Source: Deltaproteobacteria bacterium (GTDB lineage: Bacteria; Myxococcota_A; UBA796; SXON01). Taken from it: DNA of 64,000 nucleotides. This document shows positions 1-64,000 of this stretch, piece after piece. Below the pieces are notes generated by a model. That model was not told the origin of the DNA. It saw nothing but the letters and a program-made list of their open reading frames with translations, and made no database searches. The stretch's first letter is position 1. Every line of letters starts with the position of its first letter. The position numbers and the translations under genes were made by a program. The stretch is from the NCBI GenBank assembly GCA_947445035.1, contig CANFCK010000003.1, positions 124,001 through 188,000 of the forward strand. Direction: 5' to 3'.

Positions 1-49
1 AGTGCAGGTGAGAGTCGGGGACCTTGCCCTGCTGGCCCAGCTGCGTTAG
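1..49 (+). CDS. Possible 3' end of an upstream gene (partial)
   Basis: An open frame entering from the left edge ends at TAG 47-49 with the tail VRVGDLALLAQLR. Third codon positions are mostly G or C, as in neighbouring genes, and a hairpin terminator follows 28 bp later. Nothing about function can be said from 15 codons. It could also be non-coding. Confidence 0.3.
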   Translation, partial: VQVRVGDLALLAQLR

Positions 50-76
50 TCACCTGCTCGTACCAACCTCCACGCG

Positions 77-106
77 GAGCGCCCCAGGGGCGCTCTCTTC
101 GTTTTT
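77..106 (+). terminator. Rho-independent terminator
   Basis: A GC-rich hairpin has arms GAGCGCC (77-83) and GGCGCTC (89-95) around a 5-base loop and is followed by a T-rich run ending TTTTT at 106. It separates whatever lies to the left from the rimP operon. It is the clearest intrinsic terminator I see in the window. Confidence 0.65.
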
Positions 107-123
107 GGGTTCAGCGCCGACCG

Positions 124-639
124 ATGCTCACCACCCCCGCCATCCTCCGCCAGCTTCGCGAAGTCGTCGAGCCTTTGGTCGATCGCCTGGGCTACGAGCT
201 TGTCGGTATCGAACTCGGGGGGGGTGCGTACGGCCCGATCATGCGCATCAGCATCGATCACGCGGGTGGCGTCGGCATCACCGATTGCACCAAGGTCTCT
301 CGGCAGCTCAGCCCCGCGTTGGACGTCGCCGACCCAATCATCGGCGGGTACGACCTCGAAGTTTCCACGCCGGGAATCGAGCGTCCGGTCCAGAAGGCGG
401 AAGACTTCGTCCGCTTCGCCGGGTGCGAAATCCGCGTCAAGCCCTTCGGCATCGACAACAAGCGCCGCACCCGTGGCACCCTGCTTGGCCTCGAAGCCGG
501 CGTGGTGTCGATCCAGGTCGCCGATACCGTCAAGACCTTCCCGTTCGACGCGATCGAACGGGCCAATCTCATGCTCACCGCCGAGCAATTCCAACGGCTC
601 GGTGAGGGCCTCCCTCCTCTGCAACAGGCAAACCCATGA
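124..639 (+). CDS. rimP: Ribosome maturation factor RimP
   Basis: RimP assists 30S subunit assembly in the cytoplasm. The 171-residue product has the usual length and two-domain layout. The N-terminal domain (about 1-90) carries the family-typical LGYELVGIELGG and YDLEVSTPGIERPV blocks; the second is the best conserved stretch of RimP. The C-terminal part (about 95-160) is the Sm-like barrel. The ATG at 124 gives a normal N terminus. The stop overlaps the start of nusA by 4 bases (ATGA), which suggests translational coupling, and rimP-nusA-infB is the classical order. Identification rests on motifs and context together. Confidence 0.96.
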   Translation: MLTTPAILRQLREVVEPLVDRLGYELVGIELGGGAYGPIMRISIDHAGGVGITDCTKVSRQLSPALDVADPIIGGYDLEVSTPGIERPVQKAEDFVRFAGCEIRVKPFGIDNKRRTRGTLLGLEAGVVSIQVADTVKTFPFDAIERANLMLTAEQFQRLGEGLPPLQQANP

Positions 640-1928
640 ACAGCCCCCTCGCTCGTGATCTCGACGCCGTCGCCAAGGAAAAGAACATCCCGCGCGACGC
701 CCTCGTCGAAGTTTTGGAACAGGCCATGGAGGCCGCGGCCCGCAAGAAGTACGGCTTGCAGAAGGACCTCGAAGCGCGCTGGAACGAAGAACTCGGCGAG
801 GTCGAGCTCTTCGAGTTCAAGACGGTCTGCGAAGAAGTGGAGGACGATCAGATCGAGATCGATCTTCCCGACGCCCGCAAGGAGGACCCCGAGTGCGAGC
901 TCGGCGACTCCCTCGGCTTCAAGCTCTCCGTGGACGACCTCGGCCGCATCGCCGCCCAGACCGCCAAGCAGGTCATCATCCAAAAGATTCGGGATGCCGA
1001 ACGCGAGATGACCTTCTCGGAGTTCAAGGACCGCAAGGGCGAAATCATCACCGGCATCGTCCGTCGGTTCGAAAAGGGCAACATCATCGTCGATCTTGGC
1101 CGCGCCGAGGCGCTTTTGCCCAAGCGCGAGCAGGTGATCACCGAAACCTACCGCCAAGGTGACCGTATCCAGGCGTACGTCGTAGACATCACGCGGGCCA
1201 CCAAGACCCCTCAGGTCGTGCTCAGCCGCACCCACCCGGGCTTGTTGATGAAGCTCTTCGAGCTCGAGGTTCCCGAGGTCGCAGAGGGGATCGTGCGGAT
1301 CGAAGCGTGCGCGCGCGAACCTGGCCACCGCGCCAAGATCGCGGTCAGCTCGATCGATTCCGACGTCGATCCCGTGGGCGCGTGCGTCGGCATGAAGGGC
1401 TCGCGCGTACAGGCGGTTGTCGCCGAGCTTCGTGGCGAAGCCATCGACATCATCCCGTACCACCCCGACCCCGCCCGCTACGTGGTCCACGCGATCCAGC
1501 CTGCCCACGTGGCGCGCGTCTACATCGACGAAACCGCGCACAAGATGGAGCTCATCGTCCCCGACGATCAGTACAGCAAGGCCATCGGGCGCCGCGGCCA
1601 GAACGTTCGTCTGGCCCAGCACCTCACGGGCTGGGAGGTCGTGGTGCTCAGCGAAGCCAAACACGCCGAGATGAGCGCCCAGGCGCGCTCCGAGCTCCAG
1701 CGAATCGAGGCCCTCTCGCCAGAAGGCGTTGAACTGCTCATCCGTCACGGGTTCCACAGCCTTGCAGAGGTGGCCGACGCCGAGCCCTACGATCTGTCCG
1801 GCATCCTCGGCTGCGAAGAAGACGACGCCGCCGCCGTTATCGCGAGTGCCGAGACCGCATTGGAGGTCATCATTCTGGAGGAGGCCGGTCGCCGTAAGGC
1901 CGCCGCTGAGCTTCCCCCCGAGGCCTAG
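636..1928 (+). CDS. nusA: Transcription termination/antitermination protein NusA
   Basis: NusA binds RNA polymerase and nascent RNA and modulates pausing, termination and antitermination. The 430-residue product shows, in order, an N-terminal polymerase-binding domain (about 1-125), an S1 domain starting near [21 protein letters not shown] (about 130-200), two KH domains with [14 protein letters not shown] and [13 protein letters not shown] (about 230-345), and one helix-hairpin-helix-like C-terminal module (about 365-415). It is shorter than E. coli NusA, which has two acidic repeats. The start overlaps the rimP stop, so the two are co-transcribed. Confidence 0.97.
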
Positions 1929-1938
1929 GCCGCGGGGC

Positions 1939-2499
1939 ATGCCCCCCATTCGCACCTGCGTGGTCAGCCGGGAACGTGCGGACCCCGACGACCTCGTCCG
2001 GCTTTTTGCCGGACCCGACGGCGTAGCCCACGTGGATTGGCATGCCCGTTGGAAGGGCCGGGGCGCTTGGGTCCGGTGTGATCGGCGCTCCTTTGACGAA
2101 CTGGCGCGAAAGCCTGCGATCCTTCAACGGGCGCTGGACGTCACGATCGTCGACGCAGCGGGCCTCCTCGAGGAGGCGCGGGCCGCCAATGCGTTGGCCA
2201 CCCTCGAACTTCTCTCGCTGAGCGCCCGGGCAGGCGCTCTTGTCAGCGGCGCCGACGCACTGTCGGGCACTTCGCCAGCCTCCCTGTGCGCGTTGGTCGT
2301 GGCGTCGGACGCCGCGGAGGGGAGCATCGAGGCTCTGATCCGCGCTTTCCCCGATCTGCCGCGATTTCGAGTTATGCTGCCGCGCGAGGCGCTGGGCCAC
2401 CGGGTCGGCAAAGGGCCACGAGCCGCGGTCGGACTGCGCAATGCTGCACCGACCCGGGCGCTGCTGCGCGAGTTGCGGCGCACCCTCGATCTCGGTTAG
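1939..2499 (+). CDS. YlxR (DUF448) - YlxQ (L7Ae-like) fusion protein
   Basis: This 186-residue protein joins two domains that are separate small genes between nusA and infB in Firmicutes. Residues 1-65 match YlxR/DUF448, with RTCVVSRER and GRGAWVRC; the second Cys of the usual CVxCR signature is Ser here. Residues 80-186 resemble the L7Ae/YlxQ RNA-binding fold (LLSLSARAGALVSGADAL). Both families are thought to be RNA-binding or nucleoid-associated proteins of translation operons. The ATG at 1939 lies 10 bases after the nusA stop. A longer upstream in-frame extension would overlap nusA heavily, so I reject it. Confidence 0.85.
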   Translation: MPPIRTCVVSRERADPDDLVRLFAGPDGVAHVDWHARWKGRGAWVRCDRRSFDELARKPAILQRALDVTIVDAAGLLEEARAANALATLELLSLSARAGALVSGADALSGTSPASLCALVVASDAAEGSIEALIRAFPDLPRFRVMLPREALGHRVGKGPRAAVGLRNAAPTRALLRELRRTLDLG

Positions 2500-2533
2500 G
2501 CCCCCGCCCCCCGCCCGCAAGGATTCGCTCTTC

Positions 2534-5275
2534 ATGTCATCTAAGGATCTATTCGAGCGCCTCGAAAGCGCACGCGGCGCCCCCACCCGACCCACGGTGG
2601 CACGCCCCGCTGCGCCTGCGCCCGGTCCCGAGCCGAAGTCACTGGGCGAAACAAAACGGTTGGGAAGCACGCTTGTCCGCCGACGCGTCGACGCGCCAGT
2701 CGCCGCACCCCTGCCGCCGCCCCCCCCGGCACGCACGGTCATTCGCCGCCCTGGCGCCGCCTTCGAGCCGCGTCCTGTCGATGCCCCCATGGCGTCGTCG
2801 TTGCGCCGGCCGATGGCTCCGCCGGTGGTCGAAGCGCCCGCACCGGTGACGGTCAGCCTGCCGCCGCCCGTGGCCGAGCCGGTCGTCGAAGCCGTCCAGG
2901 CTGCGCCCGCCGCCCCTGTCGACGCGGCGCCGGAGCCGATCGAGGCCGAGCCCGTCGCAACACCTGATGCCGCGCCCGCCGTCGCGGACCCGGCCGCTGC
3001 CGAGCCCGTTGCGGCAGCACCGGTCGCGCCCGAGGCCGTGGAAGCCGCGCCGGTAGCGCCCGCTCCGCCCGCGCCGAACGAACCTCCCCGGCCGAACGAA
3101 CGCACCGGCGCCATTTCCCCCTCCGGCCGCGTCGGCGGCTTGGGGCCACTGGGCCGGGCCAGCGCCGGGCTCAACTCACGCCCAATCCTTCCGGGACTGG
3201 GACTGGGCGTCGTGTCGCTCCCTGTCGGCTACGACCCGACGGACCCGACCGGCGCGCGTCGTCGGGCGCGGGAACAGGCCGTCGCCCAACCGCGGTGGCC
3301 GGGCTCTGGCCCGAGCGCGCTGCGTAATCCCGCCAGCCCGCGGCCCGCCCCCGGCGCCCCTGGTGAAGCTCCGCCTGCCGCCGACGACAAGTTCAAGAAG
3401 GGCGCCCGACGCGGGGGCCGCAGCGAACACATGGGGATGCAGATTCCCGAGATGCGCCACCGCAAGCACCGCGGCGGTGGGCGCACGCCCGAGCCCCGTC
3501 CCGCTTCCACGATCAAGCGCAAAGTCCAAGTCGATGGTGAAATCACCGTCGCGGCGTTCGCGCACGAGCTGGGCGTCAAGGCCGCCGAGCTGATCAAGGT
3601 GCTGATGGGCCTCGGCCAGGTCGCCACTGTCAACCAGAGCATCGACTACGACACCGCGGAAATCGTGGCGCAAGAGCTCGGGCACGAGGTCGTCAACACC
3701 GCGTTCCAGGAGTCGACCCACCTCATCCAACACGCGCCCAGTGACGACGCAGATCTGGTCACTCGGCCCCCGGTGGTCACGGTCATGGGCCACGTCGATC
3801 ACGGCAAGACGACCCTGCTCGACTACGTCCGCAAGGCGAAGGTCGCCTCGGGCGAAGCCGGCGGCATCACCCAGCACATCGGTGCCTACCAGGTCAAGCG
3901 CGGCGACAAGTCGGTCACCTTCATCGACACTCCCGGCCACTCCGCGTTCTCGGCGATGCGCGCCCGCGGCGCCAAGGTCACCGACATCGTCATCCTGGTG
4001 GTGGCGGCTGACGACGGGGTCATGCCCCAGACGATCGAGGCGATCAACCACGCGAAGGCGGCGAAGGTGCCGATCATCGTGGCCATCAACAAGATGGACA
4101 AGCCCGGCATCAAGGCGGACCGGATCAAGACCGATCTGATGAACTACGGCCTGGTCGCTGAAGAATACGGCGGCGACGTCATCTGTTGCCCGATCAGCGC
4201 GCTCAAGGGCACAGGCATCGACCATCTGCTCGACAGCGTCTTGCTCATCGCTGAGGTGGCCGACCTCAAGGCCAACCCGATCCGCCCGGCCGAAGGCGTG
4301 GTCATCGAATCTCGAATCGAGACCGGTCGCGGCGCCGTCGCCTCACTTCTGGTCAAGACCGGGACCCTCAAGCAGGGTGACACGTTGGTCATCGGCACCA
4401 CCTGGGGCCGGGTCCGCGCGATGAGCGATGAGCGTGGCGCGCGCGTCAAAGAAGCACCGCCTTCGACCCCCGTCGAGATCTTCGGCCTGGACGATGTCCC
4501 CAACGCGGGAGATGAATTCGCGGTGGTCGGTAGCGAGCGCGATGCCCGCACGCTCTCTGAGCACCGTGCGGCCGCCGCGCGGCTGTCCAGCATGGGCCAG
4601 CGCCAGCGTCTCACGGTCGACGACATGTACAAGCAGGCCGGCGCCGTCGGAGTCGCCCCCCAAGAGACGCTCCACGTCGTACTCAAGGCCGACGTGGGCG
4701 GGTCGCTCGAAGCGCTGAAGGCCTCGCTCGAAGCCATCGCCGTCGCCGGCGCACAAATGAAGCTGCTCCACGCCGCCATCGGCCCCGTCAACGAGTCGGA
4801 CGTGAACCTCGGCGCCGCCAACGGCGCGCTGGTCATCGCGTTCAACGTCAAGGCCGACGCCAAGGCTCGGCAGGCGGCGGACTCCGTGGGCGTGGAGATC
4901 AAACGGTTCGACATCATCTACCAGGCCATCGACGAGGTGAAAGCCCGGCTAACGGGGATGTTGCCCACGGTGTACGAAGAGCAGCGTGTCGGCGAAGCCG
5001 AGGTGCGCGCGGTCTTCAACGTCTCGAAGTCTGGGCCGATCGCGGGTTGCATGTTGTTGTCCGGGAAGGCCCAGCGCGGCGCAATCGGCAGGGTCCTTCG
5101 CGCAGGCAAGGTGGCCTACGAAGGAAAGCTCACCGGGCTCAAGCGGTTCAAGGAAGACGTCAAAGAGGTGGTCGAAGGCTTTGAGTGCGGTATGCAACTC
5201 GAAGGTTACGACGACATCCAGGTCGGGGACCGCATCGAACTTCTGGTGAAGGTCGTCGTCCCACCGAAGCCCTAG
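2534..5275 (+). CDS. infB: Translation initiation factor IF-2
   Basis: IF-2 is the GTPase that recruits initiator tRNA to the 30S subunit and promotes subunit joining. The 913-residue product has a long Pro/Ala-rich low-complexity N-terminal part (about 20-330), an IF2_N module (about 335-395), then the G domain with GHVDHGKT near residue 418, DTPGHSAF and NKMD. Domains II-IV follow to the C terminus. The start is ATG 2534, preceded by purine-rich AAGGA at 2519-2523. It follows the YlxR-YlxQ gene and precedes DUF503 as in many bacteria; rbfA and truB are not next to it here. Confidence 0.98.
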
Positions 5276-5285
5276 CCGCGGAGCG

Positions 5286-5618
5286 GTGTACCTTCCCGCA
5301 CCGGACGAATCACTGTGGATCGGGGTTGTGCGCCTTGTCGTGCACATCCCCAGAAGCTTGAGCCTGAAGGACCGTCGACGCGTCGTTCAGTCGCTGGTGC
5401 AGCGCATCCAGGTTCGGCACCACGCGGCCGCGGCCGAGGTCGGCCACCTCGAGAACGCCGGTGCCGCCGTCATCGCAGCCACCGTGGTCAGCAACGACGC
5501 CCGCATCGCCAAGGCGCGGCTGGATGCGATCCGCGTCGAGGCGGAAAAGGGCGGCGACCACTGGCTGGCAGAAGTGACCACCTGGCTTGAGAAGAAGGGC
5601 GAACACGGCGCCTCTTGA
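5286..5618 (+). CDS. DUF503 family protein (YlxP-like)
   Basis: A 110-residue protein of the DUF503/YlxP family, which commonly lies between infB and rbfA and may be linked to ribosome or RNA metabolism; no reaction is known. The family-typical start WIGVVRLVVHIPRSLSLKDRR and the conserved VSNDARIAKARLD segment are present, and length is normal. It begins at GTG 5286, 10 bases after infB, so it belongs to the same transcript. The rbfA gene that often follows is absent at this position. Confidence 0.85.
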   Translation: MYLPAPDESLWIGVVRLVVHIPRSLSLKDRRRVVQSLVQRIQVRHHAAAAEVGHLENAGAAVIAATVVSNDARIAKARLDAIRVEAEKGGDHWLAEVTTWLEKKGEHGAS

Positions 5619-5640
5619 CGCGTCAAATGTGATACGCTTA
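5615..5640 (+). promoter_or_regulatory. Palindrome and possible promoter before the SPOR gene
   Basis: A perfect 12-bp palindrome, TTGACGCGTCAA, spans 5615-5626 over the end of the DUF503 gene and is followed by AT-richer GATACGCTTATTTAC just before the ATG at 5646. The palindrome contains a -35-like TTGACG. No Shine-Dalgarno is visible, so a nearly leaderless transcript is possible. The match is weak and could be chance. Confidence 0.3.
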
Positions 5641-5645
5641 TTTAC

Positions 5646-6167
5646 ATGAAGGATCAACCGATCCAGCTCGCCCGCGGCCACCTCTTCGCGCTTGCCGCGA
5701 CGTCGCTGGCATTGTCCGTGCTCACATTCTTTCTCGGCATCACCGTCGCGGAGCGCACGCGCCCAGGCGTGGCCGCGCCAGTTGGATCCCAGCCGCTGCT
5801 GGCCGAAGAAGTCCGCCTCGGCAGTCTTGAGGCGCTCCTGGCGCGGGTGTCTGACCAAAAGCGGGCCGGGTTGGCGTTTCCCCAGGGGCTTGACGGCGCC
5901 GGAAGCGTGTCCGAGTCGGGTGTTCCGACCAGCGGGTGGGCCGTCCAGGTGGCCGAGTACCCCGATGCGCCCAGCGCGGACCGGCTTGTCGCCGAGCTGC
6001 GCGCCGCCGACATCGCCGCCTACCGAGCGGCAGCGCTCGTCGATGGCCGTCGGGTGCAACGCGTTCGGGTGAGCGGCTTCGCCAGCCGAGAAGCGGCCTT
6101 GGGCCAGATGGAAGCCGTGGCCTCGCGAGCGGGCTCCGCGCTGCCCTCGGTAGTGCCCGCCCCTTGA
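5646..6167 (+). CDS. SPOR domain membrane protein
   Basis: A 173-residue single-pass protein. Residues about 12-32 form one membrane helix (LFALAATSLALSVLTFFLG), residues 35-95 are a variable linker, and 97-170 resemble a SPOR domain, a peptidoglycan-binding module specific for denuded glycan strands at division sites. The segment GWAVQVAEYPDAPSADRLVAEL followed by VQRVRVSGFASREAALGQM fits the two-repeat SPOR fold. The topology is N-in with the SPOR domain periplasmic. It is followed by a secreted LysM protein, consistent with envelope function. Confidence 0.8.
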   Translation: MKDQPIQLARGHLFALAATSLALSVLTFFLGITVAERTRPGVAAPVGSQPLLAEEVRLGSLEALLARVSDQKRAGLAFPQGLDGAGSVSESGVPTSGWAVQVAEYPDAPSADRLVAELRAADIAAYRAAALVDGRRVQRVRVSGFASREAALGQMEAVASRAGSALPSVVPAP

Positions 6168-6212
6168 CAGGGGCGCGGTTTCGATCCAAACTCGCCCGTC
6201 GCAGGAGTCTCG

Positions 6213-7265
6213 ATGCTGGCTGGATGTTTGTTCGCTGCCCTGATTGCGTCCGCGCACGCCCAGGAAGGCATGGTGCAGATGGGGGGTACCGCCAAGACTC
6301 CCGACTTCTACACGATTCAGGCGGGAGACACCCTCTGGGACATCAGCACCCGTTTTCTTGGCGACCCGTACCAGTGGCCGCAACTGTGGTCGTACAACGA
6401 GTACATCACCAACCCCCACTGGATCTACCCGGGCAATCAGATCTACTTCAATCTGGGCGATTCGCTCACGCCGCCGGCAGCCTCGGTCGAGCCCGTGCAG
6501 GACGTGCCCTACCAGCCGCCGCCGCAGGTCGTGGCCACCAACGACAGCGACTGCGACTTTCCGGCGCGCTACGACGACGTCCGCCGCGGTCAAACCCTCT
6601 CGGCTCCCGGCGTGCTCGGTAGCGCCACGGACATCAACGCGCGTGGCCGGTTGATTGCATCCGACGTGCCCGGGTCGCTCATCGGCGAGGGCAACTACGT
6701 CTACCTGAAGATGGACGACATGGAAGGTGTCGGTTGCGGGACGGTGCTTTCGCTGTACCGGAAGCAGGCGGGTTCCGTGAGGACCGCGGGCGGGGTCAGC
6801 AACATCTTCCAGGTTGTCGCCGAGGTGCGCGTCATTCGAACGGACGACAAAGTGGCCACCGCCGAAGTGCGGGACAGCTTCATCGAAGCGGAGCGCGGTG
6901 ACATCGTTGGCGATCATGTCGTCGTGGATGTGACGGTGGACGTGGACCCCCCCGAGGGCGATACCGAGGCGCGCGTCATCGGGCGACTCAACGTTCAGCA
7001 GGCGATGCCCTCGACGACCGAAACGGTCTTCCTCGACGTTGGCACGGACGACGGCGTGGACGTCGGGACGGCCATGTACCTCGTCGCGCAACGCGATGGC
7101 CTTGCTGGGCGCTTTGCGAAGCCGGACAAGCGCCTGCCCGAACGGGTCACGGGTCGGGTGGTCGTGGTTCGCGCCGACGCACACCGCTCGACTGCGGTCG
7201 TGATCGACGCGGCCGACTCGTTCGAGGTGGGCGCGCGCCTCGTAGCCACACCCAATCGGGAGTGA
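6213..7265 (+). CDS. Secreted LysM peptidoglycan-binding protein
   Basis: A 350-residue exported protein. A short signal peptide ends at AHA-QE near residue 16. A LysM module lies at about 30-82 (YTIQAGDTLWDISTRFLGD, then WIYPGNQIYF). The rest, 83-350, is a beta-rich region I cannot assign to a family; similar LysM proteins with such tails are common in deltaproteobacteria. A clear AGGAG lies 5 bases before ATG 6213. It likely acts in the periplasm at peptidoglycan, perhaps together with the preceding SPOR protein. Confidence 0.85.
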   Translation: MLAGCLFAALIASAHAQEGMVQMGGTAKTPDFYTIQAGDTLWDISTRFLGDPYQWPQLWSYNEYITNPHWIYPGNQIYFNLGDSLTPPAASVEPVQDVPYQPPPQVVATNDSDCDFPARYDDVRRGQTLSAPGVLGSATDINARGRLIASDVPGSLIGEGNYVYLKMDDMEGVGCGTVLSLYRKQAGSVRTAGGVSNIFQVVAEVRVIRTDDKVATAEVRDSFIEAERGDIVGDHVVVDVTVDVDPPEGDTEARVIGRLNVQQAMPSTTETVFLDVGTDDGVDVGTAMYLVAQRDGLAGRFAKPDKRLPERVTGRVVVVRADAHRSTAVVIDAADSFEVGARLVATPNRE

Positions 7266-7303
7266 GCCCTTGACACCTGAACATCCGTGCAGAGATTGCG
7301 CGA

Positions 7304-8101
7304 ATGTCTGGTCTGCCGCCCCCGTGGTCGGGGTTCAATCGCTACGCCACGCGCCTACCATCTGACGTTTCCGAGGCCGCAGCCGCGGGCGCGCTGGTGA
7401 TGCTCGCCGCGCTGCCGCCCAGCAGCTTGCGGGACGCCGTCCTGGCCTGCCCAGAAGAGCCGGGGCCGTGGCTGCGGGCGGATGGACCCACGTGGCCGGC
7501 GGCCCTGCTCGGCCTCCCCGGCGGCCCCGTGGCGCTCTGTGCTGAGGGCAACCTTGCGCTTCTGGATCGCCCGGCAGTCGCCCTGGTCGGCACCCGGCAC
7601 TGCACCCCTACCGGGCGGTCGCTGGCCCGGGACTACGCCCGCGCGGTGGCCGCCGCGGGCGGGGTCGTGGTGTCGGGCTTGGCGGCGGGCATCGACACCG
7701 AGGCGCACATGTCGGCCCGGGGGGCCACGATCGCGGTGCTGGGCCAGGGCCTTGGGGTGACGATGCCGGCATGGCAGGCCGGCGTCCGCCGACGTCTGCT
7801 CGCGGAGGGTGGGCTAGTCCTGACGGAGTACCCGATGCAGTTTCCAGCCGCCGCGTGGACCTTCCCCAGGCGCAACCGCATCATCGCGGGCCTTGCCCGC
7901 GCCGTGGTGGTGATTGAAGCCGGACATCGCTCCGGCGCCAAGAACACCGCCCACCACGCGGTGGCCTACGGCCGTGAGCTGGCCGTGGTTCCCGCGCTGC
8001 CTGGCATCCCCAGCTTTGCGGGGTGCCTGGACCTACTCGAGGAAGGCGCGGCGATCGTTCGCGGGCCGGACACCATCGTGGCGCTGCTGGCGGCAGGATA
8101 G
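7304..8101 (+). CDS. dprA: DNA-processing protein DprA/Smf, short form
   Basis: DprA loads RecA on incoming single-stranded DNA during natural transformation. The Rossmann-like core is clear: VALVGTRHCTPTG, VVSGLAAGIDTEAH, FPRRNRIIAGLARAVVVIEA. The 265-residue product is shorter than typical DprA (about 300-380): the N-terminal SAM-like part is minimal and the C-terminal winged-helix domain is missing, since the protein ends right after the Rossmann fold. A perfect TTGACA at 7270-7275 could be a -35 box for a separate promoter. The DUF494 gene follows after 8 bases, the dprA-smg order known from proteobacteria. Confidence 0.93.
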   Translation: MSGLPPPWSGFNRYATRLPSDVSEAAAAGALVMLAALPPSSLRDAVLACPEEPGPWLRADGPTWPAALLGLPGGPVALCAEGNLALLDRPAVALVGTRHCTPTGRSLARDYARAVAAAGGVVVSGLAAGIDTEAHMSARGATIAVLGQGLGVTMPAWQAGVRRRLLAEGGLVLTEYPMQFPAAAWTFPRRNRIIAGLARAVVVIEAGHRSGAKNTAHHAVAYGRELAVVPALPGIPSFAGCLDLLEEGAAIVRGPDTIVALLAAG

Positions 8102-8109
8102 CCTGGCGC

Positions 8110-8370
8110 ATGCGCACACCCTACCAACATGTCGAGATGGTCCCGGAAGCCAGCGACTTCCTGGAACTGCTGCGCGAGCTCGGCCACCTGGACGACACCG
8201 CGATCGACTCGCTCACCGCAGCGCTGATGCAATCGGCAACCCAGGGAACCGCGGTCACGTTCGCGGACGCCCGCCGCGCCGCCGCCGGATGGTTGGCGGA
8301 CAACGAAACGCACATCCGCCCCGAAAACCGGGAGTTGCTGCAGGCAGAGTGGGGCCGACTCTTCTACTGA
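8110..8370 (+). CDS. DUF494 (Smg)-like small protein
   Basis: An 86-residue acidic protein. The pattern of an ELGHLDD segment, a VTFADARRAAAGWL segment and a terminal EWGRLFY resembles the C-terminal half of Smg/DUF494 proteins, which sit directly downstream of dprA in many proteobacteria. Function is unknown. It is shorter than E. coli Smg (157 residues). The start at ATG 8110 is only 8 bases after dprA, consistent with one transcript. Family assignment leans on context as much as sequence. Confidence 0.65.
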   Translation: MRTPYQHVEMVPEASDFLELLRELGHLDDTAIDSLTAALMQSATQGTAVTFADARRAAAGWLADNETHIRPENRELLQAEWGRLFY

Positions 8371-8385
8371 GTCGGCGCCTCTCGA

Positions 8386-9156
8386 CTAAAGCAGGTCGGC
8401 CACCTTCGACACGGCCCGCACCGTCCCCCGACCCTTGACACCGTCCACCGCCGCCCGCGCCGCCTGGGCGATATCGTCAGCCAGTACGGCGTAGCTCTTG
8501 TGTTCCCCGCGCTCGTCCACGGTGACCAGGTAGGCAGAACGCCCGCCGGAAGCCGGCGCCGCGGAAGCGGCCTTGGCATTCGGCGCAGGACTCGCCTTCG
8601 TTGCGGGAGCCGCCGCCGCGCCGACGACCGGTCCCGGAGCACGCGTGCCGCCGATGGTGCGCCGCGCCCGGTAGGCGCGCACGTTTTCGATCGTGACGCC
8701 GGCCTTGGCGGCCACGGCCGCGTCGGACTCTACGCCGAGCAGCGCGACGTACGGGTCCAACTTGGACCGGCGGCCATGGAACGCCACCCCAGCCGCTATG
8801 GCAGCGGGAGGCTTGGCGACTTTGGGCGGGGGCGGTGCAGCGGCCGCTGCGACTGGAAGTGGGTGCTTACGAGGGCGACCGACCGGACGCTTGACTGGCA
8901 GGACGGCCGCGGCGGCAGGAGCGATCGCGACCACGAGCGCCACCTTGGACTTCTTCGGGGCCTTCGTCGACGTCTTTTCCTTGTGACCGGCCGCGGCGAA
9001 CTTGTAGCCAGCGTACGCCGCAATCCCCAGCCGCTTGCGATAGTTTACCACCGCGGAGCGTGACACACCCGCCGTCTTTGCGATGTCGTCATCGGGGACA
9101 TTACCCAGTTTCGACTTATATGGTTCGAGCTTCTTATCGACGGGGGGACGTGGCAT
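8386..9156 (-). CDS. Duplicated HTH/AT-hook DNA-binding protein
   Basis: A 256-residue protein of unknown role. Two related helix-turn-helix-like units occur: LEPYKSKLGNVPDDDIAKTA (with VSRSAVVNYRKRLGI) near residues 8-45, and LDPYVALLGVESDAAVAAKA (with VTIENVRAYRARR) near 137-173. Between them are Lys/Ala/Pro-rich linkers and a canonical AT-hook, KRPVGRPRKH, near residue 90. A small C-terminal domain (about 215-256) follows. Binding of AT-rich or bent DNA is a reasonable inference. The ATG at 9156 begins MPRPPVDKK; the upstream extension looks non-coding. It follows the BtrH-like gene on the same strand. Confidence 0.75.
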   Translation of the reverse strand: MPRPPVDKKLEPYKSKLGNVPDDDIAKTAGVSRSAVVNYRKRLGIAAYAGYKFAAAGHKEKTSTKAPKKSKVALVVAIAPAAAAVLPVKRPVGRPRKHPLPVAAAAAPPPPKVAKPPAAIAAGVAFHGRRSKLDPYVALLGVESDAAVAAKAGVTIENVRAYRARRTIGGTRAPGPVVGAAAAPATKASPAPNAKAASAAPASGGRSAYLVTVDERGEHKSYAVLADDIAQAARAAVDGVKGRGTVRAVSKVADLL

Positions 9157-9222
9157 TCGGATGATCTCCAAAGTAGGGGAGCGCCAAGCTAACACGCACT
9201 GTCGAAACGACAAGCCGCCCAT

Positions 9223-10452
9223 CTACCGGGGTTTGACGCGCCGTTCCCCGTTGGGCGCTGGCGCCGGGGCCAGGGATAGAAACTCGCCCCCTGCATCTGC
9301 CTCGGCCGCTGCCAACGCCTCAAGCTTGGCAGCGATCTCCGCGTGACGGAACGCCAAGGCCCGGGCATCGATCGGGAATGCGGACTCCATACCTCGGGCA
9401 ATCGCGACGAGTTCCTCCGAGGAGGTAGCCAGAAAATCGCTTGAGTCCAGCCCTTCGGCGTGGAGACGCGCCTGCCGCTCGGCCAAGATCAGGCGCGCTC
9501 GGCCCAGGGCTGGCGTGTCCGACGGCAGCGCCGATTCTGCGAGGTCTGTCCAGGCGGCCTCGATTGTGCGCCAACGCTTGGCATGCTCGGCAAGCAGAGG
9601 CTGGTCGAGCGCGCTGCCGAGGTCGGCGACCGCTTCTGCAAATATGCCCCTCGACAATCCCGGTCCGGCGCTCTCTTGGACAAATCGGTACAATGCGGCG
9701 TGCGCGTGAAACAACGCCGCACCTCGACCAAAACAGCGGCGCCAGCTCGATGCGTGTCCCGGATCACGAATCCGGGCTGCAAGTTCACGAATGCCGAGTA
9801 TCCCTCGATTTCCGATGGGCGCGTCGAGGTGGGCGCGCACGCCGGACGCCATGGCGCCGAGCAGGTCGCCCGCCAGGACGCTCACCGGGCGGGAAACTCC
9901 CGGGCCGACTGTGAGCAACGGATTGCCACCGATCGAGCAGAGAGAGCGCGTGTGCCGGAGGCGGAAGGGGTCCAGCGGCAAAGGTCGATCCGAACGATCG
10001 TCGAGTAGCACCTCGTCGGCCGAAACCGACACCACGCCCACCAGGTGACAAATCCCCCGCTGGTAGCCGCGGGGCAGCGGGTCGTAAGGAAGCGAGGCGC
10101 GGTCCAGCCAGATCAGCCGACCCTCGTGCGGCGGGGTGTCCTGCGCGAGCAGGGCCTCGGCCGCGTCGTCGTCCGGCCGCAGTTGCAAGGTCGAACGGGC
10201 TCCCAACCGTGCCACGGCCAGGGCCACCACCTCGGGCCGCAAGCTGAGCCCCGCCGCCAGCCCATCGATTGCGAGCCTGGCGTCGGCGCCCTTCCCGATC
10301 ATCAAATGTTGGAAGCCAATCCCCCCTAATGACGCGAACACCGCGGCATCCGAGAGCTCGGCACCCCCAGGGCCCTCGACCCCGGCCCCGCCAAGCGCGT
10401 TGGTCAACGCGCCCACGCCCGACCCGGCACCTCCGCGGCTTCGCACTCGCAT
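9223..10452 (-). CDS. BtrH_N/DUF4872-like protein lacking the usual Cys
   Basis: A 409-residue protein resembling the BtrH N-terminal/DUF4872 family, papain-like acyl-transfer or peptidase-fold proteins named after BtrH of butirosin synthesis. The SGVGALTNALGG segment near residue 10 matches the helix that normally starts with the nucleophilic Cys, but Ser stands there. A His (ICHLVGVV, about residue 140) followed by VLLDDRSD fits the catalytic His and Asp. The C-terminal part has NRGILGIRELAARIRD, typical of DUF4872. It lies 53 bases after the GGDEF-EAL gene and is probably co-transcribed. Substrate is unknown; a pseudoenzyme is possible. Confidence 0.65.
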   Translation of the reverse strand: MRVRSRGGAGSGVGALTNALGGAGVEGPGGAELSDAAVFASLGGIGFQHLMIGKGADARLAIDGLAAGLSLRPEVVALAVARLGARSTLQLRPDDDAAEALLAQDTPPHEGRLIWLDRASLPYDPLPRGYQRGICHLVGVVSVSADEVLLDDRSDRPLPLDPFRLRHTRSLCSIGGNPLLTVGPGVSRPVSVLAGDLLGAMASGVRAHLDAPIGNRGILGIRELAARIRDPGHASSWRRCFGRGAALFHAHAALYRFVQESAGPGLSRGIFAEAVADLGSALDQPLLAEHAKRWRTIEAAWTDLAESALPSDTPALGRARLILAERQARLHAEGLDSSDFLATSSEELVAIARGMESAFPIDARALAFRHAEIAAKLEALAAAEADAGGEFLSLAPAPAPNGERRVKPR

Positions 10453-10505
10453 CGCCGACAGTGTCACACGTCCGCGCCCGTCCCTCACGCCCGCGCGGCC
10501 GGATA

Positions 10506-12980
10506 TTACGCGACGCGCTTTACCCGCAGCCGCTCGGTAAGGGCGGTCTCGTCGGCGAGGATGGCCCCGAACTCTGCCGCCGGTACTGGGCGACTCAAGC
10601 CGAATCCCTGTCCGATATCGCACCCGTCGACGTCAAGCATGTCGAGCTGTTCTCGGGTCTCGATCCCCTCGGCGACAACTTCCATGCGGATGGCATGCGC
10701 CAGCGCGATGATGGCCCGGACCAGCGCCCGCTGCTCCACATCTGTGGTGGCGCCGGCCAGAAAAGAACGATCGAGCTTCAGCCGATCGATCGGGAACTGG
10801 CGGAGGTAGGCCAGCGAACTGTAGCCGGTACCAAAATCATCCAACGCCACGGTCACCCCACGCCGGCGCAAATCCTCGAGCACGCGGCATGCGACCGCCG
10901 TGTTCTTCATCGCCAGCGACTCTGTGATCTCGACTTCCAGCCAGCGGGGGTCGAGCCCGCTGTCCAGGAGGGCGGCTTCGACGACCTCGACCACGCCCCC
11001 GTAGAAGAACTGCCTCGCCGACAAGTTCACCGCGATGCGGATCGGCGGAAGTCCTTGATCCTGCCACCTACGCGCCTGCCGACACGCCTCTTGGATGACC
11101 CACGTTCCGATCGGCGCGATAAGACCGGTCTGTTCGGCGACGGGGATGAAGTCGTTCGGCGGCACCAACTTTCCATCGCAGAACCAGCGGATCAGCGCCT
11201 CAGCCCCGATGAGTTCCCCAGTGCGCAGGTCCACCTGAGGCTGGTAGTACAACACGAACTCATTGTGTTCGAGCGCGTGCGCCAACCGGGAACGAGTCTC
11301 GACGACGGCTTTGGCGCGAGCGCGAAGGTCGGCGTCGTAGAGCTGCCACCCGTCCCGACCGGCCTCTTTGGCCTGAAACATCGCCATGTCGGCATGTTTG
11401 ATCAGCTCCAGCGCATCGACGCCATCTTCGGGATAGACGGCAAGACCGATGCTGGCGGTGAGGGTGAACTCGCGGCCGTCGACGTGAAACGGAGCGCGGA
11501 AGACCTCCAAGACCCTCTCGGCGACCCCGAGCGCGTCCTCGCGCCGCCCCAGGTTCGGAAGGAGCAGAAGGAACTCGTCGCCTCCCTGCCGCGCCGCGGA
11601 GTCGCCACCGCGAATCCCCTCACGCAAGCGACGCGCCACATCCACGAGCAGTCGATCGGCCACGTCATGGCCGACCTCGTCGTTGATGAGCTTGAACTGG
11701 TCCACGTCGACGAAGGCGACACCAAGCAGTTCCTGGCGCCGTTCGGCATTCCCAATCGCGACCCTCAGGCGCTCCTGGAAGCTGACTCGGTTGGGCAGCC
11801 CGGTCAGTGGGTCGTGCCCGGCGAGGTGACGGTTGGTTTCGGCCTCGCGGTGGCGGGCGGTGACGTCGCGAAGGACGACGCACACCACGGTTTCGTCACC
11901 CCACGTCATCTGGCTGGCCGCGATCTCCAGATGGCGGGTCCGTTCCGTGTCCGCGTACGGGACCTCGCCCAGACTCAGCGTCGCCCGTCCAATCATCCCG
12001 CGCAGGGCGATGACGGCGGCCGGTGAAAGCGGCACAGCCTCTGGGAGCGACAGCGAAGCCAGTTCACGAGACTCTCGGCCCAAAAGCGCGCACACCGCGC
12101 CGTTGGCTTGGCGGATGGCCAGGGTGTCTGGCTGCACCAGCAGGATGCCCTCGCCGCTTTTTTCTACGAACTCCGAGAACACGCGGTCGCTTTCGCGCAA
12201 AAGCACCCCTGGCAGCAGGCGCATCGCGAGCAGGCCCAAGCCGCCGCTGATGACCGCGAAGGCGACCAAAAGCACGCGGAACGTTCGCAGCGCGCCGGCG
12301 TGCAGCTGGCGCACGGCCTCGCCCTGCACCGCGAGCAGCTCGTCAGAGCGCGGCAGCGACACGGGGCGCGACGCGCGAATCGTCAGGTCATCCACGACCT
12401 CCACGCGCGTGCCCGACAGGAGCCCGACCGTGGTGGGCGCCAGCGACAGCCGCAGCGACAACGCAGCACCAAGGTCCGTCAGGTCGGCGAGCGGCCCGAC
12501 CACGTGCAACGATCCCGCCCCGATTGCGTGACTCGACGCCACCTTTTGGGCGCCGCCCGTGCCGACAAGGCGCACGCCCCGCGCCGACACCGCGAGCGCC
12601 GAGGATGGCGCCGGCGCCGAGCGGTACCGCCACACTCCGTTGCCGTCGACGACGCCAACGAAGGTGCCAGGGGACGCGGCCTTCGCCCAATCGGTGAGCA
12701 AGGCGGGCGGCTGCGTCTCCGCCCCTTCGCCCACCCAACCAGACAACGCTGCCGCGAGGGCCTCCGCGCGTCGATCGAACTGCCGCAGGCCGATGTCGAC
12801 GACCGCCGTCACCCGTTCCAGGCGATCGCCGACCTCACTGACCTCGGTCCGGTCGGCTCCCGCCACCAGCGTCACGCGCAAAAGCAGCCAAGCGGCCAGG
12901 ACCACGACGATCCAGGCGCCCGCCACGAAGAACGCGACGGCTCGATGCGGTGACCAAGGACTAGTGTCCGTAGGGACCAT
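10506..12980 (-). CDS. Membrane GGDEF-EAL protein (c-di-GMP turnover)
   Basis: An 824-residue inner-membrane regulator. Helix 1 lies at about 15-38, a periplasmic sensor segment at about 40-220, helix 2 at about 225-255, a PAS-like domain at 265-375, GGDEF at 395-550 and EAL at 560-810. The cyclase signature is intact (RQGGDEF, near residue 465), preceded by an inhibitory I-site RGGD at the correct 5-residue spacing. The phosphodiesterase side keeps GAEALIRW, NLSARQF, EITES, DDFGTGYSSL and VAEGIET. Both activities are therefore possible. It follows the RmlA-like gene after 41 bases on the same strand. Confidence 0.95.
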   Translation of the reverse strand: MVPTDTSPWSPHRAVAFFVAGAWIVVVLAAWLLLRVTLVAGADRTEVSEVGDRLERVTAVVDIGLRQFDRRAEALAAALSGWVGEGAETQPPALLTDWAKAASPGTFVGVVDGNGVWRYRSAPAPSSALAVSARGVRLVGTGGAQKVASSHAIGAGSLHVVGPLADLTDLGAALSLRLSLAPTTVGLLSGTRVEVVDDLTIRASRPVSLPRSDELLAVQGEAVRQLHAGALRTFRVLLVAFAVISGGLGLLAMRLLPGVLLRESDRVFSEFVEKSGEGILLVQPDTLAIRQANGAVCALLGRESRELASLSLPEAVPLSPAAVIALRGMIGRATLSLGEVPYADTERTRHLEIAASQMTWGDETVVCVVLRDVTARHREAETNRHLAGHDPLTGLPNRVSFQERLRVAIGNAERRQELLGVAFVDVDQFKLINDEVGHDVADRLLVDVARRLREGIRGGDSAARQGGDEFLLLLPNLGRREDALGVAERVLEVFRAPFHVDGREFTLTASIGLAVYPEDGVDALELIKHADMAMFQAKEAGRDGWQLYDADLRARAKAVVETRSRLAHALEHNEFVLYYQPQVDLRTGELIGAEALIRWFCDGKLVPPNDFIPVAEQTGLIAPIGTWVIQEACRQARRWQDQGLPPIRIAVNLSARQFFYGGVVEVVEAALLDSGLDPRWLEVEITESLAMKNTAVACRVLEDLRRRGVTVALDDFGTGYSSLAYLRQFPIDRLKLDRSFLAGATTDVEQRALVRAIIALAHAIRMEVVAEGIETREQLDMLDVDGCDIGQGFGLSRPVPAAEFGAILADETALTERLRVKRVA

Positions 12981-13021
12981 GACCGCTCATCGGACACCGA
13001 CGACGGGTCTGTAGCAAAGGC

Positions 13022-13741
13022 CTACCTTCGATCCACCAATTTGTTCGCGCGACGGTAGCTGTCGTGCGTGCCGGCGTCTGACCATTCGCCGGACAGCTCG
13101 GCCCAATGCAGATCATCGGCAAGCAGGTACCGACTGTTCACCTCAGTGATCTCAAGCTCGTCGCGCGCGGAGGGCACGAGGCCGCGGATGAGGTCGTACA
13201 CCTGCGCATCGTAAAAATACACCCCGGTGACGGCGAACCGAGAGGCGGGCGCGTGAGGCTTCTCGTCGATCCCGACCAGCCGGCCCGCCTCGAATCGGGC
13301 CACGCCGAACCGCTCGGGATCGGCAACCTCCTTCACCAAGATCATCGCCCCCTTTCCGGAGGCCGTCCACCCCTCCAGATGCGGCGCGAGGGGGCAACAG
13401 AAAACGTTGTCCCCCAAAACCACGGCCACCGGTCCGCCGCCGGCGAAGTCCTCGGCGAGGCCGAGCGCCTCGGCGATCCCACCAGCCCGGTCCTGCACCT
13501 TGTACGTGAAGCGACAGCCGAACTCGGCGCCGGAGCCCAACTGGCTGACGATTGCCCCAACGTGATGCGCGCCGGTCACCACCAGCACGTCGTCGATGCC
13601 AGCCTCGACGAGCCGGCGGATCGGGTGGTACACCATGGGGACGTCACCCACGGGGAGCAGGTGTTTGTTGGTGGTCTTGGTGAGCGGAAACAGCCGACTT
13701 CCGGAGCCGCCGGCCAGAACCACACCGCGAGTCGCGCGCAT
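13022..13741 (-). CDS. RmlA-like sugar-phosphate nucleotidyltransferase
   Basis: A 239-residue nucleotidyltransferase, most similar to glucose-1-phosphate thymidylyltransferase (RmlA), which makes dTDP-glucose from dTTP and glucose-1-phosphate. It shows VVLAGGSGSRLFPLTKTTNK, KHLLPVGDVPM, VVLGDNVFC and the family-typical ending W.DAGTHDSY. It is shorter than classical RmlA (about 290 residues), lacking the C-terminal allosteric part. The start MRATRGVVLAGG at 13741 is preferred over the ATG at 13762 because it matches the usual family N terminus. The divergent neighbour is an RmlB-like dehydratase, the next pathway step, 38 bases away. Confidence 0.88.
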   Translation of the reverse strand: MRATRGVVLAGGSGSRLFPLTKTTNKHLLPVGDVPMVYHPIRRLVEAGIDDVLVVTGAHHVGAIVSQLGSGAEFGCRFTYKVQDRAGGIAEALGLAEDFAGGGPVAVVLGDNVFCCPLAPHLEGWTASGKGAMILVKEVADPERFGVARFEAGRLVGIDEKPHAPASRFAVTGVYFYDAQVYDLIRGLVPSARDELEITEVNSRYLLADDLHWAELSGEWSDAGTHDSYRRANKLVDRR

Positions 13742-13779
13742 CGTTTCGCAATGGTAGCTCATGGGCGCAAGGAGCGCTG

Positions 13780-14712
13780 ATGCGCGTTCTGGTCACAGGC
13801 GGCTGCGGGTTCATCGGCCACCACTTGGTGAAGCGCTGGACCGCCGCGCGTCCTGCCGACACGCTCTTGGTCCTTGACCTGTTGACCTACGCCGGCGACG
13901 CCAGTCGGCTACCGGCACACGCAGGCCTCGTCGTCGGCGATGTGGCCGACCCGAGCGCGGTGCGCGCGGCCTTCGACCGGCTCGGGGGCGTGGACATGCT
14001 GATTCATCTCGCCGCGGAATCGCACGTCGACCGGAGCATCATCGACCCCTCGCGGTTCGTCCGGACCAACGTCCTCGGCACCCAAGTGCTCCTCGACGTC
14101 GCAAGGGAATGCGGAGTCGAGCGCTTCCTCCACATCTCAACCGACGAAGTGTATGGATCCATCGGGCTCGGTGCCGCCACCGAGGCGGCACCGTTCCGTC
14201 CCGGCTCGCCCTACGCTGCGAGCAAGGCCGCGGGCGATCTACTTGTGCAGGCAGCACACAACACCTGGCAACTCCCGACGGTCGTAGCTCGGCCGGCGAA
14301 CACCTTCGGCACCGGCCAGTTTCCGGAAAAGTTGCTGCCGGTGCTCGCGCGCGCGGCCGTCGGCAGAGCTTCGCTTCCGCTGTACGGCGATGGGCTACAC
14401 CAACGCGACTGGCTTGCCGTCGAAGACCTCTGCGATGCGTTGAGCTTGCTGGCGGACCGGGCCCAAGCCGGCTCCGTCTGGAACATCCCAGGCGGCGGGG
14501 CGCGAACGAATCGGTCCGTCGCCGAGGCCATCTGCCGCGTAGCCGGCGTCTCCACCACGCAGATCGCCAGCGTTTGCGACCGGCCGGGCCACGATCGAAG
14601 GTACGCAATGGATGGGAGCGCGCTCCGGGCCCTGGGGTTCGAGGCGAAACGTTCGCTCGACGACGCCCTCCCAGCCTTGTTGGCCGAGGCGCAGGGTTCG
14701 GAGTCTACGTGA
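13780..14712 (+). CDS. rfbB: dTDP-glucose 4,6-dehydratase-like SDR enzyme
   Basis: A 310-residue extended short-chain dehydrogenase/reductase, probably RmlB/RfbB, which converts dTDP-glucose to dTDP-4-keto-6-deoxyglucose. Visible are the NAD-binding GGCGFIGHHLV, HLAAESHVDRSI, STDEVYGS, the catalytic YAASKAAGD (Tyr and Lys), and PANTFGTGQFPEKLLP, which is specific to the dTDP-glucose dehydratase group. AAGGAGCGCTG precedes ATG 13780, giving a good ribosome site. Pairing with the RmlA-like gene suggests deoxysugar synthesis for envelope polysaccharide. The last 8 bases overlap the 3' end of the convergent HExxH gene. Confidence 0.9.
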   Translation: MRVLVTGGCGFIGHHLVKRWTAARPADTLLVLDLLTYAGDASRLPAHAGLVVGDVADPSAVRAAFDRLGGVDMLIHLAAESHVDRSIIDPSRFVRTNVLGTQVLLDVARECGVERFLHISTDEVYGSIGLGAATEAAPFRPGSPYAASKAAGDLLVQAAHNTWQLPTVVARPANTFGTGQFPEKLLPVLARAAVGRASLPLYGDGLHQRDWLAVEDLCDALSLLADRAQAGSVWNIPGGGARTNRSVAEAICRVAGVSTTQIASVCDRPGHDRRYAMDGSALRALGFEAKRSLDDALPALLAEAQGSEST

Positions 14713-15298
14713 ACGACTTCTTGTCGCCCCACCGCATCGACCGAACTTCTCGGCCACTTTCCAAGCCCAGCAGCGCCTCCCGCGCGAGTTTCTGCACGAC
14801 CTCGTCGTGGCTCATCCCCTGCGCGCGAAGCGCCTTGTAGCCCGCGTCCGCGTTGCCATGGGACTCCGGTGCCGCCGTGCCTTCGTGCGCGGCGCCGGGC
14901 GAACCCGTCGGAGCGCCACCCGGCGCGCTGGTGTGAGACGCTTCGTGCATCTCCGCCCCGCCGGCGTGCGAGCGATGAAGGACCATGCTTTCTACCGCGC
15001 GGGCCTGCTGCTCTTCATGGTCGTGACCGGAGTTGGTGCCTTCACCACCCGAGTGTTCCAGGTGATATTGCTCGTGCGCAAAGAGCGCGGCATCTTCCGG
15101 CTTGTTCGGGTCGAAGTCTTCGGAGACGATGATGCTACGGTCGACCGTCATCGCCCGCGCCCCCATCGCGTCAAGCGTGCGCGACGCCAGCGCCCCGGTG
15201 AACACCTCTCCTCCACTGGCGAGTTGCTTGCGCTGCAGCCCCGGCTTTTGGGCCCGACTCGCAAGCCGGTCGATGGTGTTCGCCCGATTTGAGGCCAT
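14705..15298 (-). CDS. Small HExxH (DUF4157-like) protein
   Basis: A 197-residue protein without a visible signal peptide. Residues about 45-85 resemble the DUF4157 metallopeptidase-like core: MTVDRSIIVSEDF followed by LFAHEQYHLEHSGG, with HEQYH as the HExxH zinc motif. In DUF4157 proteins the motif is usually HELAH; this is a divergent version. Next come a His-rich segment and a Gly/Ala/Pro-rich linker (about 100-150), then a helical tail with the MSHDEVVQKLAREALLG stretch. DUF4157 domains often accompany contractile injection systems or secreted toxins, but no such genes are nearby. Whether it cleaves anything is not shown. Confidence 0.65.
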   Translation of the reverse strand: MASNRANTIDRLASRAQKPGLQRKQLASGGEVFTGALASRTLDAMGARAMTVDRSIIVSEDFDPNKPEDAALFAHEQYHLEHSGGEGTNSGHDHEEQQARAVESMVLHRSHAGGAEMHEASHTSAPGGAPTGSPGAAHEGTAAPESHGNADAGYKALRAQGMSHDEVVQKLAREALLGLESGREVRSMRWGDKKSFT

Positions 15299-15357
15299 GA
15301 GCGCTCCCGCCCCTCACTATAGCGCACCGGAAGGAAGGTCGGGGTATGGTGGAAGCG

Positions 15358-18270
15358 ATGCGGCGGCTCGTCCTTCTTGTGTGTTTGGCCACGGGCTGCC
15401 CGGTTGATGACACGGGGGGCCGCACCGACAGCGGGGTGCCCACCCCCGGGGATCGTGATGGGGACGGCATCAAAGACGGCGACGACTGCGCGCCGGACGA
15501 CGTGCTGGTGGGGCAAGGGCTCGCCGAACTGTGCGACCAGGTCGACAACGACTGTGATGGGGAAGTGGACGAAGAGCTCCCCGCAGCCACCTGGCATCGC
15601 GACCAAGATGGCGATGGCTACGGAGACCCCTCGTGGACCGAGGAACTCTGTGCCGAAGTCACCGGCTGGACGCTCGATGATAGCGATTGTGGCCCCTCGG
15701 ACTCCACGATCTTCCCCGACGCGCCTGAGTTCTGCGATGGGCAGGACCACGACTGCGACGGCCTGACCATGGAAAACGGGAGCGTCAACATGGTCTTGTG
15801 GTGGACCGACGCCGACAACGATGGCTACGGCGCGAACGACCCGGCCCTTGCCTGTGAAGCCCCGGTCGGCACCGTCGGCAACGGCGACGACTGTGACGAC
15901 ACCCGCAGCGATGTCTCGCCCCGCGCGCCGGAAGTCTGCGACGAACCCGGCACCGATGAAGACTGCGACGGACTGATCGATGATCTCGACGAGTGGGTTG
16001 CCGGCGGAGCCCAGTGGTACCCCGACGACGATGGCGACGGCGCGGGCGGGATCGTAGAGCCGACCTGGGCTTGTGATCGACCGCGCGGTTTCGTCGAAAC
16101 GACCCTCGACTGCGACGACGGGGACCCGTTGGTGCTGCCGGGTGCGGTCGAGGTGTGCAACGGCGTCGATGACGACTGCGAAGGCACGATCGACGACGCT
16201 GCGGCGGACCAACGCCTTTGGTACCAGGACCGGGACGAGGACGGCTACGGCGACGTCTCCAGCACGCTCGGCGCCTGCGCTCCCCCGGTTGGCTACGCCC
16301 GGTGGCCAGGAGACTGCAACGATCGCAACGACACGATCCACCCCGGCGCGGACGAAAGCGCTTGCGACAGCGCCACCGATCTGAACTGCGACGGTTACAC
16401 CGGCGAGTCGGACAACGACGGCGACGGCTGGTTTGCCTGCCTGGAGTGCGACGACGGCGACGTCGCGGTCAATCCCGAGGCAACCGAAGTCTGCAACGAG
16501 GTCGACGACGACTGCGACGGGCGCATCGACGTCGACGCGATCGACGGCGCCACTTGGTACGCCGACGCCGACGGCGACCGGTATGGCGATGCAAGCAGCA
16601 GCGTCAACGAGTGCGAAGACCCCATCGGCTACGTGGCCGACAACACCGACTGTGACGACACCACCCGCACCACGTTCCCCGGCGCCCCCGAAACCTGCGC
16701 AACCACCCACGACGACGACTGCGACGGTGAGCCCAACGAACTCGACGCGGTGCTGTGCAACGACTGGTACGCCGACCTCGACGGCGACAATTTTGGGGCC
16801 CTGTCCGTGTGCGCCTGCTCGGCCTACGGCATCTATGACCTGGCCACGGGCGACGACTGCGACGACATCGATTCCAGCGTCTTCCCGGGCGCCTTCGAAG
16901 AGTGCGGCGACAGCGTCGATCAGGACTGCGACGGGACCGACGACGACTGCACCATCGCCGACGCCGACGGCTCGATCATCGGCGCGCTGGACGGCGACGG
17001 CCTGGGCTCCTCGATCACCAGTCTCGGCGACGCCGATGGGGACGGGCTCAACGACGTGCTGATCGGGGGCACCGGCATGGAGAGCACAACGGTCGACGGC
17101 GGCGGCGTCTCGCTGGTCGTCGGCCCATTCGACTCGCAGCGCGACTTGAACGCCGCGCGCACCGCGTTCTGGGAGGGCACCTTCAACAAGGACGCCGCGG
17201 GCGCGGCCGTCAATGGCGCGGTCGATGTCGATGGCGACGGGAATCGTGAGTTCGTCGTCGGCTCGCCCGGCAGCGACGACGCGGCGACAAGCGCAGGGTC
17301 CGCGTACCTGGTCGAGGAGGCCTCCGGACAACTCAGCCTCAACGCGGTGGCGCTTTTGACCGTGCGCGGCGAGTACGCCTACGATGGCCTCGGGAGCACT
17401 CTCCTCCTCGGCATCGACGTGGATGACGACGGCCGCAGGGAGGCGGTATTCGGTGCCTATGGCAATGACGAGAACGGCGCCGAGAGCGGAGCGGTCTACC
17501 TGTTCGAGCTACCCGACGGCGGGGCGCGCGCCGCGACCGACGCCGACATCATCGTGCGCGGCGACGTCCACGATCGGCTGGCGATCTTGCCGCCGGAGCC
17601 GGTGGACGTGGACGGAGACGGCACCCACGATTTGGTGATTGGCGGCTGGGGCATCGATGGTGACGCGCTCGTTGCCGGCGGCGTGGCGATCTTCCTCGGA
17701 CCGATCTCCGGTACCTTGGCCATCGCCGATGCCGACGCCGTTCATGTGGGCGAAGGCAACCAAGACGAAGCCGGCCGCTCGCTCGACGCCCGCGACGCCG
17801 ACGGCGACGGCACGCCTGACCTGCTCGTCGGTGCCCCCGCCAATGACGACGCCGACGCCGACGCCGGAGCTGCCTACCTGCTGATCGGTCCCGTCTCCAC
17901 CAGCCGCCGGTTCGCGACAGCGGAGACCGTGATCCGGGGCGAGGCGGCCGACGACGCCTTCGGCAGCGCAGTCTCGATCGTGAACCTGGCCGGCCACGCC
18001 GCATCCAGCCTGGTCTTCGGTGCGCCGGGCAGTGACCTCGGGGGAACCGACAGCGGGGCGGTGTACCGCTTCAACGACGCCGTGGCCGGCGCCTTCACGA
18101 CCGCAGACGCCGCGGCCGCGTACGGTGGGGAGTCGCCGGCCGCGCGACTTGGCGAATGCGTCGTCAATGTCGGCGACACCGACGGCGACGGGTTCGAAGA
18201 CGTCGGCGTCTCCGCGAGCGGGTACCTCGACACCTCCGGGAATGTGCCCGGCGCGGTGTACTTCTTCTAG
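15358..18270 (+). CDS. MopE-like/FG-GAP repeat surface lipoprotein
   Basis: A 970-residue predicted lipoprotein; the signal MRRLVLLVCLATGC places the acylated Cys at residue 14. Residues about 25-540 hold many copies of a MopE-type Asp/Cys motif such as CDQVDNDCDGEVDE and CNGVDDDCEGTIDD, alternating with YxDxDxDGYG calcium-binding-like loops. Residues about 545-970 are FG-GAP/VCBS-like beta-propeller repeats (LGDADGDGLNDVLIGG and similar). This architecture is frequent in Myxococcota exported proteins; calcium or copper binding and adhesion are inferences. ATG 15358 is chosen because it starts the signal; ATG 15346 is in frame upstream. Confidence 0.88.
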   Translation: MRRLVLLVCLATGCPVDDTGGRTDSGVPTPGDRDGDGIKDGDDCAPDDVLVGQGLAELCDQVDNDCDGEVDEELPAATWHRDQDGDGYGDPSWTEELCAEVTGWTLDDSDCGPSDSTIFPDAPEFCDGQDHDCDGLTMENGSVNMVLWWTDADNDGYGANDPALACEAPVGTVGNGDDCDDTRSDVSPRAPEVCDEPGTDEDCDGLIDDLDEWVAGGAQWYPDDDGDGAGGIVEPTWACDRPRGFVETTLDCDDGDPLVLPGAVEVCNGVDDDCEGTIDDAAADQRLWYQDRDEDGYGDVSSTLGACAPPVGYARWPGDCNDRNDTIHPGADESACDSATDLNCDGYTGESDNDGDGWFACLECDDGDVAVNPEATEVCNEVDDDCDGRIDVDAIDGATWYADADGDRYGDASSSVNECEDPIGYVADNTDCDDTTRTTFPGAPETCATTHDDDCDGEPNELDAVLCNDWYADLDGDNFGALSVCACSAYGIYDLATGDDCDDIDSSVFPGAFEECGDSVDQDCDGTDDDCTIADADGSIIGALDGDGLGSSITSLGDADGDGLNDVLIGGTGMESTTVDGGGVSLVVGPFDSQRDLNAARTAFWEGTFNKDAAGAAVNGAVDVDGDGNREFVVGSPGSDDAATSAGSAYLVEEASGQLSLNAVALLTVRGEYAYDGLGSTLLLGIDVDDDGRREAVFGAYGNDENGAESGAVYLFELPDGGARAATDADIIVRGDVHDRLAILPPEPVDVDGDGTHDLVIGGWGIDGDALVAGGVAIFLGPISGTLAIADADAVHVGEGNQDEAGRSLDARDADGDGTPDLLVGAPANDDADADAGAAYLLIGPVSTSRRFATAETVIRGEAADDAFGSAVSIVNLAGHAASSLVFGAPGSDLGGTDSGAVYRFNDAVAGAFTTADAAAAYGGESPAARLGECVVNVGDTDGDGFEDVGVSASGYLDTSGNVPGAVYFF

Positions 18271-18272
18271 CG

Positions 18273-19217
18273 CTACTGCGGCGCCCAGTCTGGATTGGGC
18301 CACATCGGCTTGGCGTCGCTGCCGTCGGCGGCCGTGCAGCCGAGCCACCGCTGCGGATCTTCGAGCACGCGCGCCACCGCGTCCATCCCGAAACGAGCGG
18401 CCAGACCGTGGTCGATGCGCTCGTCGTAGCTGTACCGGAGGTGCATCCTCGGTCGAACCTTCACCTCGCCATCCACCACCATCGGCTGATCCTCCACCTT
18501 GCCGACCATGATGAAAAGCGGGCAGGTGCCGTACTCAAAGAGGTGGTGGTAGCCGGGGCCCATCTTCAAACTGCCGAGGTTGGCGACGAAGATGCTGGTG
18601 TGGAGCGGGTCGTCCTTGATGAAGAAGCCGGGCAGGATGTTGTAGTGGTTCATGGTGTTGATGAGCTTGGCGGCCACCCGCAAAAGCGGCCGGGGAAGCA
18701 GGTTGAAGAGGTCCAACTCCTTGTCGCCCGAGGTCCGCTTGCCGCTGCGCTCTTCATTGATGCCGGTGTTGACCCGCGCACACCAATCTTTGAAGTTCTC
18801 GCCGTCGATGAACTCCCGCTTGACCGTTCCGATCTTGGCCTCCCGATTCAGACGGGTGCGCAACATCGAGAAGCTGAGCCAGCGGCCCTCGCGCGCGTAC
18901 AGGCGGCGGCCCATCACGAAACGATTCATGGCCGGGTTGGCCGAGAGCCCGATCCCAATCGCGGCCACCGTGGCCTGGGTGGGGTTGGCGTCGGGTACGA
19001 CCAGCTTGCAGCGTTCCAGCCACGCGTTGAAGTTCGTCGCGTCCAGAAACGTTTCGAAGTACACCACCGACTCGTTACGGCCGGGCATCAGGTAGAGCAT
19101 GATCCGCCGATAAGGCGGGATCCTCATCAGGACGCCGTCAGGGCGGGAGGTCTTGAACTCCAAAAGAAGCCAGAAAACCAGGAGCGCGGCGGCGACGAGG
19201 GCGGCGGTGGGGAACAT
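18273..19217 (-). CDS. Membrane-anchored E2-like acyltransferase, probable pseudoenzyme
   Basis: A 314-residue protein starting with one membrane helix (about 3-20). The rest resembles the trimer-forming catalytic domain of 2-oxo acid dehydrogenase E2 and chloramphenicol acetyltransferase proteins: FVANLGSLKMGPGYHH and YSYDERIDHGLAARF. In active E2 the last block reads DHRVxDG with a catalytic His; here it is DERIDHG, so the His is Glu. Lipoyl and subunit-binding domains are absent. No E1 or E3 genes lie nearby. I infer a catalytically altered, membrane-bound member. It ends 2 bases from the convergent MopE-like gene and follows the small lipoprotein gene after 22 bases. Confidence 0.7.
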   Translation of the reverse strand: MFPTAALVAAALLVFWLLLEFKTSRPDGVLMRIPPYRRIMLYLMPGRNESVVYFETFLDATNFNAWLERCKLVVPDANPTQATVAAIGIGLSANPAMNRFVMGRRLYAREGRWLSFSMLRTRLNREAKIGTVKREFIDGENFKDWCARVNTGINEERSGKRTSGDKELDLFNLLPRPLLRVAAKLINTMNHYNILPGFFIKDDPLHTSIFVANLGSLKMGPGYHHLFEYGTCPLFIMVGKVEDQPMVVDGEVKVRPRMHLRYSYDERIDHGLAARFGMDAVARVLEDPQRWLGCTAADGSDAKPMWPNPDWAPQ

Positions 19218-19239
19218 CCGGCGAGCCTATCGCGGGCGC

Positions 19240-19668
19240 TCACTGGTCGGCGGTCTTCTCGGCGCTTGCGAGAACCGGTGCCGATTCGTGCCCGTCGATG
19301 TCCAGCACCACGAAGGCAAAGTCGTAGGTCGGCACTGCGACCGCGTCACACTCGACGTCGAGGTCGTCCCCTTGCCAACTCGTGGCGCACGACCCGTCGG
19401 CACAGGCCAGGGCGACGGTGCCGATGGCCCCGCCGGCGTCGGAGACATCGACACGACCGAGTGCTTCGATGGTGCCGAGACCTTGTTGGTCGGAGACCGT
19501 CGCGATCCCGTTCCATTGGATGAAGGTGTCCCCAGTAGTGTGAAAATAGCAGGTCACCGAGGCCGATTCGACGACCGGCGCCGCCGGATCGGTTGGCACC
19601 CCGGAGTCTGCGGTATCCCCGGTGTCGGCGGAGGTTGAGCAGGCCATTAGCGCGAGGATCAGGGACAT
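19240..19668 (-). CDS. Small predicted lipoprotein
   Basis: A 142-residue protein with a very short lipoprotein signal, MSLILALMAC, placing the Cys at residue 10, followed by a Thr/Asp/Ser-rich linker (STSADTGDTADSG). The remaining 110 residues look beta-sandwich-like, with two Cys pairs, and match no family I recognise. Its start overlaps the end of the beta-helix lipoprotein gene by 10 bases, so both are likely translated from one message. Location is probably the outer membrane or periplasm. Confidence 0.7.
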   Translation of the reverse strand: MSLILALMACSTSADTGDTADSGVPTDPAAPVVESASVTCYFHTTGDTFIQWNGIATVSDQQGLGTIEALGRVDVSDAGGAIGTVALACADGSCATSWQGDDLDVECDAVAVPTYDFAFVVLDIDGHESAPVLASAEKTADQ

Positions 19669-21374
19669 TCGTTGCAGTCGCCGAGCTCATTGTTTTCGTA
19701 GGAGAGGCTGCTGAGCAGCACGCTGCTGCCTTCCCCCAGGTACAGTCCCCATTCCAGGCTGTCGTGGAGGAATACATTGCTCAGACTGGGAGACGCATCG
19801 ACAATGTGCACGTTCCCGCGCATCGTCGCCCCGCCCGCGTAGCCAATTTCAGTGTGGGTGAAGACGACTTCGGCGTCTACAGCCGAATCGTAGATGCCGA
19901 CTCCGCCCCAGGCGCCGGGGGTGAAGGCCGACCAGGGCAGCATCGTGACCGGGAAACTGGCCGTCCCCGCGGCCCGGAGTCCGGCGGCGCCCGTCTTGCC
20001 CACGAAAAGGCTGCTGTCGTTTCCGAAAAGCAACTCAACACCCGGTGCAAAGGTCACGATCGCCGGCGTCATCGCGGTGCCGTTGATCTCGACGTCTCCC
20101 GCGACCCAGTACGGCAACCCCGTGTCGGCCCATGTGCCGGTCTCGGTTACCGCACTCTCCCCGGCCACTTTGATGGCGTCGGTCAAGTTGCCAGTGAGCA
20201 CCAGCCCCGAAGCGGGCAACGTCGGGACCGCGGCGGCCGGTAGAATCACCGGGAGCTCACTGGTGGTGATCGTCAGGCCAGCGCTGCCGGGGGCGAGGCG
20301 GGCGGAGCCCTCAAGCCATAAACCCCCCCCTTCCGAAAGGTCGATGGTGACGTCTTCGAGCAGCACGTCCACGTCCTCGAACTGGAGCGATCCGCCTTCC
20401 GCCCCGGCGCCGCTGATCGAAAGGTGGTGCAGGCTCACCTCGGCCGCGCCACTACTGGCGGTGATGCCACGCCAGAACCCGGCAGTGTCGGCGCCGAGGG
20501 CATCGAACACCACGGGCTCCGCCGCGGTTCCGTTGACCACGAACACCGACGCATCCCCGGTCCGGGAGAACCGCAGGCCTCGGTCACGCTCGAAGAGCAG
20601 CGTGGTTCCGGGGCCGATGGTCAAGCCAGCCGGCGCACCGGCGGTGCCCGCAATGTCCACGACCTCGGTAATCACGTAGGGCACGCCCAGGGCCTCCCAA
20701 ACAACGTCGTCGGTGATCGCATCCCCGGAAAGGTAGATGCCATCCGTACCGTTTCCGGAGTAGCTACTGGCCGCCGCGGGCAGCGTGTGGGCCGTCGCCA
20801 CCTCGCCACAAACCGACCACCCTGCTGCCCCGGTCACGGTGACGCCAGCTGAGTCGTCCGAGAGCCGGGCCCCGGCTTCCAGCGTCAGCCCGCACCCCTC
20901 AGCCACCCCATCGATCGCCAGGCTGCCGATCGTGACTGCTGCGGCGTCGATTCGGACTCCAGTGCCGCTACCGCGGAGCGAGAGCCCCGAAATCACGACG
21001 CCCTGGGCGCTGGCCCCGAGGACGAGTCCTTCCCATGCTTGGTCCCCAGAGCGGACAAAGACGACGCCCGCCTCAGTACCGTCGACGATGAGGGAGGCCT
21101 CGAAGTCCTTGGTCCCCACCGCCAACCCCGCCCGCTCGTCGAAGAGCACGCTTGCCCCGCCTTCGATTGTCAACGCCCCCCGTTCGACGGTCACGTCGCA
21201 GGTGACGCGATGCTCGCGACCGGAACGCCAGGTCTCGTCCGCTGCGATGGTGCCACAGTGCTCGATCGCAGCGGGCTCGTCGCCGGTGTCGCCCATTTCG
21301 CCCTCTGCATTGGGAGCGTCGGGGATGCGCGAGCCGACCGGGCCCACGCACGCGGAGAGCAGAAGGAACATCAT
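19659..21374 (-). CDS. Predicted beta-helix repeat lipoprotein
   Basis: A 571-residue protein with a short lipoprotein signal (MMFLLLSAC). After an acidic linker come several long repeats, each with a right-handed beta-helix pattern: GxxLLFxxDxGL or similar, then VxGTAxxPVxF, then a W.GI segment (for example GFWRGITASSGAAEVSLHHL and AWGGVGIYDSAVDAEVVFTH). Such pectate-lyase-like folds occur in surface adhesins and polysaccharide-binding proteins; no catalytic residues can be named. The upstream in-frame extension to 21698 overlaps the previous gene and lacks a signal, so ATG 21374 is chosen. It lies 7 bases after the glycosyltransferase-like gene. Confidence 0.75.
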   Translation of the reverse strand: MMFLLLSACVGPVGSRIPDAPNAEGEMGDTGDEPAAIEHCGTIAADETWRSGREHRVTCDVTVERGALTIEGGASVLFDERAGLAVGTKDFEASLIVDGTEAGVVFVRSGDQAWEGLVLGASAQGVVISGLSLRGSGTGVRIDAAAVTIGSLAIDGVAEGCGLTLEAGARLSDDSAGVTVTGAAGWSVCGEVATAHTLPAAASSYSGNGTDGIYLSGDAITDDVVWEALGVPYVITEVVDIAGTAGAPAGLTIGPGTTLLFERDRGLRFSRTGDASVFVVNGTAAEPVVFDALGADTAGFWRGITASSGAAEVSLHHLSISGAGAEGGSLQFEDVDVLLEDVTIDLSEGGGLWLEGSARLAPGSAGLTITTSELPVILPAAAVPTLPASGLVLTGNLTDAIKVAGESAVTETGTWADTGLPYWVAGDVEINGTAMTPAIVTFAPGVELLFGNDSSLFVGKTGAAGLRAAGTASFPVTMLPWSAFTPGAWGGVGIYDSAVDAEVVFTHTEIGYAGGATMRGNVHIVDASPSLSNVFLHDSLEWGLYLGEGSSVLLSSLSYENNELGDCNECP

Positions 21375-21381
21375 CGGCTCA

Positions 21382-22056
21382 TCATAGCTCCATCCTTCGG
21401 CCGCCACGACCTGTCGTCGAGCGGGCATCCGCGGCCAAGCAGCGCCACGCCGCCGCCTCGTCTTCGGTGGTCCGTCCGCGCTCGGCCCACGCTTGGGCGG
21501 CGGCACCCAACAGCGCTCGGCGGCGGGGTTCGTCCAGCAGCGCCTGGCGGGCCCCGGCAACGTCCGAGCCGACCACCGTTCCGGGGGGGAAGCCTTCGTC
21601 GGCAACCGCGGACACGATGGCCGCACCACCCCTCGCCGCCGCGACCACGCGCTCGGGATCCCACCGGTCGTCCGGCCCCGCAACGTAGACGCCATCATGC
21701 TCGCGAAGAGGCGGAGGCCCGGGGACCACGACCGTCAGCCGACCCAACGGCACCACCGACGTCCACGCCCGTGCCGCGAACTGACTCGGCAAAACCAACC
21801 GATTGATCGCCCGGTTGCCCCACGGCATTGCCACGGGCTCGCCCAGGGGCACCACCACCAGGGCGCGGGCCTGGAAAGAGACGACCCGAACCACCAACCG
21901 CGACCACGCCGCCGGTGCGGCAAAGCAGATCACGAGGTCCGCGCCACGGAGTCGTCCCCACCCGGCGGTCAGCGGAAGCACCGCCGCACCCACGGCGCTC
22001 GCGGCGCGCACCACGCGCTCGCTGACGTCATCCGCCAGCACCACCGCCTTGCTCAT
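21382..22056 (-). CDS. Glycosyltransferase-like (GT-B half) protein
   Basis: A 224-residue protein that I can only partly place. The pattern of GADLVICFAAPAAWSRLVVR, then VLPSQFAARAW, then DDRWDPERVVAAARGGAAIVSAVADEGFPPGTVV resembles the C-terminal half of GT-B glycosyltransferases, including the donor-site region and the terminal A.AW.ER helix. Length is about half that of a full GT-B enzyme, so it may be a truncated or minimal form. The start ATG 22056 (MSKAVVLADD) is preferred over TTG 22083. It heads a four-gene minus-strand operon and is divergent from korA. Confidence 0.5.
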   Translation of the reverse strand: MSKAVVLADDVSERVVRAASAVGAAVLPLTAGWGRLRGADLVICFAAPAAWSRLVVRVVSFQARALVVVPLGEPVAMPWGNRAINRLVLPSQFAARAWTSVVPLGRLTVVVPGPPPLREHDGVYVAGPDDRWDPERVVAAARGGAAIVSAVADEGFPPGTVVGSDVAGARQALLDEPRRRALLGAAAQAWAERGRTTEDEAAAWRCLAADARSTTGRGGRRMEL

Positions 22057-22110
22057 GCGCGGCCGTATCGCGTTAGGCACCAACGCTCATTCCGAAGCGA
22101 GGAGCGCGCC

Positions 22111-23934
22111 TTGAAGTCCGCCCAGATCGTCGAACACGTCGTGGTCCGTTTCGCTGGCGACTCCGGCGACGGCATGCAGGTCATCGGCAGCCAGTTCACC
22201 AACACCACCGCGCTGCTCGGCAACGACCTCGCGACCTTTCCCGATTTTCCGGCCGAGATCCGCGCCCCCGCGGGCACGCTTGCCGGCGTTTCCGGCTTCC
22301 AACTCCACTTTGCGAGCACGGACATCTTCACGCCTGGCGACGAGCCCGAAGCGCTGATTGCGATGAATCCGGCGGCGCTCAAGGCGAACATCGCCGACCT
22401 GAAGAAGGGCGGCCTGGTGATCGTGAACAAGGAGAAGTTCGTCGACCGCGAGTTCGAAAAGGCAGGAATCACCAGCAACCCGCTCATCGATGGCTCGCTC
22501 AGCGATTTCCGGGTGATCGAGGTGGATCTGGCCCGGCAGTCCAAGGCCGCCGTCGAGGGTCTGGGTCTCGGCGCCAAAGAGACCGACCGATGCAAGAACT
22601 TCTACGCGCTCGGCATCACCTACTGGTTGTACAGCCGGCCGATGGAAACGACAGAGCGGTGGATCAACGCCAAGTTCAAGGAGCCGTACCGCGAGGCGAA
22701 TCTGCGCTCACTACGGGCTGGCTACGCGTACGCCGAGACGGTGGAGATGTTCCACACTCGCTACGAGGTGCCGCCCATGCGGCAGGACGCCGGCGTCTAC
22801 CGGAACATCATGGGGAACCAGGCGACGGCGCTGGGGCTGGTCGTCGGCACTGAAAAGGCAGGATTGCGGCTATTTCTCGGCAGTTATCCAATCACGCCGG
22901 CCAGCGACATTCTGCACGCACTCAGCGGCTACAAGGCCTACGGGGTCTACACGTTTCAGGCCGAAGACGAGATTGCGGCGATCACCAGCGCCATCGGGGC
23001 TTCCTTCGGTGGTTCCTTGGGAATGACGACCACCTCGGGTCCCGGCATGGCGCTCAAGACCGAGGCGCTGGGGCTCGCCGTCATGACCGAACTTCCCCTG
23101 GTCCTCGTAAACATTCAGCGCGGCGGCCCCTCGACCGGCCTGCCCACCAAGACCGAGCAGTCCGACCTGCTGCAGGCGGTATACGGACGCAACGGCGAGT
23201 GCCCGATCCCGGTGATCGCGGCGTGCACCCCCGGCGATTGTTTCGACATGGCGCTGGAGGCCGTGCGCATTGCCGTCACCTACATGACGCCGGTCATCCT
23301 GTTGACCGACGGCTACCTGGCCAACGGCAGCGAGCCGTGGCGGGTGCCCAACGTCGCGGATATTCCGGCCTTTCCCGTTCAGTTTCGCACCGACCCCGAG
23401 GGCTTCTTGCCCTACGCCCGAGACCCCGAAACCCTGGCGCGCCCCTGGGTGCGCCCCGGAACGCCGGGGCTCGAGCACCGCATCGGCGGCATCGAAAAGC
23501 AGGAAGGCACCGGTAATGTGAACTACGAGGCGCTCAATCACGAGCGCATGGTGCAGCTGCGCGCCGCGAAGGTTGCCGGCATCAAGGTCCCGGATCTGGT
23601 GGTGTACGGCGATCCCGACGGCCTTTTGGTCGTGGGCTGGGGAAGTACCTACGGTGCGATCCGCGTCGCGGTCGACCTCGCCCGTCGTGAGGGTCTCCGC
23701 GTTGGCCACGCCCACATCCGAAACATCCACCCGCTCCCGGCGAACACCATCGACGTGCTCCGGAAGTACGGTCGTGTCATCGTCCCCGAGATGAACATGG
23801 GTCAGCTGGTCAAGCTGCTCCGCGACAAGAGCCTCATCGACTGCATCTCGATTCCCAAAGTGCAAGGGCAGGCTTTCAAGATCAGCGAGGTCCTGGCCTC
23901 GATCCGTCACCACCAGATCGTAGAGGCCAAGTAA
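22111..23934 (+). CDS. korA: 2-oxoacid:ferredoxin oxidoreductase, gamma-alpha fusion subunit
   Basis: KorA with KorB forms the ferredoxin-dependent 2-oxoglutarate (or related 2-oxoacid) oxidoreductase, which makes acyl-CoA, CO2 and reduced ferredoxin. Residues 1-190 are the gamma domain (VRFAGDSGDGMQVIGSQ); residues about 215-600 are the alpha domain with GSYPITPASDILH, FQAEDEIAAI and TTSGPGMALK. The 607-residue length fits the fused type. I choose TTG 22111 because GGAG lies 6 bases upstream and the sequence before it loses coding character. The stop shares one base with the korB start. Confidence 0.93.
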   Translation: MKSAQIVEHVVVRFAGDSGDGMQVIGSQFTNTTALLGNDLATFPDFPAEIRAPAGTLAGVSGFQLHFASTDIFTPGDEPEALIAMNPAALKANIADLKKGGLVIVNKEKFVDREFEKAGITSNPLIDGSLSDFRVIEVDLARQSKAAVEGLGLGAKETDRCKNFYALGITYWLYSRPMETTERWINAKFKEPYREANLRSLRAGYAYAETVEMFHTRYEVPPMRQDAGVYRNIMGNQATALGLVVGTEKAGLRLFLGSYPITPASDILHALSGYKAYGVYTFQAEDEIAAITSAIGASFGGSLGMTTTSGPGMALKTEALGLAVMTELPLVLVNIQRGGPSTGLPTKTEQSDLLQAVYGRNGECPIPVIAACTPGDCFDMALEAVRIAVTYMTPVILLTDGYLANGSEPWRVPNVADIPAFPVQFRTDPEGFLPYARDPETLARPWVRPGTPGLEHRIGGIEKQEGTGNVNYEALNHERMVQLRAAKVAGIKVPDLVVYGDPDGLLVVGWGSTYGAIRVAVDLARREGLRVGHAHIRNIHPLPANTIDVLRKYGRVIVPEMNMGQLVKLLRDKSLIDCISIPKVQGQAFKISEVLASIRHHQIVEAK

Positions 23935-24938
23935 TGGAAGCCCAGCCGCCGACCTACACCAAGAAAGACTTCATGTCGGACCAGATCATCCGCTGGTGCC
24001 CGGGCTGTGGAGACTACGCGATCCTTTCTCAGGCACAGACCGTTTTTGCCGAGCTCGGCATTCCACGGGAAAAGTTCGCCATCGTGTCCGGAATCGGGTG
24101 CAGCTCCCGCTTCCCCTACTACATCAATGCCTACGGCTTCCATACCATCCACGGCCGGGCCTTTGCAGTGGCGACCGGGTTGAAGGTCAGCCGCCCCGAA
24201 CTGTCCGTCTGGGTCGCGACAGGCGATGGCGACGCGTTGTCCATCGGCGGCAACCACTTCATCCACTGCTTGCGCCGCAACGTTGACCTCAACATCCTGT
24301 TGTTCAACAACAAGATCTACGGCCTGACCAAGGGTCAGTACTCACCCACCAGCGAGATCGGAAAGAAGACGAAGTCCACCCCCTACGGCAGCGTTGACCA
24401 CCCATTTTCCCCCGCCGCGCTGGCCCTGGGCGCGGACGCCAGCTTCGTGGCCCGGAGCGTCGACATCCTGGTGAAGGAGCAACGCGAGGTGATGCGGGCC
24501 GCCGCCGCCCACAAGGGTACCTCCTTCGTGGAGTTGTACCAGAACTGCAACATCTTCAACGACGGCGCCTGGGATGCCCTGATCGAGAAGCCGGTGCGTG
24601 AAGAACGCTGCATCTTCCTGGAGCACGGCAAGCCGATGGTCTTCGCCGGCGGAAAGAAGGGCATTCGTCTGAGCGGCATCCGGCCCACCGTTGTCGACCT
24701 TGGCGAGGGCCTCACCGCCGACGATTGTCTCGTCCATGACGAGTCGGACCCCTTCCTCGGGGCGATCATCGCGCGGATGGACTACCCTGCGTTCCCCGTC
24801 CCGATGGGAATCCTGTATCGCAACCCGCGCGCGACCTTCGATACGCTGATGAACGAGCAGATCACCGAGGCGCAGAAGGACGGCAAGCCCGATCTGCAGA
24901 AGCTGCTCAACGGCGGCGAGACGTGGACCATCAAGTAG
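23934..24938 (+). CDS. korB: 2-oxoacid:ferredoxin oxidoreductase, beta subunit
   Basis: The 334-residue beta subunit binds thiamine diphosphate and a [4Fe-4S] cluster. It shows RWCPGCGDYAIL (cluster Cys pair near residue 22), GIGCSSRFPYY, the ThDP/Mg motif TGDGDALSIGGNH and NNKIYGLTKGQYSPTS, all typical of KorB/PorB. The ATG overlaps the korA stop (TAATG), so translation is coupled. No separate delta ferredoxin subunit is next to it, so an external ferredoxin is expected. Substrate could be 2-oxoglutarate or another 2-oxoacid. Confidence 0.95.
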   Translation: MEAQPPTYTKKDFMSDQIIRWCPGCGDYAILSQAQTVFAELGIPREKFAIVSGIGCSSRFPYYINAYGFHTIHGRAFAVATGLKVSRPELSVWVATGDGDALSIGGNHFIHCLRRNVDLNILLFNNKIYGLTKGQYSPTSEIGKKTKSTPYGSVDHPFSPAALALGADASFVARSVDILVKEQREVMRAAAAHKGTSFVELYQNCNIFNDGAWDALIEKPVREERCIFLEHGKPMVFAGGKKGIRLSGIRPTVVDLGEGLTADDCLVHDESDPFLGAIIARMDYPAFPVPMGILYRNPRATFDTLMNEQITEAQKDGKPDLQKLLNGGETWTIK

Positions 24939-25732
24939 CCGTGCGCCGGCTGCAGCCCCTCGGATTCATCGATCGCGAAGCCGCCCGCGGGCTGGTGGGC
25001 GTGCTCACGGACATCGACGACACCCTGACCCTGCACGGCCGGCTGGTGCCAGCCGCCTTCGCGGCCATGTCAGAACTTCGACGGGCAGGCCTGGCGCTGG
25101 TCCCGGTGACCGGACGGCCCGCCGGCTGGTGCGACCAGATCGCCCGCCAGTGGCCCTGCGAAGGCGTCGTTGGCGAGAACGGGGGCTTGTGGTTCGCGAT
25201 GCGCGACGGCCGCCTGGCCCGGGCCTACGCCCAGTCGGCCGAGGAGCGAAGGGGGAACGCGGGCCGACTCGCCGCGATCGAAGCGGCCGTCCTGGCGGAA
25301 GTCCCCGGCACCGCCCTGGCCAGCGACCAGCCCTACCGGGAGCTGGACCTCGCCATCGACTTCTGCGAGGATGTGCCCGCACTTACCGACGACGCCATCG
25401 ATCGGATCGTCGCGATCTTTGAGCGTTTCGGCGCGGCGTGCAAGGTCTCCAGCATCCATGTGAACGGGTGGTTCGGAGCGTTCGACAAGCTGGCAGGCTT
25501 CCACGGTTTGTGCGCCGACCTGGGGCTGGACGCCGCACCCGAGCGCTGGGCCTACGTCGGGGACAGCGCCAATGATGCCCCGATGTTCGCCCACTTTCCG
25601 ATGTCCGTGGGCGTGGCGAACGTCGACCGGTGGCTCCCGCGAATTCCGATCGCGCCCGCCTTCCGCACCGAGGCCGAGGGGGGCCACGGCTTTGCGGAGC
25701 TGGCGGCTCGCCTTTTGACCCTGCGGGGGTGA
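24923..25732 (+). CDS. HAD-IIB phosphatase (Cof/sugar phosphatase type)
   Basis: A 269-residue haloacid-dehalogenase-fold phosphatase. Motif I is LTDIDDTLTLHG near residue 30 (nucleophile and acid Asp), motif II is VPVTGRP, motif III Lys is near FDKLAGF, and motif IV is YVGDSANDAPMF. The cap between motifs II and III marks subclass IIB, which acts on sugar phosphates, phosphoglycolate or mannosyl-3-phosphoglycerate; the exact substrate cannot be told. The GTG at 24923 overlaps korB by 16 bases and has a weak GGCGAG upstream; GTG 24941 just after the korB stop is an alternative. Confidence 0.85.
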   Translation: MDHQVAVRRLQPLGFIDREAARGLVGVLTDIDDTLTLHGRLVPAAFAAMSELRRAGLALVPVTGRPAGWCDQIARQWPCEGVVGENGGLWFAMRDGRLARAYAQSAEERRGNAGRLAAIEAAVLAEVPGTALASDQPYRELDLAIDFCEDVPALTDDAIDRIVAIFERFGAACKVSSIHVNGWFGAFDKLAGFHGLCADLGLDAAPERWAYVGDSANDAPMFAHFPMSVGVANVDRWLPRIPIAPAFRTEAEGGHGFAELAARLLTLRG

Positions 25733-25746
25733 TCCGCCAAAGCGGC

Positions 25747-26106
25747 CTACCGCGCCTCCAGCCAGCTGAGGTCGGGTAGCGCCACCGACTGACCGAGGCG
25801 CGCGGCGGTCATGCACGGGGAGACGGCTTGCAGCAGCCGCTCCACGTCGATGCCCGGCCACGGCAGGCCGTGGGCCAGCTTGTCCAGAGCCTTGTCCCAC
25901 TGACCCACAGCGCTGCGCAGACTCCCACGGCGGTGGTGCTCCAAGGCCACCGCGAGGTGGATCATGCCCTGCAGGGCGCGGCGCGGCGGCCCGTGCGGAA
26001 GGTCCTTCCACTGCAGCTCCCAGACCTCGTGCGCCTCGAACCCCTTCCCTGCCGCGAGCAATCGGCGCCCTTTGGCAAGGTCCAGAGGCGGCACCGGCTC
26101 GATCAC
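25747..26106 (-). CDS. DUF309 family protein
   Basis: A 119-residue protein of the DUF309 family. The hallmark GKGFEAHEVWELQWKDLPHG lies at about 20-40, followed by the MIHLAVALEHHRRGSLRSA helix pair. The family forms a small helical bundle of unknown activity. It starts at GTG 26106, which overlaps the stop of the HEAT gene by 4 bases (GTGA), so the two are coupled. Longer in-frame extensions would run through the HEAT gene and are rejected. Confidence 0.85.
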   Translation of the reverse strand: MIEPVPPLDLAKGRRLLAAGKGFEAHEVWELQWKDLPHGPPRRALQGMIHLAVALEHHRRGSLRSAVGQWDKALDKLAHGLPWPGIDVERLLQAVSPCMTAARLGQSVALPDLSWLEAR

Positions 26107-27140
26107 GCCCGCTCCCCAGCCAGCGTCGTGAGCACACCGCGTGCGTGCGTCGCTGCGGGCTCGATTCCAGACGCCTCGCAGCGGTGGAGCGGTGCGCGAG
26201 CGAGCGCGCCCAACCGGACCAGTGCATCCATCGCGGGCAGGTACAGCCCTCCGAAAGCAGTCCCGCTGGTGTCGCCCAAACAGGCGACGAGGTCGTCTAC
26301 GGCATCGGCAGAGCCGAGCTCGCCGAGCGCCCAAAGGAGGTTGGCGCGCACCGGGTACTGAATGCCCAGCCCTGCGCCGGGGCGGCCCTCGAAGTCCGCC
26401 TTTTCGTCGCCCAGCGCCCGACGCAGCACGGGAACCGCCACCGCCAGCCCCAGCCGCCCGAGGCCGTCCGCCGCCAGCCGCCGCTGCATGAACCCTCGGC
26501 CGGGATCGACGTCGCGGGCGTGCAGAGCCTCCTTGAGCACCGAGAACGCCCGTGGATCGCCGTGCAGACCGAGCGCTTCCAAGACCACGTGATCGCCCCG
26601 GCGGCCCGCCACCGCCCGAGCCGAACGCAGGACTTCGAAGTCGTCGGGGTGGTGCAGCGCGGCCAGACGTAGCCAGCGGGAGGGCGCCGCGGGGTCGTCC
26701 AAAAGGCGCTGCCGCGCCGCCGCTCGCGGCATCATCGCGTCCGCGCCGAAAAGGAGGAACCGGTCGGCGAGCGGCGCAATGGAGATCGCCTGGGCCGGCG
26801 CCCGGGGGCCGCCGGGCGTCGGGACCGTCCGCGCATCCAGCGCCGCCAGCTCGCCGCGGAGGGCCTCGTGGCCTTCTCCGGCGCGCAAACGCGCGAGCGC
26901 TTGGAGCAGATGGTCCTCCCGTGCCCGTGGCTTCGGGGGCGCGGCCAGCCAAGCGGGCTCGGGCGCCAGCGAGCCGGCCGCGAGCGCCCGCCGCAGCGTG
27001 CGCCAGGCACCCACGCTCCCGATCGCACGGGCTCCGGCAACACATGCGCGCCCGTCCCCGGTCTCGGCGACGGCGCGAAGCGCTGCGATTCGCAGCCCCT
27101 CGGAGCGAAGCTGCGCCAGGAACTCACGCAAGCGGCCCAA
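26103..27140 (-). CDS. HEAT-repeat protein
   Basis: A 345-residue alpha-helical solenoid. Several HEAT/PBS-lyase-type repeats are visible, for example VLEALGLHGDPRAFSVLKEAL, LAADGLGRLGLAVAVPVLRRAL and NLLWALGELGSADAVDDLVACL at about 190-310. Such proteins are scaffolds; partner unknown. I choose TTG 27140 (MGRLREFLAQL after translation) because a perfect AGGAGG sits 6 bases upstream. Longer starts up to 27251 would run through a DnaA box and a stretch with poor coding character. It is coupled to the DUF309 gene by a GTGA overlap. Confidence 0.8.
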   Translation of the reverse strand: MGRLREFLAQLRSEGLRIAALRAVAETGDGRACVAGARAIGSVGAWRTLRRALAAGSLAPEPAWLAAPPKPRAREDHLLQALARLRAGEGHEALRGELAALDARTVPTPGGPRAPAQAISIAPLADRFLLFGADAMMPRAAARQRLLDDPAAPSRWLRLAALHHPDDFEVLRSARAVAGRRGDHVVLEALGLHGDPRAFSVLKEALHARDVDPGRGFMQRRLAADGLGRLGLAVAVPVLRRALGDEKADFEGRPGAGLGIQYPVRANLLWALGELGSADAVDDLVACLGDTSGTAFGGLYLPAMDALVRLGALARAPLHRCEASGIEPAATHARGVLTTLAGERA

Positions 27141-27160
27141 GGCAACCCTCCTTCCACAGC

Positions 27161-27169
27161 TTATCCACA
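27161..27169 (+). promoter_or_regulatory. DnaA box TTATCCACA
   Basis: A perfect match to the consensus TTATNCACA. It lies 20 bases upstream of the HEAT gene start, just beyond its Shine-Dalgarno. In DNA this GC-rich a 9-base AT-leaning match is rare by chance, and a second copy in the same orientation lies 118 bases further on. Confidence 0.55.
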
Positions 27170-27278
27170 AAGGCACCGTCCAGGCCGGCGAAGCCGCCCC
27201 CTGGATCACGGGTTTTCCGCAACGCCCGCACCGATCGGATGCACGGTCCATCCACGCTTTCGATCGTGTCGATCAAAG

Positions 27279-27287
27279 TTATCCACA
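27279..27287 (+). promoter_or_regulatory. DnaA box TTATCCACA
   Basis: A second perfect DnaA box in the same orientation as the one at 27161. It is next to GTTGAC at 27291-27296, which could be a -35 element for the rightward gene. DnaA control of this divergent promoter, or a DnaA-titration site, are the simplest readings. Confidence 0.55.
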
Positions 27288-27494
27288 GGGGTTGACCCGT
27301 CCACTGTCCACGTGAATTGATCGCCGCGGATGCAAACTTTTCTCTTTCTAAGCCCTTGCTGCCCGATCAATGCCACCATACCCTCTGTGCACAAGGCCGC
27401 CCCGGTCGCCCGCGGCGCCTCCTCCCTCCACTTCCCCTCCTTTCCCGCCTCCTTTCCGCTCCTCCTGGGTGCGGACACGCTGGGTACGTGGCAC

Positions 27495-29045
27495 ATGCCT
27501 GTTCCCACGAGTCCTGTTCGATCTGTACCAAGCACGTTTCGGCGTGTCCGCACCTGGCCTCCCCGTCTTGCCCCCCTCGGCCTCGCCGCCCTGATCCTGG
27601 GTTGGGCATCGTTCACTCCTGAGGGGGTCGGCGCCAGCGCCCCTGCCCTGGCACGAGCGGTCGTTTTCGCCGATGAGCCTCCGTCCTGTTCCAATCCATG
27701 GTCCGCCTGGGCCCGAGTGGTCCTTGAACTCGACGATGCTCGGAGGTACCGGGCATGCGCGGGCGCGCTGATCCCGCAAGGCCCCCGCCGCGCGGCCATC
27801 GTCCGCCTCGCAACCGGCCCGGCAGTACCGGCCGGGCGCCGTCAGAACGCCGCCCACCTGCTTCTGGCCGATCCCGCCCAACCGGCTGGGACGATCGCCG
27901 ACGTGATCCTCGCGGGCGGGTGGCCGGACGCGGCGCGGGCAGACCTGTTGTCACCGTCGTCCCTCGCCTCTTCGTCGTTGGACCTTGGGGTCTTCGCCGA
28001 GGAGGTTCCGATCGGCGGGCTGTACGACCGGGCCATCCTGCTCCGCGACGCCGAGCCCGGCGCCGCGATCGCGGCACTCTCCTGGTTGCAGGGCGACCTC
28101 GACGAGACCGAGCAAGCGTGGCTGGCGAGCGCGTTGGGCGACGAACGGCCCCCACCTACGTCGCCGCCTCCTCCGCCGCTGGGTGTGCTTCAGCTGGTGG
28201 AGGAGCGAGCCCGCGACCACGTCGCCGCCGAGTGGGCCGCCGTCCTGCGCTTTGTCCGGTCCGGCCCCAGTCGTGTGGGCCTCGCCGACCCCGAAGCCCG
28301 CTGGGCGCTGGCCGCGGCGGTGTCCCGGGTCCCGGGCGGCGCAGCGGCGAGAGGTCGGGTGCATTCGGTGCTGCGCGGGGACACCGCCGACCCCGCCGTC
28401 GGGGGGTGGGTTGTCTACGAGCTTGCGCGCCAAGCCGAACTGGCCCCCACCCTTGCGCGTAGTGCCACGGGCGTCCAGGTCAGCGTCGGCGGGACGACGA
28501 TTCAAGTCGGACGTTGCGGGGCCCGTTTCTTGGCACCGGCCGAGCGGGCCGCCGCGCCCATCGCCCCCGACGACCTGCGTGATGACGCTGTATCCGCCGT
28601 GATTGCGGAGCACCTCCGTGCGGGCCTTGTAGACGATGCCGCCGAGTTGGCCGCAGCGCTGCCCGCGGAGCGCACCGCCCTCGACGCGCTTTTGGTCCTC
28701 CTTACCGCGACGCACATCGAGCGCGCCGCTGCACAAACCGCGCCCGAGTTGGTGCCGCGCCGAACGAAAAAACGTTTTCGCAGACCGCCAACCTTGCCAG
28801 CCCGGCCACCAGCCGTCCCGTTCACCCCCCCGGCCGACCCCGGCGATCGGGCCCTGCTCGCGTGGTGGGCCGTCGACCGCGAGCCTGAGCTGGCGCGGCG
28901 CCTCGCCACAACACCCACCTCCGGCCCCTGGGAAAAAGTCCGGCTGTCGGCGATGGCTCGGCTGGACGAACCGGGAAGCAAGGCGGTGGCGCTGTCGTCG
29001 AGGGGGTGCACCCCCGCCGCGCGCCCCTGGCCGCCCGAGGGCTGA
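27495..29045 (+). CDS. Hypothetical membrane-anchored protein
   Basis: I do not recognise this 516-residue protein. From the chosen ATG 27495 the N terminus holds one hydrophobic segment (LAPLGLAALILGWASF, about 32-47), followed by a Cys-containing domain, a Pro-rich stretch (PPPTSPPPPPLG) near residue 235 and mainly helical, Ala-rich sequence to the end. The frame stays open back to 27330, but codons there are less GC-biased. A basic patch (RRTKKRFRR) lies near residue 425. It is convergent with the BtpA-like gene, 14 bases away. Coding potential is good in the central part; function unknown. Confidence 0.6.
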   Translation: MPVPTSPVRSVPSTFRRVRTWPPRLAPLGLAALILGWASFTPEGVGASAPALARAVVFADEPPSCSNPWSAWARVVLELDDARRYRACAGALIPQGPRRAAIVRLATGPAVPAGRRQNAAHLLLADPAQPAGTIADVILAGGWPDAARADLLSPSSLASSSLDLGVFAEEVPIGGLYDRAILLRDAEPGAAIAALSWLQGDLDETEQAWLASALGDERPPPTSPPPPPLGVLQLVEERARDHVAAEWAAVLRFVRSGPSRVGLADPEARWALAAAVSRVPGGAAARGRVHSVLRGDTADPAVGGWVVYELARQAELAPTLARSATGVQVSVGGTTIQVGRCGARFLAPAERAAAPIAPDDLRDDAVSAVIAEHLRAGLVDDAAELAAALPAERTALDALLVLLTATHIERAAAQTAPELVPRRTKKRFRRPPTLPARPPAVPFTPPADPGDRALLAWWAVDREPELARRLATTPTSGPWEKVRLSAMARLDEPGSKAVALSSRGCTPAARPWPPEG

Positions 29046-29059
29046 CCGGGCTCGCCCGT

Positions 29060-29836
29060 TCAGCCCCGGAACGCCTCGGCCATCTTGGCCACCCGTGTAG
29101 CATCCAGCGGAGCGCGGATGTCGCCATCGACATGAAGCGCGGTGCCGACGATCGCGCCGCTTACACGATCGCGCCACGAACGCGCCGAGCCCTGCGTGAC
29201 GCCGCTTCCCAGCCAGACCTCCGCCTCGGGCACCGCTGCGCGCACCGCCGCAAGCTCGGCACCATCCACCTCGGCGCCGGTTGCCCGCCCGGTCACGATG
29301 AGCACGTCGGCGCCCGCCCGCCGCCAGAGATCAGCCGCCGCCTCGCCGATGGAGCCCCCCGCAAGCGGCCGCGCGTGCTTGACATGGACATCGGCAAGAA
29401 TCCGCGCCGTGCACCCAAGCTCACGACGGTAGCGGAGCCACTGGTGCGCATCGCCCTGGAGCAGCCCCTGGTCCGTGACCGCGGCGCCGGCGAGCACGTT
29501 GATCCGCACCCACTCGGCGCCCGCCGCCACAGCCACGCCCAACGCCGACCGCGCGTCGTTGCGGAGCACGTTGATCCCGAGCCGGAGGGAGGGGTGGCGC
29601 GACCGGACTTCCGCCGCCAGGACCGCCATGGCCGCGACGACGTGGGGGTCGACGGCGCCCGCAGCAAAGGGTGCATCCCCGAAGTTTTCGATGATCGCCC
29701 CGTGCGCGCCCCCCTCCGCGAGGGCGGCGGCATCGGCGAGGGCGCGTTCGCGCACCGCGGCGAATCCCGGCGAGCCGCGCGGCGCCGCGGGCAGCGGGAG
29801 GAGGTGGAGGACACCGACGAACTGGAAGGGGGGCAC
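29060..29836 (-). CDS. BtpA/SgcQ family TIM-barrel protein
   Basis: A 258-residue protein of the BtpA family, named for a cyanobacterial photosystem I biogenesis factor but widespread in non-phototrophs, where the reaction is unknown. Hallmarks are VGVLHLLPLPAAPR at the N terminus, GAHGAIIENFGDAPF, GINVLRNDARSALGVA, WVRINVLAGAAVTDQG and a final GSGVTQGSA with IVGTALHVDG, a TIM-barrel phosphate-binding pattern. It follows the polymerase-like gene by 9 bases on the same strand, so co-transcription is likely. Confidence 0.85.
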   Translation of the reverse strand: MPPFQFVGVLHLLPLPAAPRGSPGFAAVRERALADAAALAEGGAHGAIIENFGDAPFAAGAVDPHVVAAMAVLAAEVRSRHPSLRLGINVLRNDARSALGVAVAAGAEWVRINVLAGAAVTDQGLLQGDAHQWLRYRRELGCTARILADVHVKHARPLAGGSIGEAAADLWRRAGADVLIVTGRATGAEVDGAELAAVRAAVPEAEVWLGSGVTQGSARSWRDRVSGAIVGTALHVDGDIRAPLDATRVAKMAEAFRG

Positions 29837-29845
29837 CCCGTTGGC

Positions 29846-30985
29846 CTATCCAACCACGCCGAGGAGCGGGAGCTGATGCGCGGGACGCGCATCAGCGTCA
29901 ACCCAGCGGATGCCGCGAACCTCGCCGAGGTGCACGGCGCGGGCCCGGAGGGCGGCTTCGACAGCGGCGGCCGCGCCCGCGGAGGCGCAGCGAACCTCGA
30001 AGCGCTTGACCCCAGCATCGACCTGGAGGCGGCCCGCCTCGCCCGCGCGGGCAGCCACCGCGCGGGCAAGCGCCACGATCCCATCGACGTCCACCATCTG
30101 ACCGGACCAGCCGGCCCGCAGCGAGGCCGAGCGCTGGCGCCGCCAGAGCGCCCCGGCGCTGGCCGGGAGGTAGGCCACATTGTCCGCGTCGAGAAGTCGG
30201 GTGAACCGGACCGCCACCCCCGCATCCGCGGCGAAGGCCATGCGCAGCCGCACCCCGACTTCCTGCCACACGCGCAGCGCCACCGCTTCAGCGAGGGCGA
30301 GCAGATCCGCAACACGATCCCCTCCGGGACGAACGACGAGCGCCCCGCGGAACCGCGTGACCTCTCCCACTTCGGCCGCAAGCAGTCCGGCGACCTGGCC
30401 GAGCAGGTCGGTGGTGTCGGGCTGCACAATCTGCAGCTGCGGACAGCGGCGCCGTGCCAGCCGAATCGACATCCCCACACCGACGCCCGCCGCGGCGGCC
30501 GCCGCCGAGACCTCGCGAATCCGAGCGCCCGCCACCGCGACCGGGCCCCGCCGCAGGCGGCCGTCCAGGCGGGCCGCCGCCGTCAAAAGCGGCAGCACCG
30601 GACGGATTGCGAGAAACGCACCCTGCCCGGCCAGGCCGGGCCGCAGGGGGGGGGCCGCGACCGCAGGACCCACCGGAAGCGCGTAGGGCCGCACCCGAGC
30701 CGCCAACCCGCCGACGGCAAGCCAGCGACGCGACCCGCACGGTTCCCCGGAGCCCTCCACGCGCCAGCCCCCGGGCGCAGGCCGGCCCAAGAGCGGCCGG
30801 CCGAACCCCCGCGGCACCAGCACCTGCCGACCAGGAACCTCAGGGACGGCGACGAGCACCTCCCCATCGGCGGGCGTCCCGGCGTGACGCACGGCAAAGC
30901 AGCGCCCGCCGCGCGCAAGCACATCGTCCCCCAGCAACGAAGCCGGGAAGATGGGGACGAGGCGGAGCGGAGAGGAGTCAGACAT
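29846..30985 (-). CDS. Degenerate Y-family polymerase-like protein (ImuB-like)
   Basis: A 379-residue protein. Residues about 145-205 look like the palm and fingers of Y-family polymerases: AVAGARIREVSAAAAAAGVG followed by GMSIRLARRRCPQLQIV, matching the GMPLRRAxRLCP region. Later segments (LPASAGALWRR and VDVDGIVALARAVAARAG) fit a thumb or little-finger remnant. The catalytic acids are missing: the FxDxDAFFA site reads FLAIRPVLP, and no SIDE-type motif is seen. It resembles ImuB, a non-catalytic partner in mutagenic repair. The first 120 residues are unassigned. ATG 30985 is preferred; upstream sequence is AT-richer and non-coding. Confidence 0.55.
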   Translation of the reverse strand: MSDSSPLRLVPIFPASLLGDDVLARGGRCFAVRHAGTPADGEVLVAVPEVPGRQVLVPRGFGRPLLGRPAPGGWRVEGSGEPCGSRRWLAVGGLAARVRPYALPVGPAVAAPPLRPGLAGQGAFLAIRPVLPLLTAAARLDGRLRRGPVAVAGARIREVSAAAAAAGVGVGMSIRLARRRCPQLQIVQPDTTDLLGQVAGLLAAEVGEVTRFRGALVVRPGGDRVADLLALAEAVALRVWQEVGVRLRMAFAADAGVAVRFTRLLDADNVAYLPASAGALWRRQRSASLRAGWSGQMVDVDGIVALARAVAARAGEAGRLQVDAGVKRFEVRCASAGAAAAVEAALRARAVHLGEVRGIRWVDADARPAHQLPLLGVVG

Positions 30986-31058
30986 GCGGACCTCGGGTGG
31001 ACACTCCCAAGATACTGAACTCTGGAACCAGATGGATACCAAAAAATGGTCTGATCGC
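30986..31058 (-). promoter_or_regulatory. AT-richer spacer, likely promoter of the polymerase-like gene
   Basis: This 73-bp spacer is much less GC-rich than its surroundings. It contains ATTTTTTGG and a near repeat TGAAC/TGGAAC, and precedes the ATG at 30985. I could not fit a convincing -35/-10 pair or a LexA box. It suggests the polymerase-like gene has its own promoter even though the nuclease gene is just upstream on the same strand. Confidence 0.3.
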
Positions 31059-31976
31059 TCAACGGCGACCACAAACTCCGCGGAAGCTGCAGTAGCGACA
31101 GTCCGGCGCCCCGACAGGGAGTTCGGGGTAGTCCTCCGCCACCGCCACGTTCTCTGCCACATTCAGCAGGCGCGCGCGCATGTCGGCGGAAGAGGAGGCG
31201 ATTCGGGCCGCGGCTTCGTGAATTTCGGCGGCACCGACCGGGTGCCGGCTTTCGGTGCCCAGGCGAAGGTTCACATGCATCGCCGTGATGCGGTCGGCCG
31301 GCACCGCCAGCTCCTGGGTCGCGTACAAGCCGTAGACGCCAAGTTGAACGGCAATGTCGGCGTCGTGATGCCCCTCACCCGTCTTCCAGTCGAGGATCAC
31401 CACTCCGCCACGCCCGTCCTCCACCAAGACGTCAAGCACCACGTACACGTCGACGTTGCCCACGCTGAAGCGGCGAAGGTCCTCCAACTCCAGGATCCGA
31501 CCCGGGACCGCGCACAGCCGCTGGAAAAGCCGATTGTCCCAAAGGCCGCGCACCTGGCGCTCGATCTCGTCGATGGCCGCGTCCCAGTCGGCCTCGGTGG
31601 GAGCCTGCTCATAGTAGTGCTCTCGAAAACCCACGCGGCGAGCGGGCCGTTGCAACCACGAGCCGTCTTGACTGCCTTCGATGTCGCGACGCGCCCCACT
31701 CCGCGCGCCCGCTACGGCCATTTCGACCGGACCGAGCGCAAACCCATCCCGCACCTGCCGCAGCGCGCGCTCGGCCACGGCGTGGACCACGGTGCCCGTC
31801 CACATCGACCGCGACGTGAGCTTCTTCTGGACGTAGGCATCCCGCGCGGCAACGGGCGCAGCCGCGTCCCATCCGCCCCAACTGCCGTAGTAGGCGAACC
31901 AATAGGCGCGGGCGCAGCCGGAGAACGCGCGCGCACGGGAGTGCGACCAAACCAGCTCGTTGACGAGGTCTGCCAC
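31059..31976 (-). CDS. RecB/Cas4-type PD-(D/E)XK nuclease with Fe-S Cys set
   Basis: A 305-residue nuclease-like protein. The PD-(D/E)XK core shows GTVVHAVAERAL (catalytic-region His), VYVVLDVLVED, then VVILDWKTGEGHHDADIAVQ with the DxK pair. One Cys near the N terminus (FSGCARAYWFAYYG) and three near the C terminus (CRYCSFRGVC) match the four-Cys arrangement that holds a [4Fe-4S] cluster in Cas4, AddB and related exonucleases. It likely processes DNA ends. It is a stand-alone domain, without helicase or Cas genes nearby, but next to a Y-family-like gene on the same strand. Start is GTG 31976. Confidence 0.85.
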   Translation of the reverse strand: MADLVNELVWSHSRARAFSGCARAYWFAYYGSWGGWDAAAPVAARDAYVQKKLTSRSMWTGTVVHAVAERALRQVRDGFALGPVEMAVAGARSGARRDIEGSQDGSWLQRPARRVGFREHYYEQAPTEADWDAAIDEIERQVRGLWDNRLFQRLCAVPGRILELEDLRRFSVGNVDVYVVLDVLVEDGRGGVVILDWKTGEGHHDADIAVQLGVYGLYATQELAVPADRITAMHVNLRLGTESRHPVGAAEIHEAAARIASSSADMRARLLNVAENVAVAEDYPELPVGAPDCRYCSFRGVCGRR

Positions 31977-32140
31977 CGACGCGGCTTATCCCCGAAGCCG
32001 GGGCGAAGCGCGCCGCGATGCACACCAGCACCGGCCTGCCGAGACGTCCGGTCGCGGTGCGTCGCCCAGATGATGCTTGGCATCGACCGCGGCCTCGGCT
32101 ATGGTCGGGTGGGGTTGGTGCGGGCTTGCCGGGAGCCGTC

Positions 32141-32764
32141 ATGCGTTCGTTTTTCTTGGGTGCCGCCGCATTGACGTTCGGGTGCACCGAAAACCCCCTT
32201 GATGCCGGCTTCGTCGAGGGCCCCACCAAGCAGGAAACCGCTGACGATGGCGGCACCGACGACACCAGCATCGATGAGGCGTTCGTCGCCGCCTGGTACA
32301 CCCTTGAGGCAAGCGTCGTCGTCGAGGACGGGGCGGGCAGCATCACGGACGCGACCGTCGAATTGGTGACCGTGGACGAAGGGCTGGTGCGCGACCCAGC
32401 GCCGTGTGCGCTCGACCTAGCCGAGTTCTCGGTCGTCCCCCCGCCGTCCGGGGACGCCGAGCTGATGGCGTGGTGGAGCTTGTCCGTCCAAGCCGACGAT
32501 ACCTGCGTTCCAGACGGGGTTCCCGCGATCCTCGGCTTCGGCCTCGGCAAGCTGGACGTCGAGGTGCGCGCCCGGCTGGGGACGGTGAACCTCGAGGATC
32601 AAGAAGGTGAACTCTACGGCGCGTGGCTGAGCGCCGACGAGGGCGCCACGCTTTTCCCGTTCGGCTATGCGACAGCCCCGGAGGACATGACCGACTTGGC
32701 CCTGCCCGATGGCGCCTACGCGCTGAAGCCGCTGCTACTGCTGGCGTTACCCGCCCCGGAGTGA
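32141..32764 (+). CDS. Predicted lipoprotein of unknown function
   Basis: A 207-residue protein with a clear lipoprotein signal (MRSFFLGAAALTFGC, Cys at 15) followed by an acidic Asp/Thr-rich linker (about 30-50). The mature part has two Cys and a beta-rich pattern but no family I recognise. The in-frame extension upstream to 32018 has no signal and is rejected. The gene ends one base before the convergent lipoprotein gene. Envelope location is inferred from the lipobox. Confidence 0.7.
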   Translation: MRSFFLGAAALTFGCTENPLDAGFVEGPTKQETADDGGTDDTSIDEAFVAAWYTLEASVVVEDGAGSITDATVELVTVDEGLVRDPAPCALDLAEFSVVPPPSGDAELMAWWSLSVQADDTCVPDGVPAILGFGLGKLDVEVRARLGTVNLEDQEGELYGAWLSADEGATLFPFGYATAPEDMTDLALPDGAYALKPLLLLALPAPE

Positions 32765-33274
32765 CCTACAGCTCCCACGCGATTGCTGGCGAGAGCGTGA
32801 ACGTAGCGCCGGTCGCCAGCCCAGCCGGTGGCACTTCGCCAAGGTCGAGCGCTTCGGCGTAGGCATACCCGACGTCGACCAGCTCCCCATCGCCGAATCC
32901 CACCGACCACCCGAAGCCTTCACCGGGAAAGGGCTCGGTCGGGGCGATTTCGTCGGACACCTCGCCAATCGCGTAGAGGGCGGGACCGGAAAAGCTCGGA
33001 TCCCGGACGAGGTCATCGGCACAGTCCGCGTCGAGCTCGGTCAGGGTGAGATCGTAGGCCGCCCGGCAGTCTGGGCACGCCGGCGTCGTCGTGAGTGTAC
33101 CGACTACGCTCTGGGTCCTTGCACAGAGCGGCTCCTGGTCACCGGCGTCCGGCGACCAAGCGGTGGTGTAGAACTCCCATGTCTGGGTGCCCTCCATGCC
33201 AGTGGCCCCGGGGACGATCGATCCGCGCTGAACCACCCAGGCCGGCTCCGTCGAGCACGCCAAAAGAAGGGCAA

Positions 33275-34078
<804 letters not shown>

Positions 34079-34098
34079 TTCCACCTCGTGGCTGAGGT

Positions 34099-34594
34099 CT
34101 ACCCCGCCGCCAACGCCCCGCCACCAAGGACGACCCCGCCCTCCCGCTTCCGTGCCGCCACTCGCAGACTGGCGGCCGCCAGAAGGCACGCAATCGGACA
34201 GAGCAAAAGGGCCTGGGCGACACGTGTGGGGTCCTGGGCCGAACCCGCCGCCTCTGCGAGCCACCCGAGAACCGGAGGGCCGACGCGAAAACGAGTGCAT
34301 CAGCCCCGTCAACCCCGAGAATACGCACCACACCACCAGGCCCAGCGCGATCATCCGCACCCGAGGAACACGATCGGCCAGGCGCCCGAACGGAACGCCC
34401 AGGATGGTGTAGAAGAGCACGAAGCTGGTGCTTCCGAGCAGGGCCAGTTGCACGTCGCCGAGCCCCAACTCCGCCTTGATCGGCCCGAAGAGGATGTAGA
34501 TCACCGTGCGATCGAGGAAGTTGAAGGTGTACACCAGGGCGAGCAGGGCGAGCGCCGGGTGCGCACCATCTTGGGTCCGATCGGATTGGTTCAT
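34099..34594 (-). pseudogene. MFS transporter relic with internal deletion
   Basis: The first 99 codons from ATG 34594 encode a normal MFS N terminus: helices in ALALLALVYTFNFLDRTVIY, LALLGSTSFVLFYTILG and MIALGLVVWCVFSGLTGLM, and the loop motif GRLADRVPRVR. Coding sense then shifts frame and continues as VGPPVLGWLAEAAGSAQDPT and VAQALLLCPIACLLAAASLR, which look like the last helices and tail of an MFS protein, ending at TAG 34099-34101. About 250 residues of the middle are missing. The total of 496 bp is not a multiple of three. I read this as a gene broken by internal deletion. Confidence 0.7.
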
Positions 34595-34621
34595 GGCGAC
34601 TTCGGGGCCGAAGTATGCGCA

Positions 34622-34659
34622 ATGCTGCACTGCGTTAAGTTCATTTTGCGTCGCAGCAT
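34622..34659. promoter_or_regulatory. Inverted repeat in divergent promoter region
   Basis: ATGCTGC at 34622-34628 and GCAGCAT at 34653-34659 form an inverted repeat around a 24-base AT-richer spacer in front of the peptidase gene. It could be an operator of a dimeric regulator. No adjacent regulator gene is seen, so support is weak. Confidence 0.3.
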
Positions 34660-34675
34660 GTGCTATTCAGGGAAG

Positions 34676-36061
34676 ATGTCCACCCCCGAAACCGTTGCCG
34701 CCCATGCCCGCGAGGGCGTACCCGCCGCGCTCAACGCGCTGTGTGCCTACCTCCGCATCCCCGCGATCTCCTGCGACCCCGCTCACGCCGAGGACGTGGG
34801 GCGGCTGGCCCAGACCGTGGCCGCGGACCTGGCGGCGCTGGGCTTCGATGACGCCGTCGCCCGCAGCCTCCCGGACGCGCTGCCGTGCGTCACCGCGAGC
34901 TGGATGAAGCGGCCCGGCGCCCCGACGATCCTCATCTACGGCCACCTGGACCTCCAACCCGTCAAAGGGGAGACCTGGACCTCGCCCCCGCACGAGCCCA
35001 CGATACGAAACGGCCGCCTGTACGCGCGCGGTGCCGCCGACGACATGGGGGGCTGGGTCACGCACCTCGCCGCCATCCGCGCGTGGTTCGCAGTCACCGG
35101 CGAACTGCCGTGCAACGTTCGGCTGGTGATCGAGGGCGAAGAGGAGATCGGGAGTCCCAACCTCGAACGTTATATGGATGCCTTCCCCGTGTGCTTCCAG
35201 GCCGATGCCATGGTGCTCACCGATTGTGAGAACCCCTCGATCGACATTCCGGGGCTGACCGTCTCGCTTCGGGGGATCCTCGAGCTGACCGTCCGATGCA
35301 CGGCGTTGGAGGCTGACATCCACTCCGGACTGTGGGGAGGGATGGTGCCCGACGTGTCGCTGGCGCTGGTGCAGTTGATCTCGCGGTTGGTGGACGAGGA
35401 CGGCCGCGTCAAGGCTCCCCGATCAGAAGTGCCCGACGCATGGTGCAGCGCGGCATGGGCCGTGCCGCTGACGCGCGACGTGATCCGCGAAGGGGGTCAC
35501 CTCTGCGCGGGTGTGGAACCGCTGCCGGCCCGCGGGATGCCGCCCGCTGCACACTTGTGGCGGCAGCCGGCCGTGACGATCGTCGCGACCACCCTCCCCA
35601 CGCTGGACATCAAGAAGAATGCGCTGCGTCGCAGCGCCGAGGCCATCCTGTCGGTGCGCGTGGCGCCTGGCATGGCCGACGAGGACCTGAAGGCTGCGTT
35701 CGACGCCGAGCTGGTTCGCGACCCACCCGGCGGGGTCAAGGTGAGCCTGGAATGGAGCACCCAGCCGTCCGGCGCCTGGTTGTACGAGCCGAAGGGGCCG
35801 GCGTTCGCCGCAGCTGATCGTGCCTACACCCGGTCCTGGGGGCGCCCGCTGCTCCAGGTCGGCGTCGGGGGCAGCATCCCCTTCGTCGCCCTTTTCGGGC
35901 GTCGGTTCGGTGATCTGCCGCTGATTCTCAATGGCGTGATCGACCCCCTCACCACCGCCCACGGTCCCGACGAGAGCCTGGACCTGGGGATCTTCGAGAA
36001 GGCGATCCTGGCCAACGTCTACCTCTACGACGAGCTTGCCAGCGCGCTGACCGGAGCCTGA
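34676..36061 (+). CDS. M20 family metallopeptidase (dipeptidase type)
   Basis: A 461-residue zinc aminopeptidase/dipeptidase of the M20 family, cytoplasmic by lack of a signal. Metal and catalytic motifs are in order: ILIYGHLDLQPV (first His), ARGAADDMGGW (bridging Asp), IEGEEEIGS (catalytic Glu and ligand Glu), MVLTDCENPS (Asp ligand) and a late TTAHGPDES (last His). The lid domain with ADIHSGLWGG lies between. Length is typical for the CNDP/DapE-like group. The start is ATG 34676 after GGGAA; the in-frame sequence upstream covers the divergent relic and is not coding. Confidence 0.93.
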   Translation: MSTPETVAAHAREGVPAALNALCAYLRIPAISCDPAHAEDVGRLAQTVAADLAALGFDDAVARSLPDALPCVTASWMKRPGAPTILIYGHLDLQPVKGETWTSPPHEPTIRNGRLYARGAADDMGGWVTHLAAIRAWFAVTGELPCNVRLVIEGEEEIGSPNLERYMDAFPVCFQADAMVLTDCENPSIDIPGLTVSLRGILELTVRCTALEADIHSGLWGGMVPDVSLALVQLISRLVDEDGRVKAPRSEVPDAWCSAAWAVPLTRDVIREGGHLCAGVEPLPARGMPPAAHLWRQPAVTIVATTLPTLDIKKNALRRSAEAILSVRVAPGMADEDLKAAFDAELVRDPPGGVKVSLEWSTQPSGAWLYEPKGPAFAAADRAYTRSWGRPLLQVGVGGSIPFVALFGRRFGDLPLILNGVIDPLTTAHGPDESLDLGIFEKAILANVYLYDELASALTGA

Positions 36062-36066
36062 GGCGC

Positions 36067-36543
36067 TCAGATCGGCGCCCCGGTCGCGCCGGTCAACCGC
36101 CACTCACCGTCCTCCCGAGCCAAAGTCACGTCGAACCGCCACTGATCGGCCGCGATCGGCAGGATCTCGGTGAGGGCGTCTGGCGACTCGGCCATGAAAG
36201 CCTCAAAGGAAGCGGTGGCGCCGTCGCCTTCGCTCGCCACCGCGATCTCGCCAACCACGATGAAAAGCGGGCCGCGACGAAGGAACTGCGCGGCAAGCAC
36301 CGTCCGCAGGCCCGCCTTGTCGAAGGTGTGTCCACGCGCCGACCCTCGGAAAGACTCCGACACCGGTGCCAGCACGTCGCCCACGTCGGCCGCCTCAGCC
36401 CCCGCAACGACGTGGTCCACAACGGCGCGAATTCGGTCCGCGTCGGATGGCGCCGGGCGGAAGAGCGACCACAGCGCGCCCACCACGCCGAGAACGACGA
36501 CGATCAACAGGAGGCGGCGAGAGGTCATGGTCGTCGCGCGCAT
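36067..36543 (-). CDS. Small membrane-anchored protein with NTF2-like domain
   Basis: A 158-residue protein with one N-terminal membrane helix (LLLIVVVLGVVGALWSLF). The rest resembles a SnoaL/NTF2-like fold: an opening helix pair (IRAVVDHVVAGAEAADVGDV), a GHTFDKAGLRTVLAAQFL segment, then four beta strands ending W.FDVTLAREDGEWRLTG. No catalytic residues are evident. ATG 36543 or ATG 36528 may be the start. It is last in a minus-strand run that begins with the CDGSH gene. Confidence 0.6.
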   Translation of the reverse strand: MRATTMTSRRLLLIVVVLGVVGALWSLFRPAPSDADRIRAVVDHVVAGAEAADVGDVLAPVSESFRGSARGHTFDKAGLRTVLAAQFLRRGPLFIVVGEIAVASEGDGATASFEAFMAESPDALTEILPIAADQWRFDVTLAREDGEWRLTGATGAPI

Positions 36544-36622
36544 CTCGGCCTGGGGTTTGCTCAGGCGGGTCGATGGCGAGCGCGAGCGCCGACGCACCAC
36601 CGAGTGAAGCTCTGTGCGGAAT

Positions 36623-37186
36623 TCACCGCCCCTGTTTGCGAACGCACAGGTACCGACCCACCACCCTCCCGAGCGCCGCGCCATCGGCGCGCAGCCGGTC
36701 GGTCACGCTCGGCGCCGTCGGAATGGGGATCGGGCCAATGCGGAAGGTGCCCGGTTCAGTGCCATGCGACACGGCAATTTCCTCGGCGATCTCGCCAGCC
36801 CGGGTGAGTTGCACGGTCAGTCGTACCTCACTGGGGATGCTCACCATCCCAGCGTAGAAGCCCGGCTCGATGTACCCGACCGACGTCGCCACCGTGTGGG
36901 TGCCGGGGCCCCCTGGATCGTCCAGGCCCAGTTCGCATCGGGCCGCCTCAAGGGTCGCGGCTCGGCGATACTCCTCGCTGAACTGACGCTTATCCTCGTT
37001 CCAGGCTGTTTTTTGGTGGTCAGACTTGCGGCCCAGGTACTCAGCCTCGGAGGTCTGCCCCACCGCGAGCCCGTAAAAGGTCGGCCTGGCAAGGTCGACC
37101 CTCGCGACCCCGAGCAGAGGATTGGGTTCCTGCTGGACCACCACATTCCACGGGGGGAAGCAGCCGATGAGGAGCAAGAGCCGCAT
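36623..37186 (-). CDS. Predicted lipoprotein with short signal
   Basis: A 187-residue protein starting MRLLLLIGCF, a very short lipoprotein signal with Cys at residue 9. The mature part has no recognised family; segments such as AVGQTSEAEYLGRKSDHQ and RRAATLEAARCELGLDDPG suggest a mixed fold. It follows the GMC oxidoreductase gene by 12 bases, so it is probably expressed with the redox module and may be its periplasmic or outer-membrane partner. Confidence 0.6.
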   Translation of the reverse strand: MRLLLLIGCFPPWNVVVQQEPNPLLGVARVDLARPTFYGLAVGQTSEAEYLGRKSDHQKTAWNEDKRQFSEEYRRAATLEAARCELGLDDPGGPGTHTVATSVGYIEPGFYAGMVSIPSEVRLTVQLTRAGEIAEEIAVSHGTEPGTFRIGPIPIPTAPSVTDRLRADGAALGRVVGRYLCVRKQGR

Positions 37187-37198
37187 CGGCGTAGGGTA

Positions 37199-38731
37199 TC
37201 ACCCCAGCTGGGCGATTCCACGCGCAAGGATTGTAGCCGTGGCCATGGTCGTGACGCTCGGGTTCACCCCGAGGGACGTGGGGAAAATGCTCGAATCCGC
37301 CAGGTACAAGCCCTCGTACCCGTGCGCCCGCCCGTCAGGACGGATGACGCTGGTCAGCGGATCCGTGCCCATGCGGCAGCTGGACATGGGATGGCTGGCG
37401 TACAGCGTGAAGTCGCGAATCGTCCGCGTCTTCAGCTTCTCCGCAAGCTCCTCCGGGGTGTGGACCCGCCCGACACCGGCAACCGGCGTGTAGAGCCAGT
37501 CAGCGCCGCCGGCCAGGAGCACCTTTGCACTGGCGACCATACCCCCTTTGACCCGCTCCACATCAGCGTCCTGGAAGTCATAGCTCAGCTTGGCGCGACC
37601 ATCGGGCCAGCGCCCGACCGTGCCGCTCGAGTAGTCGGAGATCATCACGAGGAGCCCCGCCAGATGGGGGATGAGCTGCAACGCTTCGGGCGCGGCGATG
37701 CCGAGCGGGGCCAGTCCCAGCAGCGCGACCTCCGGCGGGAGGGAGCTTGAGTGAGGAAGCACCCCGGGCTGGTCCGGAGGATGGAAATAGGCCCCTTGGG
37801 TGGCGCCCTTCCACCAGTTGACCTTGTGCTTGCACACGCCGAAGACCGCGCTTCCGGGATGGGTGTGGAAGCCCTTGCCCACGGCGGGGCCGAGGTTGAC
37901 GCTGGTCCCGTGGAGGAACCGGGGCGTGCCGATGCCGCCGGCGGCGACGATCACCCGGCCGGCCCGAACGGTGACCTTCCCGCCGGCTTCGTGAGTGTCG
38001 GGGTGGAACATCCGCCCGGTCACCCCGACGATCCGCTGCCCCGACACCAAGAAGTCCTCCACCTTGGTGTCGGCTTGGATCCGGGCGCCGTTGGTGACAG
38101 CCTCCGCCAGGAAGTTATGGTTCGTACTGGACTTCCCTCCGGTCGAACACCCGTAGAAGCAGGTGCCGCAGCCAACGCAGCGGGGCGTGTAGCGGGCTAG
38201 GTAGCCGCCCTCGTAGCCGACCGCTTTGGTGCCCCTCACCACGATGTCGCTGTTTTCGCCAGCGATGGCGGGCAGGGTGTCCCAGATGCCCAGGTACTCC
38301 CAGAGCCAGTCGTACACCGGGCGCATGTTCGCCGACGAAAAGCGCCGGTCGTCCAGCATCGGCCCCCAGGAGTCGAGCACCGCGTCGGGGCAACGCCACG
38401 CGATCGCGCTGTTGATGAGCGTGCCCCCGCCCACCCCGCGACCGGCGGCGATCGGCATGAACGCCCGCCCGGTGGCCACCATCGCCCCACCTTCTTGCAT
38501 GTGGTGGCGCATGACCGAGCCCTGATTCGGGCGAAAACGTTCTTCGGGCGGCCCCTCTTCGAGGAGCAGGACCCGGACGCCGACATCCGCCAGGGCTCGC
38601 GCCGCAGCCGCGCCGCCCGGTCCGGTGCCGATGATCGCGACATCGACCTGAACATCCAGGTCCTTCGTCGAAAAGCCGTCAGCCTGAGGAGCCGCGCGCC
38701 ACAAATACCCTTCGCCCGGAGACCAGCGCAT
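37199..38731 (-). CDS. GMC-family oxidoreductase with ferredoxin-like Cys motif
   Basis: A 510-residue FAD enzyme of the glucose-methanol-choline family. The FAD site VAIIGTGPGGAAAARAL lies at about 31-47, GRGVGGGTLINSAI near 94, and the C-terminal ASHPMSSCRMG and GVNPSVTTMATA blocks carry the active-site residues. An unusual CVGCGTCFYGC (CX2CX2CX3C, near residue 185) resembles a cubane-cluster motif; FAD-dependent glucose dehydrogenase catalytic subunits also hold an Fe-S cluster in this region. Its partner, a subunit-3-like protein, is encoded 6 bases upstream. Substrate is unknown; sugar, alcohol and sterol dehydrogenation are all possible. Confidence 0.88.
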   Translation of the reverse strand: MRWSPGEGYLWRAAPQADGFSTKDLDVQVDVAIIGTGPGGAAAARALADVGVRVLLLEEGPPEERFRPNQGSVMRHHMQEGGAMVATGRAFMPIAAGRGVGGGTLINSAIAWRCPDAVLDSWGPMLDDRRFSSANMRPVYDWLWEYLGIWDTLPAIAGENSDIVVRGTKAVGYEGGYLARYTPRCVGCGTCFYGCSTGGKSSTNHNFLAEAVTNGARIQADTKVEDFLVSGQRIVGVTGRMFHPDTHEAGGKVTVRAGRVIVAAGGIGTPRFLHGTSVNLGPAVGKGFHTHPGSAVFGVCKHKVNWWKGATQGAYFHPPDQPGVLPHSSSLPPEVALLGLAPLGIAAPEALQLIPHLAGLLVMISDYSSGTVGRWPDGRAKLSYDFQDADVERVKGGMVASAKVLLAGGADWLYTPVAGVGRVHTPEELAEKLKTRTIRDFTLYASHPMSSCRMGTDPLTSVIRPDGRAHGYEGLYLADSSIFPTSLGVNPSVTTMATATILARGIAQLG

Positions 38732-38737
38732 CAGCCG

Positions 38738-39256
38738 CTACTCGCCATAGCCGCACAGGAACTGTGCTTCGAAGATCGGCGCGATCTTGGGATGGATGGA
38801 GTACGCCGTCGCGACGAAGATGTACACGCTGGCCACCACCCCGCGAAGCTCGGGCAGGCTGCTACCCACCCACGCCGCCAGCACCGCTGCGGACTCGTCC
38901 GGACCGAGCTCGCGGAAGGGTCGACCCAACGTGGCGCGTGGGTATTGATCGAGGGCGTGGAGGCTGGCGCGCAGGAGCTTTCGCTGAAGCGGCGCCATGC
39001 CGTCGAGCACGAAATCGACGTACCGGCCCACGTTGGCTTCACGCCCGCGCAGGGGCAGCAGCGGCGACGGTGGAAAGATGGCGTCGGCCATCGAATCGAC
39101 GAAGTCGAGCTCGTCGCGGCTGAGGTGCAGGGTGGCGCTGTCATGAGGCTGGTCCCACCACGCTTGATAGGCCAGACCGACCGCTGCCGTGCCGACAACC
39201 GCAGCGGCGCTGAGCAGCCCCGCCGCAGCGAGCACATGACGACGGGTGAGACGCAC
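38738..39256 (-). CDS. Gluconate 2-dehydrogenase subunit 3-like protein
   Basis: A 172-residue protein. The N terminus has a twin-arginine-like signal (RLTRRHVLAAAGLLSAAAVVG), after which DELDFVDSMADAIFPPSP is the hallmark of the gluconate 2-dehydrogenase subunit 3 family. Members are small chaperone-like or gamma subunits that carry FAD-GMC dehydrogenases across the membrane by the Tat route. I choose GTG 39256, two bases after the CDGSH stop, since the longer start at 39319 overlaps that gene by 61 bases and displaces the signal. Confidence 0.82.
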   Translation of the reverse strand: MRLTRRHVLAAAGLLSAAAVVGTAAVGLAYQAWWDQPHDSATLHLSRDELDFVDSMADAIFPPSPLLPLRGREANVGRYVDFVLDGMAPLQRKLLRASLHALDQYPRATLGRPFRELGPDESAAVLAAWVGSSLPELRGVVASVYIFVATAYSIHPKIAPIFEAQFLCGYGE

Positions 39257-39258
39257 GT

Positions 39259-39495
39259 TCAGAGCGCGCGATGCGCGCCGTCGCAGAAGGGAGGGTTCTT
39301 GCTCTGCTTGCACTGACACAAATACACGGTCTTCTTCTCAGCGATCTCGAACTTCTGAGGGAAGAGGCCACTGCCCTTGTGGGCACCCGTGCAGAACGGC
39401 TGCGGCTCGGCCTTCCCGCAGGCGCACCAGAAGTACGCCCCCGCTTCGAGCTCGACGGCGGCTGGGACCTTGGCGGCGATGACGGCATCGGACAT
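39259..39495 (-). CDS. Two-motif CDGSH iron-sulfur protein
   Basis: A 78-residue protein carrying two CDGSH-type sites, each expected to bind a [2Fe-2S] cluster by three Cys and one His: CACGKAEPQPFCTGAH near residue 25 and CQCKQSKNPPFCDGAH near residue 60. Tandem-motif CDGSH proteins are small redox or cluster-transfer proteins. ATG 39495 (MSDAVIAAK) gives the normal compact size; longer starts run into non-coding sequence. It heads the operon with the subunit-3 and GMC genes, suggesting a redox role, although no export signal is seen. Confidence 0.9.
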   Translation of the reverse strand: MSDAVIAAKVPAAVELEAGAYFWCACGKAEPQPFCTGAHKGSGLFPQKFEIAEKKTVYLCQCKQSKNPPFCDGAHRAL

Positions 39496-39586
39496 GGCGA
39501 CTCCGGGGTAGCTGCCCAAGTAGCTCGTTTCCGCCTGCGCCACGGCCGGAGGTTTGATATCCGTCGCCCCCGTTGACGAGGCTACC

Positions 39587-42500
39587 GTGCCCGAGCTGTA
39601 CCCCCGCGTGGAGTCCTGGATCGATTGGATCCGGATGGAACACGACATGCAAGATTTGTGGACGCGCGAACACATCTTCGAGCGTTTGCGTGAGCAGAAC
39701 AAAGCGGGGGAGCCATGGTCCTTCATCGACGGTCCGATCACCGCGAACAACCCGATGGGCGTACACCACGCCTGGGGCCGGTCACTCAAGGACCTCTATT
39801 GTCGGTACTGGGCGATGAACGGACGGAAGCTCCGCTATCAGAACGGTTTCGACTGCCAGGGCCTGTGGGTCGAAGTCGAGGTCGAGAAAGAACTCGGCTT
39901 CAAGAGCAAGCGCGATATCGCCGCCTTTGGTTTAGATAAGTTCGTAAAGGCGTGCAAGGAGCGGGTGCTGACCTTCGCGGCCCGGCAGACCCAGCAGAGC
40001 ATCCGCCTGGGCCAGTGGATGGACTGGGACGACCCGGCGCTGCTCCTGCAACTCCGTGACGGCCTGCGCGATGGAACCCCAGAGCTGACCGTCACCGCGA
40101 CCAACGGGCGCACGCTCACCGGCACGCCCGAAGCCCTGATCGGCAAGCTCGGCACCGCCGAGATGGGTGGCAGCTACTTCACCTTCTCGAACGAGAATAA
40201 CTACACCATCTGGTCCTTCCTGAAGAAGTGCCACACCGGAGGACACCTTCGCCGGGGCAACGACGTGATGCCGTGGTGCTGCCGGTGCGGGACCGGGCTC
40301 TCCCAGATGGAGGTCGCGGAGGGACGAAAAATCGTCGAACACGTCTCGACCTACGTTCGTTTTCCTCTACATGGTCGCGACAAAGAGGCGCTCCTGGTCT
40401 GGACGACCACGCCCTGGACACTTTCCAGCAACGTCGCGGCCGCGGTGAATCCCGAGCTCGAATACCTGAAGGTGTCTCACCAGGGATGGACGTTGTACGT
40501 CAGCAAGGGCGCGTATGAACGGGCGCGGGAACGCAACCTGGAAGCGGGCTCCGACAAGAAGAGCTTCAAACTTCCGAGCGTGGAGAAGTTGCTCAAGGGC
40601 GTGGGCGAGGCCCAAATCGTCGGCAGCGTGAAGGGTTCGGAGCTGGTGGGGATGACCTACGACGGCCCCTACGATCACCTTCCCGCCCAGTCCCTGGAGC
40701 GAGACATCGGCAAAACCGGCCGTCGTGCGAGCGCGATCCAGTGTCACCGCGTGCTGGCCTGGGCCATGGTCAGCGACAGCGAAGGCACCGGCATCGTCCA
40801 CATCGCGCCCGGCTGCGGCGCGGAGGACGCAGAGCTCGGAAAGCACGAGCAGATCGTGGCGATCGCCCCCCTCTCCGAGATCGGGGAGTACGGCGAGGGC
40901 TTCGGCGAGCTGAGTGGCCGTCACGTTCTGACAGTCGGGGACGACATCGTCAACGACCTCAAGGCGCGCGGCGTGCTGGTGGTGCGCGAGCGCTACCCCC
41001 ACGTCTACCCCCACTGCTGGCGTTGTAAGGAAGAGCTGGTCTTCCGACTCGTCGACGAGTGGTTCATCGACATGGGCTGGCGCGACCGGATCAAGGCCCT
41101 TGTCCCCCAGATCCGCTGGATCCCCGGCGAGGGCCAGGCCCGCGAATTGGACTGGCTGCGCAACATGGGCGACTGGATGATCTCCAAGAAGCGCTTCTGG
41201 GGACTGGCGCTGCCAATCTGGGTGTGCCGAGGGTGCGAACGCTTCGATATTATCGGCTCAGAAGACGAATTGCGCGCCCGCGCGACCAGTGGCTGGGACA
41301 GCTTTGCGGGGCACGCGCCCCATCGACCCCACATCGACGCGGTGACCATCGGGTGCCCGCATTGTGGGGACACCATGGATCGCGTGCCAGACGTCGGAAA
41401 TCCATGGTTGGATGCAGGTATCGTCCCCTACAGCACCCTCGGTTACACCACCGACCGCGCCCACTGGGACACGTGGTTTCCCGCGCAGTTGGTGCTGGAG
41501 TGCTTCCCCGGTCAGTTCCGCAACTGGTTCTACGCGCTGCTGTCGATGAGCGCGATGATGTCGGATCGGCCTCCTTTTATGACGCTTCTCGGCCACGGGC
41601 TGGTGCGCGACGAGAAGGGCGAAGAGATGCACAAGAGCAAGGGCAACGCCATCTGGTTTGACGACGCCGCCGAACAGTTCGGCGCCGATTCGATGCGCTG
41701 GCTGTACGCCCGGCAGGACCCAGTCCAGAACCTGAGCTTTGGTGAGGGTCCCCTCCGCGATGTGCGCGGCGGATTCCTGAACCAACTCTGGAACACCCAT
41801 GCCTTCTTCGTGAACTACGCGCGGCTGGCCGGCTACTCGCCATCGGTAGCCCCGATCCCCTTCGCACAACGGCCGGACTTCGACCGGTGGATCCTCACGG
41901 AGCTCCAGAACACCATCGCCACCTACCGAAGCGCAGTCGAGTCCTTCGAACACCACCTCGCGGCGCGAGAGCTCGAACGTTTCGTCGAGAGCCTGTCGAA
42001 CTGGTACGTCCGCCACAACCGCAAACGTTTCCGCGCCGACGTCGCCGATGGGCAGTCCGCGTTTGAGACCCTGGACTCGTGTTTGGGGACCGTGATTCGG
42101 CTCCTTGCCCCGATGTTGCCGTTCACCGCCGAGAAGTTGTGGCAGAACACCATGACCGGCGGCCGGCCCGAAACGGCGGCCAGCGTCCACTTGACGGCGA
42201 TGCCCGTCGCGGATTCGGCCCAAATTGACGCGGTGCTAGCGGAAGACATGCGCGCCCTCGTTCGCTACACCTCGTTGGCGATCGCCGCCCGGGACGCGGC
42301 GAAACTCAAGCTCCGGCAGCCGCTCCAAAGATTGAGCGTTGGCACCACGACGGAACAGGAGCGGCGCGCGTTGAGTCGTTTCGCCGAGATGCTCACCGAC
42401 GAGCTCAACGTGAAGGAGCTGGAGCTCCATCCGGTCGGCACCCCGAGCCCCCTCGGCTGGGTGGTCAAGCCCAACTTCAAGGCGCTCGGCGCCAAAGCCG

Positions 42501-42973
42501 GCGATCGAATGGGGGAAGTGGTCAGGGCGATTCAGGTGCACCAGGCGCAGCTCGCCGTCGATCTCCAAAAGAGCGACACCGTCAATGTCGCGGGCTTCGA
42601 CGAGCCTTTCCGGCGTGCAGACTTCCTCATCCAACTCGTGCAACCGGAGGGGCTGTCCGCGGCCGAGGACCGAGGGCCGTGGTGCGCGGTGACGACAGAG
42701 ATCACCCACCCCCTTGCGATCGAAGGCCTCATGCGCGACGTGCTCAGGCGGCTGATGGCGCTGCGCAAGGAGCAGGGCCTGGAGATCTCCGACCGGGTGA
42801 CGATCGACTGGGACAGCGATGACAACGACGTCGCAGAGGCGATGGGCACCTGGGGCGCAGGGCTGTCCGACGATCTCCAGTGCGACCGCCTTTCGCGGGT
42901 GGTGGGACTGGACACACCGCCGCTGGAGCTCGGCGCGCGCACGCTCCGCGCGCGCATGGTCGCGACCGCGTGA
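39587..42973 (+). CDS. ileS: Isoleucyl-tRNA synthetase, MHKSKGN-type
   Basis: A 1,128-residue class I aminoacyl-tRNA synthetase charging tRNA-Ile. The HIGH region is PMGVHHAWGRS near residue 58, and the KMSKS loop reads EMHKSKGN near 680, a variant shared with a distinct IleRS subgroup. Zinc-like Cys sites include WCCRCG and HCWRCKEEL. The editing domain lies in between and the anticodon-binding domain follows (about 750-1000). Start GTG 39587 has GAGG 5 bases upstream; TTG 39554 is possible but its GGAGG is too close. The stop overlaps the radical SAM start (GTGA). Confidence 0.93.
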   Translation: MPELYPRVESWIDWIRMEHDMQDLWTREHIFERLREQNKAGEPWSFIDGPITANNPMGVHHAWGRSLKDLYCRYWAMNGRKLRYQNGFDCQGLWVEVEVEKELGFKSKRDIAAFGLDKFVKACKERVLTFAARQTQQSIRLGQWMDWDDPALLLQLRDGLRDGTPELTVTATNGRTLTGTPEALIGKLGTAEMGGSYFTFSNENNYTIWSFLKKCHTGGHLRRGNDVMPWCCRCGTGLSQMEVAEGRKIVEHVSTYVRFPLHGRDKEALLVWTTTPWTLSSNVAAAVNPELEYLKVSHQGWTLYVSKGAYERARERNLEAGSDKKSFKLPSVEKLLKGVGEAQIVGSVKGSELVGMTYDGPYDHLPAQSLERDIGKTGRRASAIQCHRVLAWAMVSDSEGTGIVHIAPGCGAEDAELGKHEQIVAIAPLSEIGEYGEGFGELSGRHVLTVGDDIVNDLKARGVLVVRERYPHVYPHCWRCKEELVFRLVDEWFIDMGWRDRIKALVPQIRWIPGEGQARELDWLRNMGDWMISKKRFWGLALPIWVCRGCERFDIIGSEDELRARATSGWDSFAGHAPHRPHIDAVTIGCPHCGDTMDRVPDVGNPWLDAGIVPYSTLGYTTDRAHWDTWFPAQLVLECFPGQFRNWFYALLSMSAMMSDRPPFMTLLGHGLVRDEKGEEMHKSKGNAIWFDDAAEQFGADSMRWLYARQDPVQNLSFGEGPLRDVRGGFLNQLWNTHAFFVNYARLAGYSPSVAPIPFAQRPDFDRWILTELQNTIATYRSAVESFEHHLAARELERFVESLSNWYVRHNRKRFRADVADGQSAFETLDSCLGTVIRLLAPMLPFTAEKLWQNTMTGGRPETAASVHLTAMPVADSAQIDAVLAEDMRALVRYTSLAIAARDAAKLKLRQPLQRLSVGTTTEQERRALSRFAEMLTDELNVKELELHPVGTPSPLGWVVKPNFKALGAKAGDRMGEVVRAIQVHQAQLAVDLQKSDTVNVAGFDEPFRRADFLIQLVQPEGLSAAEDRGPWCAVTTEITHPLAIEGLMRDVLRRLMALRKEQGLEISDRVTIDWDSDDNDVAEAMGTWGAGLSDDLQCDRLSRVVGLDTPPLELGARTLRARMVATA

Positions 42974-43806
42974 CTCCCACGCGACAGCTCACCTTCGCCG
43001 ATCACCGGCGCGAGCTCGGCACCAATCGTTACATCTACGCAGTCGTGTCGCGACGTGCGGGCGGACTCAGCATCGGCGTCAACCTCAATCCGGACAAGGT
43101 GTGCAACTTCGCCTGTCCTTACTGCCAGGTTAATCGGACCGTGCCGGGGCGGGAGGCCCGCGTCGATATTTCACAACTCGAAGCTGAGCTTCGCGACCTG
43201 TGCGAGCGCGTGGCGGCCGGCAGCCTTTGGAGCACACCGCCCTTCGACACCGCCGCCCCGGCGCACCGCCGCGTCGTCGACATCGCGTTTGCCGGCGACG
43301 GGGAGCCGACGACACCCCCCGAGTTTCCGGCCGCTGCCGTTGCCGTCCGACGCGTCCGCGACGCCCTGCTCCCTGGCACGCCCATCCGCCTGCTCACCAA
43401 CGCCACCATGCTGCACCGCGCACGGGTGCGCGCGGCGCTGGCGGACATCGACGACCTGTGGTGCAAGCTCGACGCCGGCACCGCGGAGTGGTTCGCGCGC
43501 GTGGACGGCACCCGCTTCCCTTACGCGCGGCTCTTGAAGAACCTGACCGTGCTGGCTGCCGAACGACCCATCGTCATCCAAGCGATGTTCTGCTCGCTCG
43601 ACGGCGACGGACCCGGTGATGAGGAGATCGCGGCGTGGGTCAGCCGGCTCCGTCACATCGGCACCACCGGCACGATCGCGGAGGTGCAGGTCTACACCGT
43701 GGCGCGGAAGCCGGCGGACGACGCGGTGGCGCCGCTTTCCCACGAGCGGCTCCTGGTGATCGCACAGGCGGCCACGGCGGCGGGTTTTGCGGCAAAGGTT
43801 GTTTGA
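42970..43806 (+). CDS. Radical SAM protein (COG0731-like)
   Basis: A 278-residue radical SAM enzyme. The SAM-cluster motif CNFACPYC lies near residue 46 within GVNLNPDKVCNFACPYCQVN, a block typical of the COG0731 group related to wybutosine-type Fe-S oxidoreductases. A GEP-type segment (IAFAGDGEPTTPPEF) and a late VQVYTVARKP strand complete the barrel. No SPASM domain is seen. Substrate is unknown; tRNA or protein modification are possibilities. It starts at GTG 42970, overlapping the ileS stop by 4 bases, so it is co-translated with ileS. Confidence 0.88.
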   Translation: MTPTRQLTFADHRRELGTNRYIYAVVSRRAGGLSIGVNLNPDKVCNFACPYCQVNRTVPGREARVDISQLEAELRDLCERVAAGSLWSTPPFDTAAPAHRRVVDIAFAGDGEPTTPPEFPAAAVAVRRVRDALLPGTPIRLLTNATMLHRARVRAALADIDDLWCKLDAGTAEWFARVDGTRFPYARLLKNLTVLAAERPIVIQAMFCSLDGDGPGDEEIAAWVSRLRHIGTTGTIAEVQVYTVARKPADDAVAPLSHERLLVIAQAATAAGFAAKVV

Positions 43807-43824
43807 GCGAGGTAGGGAGGGGGG

Positions 43825-45267
43825 ATGTTGTGGCTTCTCGCGGCGTGCGTTGGGAGCGGATCGACGCCCGACGACGCGGCGCTGCCGATCACCGGGCTGG
43901 CGCTGACCATCGATGCCGTGCTTCCGACGGTCGTTCACGCAGCCTGGGATGTCGGCCCCACGGGCGAGACATGGCTCGAATACGGCGAAAACCCAGAGGA
44001 CCTACGCCGACGAACGGCTCCGGCCCTTGGGACGACCGCCACGGCCGCAGCGCTCGCCGAGGGCCGGAATTGGTACTTCCGTGCCGCCGCAACCGACGCC
44101 GACGGCGCCCGCTGGCAGTCCGACTCGGTGTCCATCGGCATCGCGAACGCTCCGGCCGCGCTGCCCCGGTTCACCGTCAGCGACGTGTCCGACGCGGATG
44201 TAGACCCTGACGCACTGGTGTTCACGTCCTTGCTCCAGGAAGGAACCAGCTGGGTCGTCGGGCTCGACCGCCAGGGCGACTACGTTTGGTGGTGGCAGTC
44301 CGACGGGAACATCGAGGTCGACTCCGTGCACGCCGCCGCCGACGGCCAGGGGCTGATCTTCACCCACTTTCGCCAGGTCGAACGCCCCTACGCCGGAGTC
44401 GTCAGCGTCCGGTTCGACGGATCGGCATGGGCGACCACCTGGGCGGCCGACGGCCACCACGACGCGGTGCAACTCCCCGGCGGCGAGATCGCCTACATCG
44501 CCGCGCAGCGCGCGGACGCCGTCCCACTGGAGGACGGAACCACGGCGGACCTCGCCAGTGACCGGCTGCAGGTCGTCGCCCAAGGTGCGACGAGCGCCGA
44601 CAGTCCTGAAACCGTGTTCAGCTTTCTCGACGACTACGCACACCAACCCTGGCGGGTCTGCTCCCATTTTGACGACGAGACCCCAGGCGGCGGTCTGAAC
44701 TACACCCACGCCAACTCGGTCATGGTCGATCCCGACCGCGACAGCCTGCTCATTCAATCGAAGAACATCGACGCGCTGATCGCCGTGGACCGCGAGTCGG
44801 GAGCCATCCTGTGGCAGGCCGGCGGGCGATACGGCGACGTGACCGACGTGGACGGCGACGTCATCCCCGATGGCGAGGACACATGGATGGTGGAGGGACC
44901 GAACCGGACGTGGTGGAGTCACGGACACATGTCCCACTTCTGGGGAGACGGCTTCGCGATGTTCGACAACGGCTACCACCATCCGGATCAGGTGTCGCGC
45001 GCGGTGGCCTATGCTCTCGATCAGGACGCGCGGACCCTCGAAAAGGTGTGGGAGTTCCGCTCCGAGACCGACAGCTTCAATCCCCTGCTTGGCGACGTAC
45101 GCCGGCTCAGCAGCGGCAACTACTTGGTTTCTTGGACGATCCAGGGCATGATCACGGAGGTCACGGCGGACATGCGCGTGGTCTGGCGGGCCTCGGCCTC
45201 ACTCGGCGCCGCAACCGGACGCTTGGTCTACGTGACGGACGTCTACGGCCGAACACCCCCCCAATAA
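43825..45267 (+). CDS. Arylsulfotransferase (ASST)-like lipoprotein
   Basis: A 480-residue protein with a very short lipoprotein signal (MLWLLAAC, Cys at 8). Residues about 20-110 look like a fibronectin-III-type domain; about 115-480 form a beta-propeller like PF05935 aryl-sulfate sulfotransferases. Propeller His residues occur in WAADGHHDAVQLPGGE, YTHANSVMVDP and WSHGHMSHFWGDGF, where the family has its catalytic and substrate His. It probably acts at the cell surface or periplasm; sulfotransfer itself is unproven. AGGGAGG just before ATG 43825 supports the start. Confidence 0.8.
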   Translation: MLWLLAACVGSGSTPDDAALPITGLALTIDAVLPTVVHAAWDVGPTGETWLEYGENPEDLRRRTAPALGTTATAAALAEGRNWYFRAAATDADGARWQSDSVSIGIANAPAALPRFTVSDVSDADVDPDALVFTSLLQEGTSWVVGLDRQGDYVWWWQSDGNIEVDSVHAAADGQGLIFTHFRQVERPYAGVVSVRFDGSAWATTWAADGHHDAVQLPGGEIAYIAAQRADAVPLEDGTTADLASDRLQVVAQGATSADSPETVFSFLDDYAHQPWRVCSHFDDETPGGGLNYTHANSVMVDPDRDSLLIQSKNIDALIAVDRESGAILWQAGGRYGDVTDVDGDVIPDGEDTWMVEGPNRTWWSHGHMSHFWGDGFAMFDNGYHHPDQVSRAVAYALDQDARTLEKVWEFRSETDSFNPLLGDVRRLSSGNYLVSWTIQGMITEVTADMRVVWRASASLGAATGRLVYVTDVYGRTPPQ

Positions 45268-45276
45268 CCACCGCCC

Positions 45277-46404
45277 CTACGCCAGATACGTCCACACCCC
45301 GACGCTCAGCCCGCCGTTCTTGAACTGGACCACCCGCTCCACGCGCTCGTCCACCTTCAGCGCCATGCGACGATCGGGGGCGAGGAACACCACGCGCCAG
45401 CTGCCGAAGCGCTCCCGGAGGGAGCGACCGAAGGTGGCGTACACCTCATCGACCGTGACGCCGAGGCGCTCGCCGTACGGAGGGTTGGTCACGATGGTGC
45501 CGACCACCGCTGGCGGCTGGATCTCGGCCACATCGAGCAGACGGAAGGGCACGACCACCCCGGCACGCCGGGCATTCGCCACCGATGTCGCGACCGCCTG
45601 CGCTTGGTGGTCGCTCCCGAAGACCATCTGAACCGCGGTTCCCTTCGGCGGCGGCCGCGTTGGGGCAGCGGAAGGTGGCGGCCGCCCCCCGGAGCGAGGC
45701 TTCCCGCCCACCGGCTTCCCCTTGCCCCACTCGTCGCAAGCGAATCCGCCGCGCCCCTGGAACGGAGGCCTCCCGGCAGCCAGCAGCGCCCCCTCGATCG
45801 GGATGGTCCCAGCGCCGCAAAAGGGGTCATAGAGCGCATCGGTGCCGTCCCATTCGGCGAGGGCGAGCATGCACGCCGCGAGGTTCTCGCGAATGGGCGC
45901 GCGGCCGGCCTCGGTGCGCCAGCCACGTTTGTGAAGCAGGTCCCCGCCCGCGTCCAACGAAACGGTGACCTGGTCCTCCACGATCCGCACCTGCAGCACT
46001 TGGACATGACGGGGGCGCACGCCACGGTCGGGCACGAACGCGCCCTTCCGAGCGTCCCGGATCATCGCAGTGAGCGCGCGCGAGACGGTGTCCTTGAAGC
46101 GGAGTGCGCTGGCCCGAGAGGTGATCTCGATCTTCAGCTCGGCCTGCGGCAGCAGGAACTCCTTCCAGGGCAGGCTGCGGATGAGCACGCCGAGGGCGTC
46201 GCTGCTACGAGCGGTGCCGCTGCCGAGTTCGTAGAGCAGTTGCGACGGCGTTCGCATGGCGCGGGTGAGCATCGCGACGCGGGCGGCATCGGCAGAGAAA
46301 CGAACACCCCCTGGAACGACGTCCCCTTCGATGCCGAAGCCGGCGAGCTCGGCGGCGACGACCTCCTCAAGGCCCGGATGGATGACCGCGAAGCCGTGTC
46401 CCAT
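45277..46404 (-). CDS. THUMP-domain RNA methyltransferase (RlmL N-terminal type)
   Basis: A 375-residue SAM-dependent methyltransferase of the COG0116 group, related to the 23S rRNA m2G methyltransferase RlmL and YpsC/Trm14. The THUMP RNA-binding domain occupies about 50-160, the catalytic domain 165-375 with LYDPFCGAGTIPIEGALLAA and the IVTNPPYGER motif. A Pro/Gly-rich insert (RSGGRPPPSAAPTRPPPKG) lies between the two motifs. I choose ATG 46404, which overlaps the zinc-ribbon stop (TGATG). It is the last gene of the murA-dnaG-rpoD run. Confidence 0.92.
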   Translation of the reverse strand: MGHGFAVIHPGLEEVVAAELAGFGIEGDVVPGGVRFSADAARVAMLTRAMRTPSQLLYELGSGTARSSDALGVLIRSLPWKEFLLPQAELKIEITSRASALRFKDTVSRALTAMIRDARKGAFVPDRGVRPRHVQVLQVRIVEDQVTVSLDAGGDLLHKRGWRTEAGRAPIRENLAACMLALAEWDGTDALYDPFCGAGTIPIEGALLAAGRPPFQGRGGFACDEWGKGKPVGGKPRSGGRPPPSAAPTRPPPKGTAVQMVFGSDHQAQAVATSVANARRAGVVVPFRLLDVAEIQPPAVVGTIVTNPPYGERLGVTVDEVYATFGRSLRERFGSWRVVFLAPDRRMALKVDERVERVVQFKNGGLSVGVWTYLA

Positions 46405-47102
46405 CAGGGCAGGAGCCATCCGGCACAACCCGGGCAGGTGTGAACCGCGCGAGCCAGGGTGGTCTCAACGATTCGTTGTCCGGGAATCCGGGTCTGGCAG
46501 GTCTGGCACATCTGCTCGTGCGTGTTGACCAGCGCCGGCCGTTTCCGCTGGCGCTGGTACGCGTAAGCCGACTGGTACTCGGCGGGAACGTCATCGGCGG
46601 CGTCAGGGCGGCTTTCCAGAAGCTCGGTCAGCTCCGCCCGAACGGGACGATCGCGGGTGGCAAGCGCCGTGCGTGCTACGACAAGCGCACGCTTTCCGGA
46701 CTCGAGTTCCCGTTGTGCGCTGGCGCGGGCCTCCTCGAGGGCCTCGACCGCCTCCATCAACTCCAACGCGCCGGTTTCCAGCCGATCCACGATCTCCAGA
46801 ACCTGGGCCAGCTGCTTTACCGCTGCGGCGTAGTCCGGCGCGGTACCAGTATCGATCATCTTGCCGGTCCGGTCCCGCTTGTCCACGTAATCGGCCAGTT
46901 CCCGGTCGTTCTTCCGCGTTCGCTGGGTCGCGTCGTCGCGCTGTACCGCAATCGCCGAAAGCTGCGCCTCGACCCCCTTCACGGCGGCGTCGGCGGCGCG
47001 CACGGCGTTGGCGAGGGCCTCGTGCTCGGCACGGAGGAGGTCGCACTGGTGATCGATCTGCCAAAGATTCGAGATGAGGACGAGATCAGGATGCAATTCC
47101 AC
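46404..47102 (-). CDS. Coiled-coil C4 zinc-ribbon protein (DUF164-type)
   Basis: A 232-residue protein with a long coiled coil (about 15-175) and a C-terminal zinc ribbon with two Cys pairs, MCQTCQTRIP and HTCPGCAGWLLP. This layout fits the DUF164/CT398 family, which is near RNA metabolism and sigma factor genes in several bacteria and is reported to bind RNA polymerase sigma factors in Chlamydia; here the role is inferred. GTG 47102 is only 9 bases after the tRNA gene, so after tRNA processing the mRNA would be nearly leaderless. Confidence 0.85.
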   Translation of the reverse strand: MELHPDLVLISNLWQIDHQCDLLRAEHEALANAVRAADAAVKGVEAQLSAIAVQRDDATQRTRKNDRELADYVDKRDRTGKMIDTGTAPDYAAAVKQLAQVLEIVDRLETGALELMEAVEALEEARASAQRELESGKRALVVARTALATRDRPVRAELTELLESRPDAADDVPAEYQSAYAYQRQRKRPALVNTHEQMCQTCQTRIPGQRIVETTLARAVHTCPGCAGWLLP

Positions 47103-47111
47103 TCCGAAGGG

Positions 47112-47184
47112 TAGGCCCGGCTGGGGTTGAACCAGCGACCGGGTGGATATAAGCCACCTGCTCTGACCACTGAGCTACGGGCCC
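47112..47184 (-). tRNA. tRNA-Ile with UAU anticodon
   Basis: A full cloverleaf of 73 bases. Acceptor arms GGGCCCG and CGGGCCT pair with one G-U; the D stem is GCTC/GAGC; the anticodon stem is GGTGG/CCACC with loop CTTATAT, so the anticodon is TAT (UAU), reading AUA isoleucine; the variable loop is CGGTC; the T stem GCTGG/CCAGC holds TTCAACC. The discriminator is A, as in tRNA-Ile. CCA is not encoded (ACCC follows). Most bacteria read AUA with a CAU tRNA modified to lysidine, so this gene is unusual. It lies 5 bases after rpoD. Confidence 0.92.
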
Positions 47185-47189
47185 GGTTT

Positions 47190-48914
47190 TCAGCCGTCCA
47201 TGAATGCGCGGAGGCGCTTACTGCGGCTGTGATGCCGCAACTTCCGCAGCGCCTTCGCCTCTATCTGGCGGATGCGTTCGCGGGTGACGTCGAAGTCCTG
47301 GCCGACCTCTTCGAGCGTGTGGTCCGAGCGTTCCCCGATGCCGAAGCGCATCCGGAGCACCCGTTCTTCCCGCGGCGTCAGCGTGGCGAGCACTTTTCGC
47401 GCTTGTTCCACCAGCGCGCTGTTGGTGACGTTCTCCCCCGGGGAGGGCACCAACTTATCCTCGATGAAATCGCCGAGATGGGAGTCCTCCTCCTCACCGA
47501 TCGGGGTTTCCAGAGAAATGGGCTCTTTGGCGATCTTGAGTATCTTCCGGACCTTGTCGGCCGGCATGTCCATCTTTTCGGCCACTTCTTCGGGTGTGGG
47601 CTCGCGTTCGAGCTCCTGGACCAGGTACCGCTGGGTCCGGATGAGCTTGTTGATCGTCTCGATCATGTGCACGGGGATGCGGATCGTCCGCGCCTGGTCT
47701 GCGATGGCACGCGTGATCGCTTGGCGAATCCACCACGTGGCATACGTCGAGAACTTGTAGCCGCGCTGGTATTCGAACTTCTCGACCGCCTTCATCAGCC
47801 CGATGTTGCCCTCCTGGATGAGGTCCAAGAACTGCAGGCCGCGGTTGGTGTACTTCTTGGCGATGCTGACCACGAGGCGAAGGTTGGCCTCGATCAGCTC
47901 GTTCTTGGCCACCTCGGCCAGGTGTTCGCCACGCTTGAGCCGCTGGGCGATGACCCGCAGCTCGTCGGCATCGACGAGCAGGTCTTCTTCGATCTTGCGG
48001 ATCTTGCGCAGCTCTCGGCGCACACGACTGTCGAACTCCGCCCACTGCGCCTCGGTAATACCGCTATTCTCGACCAGTTCGCTTCCGCCGCGTTCGGGGG
48101 CGCGGCGCACACGACGGATGCTTCGCCGAAGTTCGCGGACGGGGGTATTCGCCTCCCGCGCCACAACCTCAATCTCCTTTTCGCAGGCCGCGACGCTGGC
48201 CCAGGCCGCGTGGATCTCCTTGGCCAGATCGTTGAGCACCACGCGCTCGAGCTCCAACCCGTCCATGATCTCGAGAATCTGGAACTCAATCGCGGTGACT
48301 TGCGCGGCAGGGGGCAGCGCAACCGGCTCTGCGCGCGGACGATCGTTTTCTTTGAGGAGCGCCCGTCGGCGCTCCTGAAGCTCCCGCAGTTCGTTGACTA
48401 CCACATCCAGGGTGCGCCCAGATTTGGTCTTGACCCGCCGCAGCTTCTTCCCGGCGCGGGTGGCCTTTTCGATGCGCTCGTCCTCGTCGGCGAGCAGCCC
48501 AACCGCGATGCGGACACCCAAAGGCGAGCCGATCGTATTTTTGCGGATGGCCAGCTCTCCTTCCTCGATGCGCTGCGCGATCTCAATCTCACCATCGCGA
48601 GACAACAGCGCTACAGAACCCATCTTCCGCAGATACATCCTTACTGGATCGTTGCTACGCCCCGATGGGCTGGTCTCGTTGACCTTCCGTTCTTCAGGTT
48701 GGACGCCGCGGCGTTCTTGCTCCGCACGCCGCTTGGCTTGGTGCACGACCTCAATGTCGAGGTCTGAGAACATGATGTTGATCTCATCGAGGTTCTCATT
48801 GGAGATCAGGTGCACGGGCAAGAGCGTGTTCACCTCGTCCTGGGCAACGAATCCGCGTTCCTTACCCATGGCGATGAGCGCCTGAACCTCCCGCATCTCT
48901 TTGTCTTTGAGCAT
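47190..48914 (-). CDS. rpoD: RNA polymerase primary sigma factor RpoD
   Basis: A 574-residue housekeeping sigma-70. Region 1.1 is at the N terminus ([21 protein letters not shown]), region 1.2 near 88 ([11 protein letters not shown]), a non-conserved insert at about 150-300, region 2 with [20 protein letters not shown] and [15 protein letters not shown], region 3 with [20 protein letters not shown], and region 4 with [20 protein letters not shown]. The ATG at 48914 overlaps the dnaG stop (TGATG); TTG 48917 is also possible. Location downstream of dnaG is the macromolecular synthesis arrangement. Confidence 0.97.
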
Positions 48915-50704
48915 CAATCCACGACTCCCGCCCTGCGGTTGACCGACTGTTTCAGCCCTGCTTGCTGCGCATACAACACGGATAGCTCACGTACCAATGA
49001 TCCATAACTTGACTTGTCGCCAGTTGTCTCGCAACGGTGAATCTCGCGGTTGATCGTGAGTATCCGCGCGTCTACCGACCGCAGCTGTAGTCGCGCGAGG
49101 ATGGAGCGAGCCGCCGGAAGTGATGCTTCTAACTTGTAAAGATCTGGGTTTGCCGCCGCAGCCGCCAGGACGCGCGCCAGATCGGGCGCGTCGACTTCCG
49201 CCCAGGCGAGGACATCCGCGAGGGGATGGAGACTCAACAATCGAGCGATTGCGCCCAAAACGTCCGAACGCTCGGAAACCACGCTGGGATCCACCTCCGC
49301 GAGGGCGGGGGCAACGCGATCTGGGTATTGCACCACCAGCCAAAGCAGATGGGCCAGGTCCTTGTCCGGAGCCCAACGGCTCGGCGTGAGCGTTTGAACA
49401 CTGCTTTCCGGTGGACGCCCCACTTCTCGAATCAGCTCTTCCTCAGCGATCCCCAGCCACCCGGCCGCACGCCGAATGGTCACGTCGCGAACGGTGCCGA
49501 CGAGCTTCCGCAGGGTAGGCGCCAACGCCGCGACAGCACGCCCCCTGCCCTCCGAGCTGCTGCCATGTTTGTCGAGAGTGCGGCGAATGACCAACTCAAG
49601 CAGCGGCTCCGTGCGCTCCAACCGCTCCTCGAAGGCCGGGGCGCCGAACTTCTGCACGAACTCGTCGGGGTCCTTGGCGCCGGGGAGGTCCAGACGTCGG
49701 GCCTCGATGCCTGCGGCGAGAAAGAGGTCGAGCGCACGAACCGCGGCATTGATCCCCGCCTCATCGGTGTCAAAGAGCGCCACGACACGCGTGGTCAGGC
49801 GGCGCACGATCTCCAGGTGCTCCACGGTCAACGACGTACCGCAGGGCGCGACGGCTTCCTCGAACCCGGCCTGCCACAGCGACACCGCGTCGAAGTAGCC
49901 CTCGACCACCAGCAGTCGGTCCTTCCGCTGCACCGCGCTCCTCGCATACGACAAGCCGTAGAGTACCCGCGACTTTTCGTAGATTTCCGTTCCCGGCGAG
50001 TTGAGGTACTTGGGAGAGTCCTTCGGCGCGCCCGGTAAAACTCGGCCGCCAAATGCGATGGGCCGCCCTCGCTCGTCATGAATCGGAAAGAGCAGGCGCC
50101 CTCGGAAGACGTCGTAGGTCGTGCCACGAGCCTCGTGCTTCTTCACCAGCCCGCAGCGCAGCAACAATTCGCTGTCGAAACCCTCCCGCGTCAGGTGTGT
50201 TTCCAGGTTGTTCCATCCTTCTGGGGCGAAGCCAAGTCGGTACTTCTTGGCGGTGTCGAGGCTGATGCCCCGATCCGCCAAATAGGCCCTTCCCGGCGCT
50301 CCGTCCTTGCCCACCAGCAGCGTCGCCTCGTACCAGCGACAAGCGGCCTCGGCGGTCTCGTGGAGGTCCTTCCGCCTGGAAATCCTGGCCTCTTCCTGCG
50401 CACTCAGTGCCCGTTCCTCGATGGTCACCCCAACCTGGGCGGCGAGCTCCTTGACCGCGTCCATGAAGCCTACCCCCCGCGTCTTCTGCAAGAACGTGAA
50501 CACGTCCCCGCCCGCCCCGCAGCCGAAGCAATGGTAGATCTGTTTGGAGGGGACGACGTTGAAGCTGCCGGTCTTCTCGTTGTGGAAGGGGCATAATCCG
50601 ACGTGGCTGGTCCCGCGACGCCGCAGGGTCACCGTCTGCCCGATGACCTGCACGATGTCGGTGCGCGCCCGCACTTCGTCGACCACATGCCTCGGAATCG
50701 ACAT
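48914..50704 (-). CDS. dnaG: DNA primase DnaG
   Basis: A 596-residue primase that makes RNA primers at the replication fork. The N-terminal CHC2 zinc finger shows [13 protein letters not shown] and [11 protein letters not shown] (about 38-65). The TOPRIM catalytic domain includes [20 protein letters not shown] and [11 protein letters not shown] (about 260-330). The C-terminal helicase-binding region follows from about 430. Length is typical. The stop shares bases with the rpoD start and the gene begins 30 bases after murA, so a single message is likely. Confidence 0.97.
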
Positions 50705-50734
50705 CGGCCCCTCGGCGGCTCCCTAACTCCTCCG

Positions 50735-52027
50735 CTACGCGACCGCGGCCGGCGCGGCGAAGCGCGGACGCCCCTCCTGACCGCGTTCGACCCGGGCGCC
50801 CACCGCCGAAAGTTTCTCGACCAAGCGCTCGTAGCCCCGATCCAGGTGGTACAGCCGGAGGATCTCCGTGCGCCCCTCGGCGGCGAGGCCCGCGAGGACC
50901 AAGGAGGCTGAGGCCCGCAGGTCGGTCGCCATCACCGTCGCCCCCGAAAGGGTGGGCTGACCGGTGATCGTCGCCGTTCGCCCCTCAATTTGAATCTGTG
51001 CGCCGAGCCGGACCAGCTCGGCCGCGTGCATGAACCGGTTTTCGAAGATGGTCTCGGTGACGCGACTGGTGCCCTTGGCGAGCGACAAAAGCGCCATCAA
51101 CTGGGCCTGCATGTCCGTCGGGAAACCGGGGTGTGGCGCTGTCTCAATGTCGACGGCGCGGACGCGGCCGTCGGCCCCAGCGCTGACCCAATCCGGACCC
51201 ACTTCCACCGCGGCGCCCGCTGCCCGCAAGACGTCGATCACCGGGGCCAGATCGGCCGGACGCACGTCTTCGCAGCGCACCTTCCCGCGCGAGATGACAC
51301 CGGCCACGAGGTAGGTGCCCGCCTCGATCCGATCGGGGAGCACCGCGTGCGCCACCGCTGACGCCCGCAGCGATGAGACGCCGTGCACGACGATCCGCGA
51401 GGTGCCCGCGCCTTCGATGCGCGCCCCACACCCGACCAGGAAGCGAGCGAGGTCCTCCACTTCGGGCTCTGCCGCGGCGTTGTCGAGCACGGTCGTGCCC
51501 TCGGCGAGCACCGCCGCCATGAGCACGTTTTCAGTGCCGGTGACGGTTACGACGTCGAAGGCGAATTCCGCCCCGCGCAGACGATCGACGCGCCCGTGGA
51601 CGTAGCCCCCATCGAGCTCGAAGCGACAACCGAGCGCCTCCAGCCCCTTGAGGTGCTGATCGATCGGACGGCTGCCGATGGCGCACCCCCCTGGCAACGA
51701 GACGTGGGCCTCGCCGCAGCGGGCCAAGAGCGGACCGAGCGCCAAAACGCTGGCGCGCATCTTCCGGACCAGGTCATACGGCGCCTCGCAGAACGCGACC
51801 CGCGAGGTGTCGACACGCACGGTCTCGCCGAGGAGAGACGGGCAGCCGATGCGGCCCAGCAGTGAGAGCATCGAGGAGGTGTCGACCAACTCGGGCACGT
51901 TTCGCAGCCGGTGTTCACCCGGCGCAACCACGGTTGCGATGAGGATCGGGAGCGAGGCGTTTTTAGCGCCAGAGATGCGCACGGCGCCCGCGAGGGGGCG
52001 GCCGCCGTCAAGTAGCAGGGTGTCCAT
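50735..52027 (-). CDS. murA: UDP-N-acetylglucosamine 1-carboxyvinyltransferase MurA
   Basis: MurA catalyses the first committed step of peptidoglycan synthesis, adding phosphoenolpyruvate to UDP-GlcNAc in the cytoplasm. The 430-residue product shows the substrate-site ISGAKNASLPIL near residue 18, the catalytic loop LPGGCAIGSRPIDQHL with the Cys that fosfomycin attacks (about residue 115), and PHPGFPTDMQAQLMAL. Start ATG 52027 (MDTLLLDGG) matches the family; the upstream in-frame part runs through the G tract. It heads the murA-dnaG-rpoD transcription unit, an uncommon position for murA. Confidence 0.97.
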   Translation of the reverse strand: MDTLLLDGGRPLAGAVRISGAKNASLPILIATVVAPGEHRLRNVPELVDTSSMLSLLGRIGCPSLLGETVRVDTSRVAFCEAPYDLVRKMRASVLALGPLLARCGEAHVSLPGGCAIGSRPIDQHLKGLEALGCRFELDGGYVHGRVDRLRGAEFAFDVVTVTGTENVLMAAVLAEGTTVLDNAAAEPEVEDLARFLVGCGARIEGAGTSRIVVHGVSSLRASAVAHAVLPDRIEAGTYLVAGVISRGKVRCEDVRPADLAPVIDVLRAAGAAVEVGPDWVSAGADGRVRAVDIETAPHPGFPTDMQAQLMALLSLAKGTSRVTETIFENRFMHAAELVRLGAQIQIEGRTATITGQPTLSGATVMATDLRASASLVLAGLAAEGRTEILRLYHLDRGYERLVEKLSAVGARVERGQEGRPRFAAPAAVA

Positions 52028-52050
52028 GGTGGGTCCGAAGGCGGGGGGCC

Positions 52051-52062
52051 GGGGGGGGGGGG
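52051..52062 (+). repeat. Homopolymer G tract (12 G; 12 C on the murA strand)
   Basis: Twelve consecutive G residues in the 89-bp gap between murA and the divergent 2,228-residue gene. On the minus strand this is a C12 run located 24-35 bases upstream of the murA start codon, in the presumed 5' leader. Runs this long slip during replication in many bacteria. A sequencing or assembly length error is also possible here. Confidence 0.85.
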
Positions 52063-52071
52063 CGGGACGCG

Positions 52072-52098
52072 AGTATACGCGCCACCGCGGACTGTAAA
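52072..52098 (-). promoter_or_regulatory. Candidate promoter for the murA operon
   Basis: On the minus strand TTTACA (52098-52093) and TATACT (52077-52072) resemble -35 and -10 boxes, separated by 15 bases, slightly short. Transcription would start just before the C12 tract. On the plus strand TGTAAA in the same place could serve as a -10 for the large divergent gene. Match quality is moderate. Confidence 0.4.
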
Positions 52099-52116
52099 GC
52101 AACCGTCTTCGCCCAG

Positions 52117-55100
52117 ATGAAAAAGCAAGCGCCGTGCCAGCCTGAAAGCGATAAATCGGGGACCGTGCCCGTACTCGCCTTCAGGCCTCGGTACCGGGGG
52201 GCCGACCTCCGCGTCGTCGATCTCTCGACTGTAAGCCTCAAGGGCCAGGATCTGGCCGGGTGCGATCTGCGCGGCGTAGACTTGAGCCGTCGCGATCTCT
52301 CCGGCGCCGACCTCAGCGACGCCCGGCTCGACGGCGCGACGCTCGTCGACGCCGAGTTCCGGGACACCGTTCTCAACGGAACGAACCTGACCGATGCGGA
52401 CGCCCGCGGAGCGCGCTTCGACCGAAGCCGCGGCGCGGACCTGATCGCGACGGCGCTCGACGCCCGCGGGGCCTCCTTTCGTGGCGTCGAGTGGCCGCGA
52501 TGCCGGCTGTCCTCGGCTCGGCTCGGCGGCGCTCGTTTCGGTGGGGCGAGACTTGACGGCAGCGACCTCGAGGGCGCGTCGCTCGTGGGCAGCGAACTTC
52601 GGCGGGCGGTCCTCGACGACGCCGCACTCGAAGGCGCAGACCTGAGCCAGATCGCCGGGCTTGGCCTCGCCCTGGCAGGGGCCCACGGGCGCTTTCGACT
52701 TGTCGGCGCCGATCTGCGGGGGAGTGACCTGCGGGGCATCGCCCTCTTGGAGTTCGAGCTCGATGACGCCCGACTCGACGGGGCGACGGTAGACCGACAG
52801 CTCTCCCGACAATCTCCGGGGCGGCTCCGCGCCCTGGGTTGGTCACCGCCGATGCTCGGCCGCGCGCTTTCCCCCCTCCGCGAGGGCGGTCGATTCCCAA
52901 CGCACGTCGCGGCGTGGCTCGACGGTTGGCGAGCGGCACGTCCGAGCGAAGCGGACGCCCGCCCCGACGACGAAGAAGCCCGCGAGCCGGACGACGACGT
53001 CATCGAAGACGCCTTCGCTGGGGACACCTTCCGTCGTGAGCGAGAGATCGCCCGACGGGCCTGGGCTCGCGAAGCGTCGGCGCGTTCGCGCGCGGCGGTC
53101 CTGCGCCCCCCCGACCGCGTCGTGCCCAGGCTGCCAATCCCCGCCGCGCCCGTGCCCGCTGCCACGCAGCGTCTGGGCACCCCGACGCTTGCCCCCAGCG
53201 AGTTCCTCGACGCCTTCCGAGACGGGGCTGCGGCGCGCGATGCAGTCGTCGCTGACGCTGCGCTCACGCGTGAGCTCCGGGCCCGAGCGGACGTCCGCCG
53301 GCGAGCGGCAGCGGCCATTCGGGAGACGGCGAACGCTGCCCTCCGCCGGGAAAGTGAGCGGCTCCGGGCCGCCGAGGAGGCCGCGGCTCTGGCGTGGCAC
53401 CAACGGCAAGAGGCGCTGCGACTCGCGGAGGCGGAGGCCCTCCAAACGGCGGCCGCTCGCGGCGCGGCCGAGGCCGATCGCGCCGCCTTGGCGCGATCGT
53501 CGCAGGTGGCGGCATCGCGTGCCGCCGAGGTGAAGGGTGCCGCGGCATCGCGTGCCGCCGAGGTGGAGCGGGATTTTGGCGACAGCGCGGGCGCAAGGGA
53601 CGCGGAGCCTCCCGCCCCGGTCGTGGCCCCGGCGCCGCAGGCGATCGATCCGCCGCCGGCTCAGGAGCGCCGCGCGCGCGCCATCGCCCAGCTCATCCGC
53701 TCCGCGTCTGATCAAACGCAGGGACGGCGCAAGCTCCTCTACCAGCTAGATGCGGCAGAGGCCCAGGAGCGCGCGCGCCGAGACGAGCAGGACCTCGCGG
53801 CGGCAAGCCCAGGCCTCTCGCCCACCCGCAGGAGTGCCGTCGGCCCGGGGGCCGTGCTCGCCGCGGCGAGACGCGTGCTCAGCGCCGCTGGTCGACAGGT
53901 AGGCAACTTCGTAGAGCAGGCAGCGGGCGCTAGCATGCGCGTCGGCCGGGGCGCGCCGACGGCAGCCGCCGACTTCGCCGGCGCCGCGACCCGCACGCTG
54001 GCTGAATTCAGGCGCCTTTTCGACACCCTGGCGGCGCCCGTCGTTCCCGCCGAACCCGGAGGGACGACCGAGGACGAACGCATTCTCAGGATCCTGCGCG
54101 GGACCGAGGACGAACGCATTCTCAGGATCCTGCGCGGGGGGGAGTCGGCCTCCGCCGCGCCGACGGGGCCCGCTTGGGGCACCGAGAGCCGCGCGCGGCT
54201 TCGCGCGTTGGCCCGCCGCGCGCAGGGGCGCGCGCGCAACGCCTCGTTCCCAGGCAGGGTCTATTTCGGGACGATCGCAGGGCTCTCGGCCATCGCCGGG
54301 CGCATCGCCCAGCTCCCCACCTGGACGTGGTCGACGGCGGCACGCGCCGGGAACGCCGCGCTCGCCCTCACGGTGACGGTCGCGACAGGCGCCATCGCGC
54401 TAGCCATCGCTGTGGGCCACGGCGTGCGGATCGGGGCGCCGAGGCTCGCCGCAGCGTCCGATGTCTGGCTTTGGACCCCGCTGAACCACGCCATTCGGCG
54501 GGCGGCGCCGGCTCTCCGTGACGTCCTTGACCGGGCGGAGGTGGGCGAGGCGGAGCCGGAGCCAACGGGCGAGCCCGACACCGTCGCGCAAAAGCGCCGC
54601 GTGGAGTCGCAACGCCGTCGCGCGGCAGAGATGGCCCGACTCGACGAGCTCCGGACGACAACGGCGCAGCGCGCTGACGAGCTGATTCGTACCGCGAGAG
54701 CGGTGGCGCTGGCCGCCCGTGCAGGGCTGGGTCCCGCCGTGGACGCCGCGCTGGAGCCCCTCGCCCTGATCGTGGCACCGATGGTGAGCCGGTTCCAGAG
54801 CCTTCGCTCTCTCACCACCGGCGAAAACCTTCGGAGCGCGTCCCTGTGGCTCTGGGGAGCGGACGAGGACGCACGGGTGCTGCGGGCGACCGTAGAGGAC
54901 GGCCTGGAGTTCGCGAGACGGTCGGAAGAGCGCACCCGGACCCACAGCTACTTGGGCGGCGCGCGCTACGTGGGCGTCTTGGGCGCCGTGCGGGCGTCGG
55001 CGAGAGAACGTGAGGCCGGCGGCGCGGTTTTTCTTCCCCACGTCATGCGCCGCGAAGCCGCATTCGTGACCCGCGGCCGGCGAGACGCCACCGACGCCAT

Positions 55101-58100
55101 CGCCGTGGCCAGACTCCTCCGCGCCGAGGAGGCCCAAGCTTCGGTGGAGCTGCTCGTCGCCGACCGCCAACGCGGCGAGGTCTCGGCGCGACGGGCCCTG
55201 GCCGACGAGGTCCGCCGCGCACAGCTGGCGCGTGAGACCGAGCGGCGCCGGCGCCGGGAGGAGGCCGAGCTCGACCGGCTACGCACGGACGCGGAGGCCC
55301 TTGAGGATCGCGCCGAGCGCATCGTGTCACAGGAGCGATCGGATACCGCCGATGGTGTCGATACAGCGCTGCTCCGGGAGCTACGCGCCCGCCTGGAAGA
55401 GCGCCAGCGGGCCGTCCGGGAGCAGGCCGAGCGGGTCGCCGCGGCGCGCGACGCGCAAAGCGCCTCCGAGGCCGAAGCGGCGGCTCAGCGGCGGCGCCGC
55501 GTGCTGGCGGCGCTGAGCGTGGGCGTGGGCCGCTTCCGCCGCCGACTGACCCCGGAGCCGATCGACGCCCGGCCGGGAGCCGATCTGTCCGGGCAGTCCT
55601 TCGACGAGCGCGATCTCGCCGGTGTCGATCTGCGCGCCGCGCAACTCCGACGCTCGACGTTCGTCGGCGCCGACCTCCGGCGCGCGGACCTGCGGGACGC
55701 GGACCTGACCGAGTCCGATTTCACGGGCGCCAGGCTCGAGGGCGCGCGCTTCGACGGCGCCTGCTTGGATGGGGCCGTGCTCGACCAGATCCTCGTCACC
55801 GGGGCGACCTTTGCCAATGTGCGCGCCGCCGGCGCGCAACTGGGCGCCGTTCGCGGGCTGTCCGCGGAGGGTAGGCAGGCGCTGGTCGGCGGCGGCGCCC
55901 AGACCCCGACCGCGGCCGAGTCTGGCGGCGGTCGTCTCGCCCTCGGCGCGGTGCTCCTCACCATCGCCGTCGGCGGTGGGTTCTACGCCTACGGCCAGTT
56001 CGGCCCTCGCGCCCTGGACGCCGCGGCGCTCGAACAGGCAGCCGCCGAAGCAAGGCAGTCCGGGCGCTCCGGTGACGCCGCTGACGCCTTCCGCCGGCTC
56101 TCCGAGCAAGCCGTCGACCTCCAGAGTCGCGTGGACTACCTGCTCGAAGGCGCGGTCTCGGCGGAGGAGGCCAACGACCGCGCGCGTACCCTCTCGCTGC
56201 TCGAGGAAGCGATCGAGGCCGCCGGCGACACTCAGGACTTCCCCCGCGTGCTGCTTGCGCGGGCAGATGTCTGGCAACGGCTCGGCCTGGACAGTCGCGC
56301 GGCAACGGAGTTCGAGGCGCTTCTGGCGCGCAGGGACATCTCGCCCGACCAGGCTGCGGCCTCGGTCGTGGGACTCCACAACGCGCTGCGCGATGGCGGT
56401 CAGACGGCGGGACGATTCCAGGAGAAACGCCTTTTCGCCCTGGCCACCGACCCCGAACGTTGCGCCTTCGCCCTTGCCCTCGCCGACGCCTGGGCCGCCG
56501 CCGACCTGCCGCTTCCGGCGAAGGCGGCGCTCGAAGCCGCCCTCGCCTCCATTGAGAGCCCACCGGAGCGGGCGGAGGTGCAGCTACGGCTGGCACGAGC
56601 CACTGCGGAGGGCGGCGAACTGGACGCGGGCCTGGCCCTGTACGCGGCGCTGGACGGCTCCACCCGCGAAGAGGACGCACGCCTGGGCGCGGCAGAGCTG
56701 CTGGAGCGGGCCGGACGTGGCGAAGAAGCCAGGGCGATGCTCACTCCGCTCTTGAGCGCCTCGGCGGCGGATGTCCGGGCGCGGGCTCACCTTGCCCTGG
56801 CGACGACCGCCGAGCGCGCCGGGCAGAACGAGGTCGCCATGGACCATGTGCGCGAGGCGCTTGCCATCGGCGGCGTACCGCCCGCGATCTCGGATGGCGC
56901 TCGCATCCTCCTCGCCCGGCTGGATCCCAGCGCCGTGGAGGACCTGGTGGCGGAGCACCCAGGCCTCGCGACCCAGCTGCTCTTGGGGCGGGCTCAGGCG
57001 CTGCGGGAAGCGGGGGAGCGCAGCGACGCTCGCGCGATCTGGGTCAAGGTGGCGGAGGACGCGAGTACGACGCCCGAAGCCCGCGTGGAGGCGACGCTGG
57101 CCATCGCCGAACTACAGGTCGACGACGGCGACATGGAAGGCGCGATCCGCCGCTACGACGCGCTTTTGGCCGGGGCGCTGGTCGACCGCGACACCCGAGT
57201 TCGCGTCAGCCTTGGCCGCAGCCAGGCCCTGCTCCGGTCCAACCGCGTCCAGGAGGCGGAAGCGGCCTACATCGCGCTATTGGCGGGGGCCTCCGCGGAG
57301 GTGGAGGCGCAATGTCGCCTGGGACTGGCCAACGCGAAGGAGCTGCGGGGTCAGGCCGCGGCGGCGGCTGAGCTGTACCAGATGGTCGGGCGCGGGCAGG
57401 GACCCTGGGCGCTGGAGGCGCTGCTGTCGCTGGGCCGGCTCCGCGAAACAGGCGGCGACCTGCCGAGCGCGATCGAGGCCTACCGCCTTGCCCGGGGCCG
57501 ACCTGGAGCCGAGGCCAGCCGCCGCACGGCTGCCGATCTCGCGTTGGCCCAGGCGCTCGACGCCAGCGGGGACGCGGCTGGCGCCGCCACCGTGTATGCG
57601 GCGCTCATCGAGGCCCCCGACACCGGCATCCGGGTGCAGGCCCGCATCGCAGTCGCCGAAGCCCGGCTCGCAGCGGATCCCGCGGCGGCGCGTGCGCTGC
57701 TCGACTCGGCGCTGGCGGAGGCGACTGCGGGCCCCGAGCAGAACGCAGCAAGAGCGCTCTGGGTGCGGGCATCGGTCGCCGTCGGCGATGCCGCAGGGGC
57801 GCGCAGCCGGCTGGACGCGTGGCTGGCAACCGATGGCGACCGCGGCTCCCGCGATGAACTGGTGGCTGCCTCCATCCGCGCGCTGCGCGCCGAGGGCGAA
57901 ATCGATGCGGCTGCGGAGGTTGCCACGCGGTGGGCCGACGTCGGCTTCGAAGCTGGCATGGAGGGGGCGCTGAGCTTGCGGGAGGCGGGGCGGACTGCGG
58001 AAGCGGTGCGGGTGCTCAAAGACCTGGAGCCAGAGGGCGTCGACGACCGCCGCTGGCGGGACGAGGTGTACGCCGAGCTGCTCGTCGAGGCCGACGATCT

Positions 58101-58803
58101 GGACGCTGCGGACGAGGTGTGGGCGCGCTTGCAGCGGTCCGATCCCGACGCGGCGTACCTGGGCCGCGCGCGGATTGCCCGTATGCGCGGCGAGCCTGAG
58201 CGCGCACTGACCCTGCTCGCCGACACGCGGGACGCCCGCGCCGCGGAGGAGCGCGGACTCGCCTACGAAGCGCTGGAGCGGTGGGACGAGGCGCTCTCGG
58301 CCTACGCGTCCATGGCGTCTTCCGCCGATGTCGAGCGACGCTCGGCGGCGCACGTCGGGCAGGCGCGGGTGTGGCTGGCGCGGGAGGACGCCCGGGCGGC
58401 GCTATCCGCCCTCGCGCAGCTCTCGGTCGTCGACCCTGGCTACACCCTGACGGTGGGTCAACTCAAGGGTGATGCGTTGGTGGCGCTCAAACGTTTCGAC
58501 GAGGCGCGTGACGTCTACGCCTCGCTCGACGGGGACGCAGAGTCGCGGACGGTCGGCGCCTTGGGGCTTGGCGAATGCGCCCTTGCCGCCGGAGACCCGC
58601 GCACTGCCGTCACCCGCTTCGGCGACGCGTTGCGCGAAACGAGCGACCGCTACTACCAGGCCGACGCCATCGCTGGCCTGGTCCGGGCGTTTCACGAAGC
58701 GGGTCGCGGCGAACAGGCGCTGGCGCAGTTCGAGACGCTCAAGGACGGCTACCCCGAGCGCCCCGACGCCATCGCCCGCGCCCAGGCCGCGCTCAACGAG
58801 TGA
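52117..58803 (+). CDS. Giant pentapeptide-repeat / coiled-coil / TPR membrane protein
   Basis: I do not recognise a family for this 2,228-residue whole. In order: pentapeptide repeats (about 25-228, A(D/R)L-type units such as ADLRVVDLSTVSLKGQDLAG); an acidic stretch (about 275-310); Ala/Arg/Glu coiled coil (about 378-560); a 12-residue duplicated unit TEDERILRILRG; a membrane helix (about 739-765); a second coiled coil (about 990-1130); a second pentapeptide block (about 1155-1250); a second membrane helix (about 1272-1297); and tandem TPR-like repeats to the end (about 1300-2228). No catalytic site is visible. It looks like a membrane-bound scaffold. Single gene, divergent from murA; its end overlaps the convergent radical SAM gene by 11 bases. 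Confidence 0.85.
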   Translation: MKKQAPCQPESDKSGTVPVLAFRPRYRGADLRVVDLSTVSLKGQDLAGCDLRGVDLSRRDLSGADLSDARLDGATLVDAEFRDTVLNGTNLTDADARGARFDRSRGADLIATALDARGASFRGVEWPRCRLSSARLGGARFGGARLDGSDLEGASLVGSELRRAVLDDAALEGADLSQIAGLGLALAGAHGRFRLVGADLRGSDLRGIALLEFELDDARLDGATVDRQLSRQSPGRLRALGWSPPMLGRALSPLREGGRFPTHVAAWLDGWRAARPSEADARPDDEEAREPDDDVIEDAFAGDTFRREREIARRAWAREASARSRAAVLRPPDRVVPRLPIPAAPVPAATQRLGTPTLAPSEFLDAFRDGAAARDAVVADAALTRELRARADVRRRAAAAIRETANAALRRESERLRAAEEAAALAWHQRQEALRLAEAEALQTAAARGAAEADRAALARSSQVAASRAAEVKGAAASRAAEVERDFGDSAGARDAEPPAPVVAPAPQAIDPPPAQERRARAIAQLIRSASDQTQGRRKLLYQLDAAEAQERARRDEQDLAAASPGLSPTRRSAVGPGAVLAAARRVLSAAGRQVGNFVEQAAGASMRVGRGAPTAAADFAGAATRTLAEFRRLFDTLAAPVVPAEPGGTTEDERILRILRGTEDERILRILRGGESASAAPTGPAWGTESRARLRALARRAQGRARNASFPGRVYFGTIAGLSAIAGRIAQLPTWTWSTAARAGNAALALTVTVATGAIALAIAVGHGVRIGAPRLAAASDVWLWTPLNHAIRRAAPALRDVLDRAEVGEAEPEPTGEPDTVAQKRRVESQRRRAAEMARLDELRTTTAQRADELIRTARAVALAARAGLGPAVDAALEPLALIVAPMVSRFQSLRSLTTGENLRSASLWLWGADEDARVLRATVEDGLEFARRSEERTRTHSYLGGARYVGVLGAVRASAREREAGGAVFLPHVMRREAAFVTRGRRDATDAIAVARLLRAEEAQASVELLVADRQRGEVSARRALADEVRRAQLARETERRRRREEAELDRLRTDAEALEDRAERIVSQERSDTADGVDTALLRELRARLEERQRAVREQAERVAAARDAQSASEAEAAAQRRRRVLAALSVGVGRFRRRLTPEPIDARPGADLSGQSFDERDLAGVDLRAAQLRRSTFVGADLRRADLRDADLTESDFTGARLEGARFDGACLDGAVLDQILVTGATFANVRAAGAQLGAVRGLSAEGRQALVGGGAQTPTAAESGGGRLALGAVLLTIAVGGGFYAYGQFGPRALDAAALEQAAAEARQSGRSGDAADAFRRLSEQAVDLQSRVDYLLEGAVSAEEANDRARTLSLLEEAIEAAGDTQDFPRVLLARADVWQRLGLDSRAATEFEALLARRDISPDQAAASVVGLHNALRDGGQTAGRFQEKRLFALATDPERCAFALALADAWAAADLPLPAKAALEAALASIESPPERAEVQLRLARATAEGGELDAGLALYAALDGSTREEDARLGAAELLERAGRGEEARAMLTPLLSASAADVRARAHLALATTAERAGQNEVAMDHVREALAIGGVPPAISDGARILLARLDPSAVEDLVAEHPGLATQLLLGRAQALREAGERSDARAIWVKVAEDASTTPEARVEATLAIAELQVDDGDMEGAIRRYDALLAGALVDRDTRVRVSLGRSQALLRSNRVQEAEAAYIALLAGASAEVEAQCRLGLANAKELRGQAAAAAELYQMVGRGQGPWALEALLSLGRLRETGGDLPSAIEAYRLARGRPGAEASRRTAADLALAQALDASGDAAGAATVYAALIEAPDTGIRVQARIAVAEARLAADPAAARALLDSALAEATAGPEQNAARALWVRASVAVGDAAGARSRLDAWLATDGDRGSRDELVAASIRALRAEGEIDAAAEVATRWADVGFEAGMEGALSLREAGRTAEAVRVLKDLEPEGVDDRRWRDEVYAELLVEADDLDAADEVWARLQRSDPDAAYLGRARIARMRGEPERALTLLADTRDARAAEERGLAYEALERWDEALSAYASMASSADVERRSAAHVGQARVWLAREDARAALSALAQLSVVDPGYTLTVGQLKGDALVALKRFDEARDVYASLDGDAESRTVGALGLGECALAAGDPRTAVTRFGDALRETSDRYYQADAIAGLVRAFHEAGRGEQALAQFETLKDGYPERPDAIARAQAALNE
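54067..54138 (+). repeat. Tandem 36-bp duplication inside the giant gene
   Basis: Two identical 36-base units, 54067-54102 and 54103-54138, each encoding TEDERILRILRG. The identity at DNA level, including third positions, suggests a recent duplication. The frame is kept. Confidence 0.9.
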
Positions 58804-60487
58804 CGCGCGTCCACAGGGGGCCGAAGGGCTCTTTGAGCACGTCGCCAACGCGCTCGGCGAGGCGGATGTCCCGCCGGGACGCGGTGACGCGGCCTTCCCA
58901 GGAGATCGCCGGGCCATCGACCAAGGGCGGGGAGCCGAGTCGCACACCCAGCGCACGCGCCCGTGCTTCGGCGCGACCCGCGTGTGGACCGGCAAGTGCC
59001 GGCTCGGCCCAAAGCTCGGCATCAAGGGAGTATTCTGGAAGCAGAAGGCCGCTGGTGTGAAGCACGATGCGGTCGGTCCTGCCCCGCAGCGCCGACAGCA
59101 CGCCCGCGAGGTCGGGGTGCAAAAGCGGCTCGCCCCGCCATCGCAGGACCACCGTGCCGAACCGGAAACCAGCCGCCGCGGCGGCATCGAGGATGCGTGC
59201 CACCACCCCGGCGCCGAGGAACCCGCGACCAAAATCGACGTAGTGTTTGTCTCGCAGCTCGGCGAGACGCGCGGGGTCCTCGGCCACAGCCTCAAACGGC
59301 ACGGGCGACCGGGCAAAGAGGGTGCGAAGCGCGGGGCTCCGCGTGTCGTCCGGCACGTCTGAAAGCTCGAAAGCGACTGGCAAATCTATGGTACTCAGTC
59401 GTCGTTGCGTCACGATGGACGCGCGCGCGACCCCGGCCAACTCGCGCACCAGCGGCACCACGGCATCGCTGTCGCGGCGGAGGTAGCAGTTCTGGATGCA
59501 CGGCGTCGCGCAGCGCTTGACCACCTCACGTCGTTGTTTCAGCGTCGGGCTCGACCAGAGTTGGCGGAGCGTGGCCTCGCGCACCGAGCCATAGCGGCCG
59601 GCCAGGAAGTCCAGCTTCCCGTCGCACATGATGACGCTACCATCGGCGTTGACGTAAAGCTCCTTCCAGCCCGCCCAGCACGGCGCGTCCAGGGGCGACA
59701 GGCCTTCGCGGTAGTACCGCGGCACCAACCGCAGGTCCGCGGCGGCGTTGAGCACCAGGGGTTCGTCCTCGAGCGCCCGCACCACGCTTTCCAGCTCGGG
59801 CAGCGATCCCTCGTCGAACCACATGCCGCCCACAGTGTCGTCGTCCCGATCGCGGAACAGGTTGAGCACCTGCACGCCGTCGAAGCCGAGCGCACCCAGG
59901 CGCTGCACGAACGCCACGAAACCGTCGACATTTCGTCGGTTGAGGATGACGTTGGCACACACCTTCCGACGAGGATTTCCCTGGGTCTCATCGGCCTCGC
60001 GCAGCGCGCGGTAGCCGGCCATCGTCCGCCGCCAACTCCCCTCCCCTCGCACCGCATCGTGCGCCACTTCAGGCCCGTCGATGCTGATGTTGACGTGGAG
60101 CTTTTCCACCGGTATCTTGGCGATCGCCGCGGCACGCTCGGGCCGGATCAGCGTGCCGTTGGTGGTCAGCGTGGTGTGCATGTCGCGACGTGCTGCATGC
60201 GCAAGAATGACTTCGAGATCCGCGCGGATGAAGGGCTCGCCCCCGAGCGGGTTGAAGACCCCGACGCCCCAGTCCGCAGCTTGATCGATGAGATCCATCA
60301 CTTCGCGCGTCGTGAGCTCTGGGCTGTCGTAGCAGGTGGTGCACATCACGCAGGTGAGGTTGCAACGCAACGTCAGGTTCACGCTCAACCAGTCGGGCGG
60401 CGCGAGGCTCGTCGTCAGCGCGCGGGACGCCCACATGCGCAGGTCGCGGGTGATGGCGGGGACCGAGCGGAGCACTGCCGAGGGCAT
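58793..60487 (-). CDS. Radical SAM/SPASM protein with degenerate second barrel
   Basis: A 564-residue enzyme. The N-terminal radical SAM domain (about 30-260) has CNLTCVMC, NPLGGEPFIRADL and TLTTNGTLI. A SPASM-like Cys set follows (PCWAGWKELYV, VIMCDGKL, CATPCIQNC, about 275-370), expected to hold auxiliary clusters. The last 150 residues contain VVLRWRGEPLLHPDLAGVLS and IVLHTSGLLL, which look like the GEP and TNG parts of another radical SAM barrel, but no CxxxCxxC is present. Radical SAM/SPASM proteins modify peptides, sugars or enzymes; substrate unknown. GAGG lies 4 bases before ATG 60487. Confidence 0.85.
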   Translation of the reverse strand: MPSAVLRSVPAITRDLRMWASRALTTSLAPPDWLSVNLTLRCNLTCVMCTTCYDSPELTTREVMDLIDQAADWGVGVFNPLGGEPFIRADLEVILAHAARRDMHTTLTTNGTLIRPERAAAIAKIPVEKLHVNISIDGPEVAHDAVRGEGSWRRTMAGYRALREADETQGNPRRKVCANVILNRRNVDGFVAFVQRLGALGFDGVQVLNLFRDRDDDTVGGMWFDEGSLPELESVVRALEDEPLVLNAAADLRLVPRYYREGLSPLDAPCWAGWKELYVNADGSVIMCDGKLDFLAGRYGSVREATLRQLWSSPTLKQRREVVKRCATPCIQNCYLRRDSDAVVPLVRELAGVARASIVTQRRLSTIDLPVAFELSDVPDDTRSPALRTLFARSPVPFEAVAEDPARLAELRDKHYVDFGRGFLGAGVVARILDAAAAAGFRFGTVVLRWRGEPLLHPDLAGVLSALRGRTDRIVLHTSGLLLPEYSLDAELWAEPALAGPHAGRAEARARALGVRLGSPPLVDGPAISWEGRVTASRRDIRLAERVGDVLKEPFGPLWTRVTR

Positions 60488-60551
60488 AGCCTCGGTGGCC
60501 GACCACCGCCCACGCGTGACGCATCTCGGCCAAGCTGGCTACGTTCCCAAT

Positions 60552-61913
60552 GTGCGCATTCTCGTCGTCCACCACGGCTCGCTCGCTCCCGGCTCGGCTC
60601 CCACCACCGGGGGGGCCGTTCGTGCCGCGCAACACGTCGCGGCGCTCCGAGGCGCCGGGCATGAGGTCGCGACGTTGCATCGCGATCAGGATGGTCCGGG
60701 CGGGTTCACCGGCCCCGCGCACTTGCGTTCGTTGGCGCGCCGAAGCCGGCCGGACTGGGTGCTGTGCGTGGCCCCAGAGGAGGCGTCGAGCCTGACCGGG
60801 CTCGCCCCGCTCGTCGTCGATCTCTACGCTCCGCGACTGCTCGAAGCGGCCTGGGAAGGACAGCAGGAAGACGAAGCTCGGCGCGCGCTCTTGGCGGTCG
60901 ACGCCGCCGATGAGGTGCTTTTCTCCAACCCCCGGCAGCGCTGGTTCTGGTTGGGCGTGCTCGGGCTGACCGGCTGGGACCTTTCCCGTGAGGTGGGCCG
61001 CATTGTGCCCCTGGCCACATCGTCCATCGTCAGCGGAAAGCGTCCCAAGCGGCCACGGGTGATCCTTGGCGGCCATCCCTGGCCGTGGCAGGACGCGACC
61101 GACGTCCTCGGCCGTGCGCTTCGGCACCTCAAGGGGCGCGCGGAGATCGTAAGCTACGGGCTCCCGCCAATGGACGGCGTCACGGCGCAGGGGCTGGTCT
61201 CGGTTGGCGAGTGGCGGACGGCCTGCGCGGGAGCAACGGTCGCGCTCGACCGCTATGCGCCCCACACCGAGCGCGAGCTGGCGCTGAGCTTCCGGCAGTT
61301 GGACTACCTCTCCGCTGGCCTCCCGATCATCACCGATCCGTGGACGCCCCTGGCCGACGGTGTCCGCGCCCACCGCGCCGGCTGGGTCGACGAGAGCCTC
61401 GAAGATGCCCTCGACGCCGCGCTGACGGATGACCGAAGGGCAGGCGCCGCCTCGCTCGCAGCGACGTACGCGCCCGACGCCACGGCGGCGGTGCTGGCTT
61501 CGCTCGCCCCCACCTTCCGGCTCCGGACCTGGAGCGCGCTGCGCTGGTCTCGTCAAGCCGCGGCTGCCAAGCTCCGTTCTGAGGCCGACACCCTGCTTCG
61601 CGAGGCCGCCGAGGCAGAGGTGCGGCAGAAGCGCGACGAGGTTGATGTCCTGGTCGGGCAACTACGGGCGCTGACCAGCGCTGTCGAGAGCCTCGCTTCG
61701 TCGCAAGCGGACATGGCGGGCTTCCGGCGCGAGACCGTCCAGGTCCTGGGCACGCGGCTGGCGGGCCAGACGGGAGAGGCCGAGGCGCTGCGTCGTGAGC
61801 TGGCGATCACCCGCGCCGACCTGGAGAAGAAGGAATTGGAGCTGGCCCAGGTGCACACTGAGCGCGATCGTTTGGGCGGGGTTTTGAGGCGGTTGAAGGG
61901 GGAGGGGCGCTGA
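60552..61913 (+). CDS. GT-B glycosyltransferase with C-terminal coiled coil
   Basis: A 453-residue protein. The first 350 residues fit a GT-B glycosyltransferase: ILVVHHGSLAPGSAPTTGGA at the N terminus, an Asp-rich acceptor half, and FRQLDYLSAGLPIITDPWTP in the donor half, a typical GT4-like nucleotide-sugar block. Residues about 355-445 form a coiled coil (REAAEAEVRQKRDEVDVL and following), suggesting oligomerisation. The start GTG 60552 (VRILVVHHGS) is where similarity begins; more upstream starts are possible. It is divergent from the radical SAM gene, 64 bases away. Donor and acceptor are unknown. Confidence 0.8.
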   Translation: MRILVVHHGSLAPGSAPTTGGAVRAAQHVAALRGAGHEVATLHRDQDGPGGFTGPAHLRSLARRSRPDWVLCVAPEEASSLTGLAPLVVDLYAPRLLEAAWEGQQEDEARRALLAVDAADEVLFSNPRQRWFWLGVLGLTGWDLSREVGRIVPLATSSIVSGKRPKRPRVILGGHPWPWQDATDVLGRALRHLKGRAEIVSYGLPPMDGVTAQGLVSVGEWRTACAGATVALDRYAPHTERELALSFRQLDYLSAGLPIITDPWTPLADGVRAHRAGWVDESLEDALDAALTDDRRAGAASLAATYAPDATAAVLASLAPTFRLRTWSALRWSRQAAAAKLRSEADTLLREAAEAEVRQKRDEVDVLVGQLRALTSAVESLASSQADMAGFRRETVQVLGTRLAGQTGEAEALRRELAITRADLEKKELELAQVHTERDRLGGVLRRLKGEGR

Positions 61914-61925
61914 GGCAGGGGCCTC

Positions 61926-63299
61926 TCAACCGCCCGCCGCCTTCTTGTCCAGCTCCTCGCACATTTGCACGAACGCCAAGAACGACTCCGACTCGGTCAT
62001 GGCGGCCTGCAGCCGCTTGGTGGCGTCCTTGTCGCCTGACAACAGGCGCAGCCGTCCTTCGAGGCCGATGAGTGCGCCCTGGCGGTTCGGAGCGTACCAA
62101 TCCAGCCCGCTCGGCGGGGACTGCTCCAAGAGCACGAGCAGGGCCTCGAAGAAGTGGCCCTTGCGCGCGAGCTGGCGAATGGCGCCGTTCTGGAGGGCGA
62201 GGGCCTGGTAGTAACGTTCCCCTTCCGGCCGATCGCTCAGCTTCGCGACTTCGCTGCGCACGGCCCGGGGGACCTCCCCCTCGCGAAGCGTGCCCCAGCG
62301 CGTGGCGAGGCGCTCGGCCAGCGTGCGGAAGGCGGCGGCGTCGGCGTACTCTGGCTGCGGGGTCACCACCGGCGCGCCGAAGCCGCCTACATCGACCCAG
62401 GGGTCGGGGAGCGCGTTGCCGGCGAACTCGTCCGTCGTCCAGGCGGCGCGCTGCGGAATCAATGCCGCCGCCGGCCGCTGGAAAAGCGCCTTGGTCTCCC
62501 CGCTGCCGATCGCCGTCAGCGCCGCAGAGAGTGCATCCATCTGGCGCCGCCGCTCGGCCAGCGTCCACGCCCCCCACGCCTCGCTGACCACCAGCGGATC
62601 GACCGTGTCATCCCAAGCGCGCGCCAGCCACAGGGCCTTTTCGGCCGGGGAGGCCGATGCGCCCGGCGGGGAGTCCAGCGCCTCTGACGCCGCGGACACG
62701 CCCACCGCCAACGTGCGGGCGCCCTCGCGGACGTCCTCGCCCTTTTCCGCGCGCAGCGCCAGTGCGTAGTAGCGCAGGCGCATCGCGGACAACGAGGACC
62801 CTGTGGGCTCGGGAACCGTCCGGGTCGTCAGCGCAGCGCACAGGGCCCCGTCCCGCTCCAGGCCGGCCGCGAGCACCTCCCGGACCGGGGTGACCGCCGC
62901 GCTCGACAACGGCACCGCCCGCACCCGCGCCGCCGCTGAAACATAGGCGGCGGCGCATGTTTTGAAGTCACCACGCGCGGCGTCGTTCCGTGCCAGGTCG
63001 CGACCGCTGATCGCCAGATGGGTGACCGCGGCGACACGCACGTGGTCCCAATCTGGCTGGCCGTACTCGCTGGGGCTGCGGCGGTAGCCGTCGGCAGCCG
63101 CCCACGCGGGATCGTCCCGGCCGATGCGACCGCCGCTGACCGCCGGAATCGCGAGAGGCTCCGGGGGTGCGGGCGCAACAACCTGCTTCGCCTCGACCGC
63201 CACCTTCTTCTGCATTTTTTGTACGTCGCCGTCCTTTTTACTCGAACGGCACGCAGTCAGCGGGAGGAACAGGAGTCCGAGGATCAGCAGGCGGAGCAT
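61926..63299 (-). CDS. Large predicted lipoprotein of unknown function
   Basis: A 457-residue predicted lipoprotein with signal MLRLLILGLLFLPLTAC (Cys at 17), followed by a charged linker (SSKKDGDVQKMQKKVAVEAK). The mature part is mainly helical, with repeated AL.A.R-type segments that could be TPR-like; no family can be named. It lies 15 bases downstream of the radical SAM gene at the right edge on the same strand, so it may be co-transcribed with it. It is convergent with the glycosyltransferase, 12 bases away. Confidence 0.75.
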   Translation of the reverse strand: MLRLLILGLLFLPLTACRSSKKDGDVQKMQKKVAVEAKQVVAPAPPEPLAIPAVSGGRIGRDDPAWAAADGYRRSPSEYGQPDWDHVRVAAVTHLAISGRDLARNDAARGDFKTCAAAYVSAAARVRAVPLSSAAVTPVREVLAAGLERDGALCAALTTRTVPEPTGSSLSAMRLRYYALALRAEKGEDVREGARTLAVGVSAASEALDSPPGASASPAEKALWLARAWDDTVDPLVVSEAWGAWTLAERRRQMDALSAALTAIGSGETKALFQRPAAALIPQRAAWTTDEFAGNALPDPWVDVGGFGAPVVTPQPEYADAAAFRTLAERLATRWGTLREGEVPRAVRSEVAKLSDRPEGERYYQALALQNGAIRQLARKGHFFEALLVLLEQSPPSGLDWYAPNRQGALIGLEGRLRLLSGDKDATKRLQAAMTESESFLAFVQMCEELDKKAAGG

Positions 63300-63314
63300 G
63301 GGCTCCTCCTGGTA

Positions 63315-64000
63315 TCACCCCACCCCCAACTCCTCCGCCCGCCTACGCGTCTGCTCCCGATGCGCCGGCTCCAGGCGGTACCAGTTGACGCCGCCGCAGC
63401 GAGCGCACGCGCCTTCGAAGCGGCCGGCGAGGTGCTGCATCCGCAGGCGCGTGGCCCGTTCGCCCTCCCACAACTCGCGGAAGCCCGCCCCTGCGAGTGA
63501 GCCCAGATCGAGTTCGCCGCCGAGATCGGCGCAACACATCATCAAGTGACCATCGTGCCGAACGACGGGCGTAAACCACGCACCGGGGCAGGCGTCGCGC
63601 TTTGGGTGGGCGTCGTCGGCCTGCCAGGGGCGGTCCGCCCAAACGCCGACCGAAAATCCCTCCTCGTGGCGGGCGACCACCCCGGCCGCCGCGAGCGCCT
63701 CGTCGTAGAGTCGGTCCGCGGCCGCCTGTCCCGAGGCGCCGCCGCCGACGCTCAGCCGCTTGAAGAGCACCTCCAGGTGGCCGCCGGGCGAGGGGTGACA
63801 GCGCGCCAGGCCCTCCCAGTAGTCCAGGAACGGCCGCGCCTCGTGGGCGTTGCCGGGCTGGACCACGAACTGGACCTGCACGTCAAGTCGGCCCGCGTCG
63901 CCACGATGGGCGAGCAGGTACCGCGCTGCTCGGCGCACCTTGGCCAGCCCTTCGCGGCCCTTCACCCGCCGGTAGGTGGCCGCCGTCGCCGCGTCGATGG
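63315..64000 (-). CDS. Radical SAM/SPASM protein, 5' end beyond the window
   Basis: The last 228 codons of a gene running off the right edge. The visible start, SIDAATAATYRRVKG (partly from the last bases), is the strand typically following the TNG motif of radical SAM barrels. A SPASM-like Cys set follows: DACPGAWFTPVVRHDG, LMMCCADLGGELDLG, then FEGACARCGG. The radical SAM cluster motif itself must lie outside the window. Together with the twin-barrel protein at 58.8 kb this is the third radical SAM protein in 21 kb. Confidence 0.8.
   Translation of the reverse strand, partial: IDAATAATYRRVKGREGLAKVRRAARYLLAHRGDAGRLDVQVQFVVQPGNAHEARPFLDYWEGLARCHPSPGGHLEVLFKRLSVGGGASGQAAADRLYDEALAAAGVVARHEEGFSVGVWADRPWQADDAHPKRDACPGAWFTPVVRHDGHLMMCCADLGGELDLGSLAGAGFRELWEGERATRLRMQHLAGRFEGACARCGGVNWYRLEPAHREQTRRRAEELGVG

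Follow-up and report, generated by a model that had tools for sequence, protein, structure and literature searches.

The window, the whole stretch of 64,000 nucleotides that was analysed, carries a long gene on its forward strand, whose product combines two blocks of pentapeptide repeats, long predicted helices, hydrophobic segments and a C-terminal TPR array, and which stands head to head with the murA gene of an rpoD-dnaG-murA cluster (Table 1). The genome that contains the window amounts to 5.27 Mb in 60 contigs. Translation of the frame gives 2,228 residues with zero internal stops. Codon-position GC keeps to this one frame and is steady over the full length of the gene, so that no frameshift is indicated, and a gene fusion was rejected as the origin of the open reading frame (ORF) on the same ground; nine close homologues (see below) are also single chains. 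The start of the ORF agrees with those of three relatives (P0003, P0004 and P0009), which begin shortly before the first pentapeptide block, while the database entry for the window protein itself (P0002) has a later start. The original prediction of a single chain with two pentapeptide blocks, hydrophobic segments and a TPR array, here of about 930 residues, has been borne out by the ORF, by matches to PF00805, by AF2 models and by homologues.

Table 1. Features of the putative scaffold gene and its neighbourhood (positions in the window; residues refer to the 2,228-aa protein)
Feature	Residues	Position	Strand	Basis
Whole gene (pentapeptide block 1, long helices, hydrophobic region, helical hairpin, pentapeptide block 2, TM, TPR array)	2,228 aa	52117..58803	+	ORF translation, homologues
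Pentapeptide block 1, predicted beta-helix	27-225	52195..52791	+	PF00805; AF2
Long single helix, candidate coiled coil 1	360-481	53194..53559	+	AF2
Hydrophobic region including the helix 747-767 (first helix of the original prediction); predicted two helices, possible re-entrant hairpin; not conserved	715-767	54259..54417	+	AF2 (low confidence), alignments
Helical hairpin, candidate coiled coil 2, directly before block 2	973-1143	55033..55545	+	AF2
Pentapeptide block 2, predicted beta-helix	1154-1246	55576..55854	+	PF00805; AF2
Conserved hydrophobic helix, predicted transmembrane	1274-1293	55936..55995	+	Hydropathy, alignment
TPR array, 53 helices (26-27 pairs) in the model	1302-2228	56020..58800	+	AF2, homologue profiles
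Intergenic space common to the scaffold gene and divergent murA, 89 bp		52028..52116		murA start
murA, UDP-N-acetylglucosamine 1-carboxyvinyltransferase, divergent neighbour		50735..52027	-	TIGR01072
dnaG primase, in the rpoD-dnaG-murA cluster		48914..50704	-	Synteny
rpoD-type sigma factor, in the rpoD-dnaG-murA cluster		47190..48917	-	Synteny

No model in Pfam or NCBIfam matches the whole chain, the individual matches never spanning it, and the literature searched, which covered few papers from subscription journals, gave no description of an architecture of pentapeptide repeats, transmembrane helix and TPR array, in agreement with the earlier claim that this domain order belongs to no described family. 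The separate parts are known; their combination and the linkage to murA appear undescribed in what could be searched. The 2,228-aa protein is a member of a conserved, uncharacterised family, whose characteristics are presented below.

Pentapeptide blocks, helical linker and TPR array

The pentapeptide repeats are recognized by PF00805 with 129.8 bits (cut-off 20.2) in 8 stretches. Both blocks are modelled by AF2 as beta-helices with a strand every five residues, mostly at high pLDDT: the means per ten residues in block 1 are 85-97 for residues 31-180 and 71-83 for residues 181-230. The fold search superimposed the predicted model of block 2 on 2f3l (rmsd 1.8 over 115). Both pentapeptide blocks are predicted to be quadrilateral beta-helices. 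A sequence search of the PDB with the protein matched pentapeptide proteins, to which the profile added generic helical-repeat proteins and DotG. The two candidate coiled coils are modelled with lower and uneven confidence. For the long single helix the AF2 means are 66-84 within residues 371-470 and about 51 or less at both ends, and for the hairpin, composed of helices 973-1075 and 1083-1143, they are 73-90 in residues 1021-1070 and 1081-1130 and about 60 or less at the ends and in the turn. Among the nine close relatives, sequence identity amounts to 24-60% in the linker with the first long helix (residues 251-700), 18-63% in the region of the first hydrophobic helix, 25-82% in residues 941-1150, 43-93% in block 2 and 41-93% in the thirds of the TPR array.

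The TPR signal is weak in the single sequence, where among the TPR-type Pfam models only PF25058 clears its cut-off and TPR_19 reaches 23.0 bits against a cut-off of 25. However, among the Pfam models TPR_19 matches 12/12 and TPR_16 11/12 of a set of C-terminal halves at E ≤ 0.001, and from residue 1302 onward the AF2 model of this piece (mean pLDDT 84.0) consists of paired antiparallel helices, as expected of repeats of about 34 residues. Resting on homologues and on a predicted model, the assignment of this part as a TPR array is firm.

Relatives and their distribution

A query with the full chain against 5.8 billion proteins returned 16 proteins at E ≤ 0.001, including the window's own. Nine close relatives (P0003-P0011) are 2,040-2,595 aa long and exhibit 36-80% overall identity, and five distant ones (P0012-P0015 and P0017) exhibit 27-28%. 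P0016 was rejected as a member of the family, as the match concerns only the pentapeptides of a carboxypeptidase-regulatory-like protein; alignments A1-A3 were made without P0016 and P0002. A query with the C-terminal half found 7 further proteins, and P0018-P0024 were used in part (some of them in alignment A4). The chain has homologues of full length in separate assemblies, none of which was found in a characterised family.

A profile made from 12 diverse C-terminal halves gave 173 matches, the best 120 of which were considered and 39 of which were inspected (P0025-P0063). Among the matches listed, the scores of members extend down to P0062 (257 bits, with pentapeptides) and are followed by P0063 with 157 bits, a generic TPR protein matched with 8% coverage. 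A script detected a pentapeptide run of at least eight repeats in 33 of the 39 inspected proteins; those without it are the generic P0063 and five members of 508-764 aa, which are probably pieces. Among the matches listed, a TPR-only ancestor or free-standing copy was rejected in view of these probable pieces and of the drop in score from 257 to 157 bits, with the exception of L052, a TM-TPR protein without pentapeptides, in which a hydrophobic helix (2.40) near the N-terminus is followed by the TPR half. The kinship of L052 is weak (E 9.2e-10), and its locus has no adjoining murA.

The assemblies that contain the named relatives are metagenomic and labelled as Deltaproteobacteria, Myxococcales or Myxococcota. 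Two further labels, Pseudomonadota (P0021) and Alphaproteobacteria (P0057), may be misassignments. In the genus, the C-terminal piece with block 2 was matched in 11/11 genomes (own included), and in the family, f1, the TM-TPR half was matched in 22/22 genomes, in 17 of them near full length, in 1 over two contigs and in 4 partially. At the level of the order, a match to the TPR half was found in 37/63 genomes, i.e. the 22 of f1 and 15/41 in other families, the matches outside f1 showing 27-35% identity and some of them being weak (best-match E up to 2.7e-5). In family f3 the TPR half was matched in 0/21 genomes at the limited sensitivity of this search; in it and in a wider one 13 or 11 candidates per genome were scored, and non-detection is not proof of absence. 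The wider search matched 71/71 genomes because its query contained a pentapeptide block, and the search with the TPR half (37/63) speaks better to the family. Outside the order, genome G063 (family f7) has a member, L079, with a frame of 1,420 aa, pentapeptides, a helix at residue 337 (hydropathy 2.04) and a TPR match.

The members have in common a last pentapeptide block, then a hydrophobic helix, then a TPR array of near-fixed length. In the window protein and its close relatives, and at those f1 loci with a script-placed helix, the part that follows the conserved helix comprises 934-960 residues; it comprises 1,018-1,038 residues in 31 of the 33 pentapeptide-bearing proteins from the profile search, the two exceptions being P0060, in which the script left the helix unplaced, and P0062, which is 867 aa long. 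Other lengths are 796 (L062), 1,044 (L049), 1,056 (L065) and about 1,065 residues (L079); L046, L063 and L064 are truncated or stop early, and for P0019 the script picked the wrong block. The part that precedes the helix varies about eightfold among 5'-intact frames, from about 336 residues in L079 and 528 in L048 up to 2,739 in L043.

Hydrophobic segments and membrane topology

The two helices that, according to the original prediction, might span the membrane are runs of 21 and 20 residues, respectively, without D, E, K, R, N, Q or H; the longest uncharged run in seven window proteins taken as soluble is at most 14. The second of them, which separates block 2 from the TPR array, is hydrophobic in 15/15 aligned sequences (19-residue maximum 1.19-2.27), with an uncharged run of 20-23 residues in the window protein and the nine close relatives and of 16-18 residues in the five distant ones. 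It is Gly/Ala-rich and has low AF2 confidence. At a hydropathy of at least 1.4 a conserved helix was counted in 43/49 and 28/33 proteins of two member sets, figures that are not specific because presumed-soluble controls reach 1.55 by the same 19-residue measure (murA 1.40, dnaG 1.52, rSAM 1.55).

The first helix is the more hydrophobic of the two in the window protein (2.27 vs 1.75), but its site is clearly hydrophobic only in P0001, P0003 and P0004, to which P0010 may be added with 1.57 in one of two alignments, and the remaining homologues have charged helices aligned there. Elsewhere upstream, P0006, P0007, P0009 and P0010 each possess a single hydrophobic stretch, which precedes the conserved helix by 398-467 residues, and L033 likewise has one upstream; at a threshold of 1.55 no upstream segment was detected in P0005, P0008 or the distant P0012-P0015 and P0017, and P0011 has only one, near residue 245. 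In the window protein a second uncharged stretch (715-728) precedes 747-767, AF2 predicts two helices here with low confidence, and in the relative L032 a pair of hydrophobic segments is separated by 42 residues. If 715-728 and 747-767 formed a re-entrant hairpin, both pentapeptide blocks would stay on one side of the membrane, and we infer that the region 715-767 is either such a hairpin or peripheral; the single upstream segment detected in P0007, P0009 and L033 at the threshold used counts against the hairpin.

The positive-inside rule gives the orientation no support: there is one K+R within 25 residues before the conserved helix and three after it in the window protein, the picture is mixed elsewhere, and the local charge balance does not settle the matter. 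Two other properties make an N-in orientation likely. No strongly hydrophobic N-terminus is seen in any pentapeptide-bearing member with an intact 5' side (maximum in the first 60 residues at most 1.45), and the TPR half, with a net charge of -4.5 to -10.2 per 100 residues vs -2.1 to +4.6 in the N-terminal part, is the more negative in 15/15 sequences. As far as sequence features can tell, both pentapeptide blocks are probably on one side, in the cytoplasm, and the TPR array on the other, in the periplasm.

The murA neighbourhood

The divergent neighbour scores 535.9 bits with TIGR01072 (murA; cut-off 392.7), and the match to the model begins with the Met at residue 26 of the frame, the last base of its codon being 52027. 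Its Pfam name, EPSP synthase, would suggest AroA, an identity that was rejected, as the NCBIfam AroA model gives 68.7 against a cut-off of 287.25 while MurA clears its own. We examined 35 places (the window, L009, L010, L030-L051, L053, L054, L062-L065 and L079-L082), 18 of which, L080-L082 among them, are cut at the 5' side of the gene; L030 and L079 were not counted, as their contigs extend only about 150 and 210 bases upstream of the gene frame. In all 15 loci of the order with upstream sequence, which represent four families and extend down to about 23% identity, murA is divergently adjacent: the window, L009, L010, L034, L038, L039 and L043 (f1 and near relatives), L062 and L063 (f2), L046, L064 and L065 (f5), and L047, L048 and L053 (f6). 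Eleven of the 15 loci, window included, were fetched by the gene itself and L062-L065 through murA, a mode of retrieval that favours the adjacency. In L064 the frame stops after about 817 aa, without a full TPR half. In pairwise comparisons of 12 loci, the identity of MurA correlates with that of the C-terminal half (Spearman 0.77, a value that 1 of 5,000 permutations attained), which fits joint vertical inheritance.

The linkage is not universal. A divergent murA neighbour with a pentapeptide run was found in 0/13 fetched murA regions of families f3, f4, f7 and f9, in whose genomes dnaG and rpoD are often still beside murA, and G063 is one of these 13 genomes, its one detected murA (38% identical) being on another contig than L079. 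Because the rpoD-dnaG-murA cluster exists in families without the scaffold gene beside murA, MurA does not need this gene as a neighbour, and the adjacency may be uninformative about function. Its position next to murA allows no more than a guess that the gene is regulated together with murA and hence takes part in growth of the cell wall. On the other side, a radical SAM/SPASM gene lies downstream at L009, L010, L030, L031, L033 and L034, all of the genus or near to it, and was not found in the other loci processed by the same neighbourhood script.

Alternative interpretations

The most serious competitor, though one we consider somewhat unlikely, is a cytoplasmic or peripheral scaffold, whose conserved helix would be buried or only attached to the membrane and whose TPR array and pentapeptide blocks would all be cytoplasmic. 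Pentapeptide and TPR solenoids are both common in cytoplasmic proteins; the moderate hydrophobicity of the helix, its Gly/Ala-rich composition, the short uncharged run in distant relatives and the low AF2 confidence would all suit a helix that does not cross the bilayer, and the charges near the helix do not argue for an exported C-terminal half. However, a hydrophobic helix has been kept in every row of the alignment despite divergence of the helix itself and of the preceding residues, the TPR half is consistently acidic relative to the N-terminal part, and L052 has a strong helix near the N-terminus, ahead of its TPRs. The arrangement favoured by the original prediction, with both hydrophobic helices spanning the membrane and block 1 and the TPR array opposite block 2, draws on the greater hydrophobicity of the first helix in the window protein and on the single upstream stretch in P0006, P0007, P0009, P0010 and L033. 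It now appears quite unlikely for the window protein and was rejected as a rule for the family, in which the first helix is absent or charged in many relatives: P0005, P0008 and all five distant relatives lack the upstream segment, P0011 has it only near residue 245, and since these proteins have a homologous block 2 and TPR array, the array would have to flip sides between relatives; besides, the stretch 715-728 and the two segments of L032 suggest a hairpin. A scaffold that spans the membrane is still the best reading, and of the earlier proposal it is the sidedness of the blocks and the TPR array that is not supported, as the first helix is not conserved and the second is.

Two other alternatives concern function. 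The pentapeptide blocks might be DNA-mimic modules of the Qnr/MfpA kind that bind gyrase and are held at the membrane, and as pentapeptide proteins MfpA and Qnr are indeed similar to them in sequence; the scores are far under the NCBIfam cut-offs (59.7 vs 360 for mfpA, 51.1 vs 240 for Qnr), other pentapeptide families score equal or higher (HetL, itself under its cut-off, 88.1 vs 260), and we regard such a function as highly improbable. It is also conceivable, at a low probability, that the gene merely happens to be positioned near murA and that its product has nothing to do with MurA or the cell wall, acting instead at the cell surface, in adhesion or in some other way. Within the order the adjacency is limited to f1, f2, f5 and f6, and the 13 murA regions without a pentapeptide neighbour, together with the G063 member away from murA, indicate that the scaffold gene is not needed for basic cell-wall synthesis; on the other hand, no secretion signal was seen for the N-terminal part and no adhesin domain is among the Pfam and NCBIfam matches.

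A putative membrane scaffold

With moderate confidence, we propose that the protein is a bitopic inner-membrane scaffold, with the pentapeptide blocks and candidate coiled coils in the cytoplasm, one spanning helix and a periplasmic TPR arm. A type II (N-in/C-out) membrane scaffold would be the simplest reading of its architecture. Block 2 would rigidly cap the membrane helix, which it immediately precedes, the TPR superhelix would offer a long binding surface across the membrane for periplasmic or envelope clients, and the variable helical part with block 1 would reach into the cytoplasm, where it may contact or cluster cytoplasmic partners. A link to wall growth is weakly suggested by the position of murA. 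More speculatively, and with a low probability, the TPR superhelix could act as a lineage-specific envelope ruler in the periplasm, which by its constant length would gauge or span the distance to the wall or outer membrane, with the pentapeptides as an inner-membrane clamp, a coiled-coil or rod stalk of varying length in the cytoplasm, and co-expression with MurA coupling precursor supply to envelope spacing or growth sites.

The family is of interest because a predicted membrane helix joins two solenoid folds that are each very common, and no named family covering the protein was found. If the proposed topology is true, the protein would be a ready-made physical connection of cytoplasm and periplasm in bacteria that are represented here mainly by metagenome assemblies, and models of spacing or of a ruler could be tested directly on the near-fixed length of the periplasmic part. 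The linkage to murA provides a first hypothesis on the pathway.

Comparison with known systems

Proteins of the Rfr fold, such as HetL, All3740, MfpA and Qnr, differ from the window protein, which has two blocks about 900 residues apart and a TM-TPR half. On the side of the TPR array, generic TPR superhelices are among the matches listed in the fold search, and the giant superhelices (the TPR domain of O-GlcNAc transferase, 1w3b; LGN; IFT-A; Ski chains) show a generic repeat match with 10-19% identity over the TPR part, a comparison that gave no evidence of common descent or function. The periplasmic scaffold of the Campylobacter jejuni flagellar motor appears at rank 27 (9hmf_K, Foldseek E 9.6e-9) with low TM-scores (0.18/0.24); its chains, we presume, are TPR-like and without pentapeptides. 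DotG/IcmE, a large envelope protein of the Dot/Icm type IV secretion system, matches the pentapeptide part of the profile with its residues 639-727 (E 3.7e-8). The repeats of DotG are periplasmic and its C-terminus is VirB10-like, whereas no VirB10-like match is among the Pfam matches of the window protein.

The closest parallel in layout is YfgM, an inner-membrane protein with TPRs and a type II (N-in/C-out) topology, with one N-terminal TM helix and four periplasmic TPR motifs, whose periplasmic TPR domain holds PpiD at the translocon via protein-protein contact (PMC9643414). With the YfgM model PF09976 (TPR_21) the window protein scores 20.2 bits, below the cut-off of 25.5, and we do not file it as YfgM; like other TPR models, PF09976 matches C-terminal halves at E ≤ 0.001, namely 8/12 of them (best 3.9e-14). 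YfgM has four TPRs and an N-terminal helix (PMC9643414), whereas the window protein has 26-27 modelled repeats and about 1,270 residues before the helix; what the two have in common is one TM helix, here predicted, followed by a TPR domain, and this is also the layout of L052.

Variation within the family

Two extreme members of the family, encoded in relatives' loci L043 and L065 (about 3,713 and 3,249 residues, respectively), have the same arrangement at the end as the rest of the family, the added length being located N-terminally to the last pentapeptide block. A member of 1,420 residues from a genome of another order (L079, family f7) comprises a single long pentapeptide block followed by a helix and the TPR part, and its gene does not adjoin the murA detected in that genome. 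The relative in L052, a locus within which murA was not found, exhibits a hydrophobic helix at the N-terminus and TPRs, and is devoid of pentapeptide repeats. In L064, a pentapeptide ORF adjoins murA, ends after about 817 residues and lacks the full TPR half; it may be degenerate, frameshifted, or a different form of the gene.

In 18 of the 32 fetched relatives' loci that carry the gene, a contig ends inside it or at its 5' side (L031-L033, L035-L037, L040-L042, L044, L045, L049-L051, L054 and L080-L082). The Ala/Arg-rich middle of the gene may break the assemblies and thereby hide full-length members from the databases.

Genes of the window and of relatives' loci
Feature	Position	Remark
Arylsulfotransferase-like gene	43825-45267	PF05935
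CT398-like coiled-coil hairpin gene	46404-47102	adjoins rpoD-dnaG-murA
Radical SAM/SPASM gene	58793-60487	convergent to TPR gene
Extreme member	L043:7673-18814	
Extreme member	L065:2690-12625	
Member from another order	L079:212-4471	
Relative with TPRs	L052:2088-5363	
Pentapeptide ORF	L064:8369-10828	

Genomic neighbourhood

The radical SAM/SPASM gene has an 11-base overlap with the 3' end of the TPR gene and, among the loci compared for neighbourhood, is retained downstream only in the nearest relatives. A CT398-like gene is also present near the same rpoD-dnaG-murA cluster in L009, L010, L047, L062, L064, L065, L068 and L074.

A pentapeptide protein outside the family

P0016, a pentapeptide-only match of 2,112 residues, carries a hydrophobic segment at the N-terminus, carboxypeptidase-regulatory-like domains and a long run of pentapeptide blocks; it is unusual, but unrelated to the family of the window protein.
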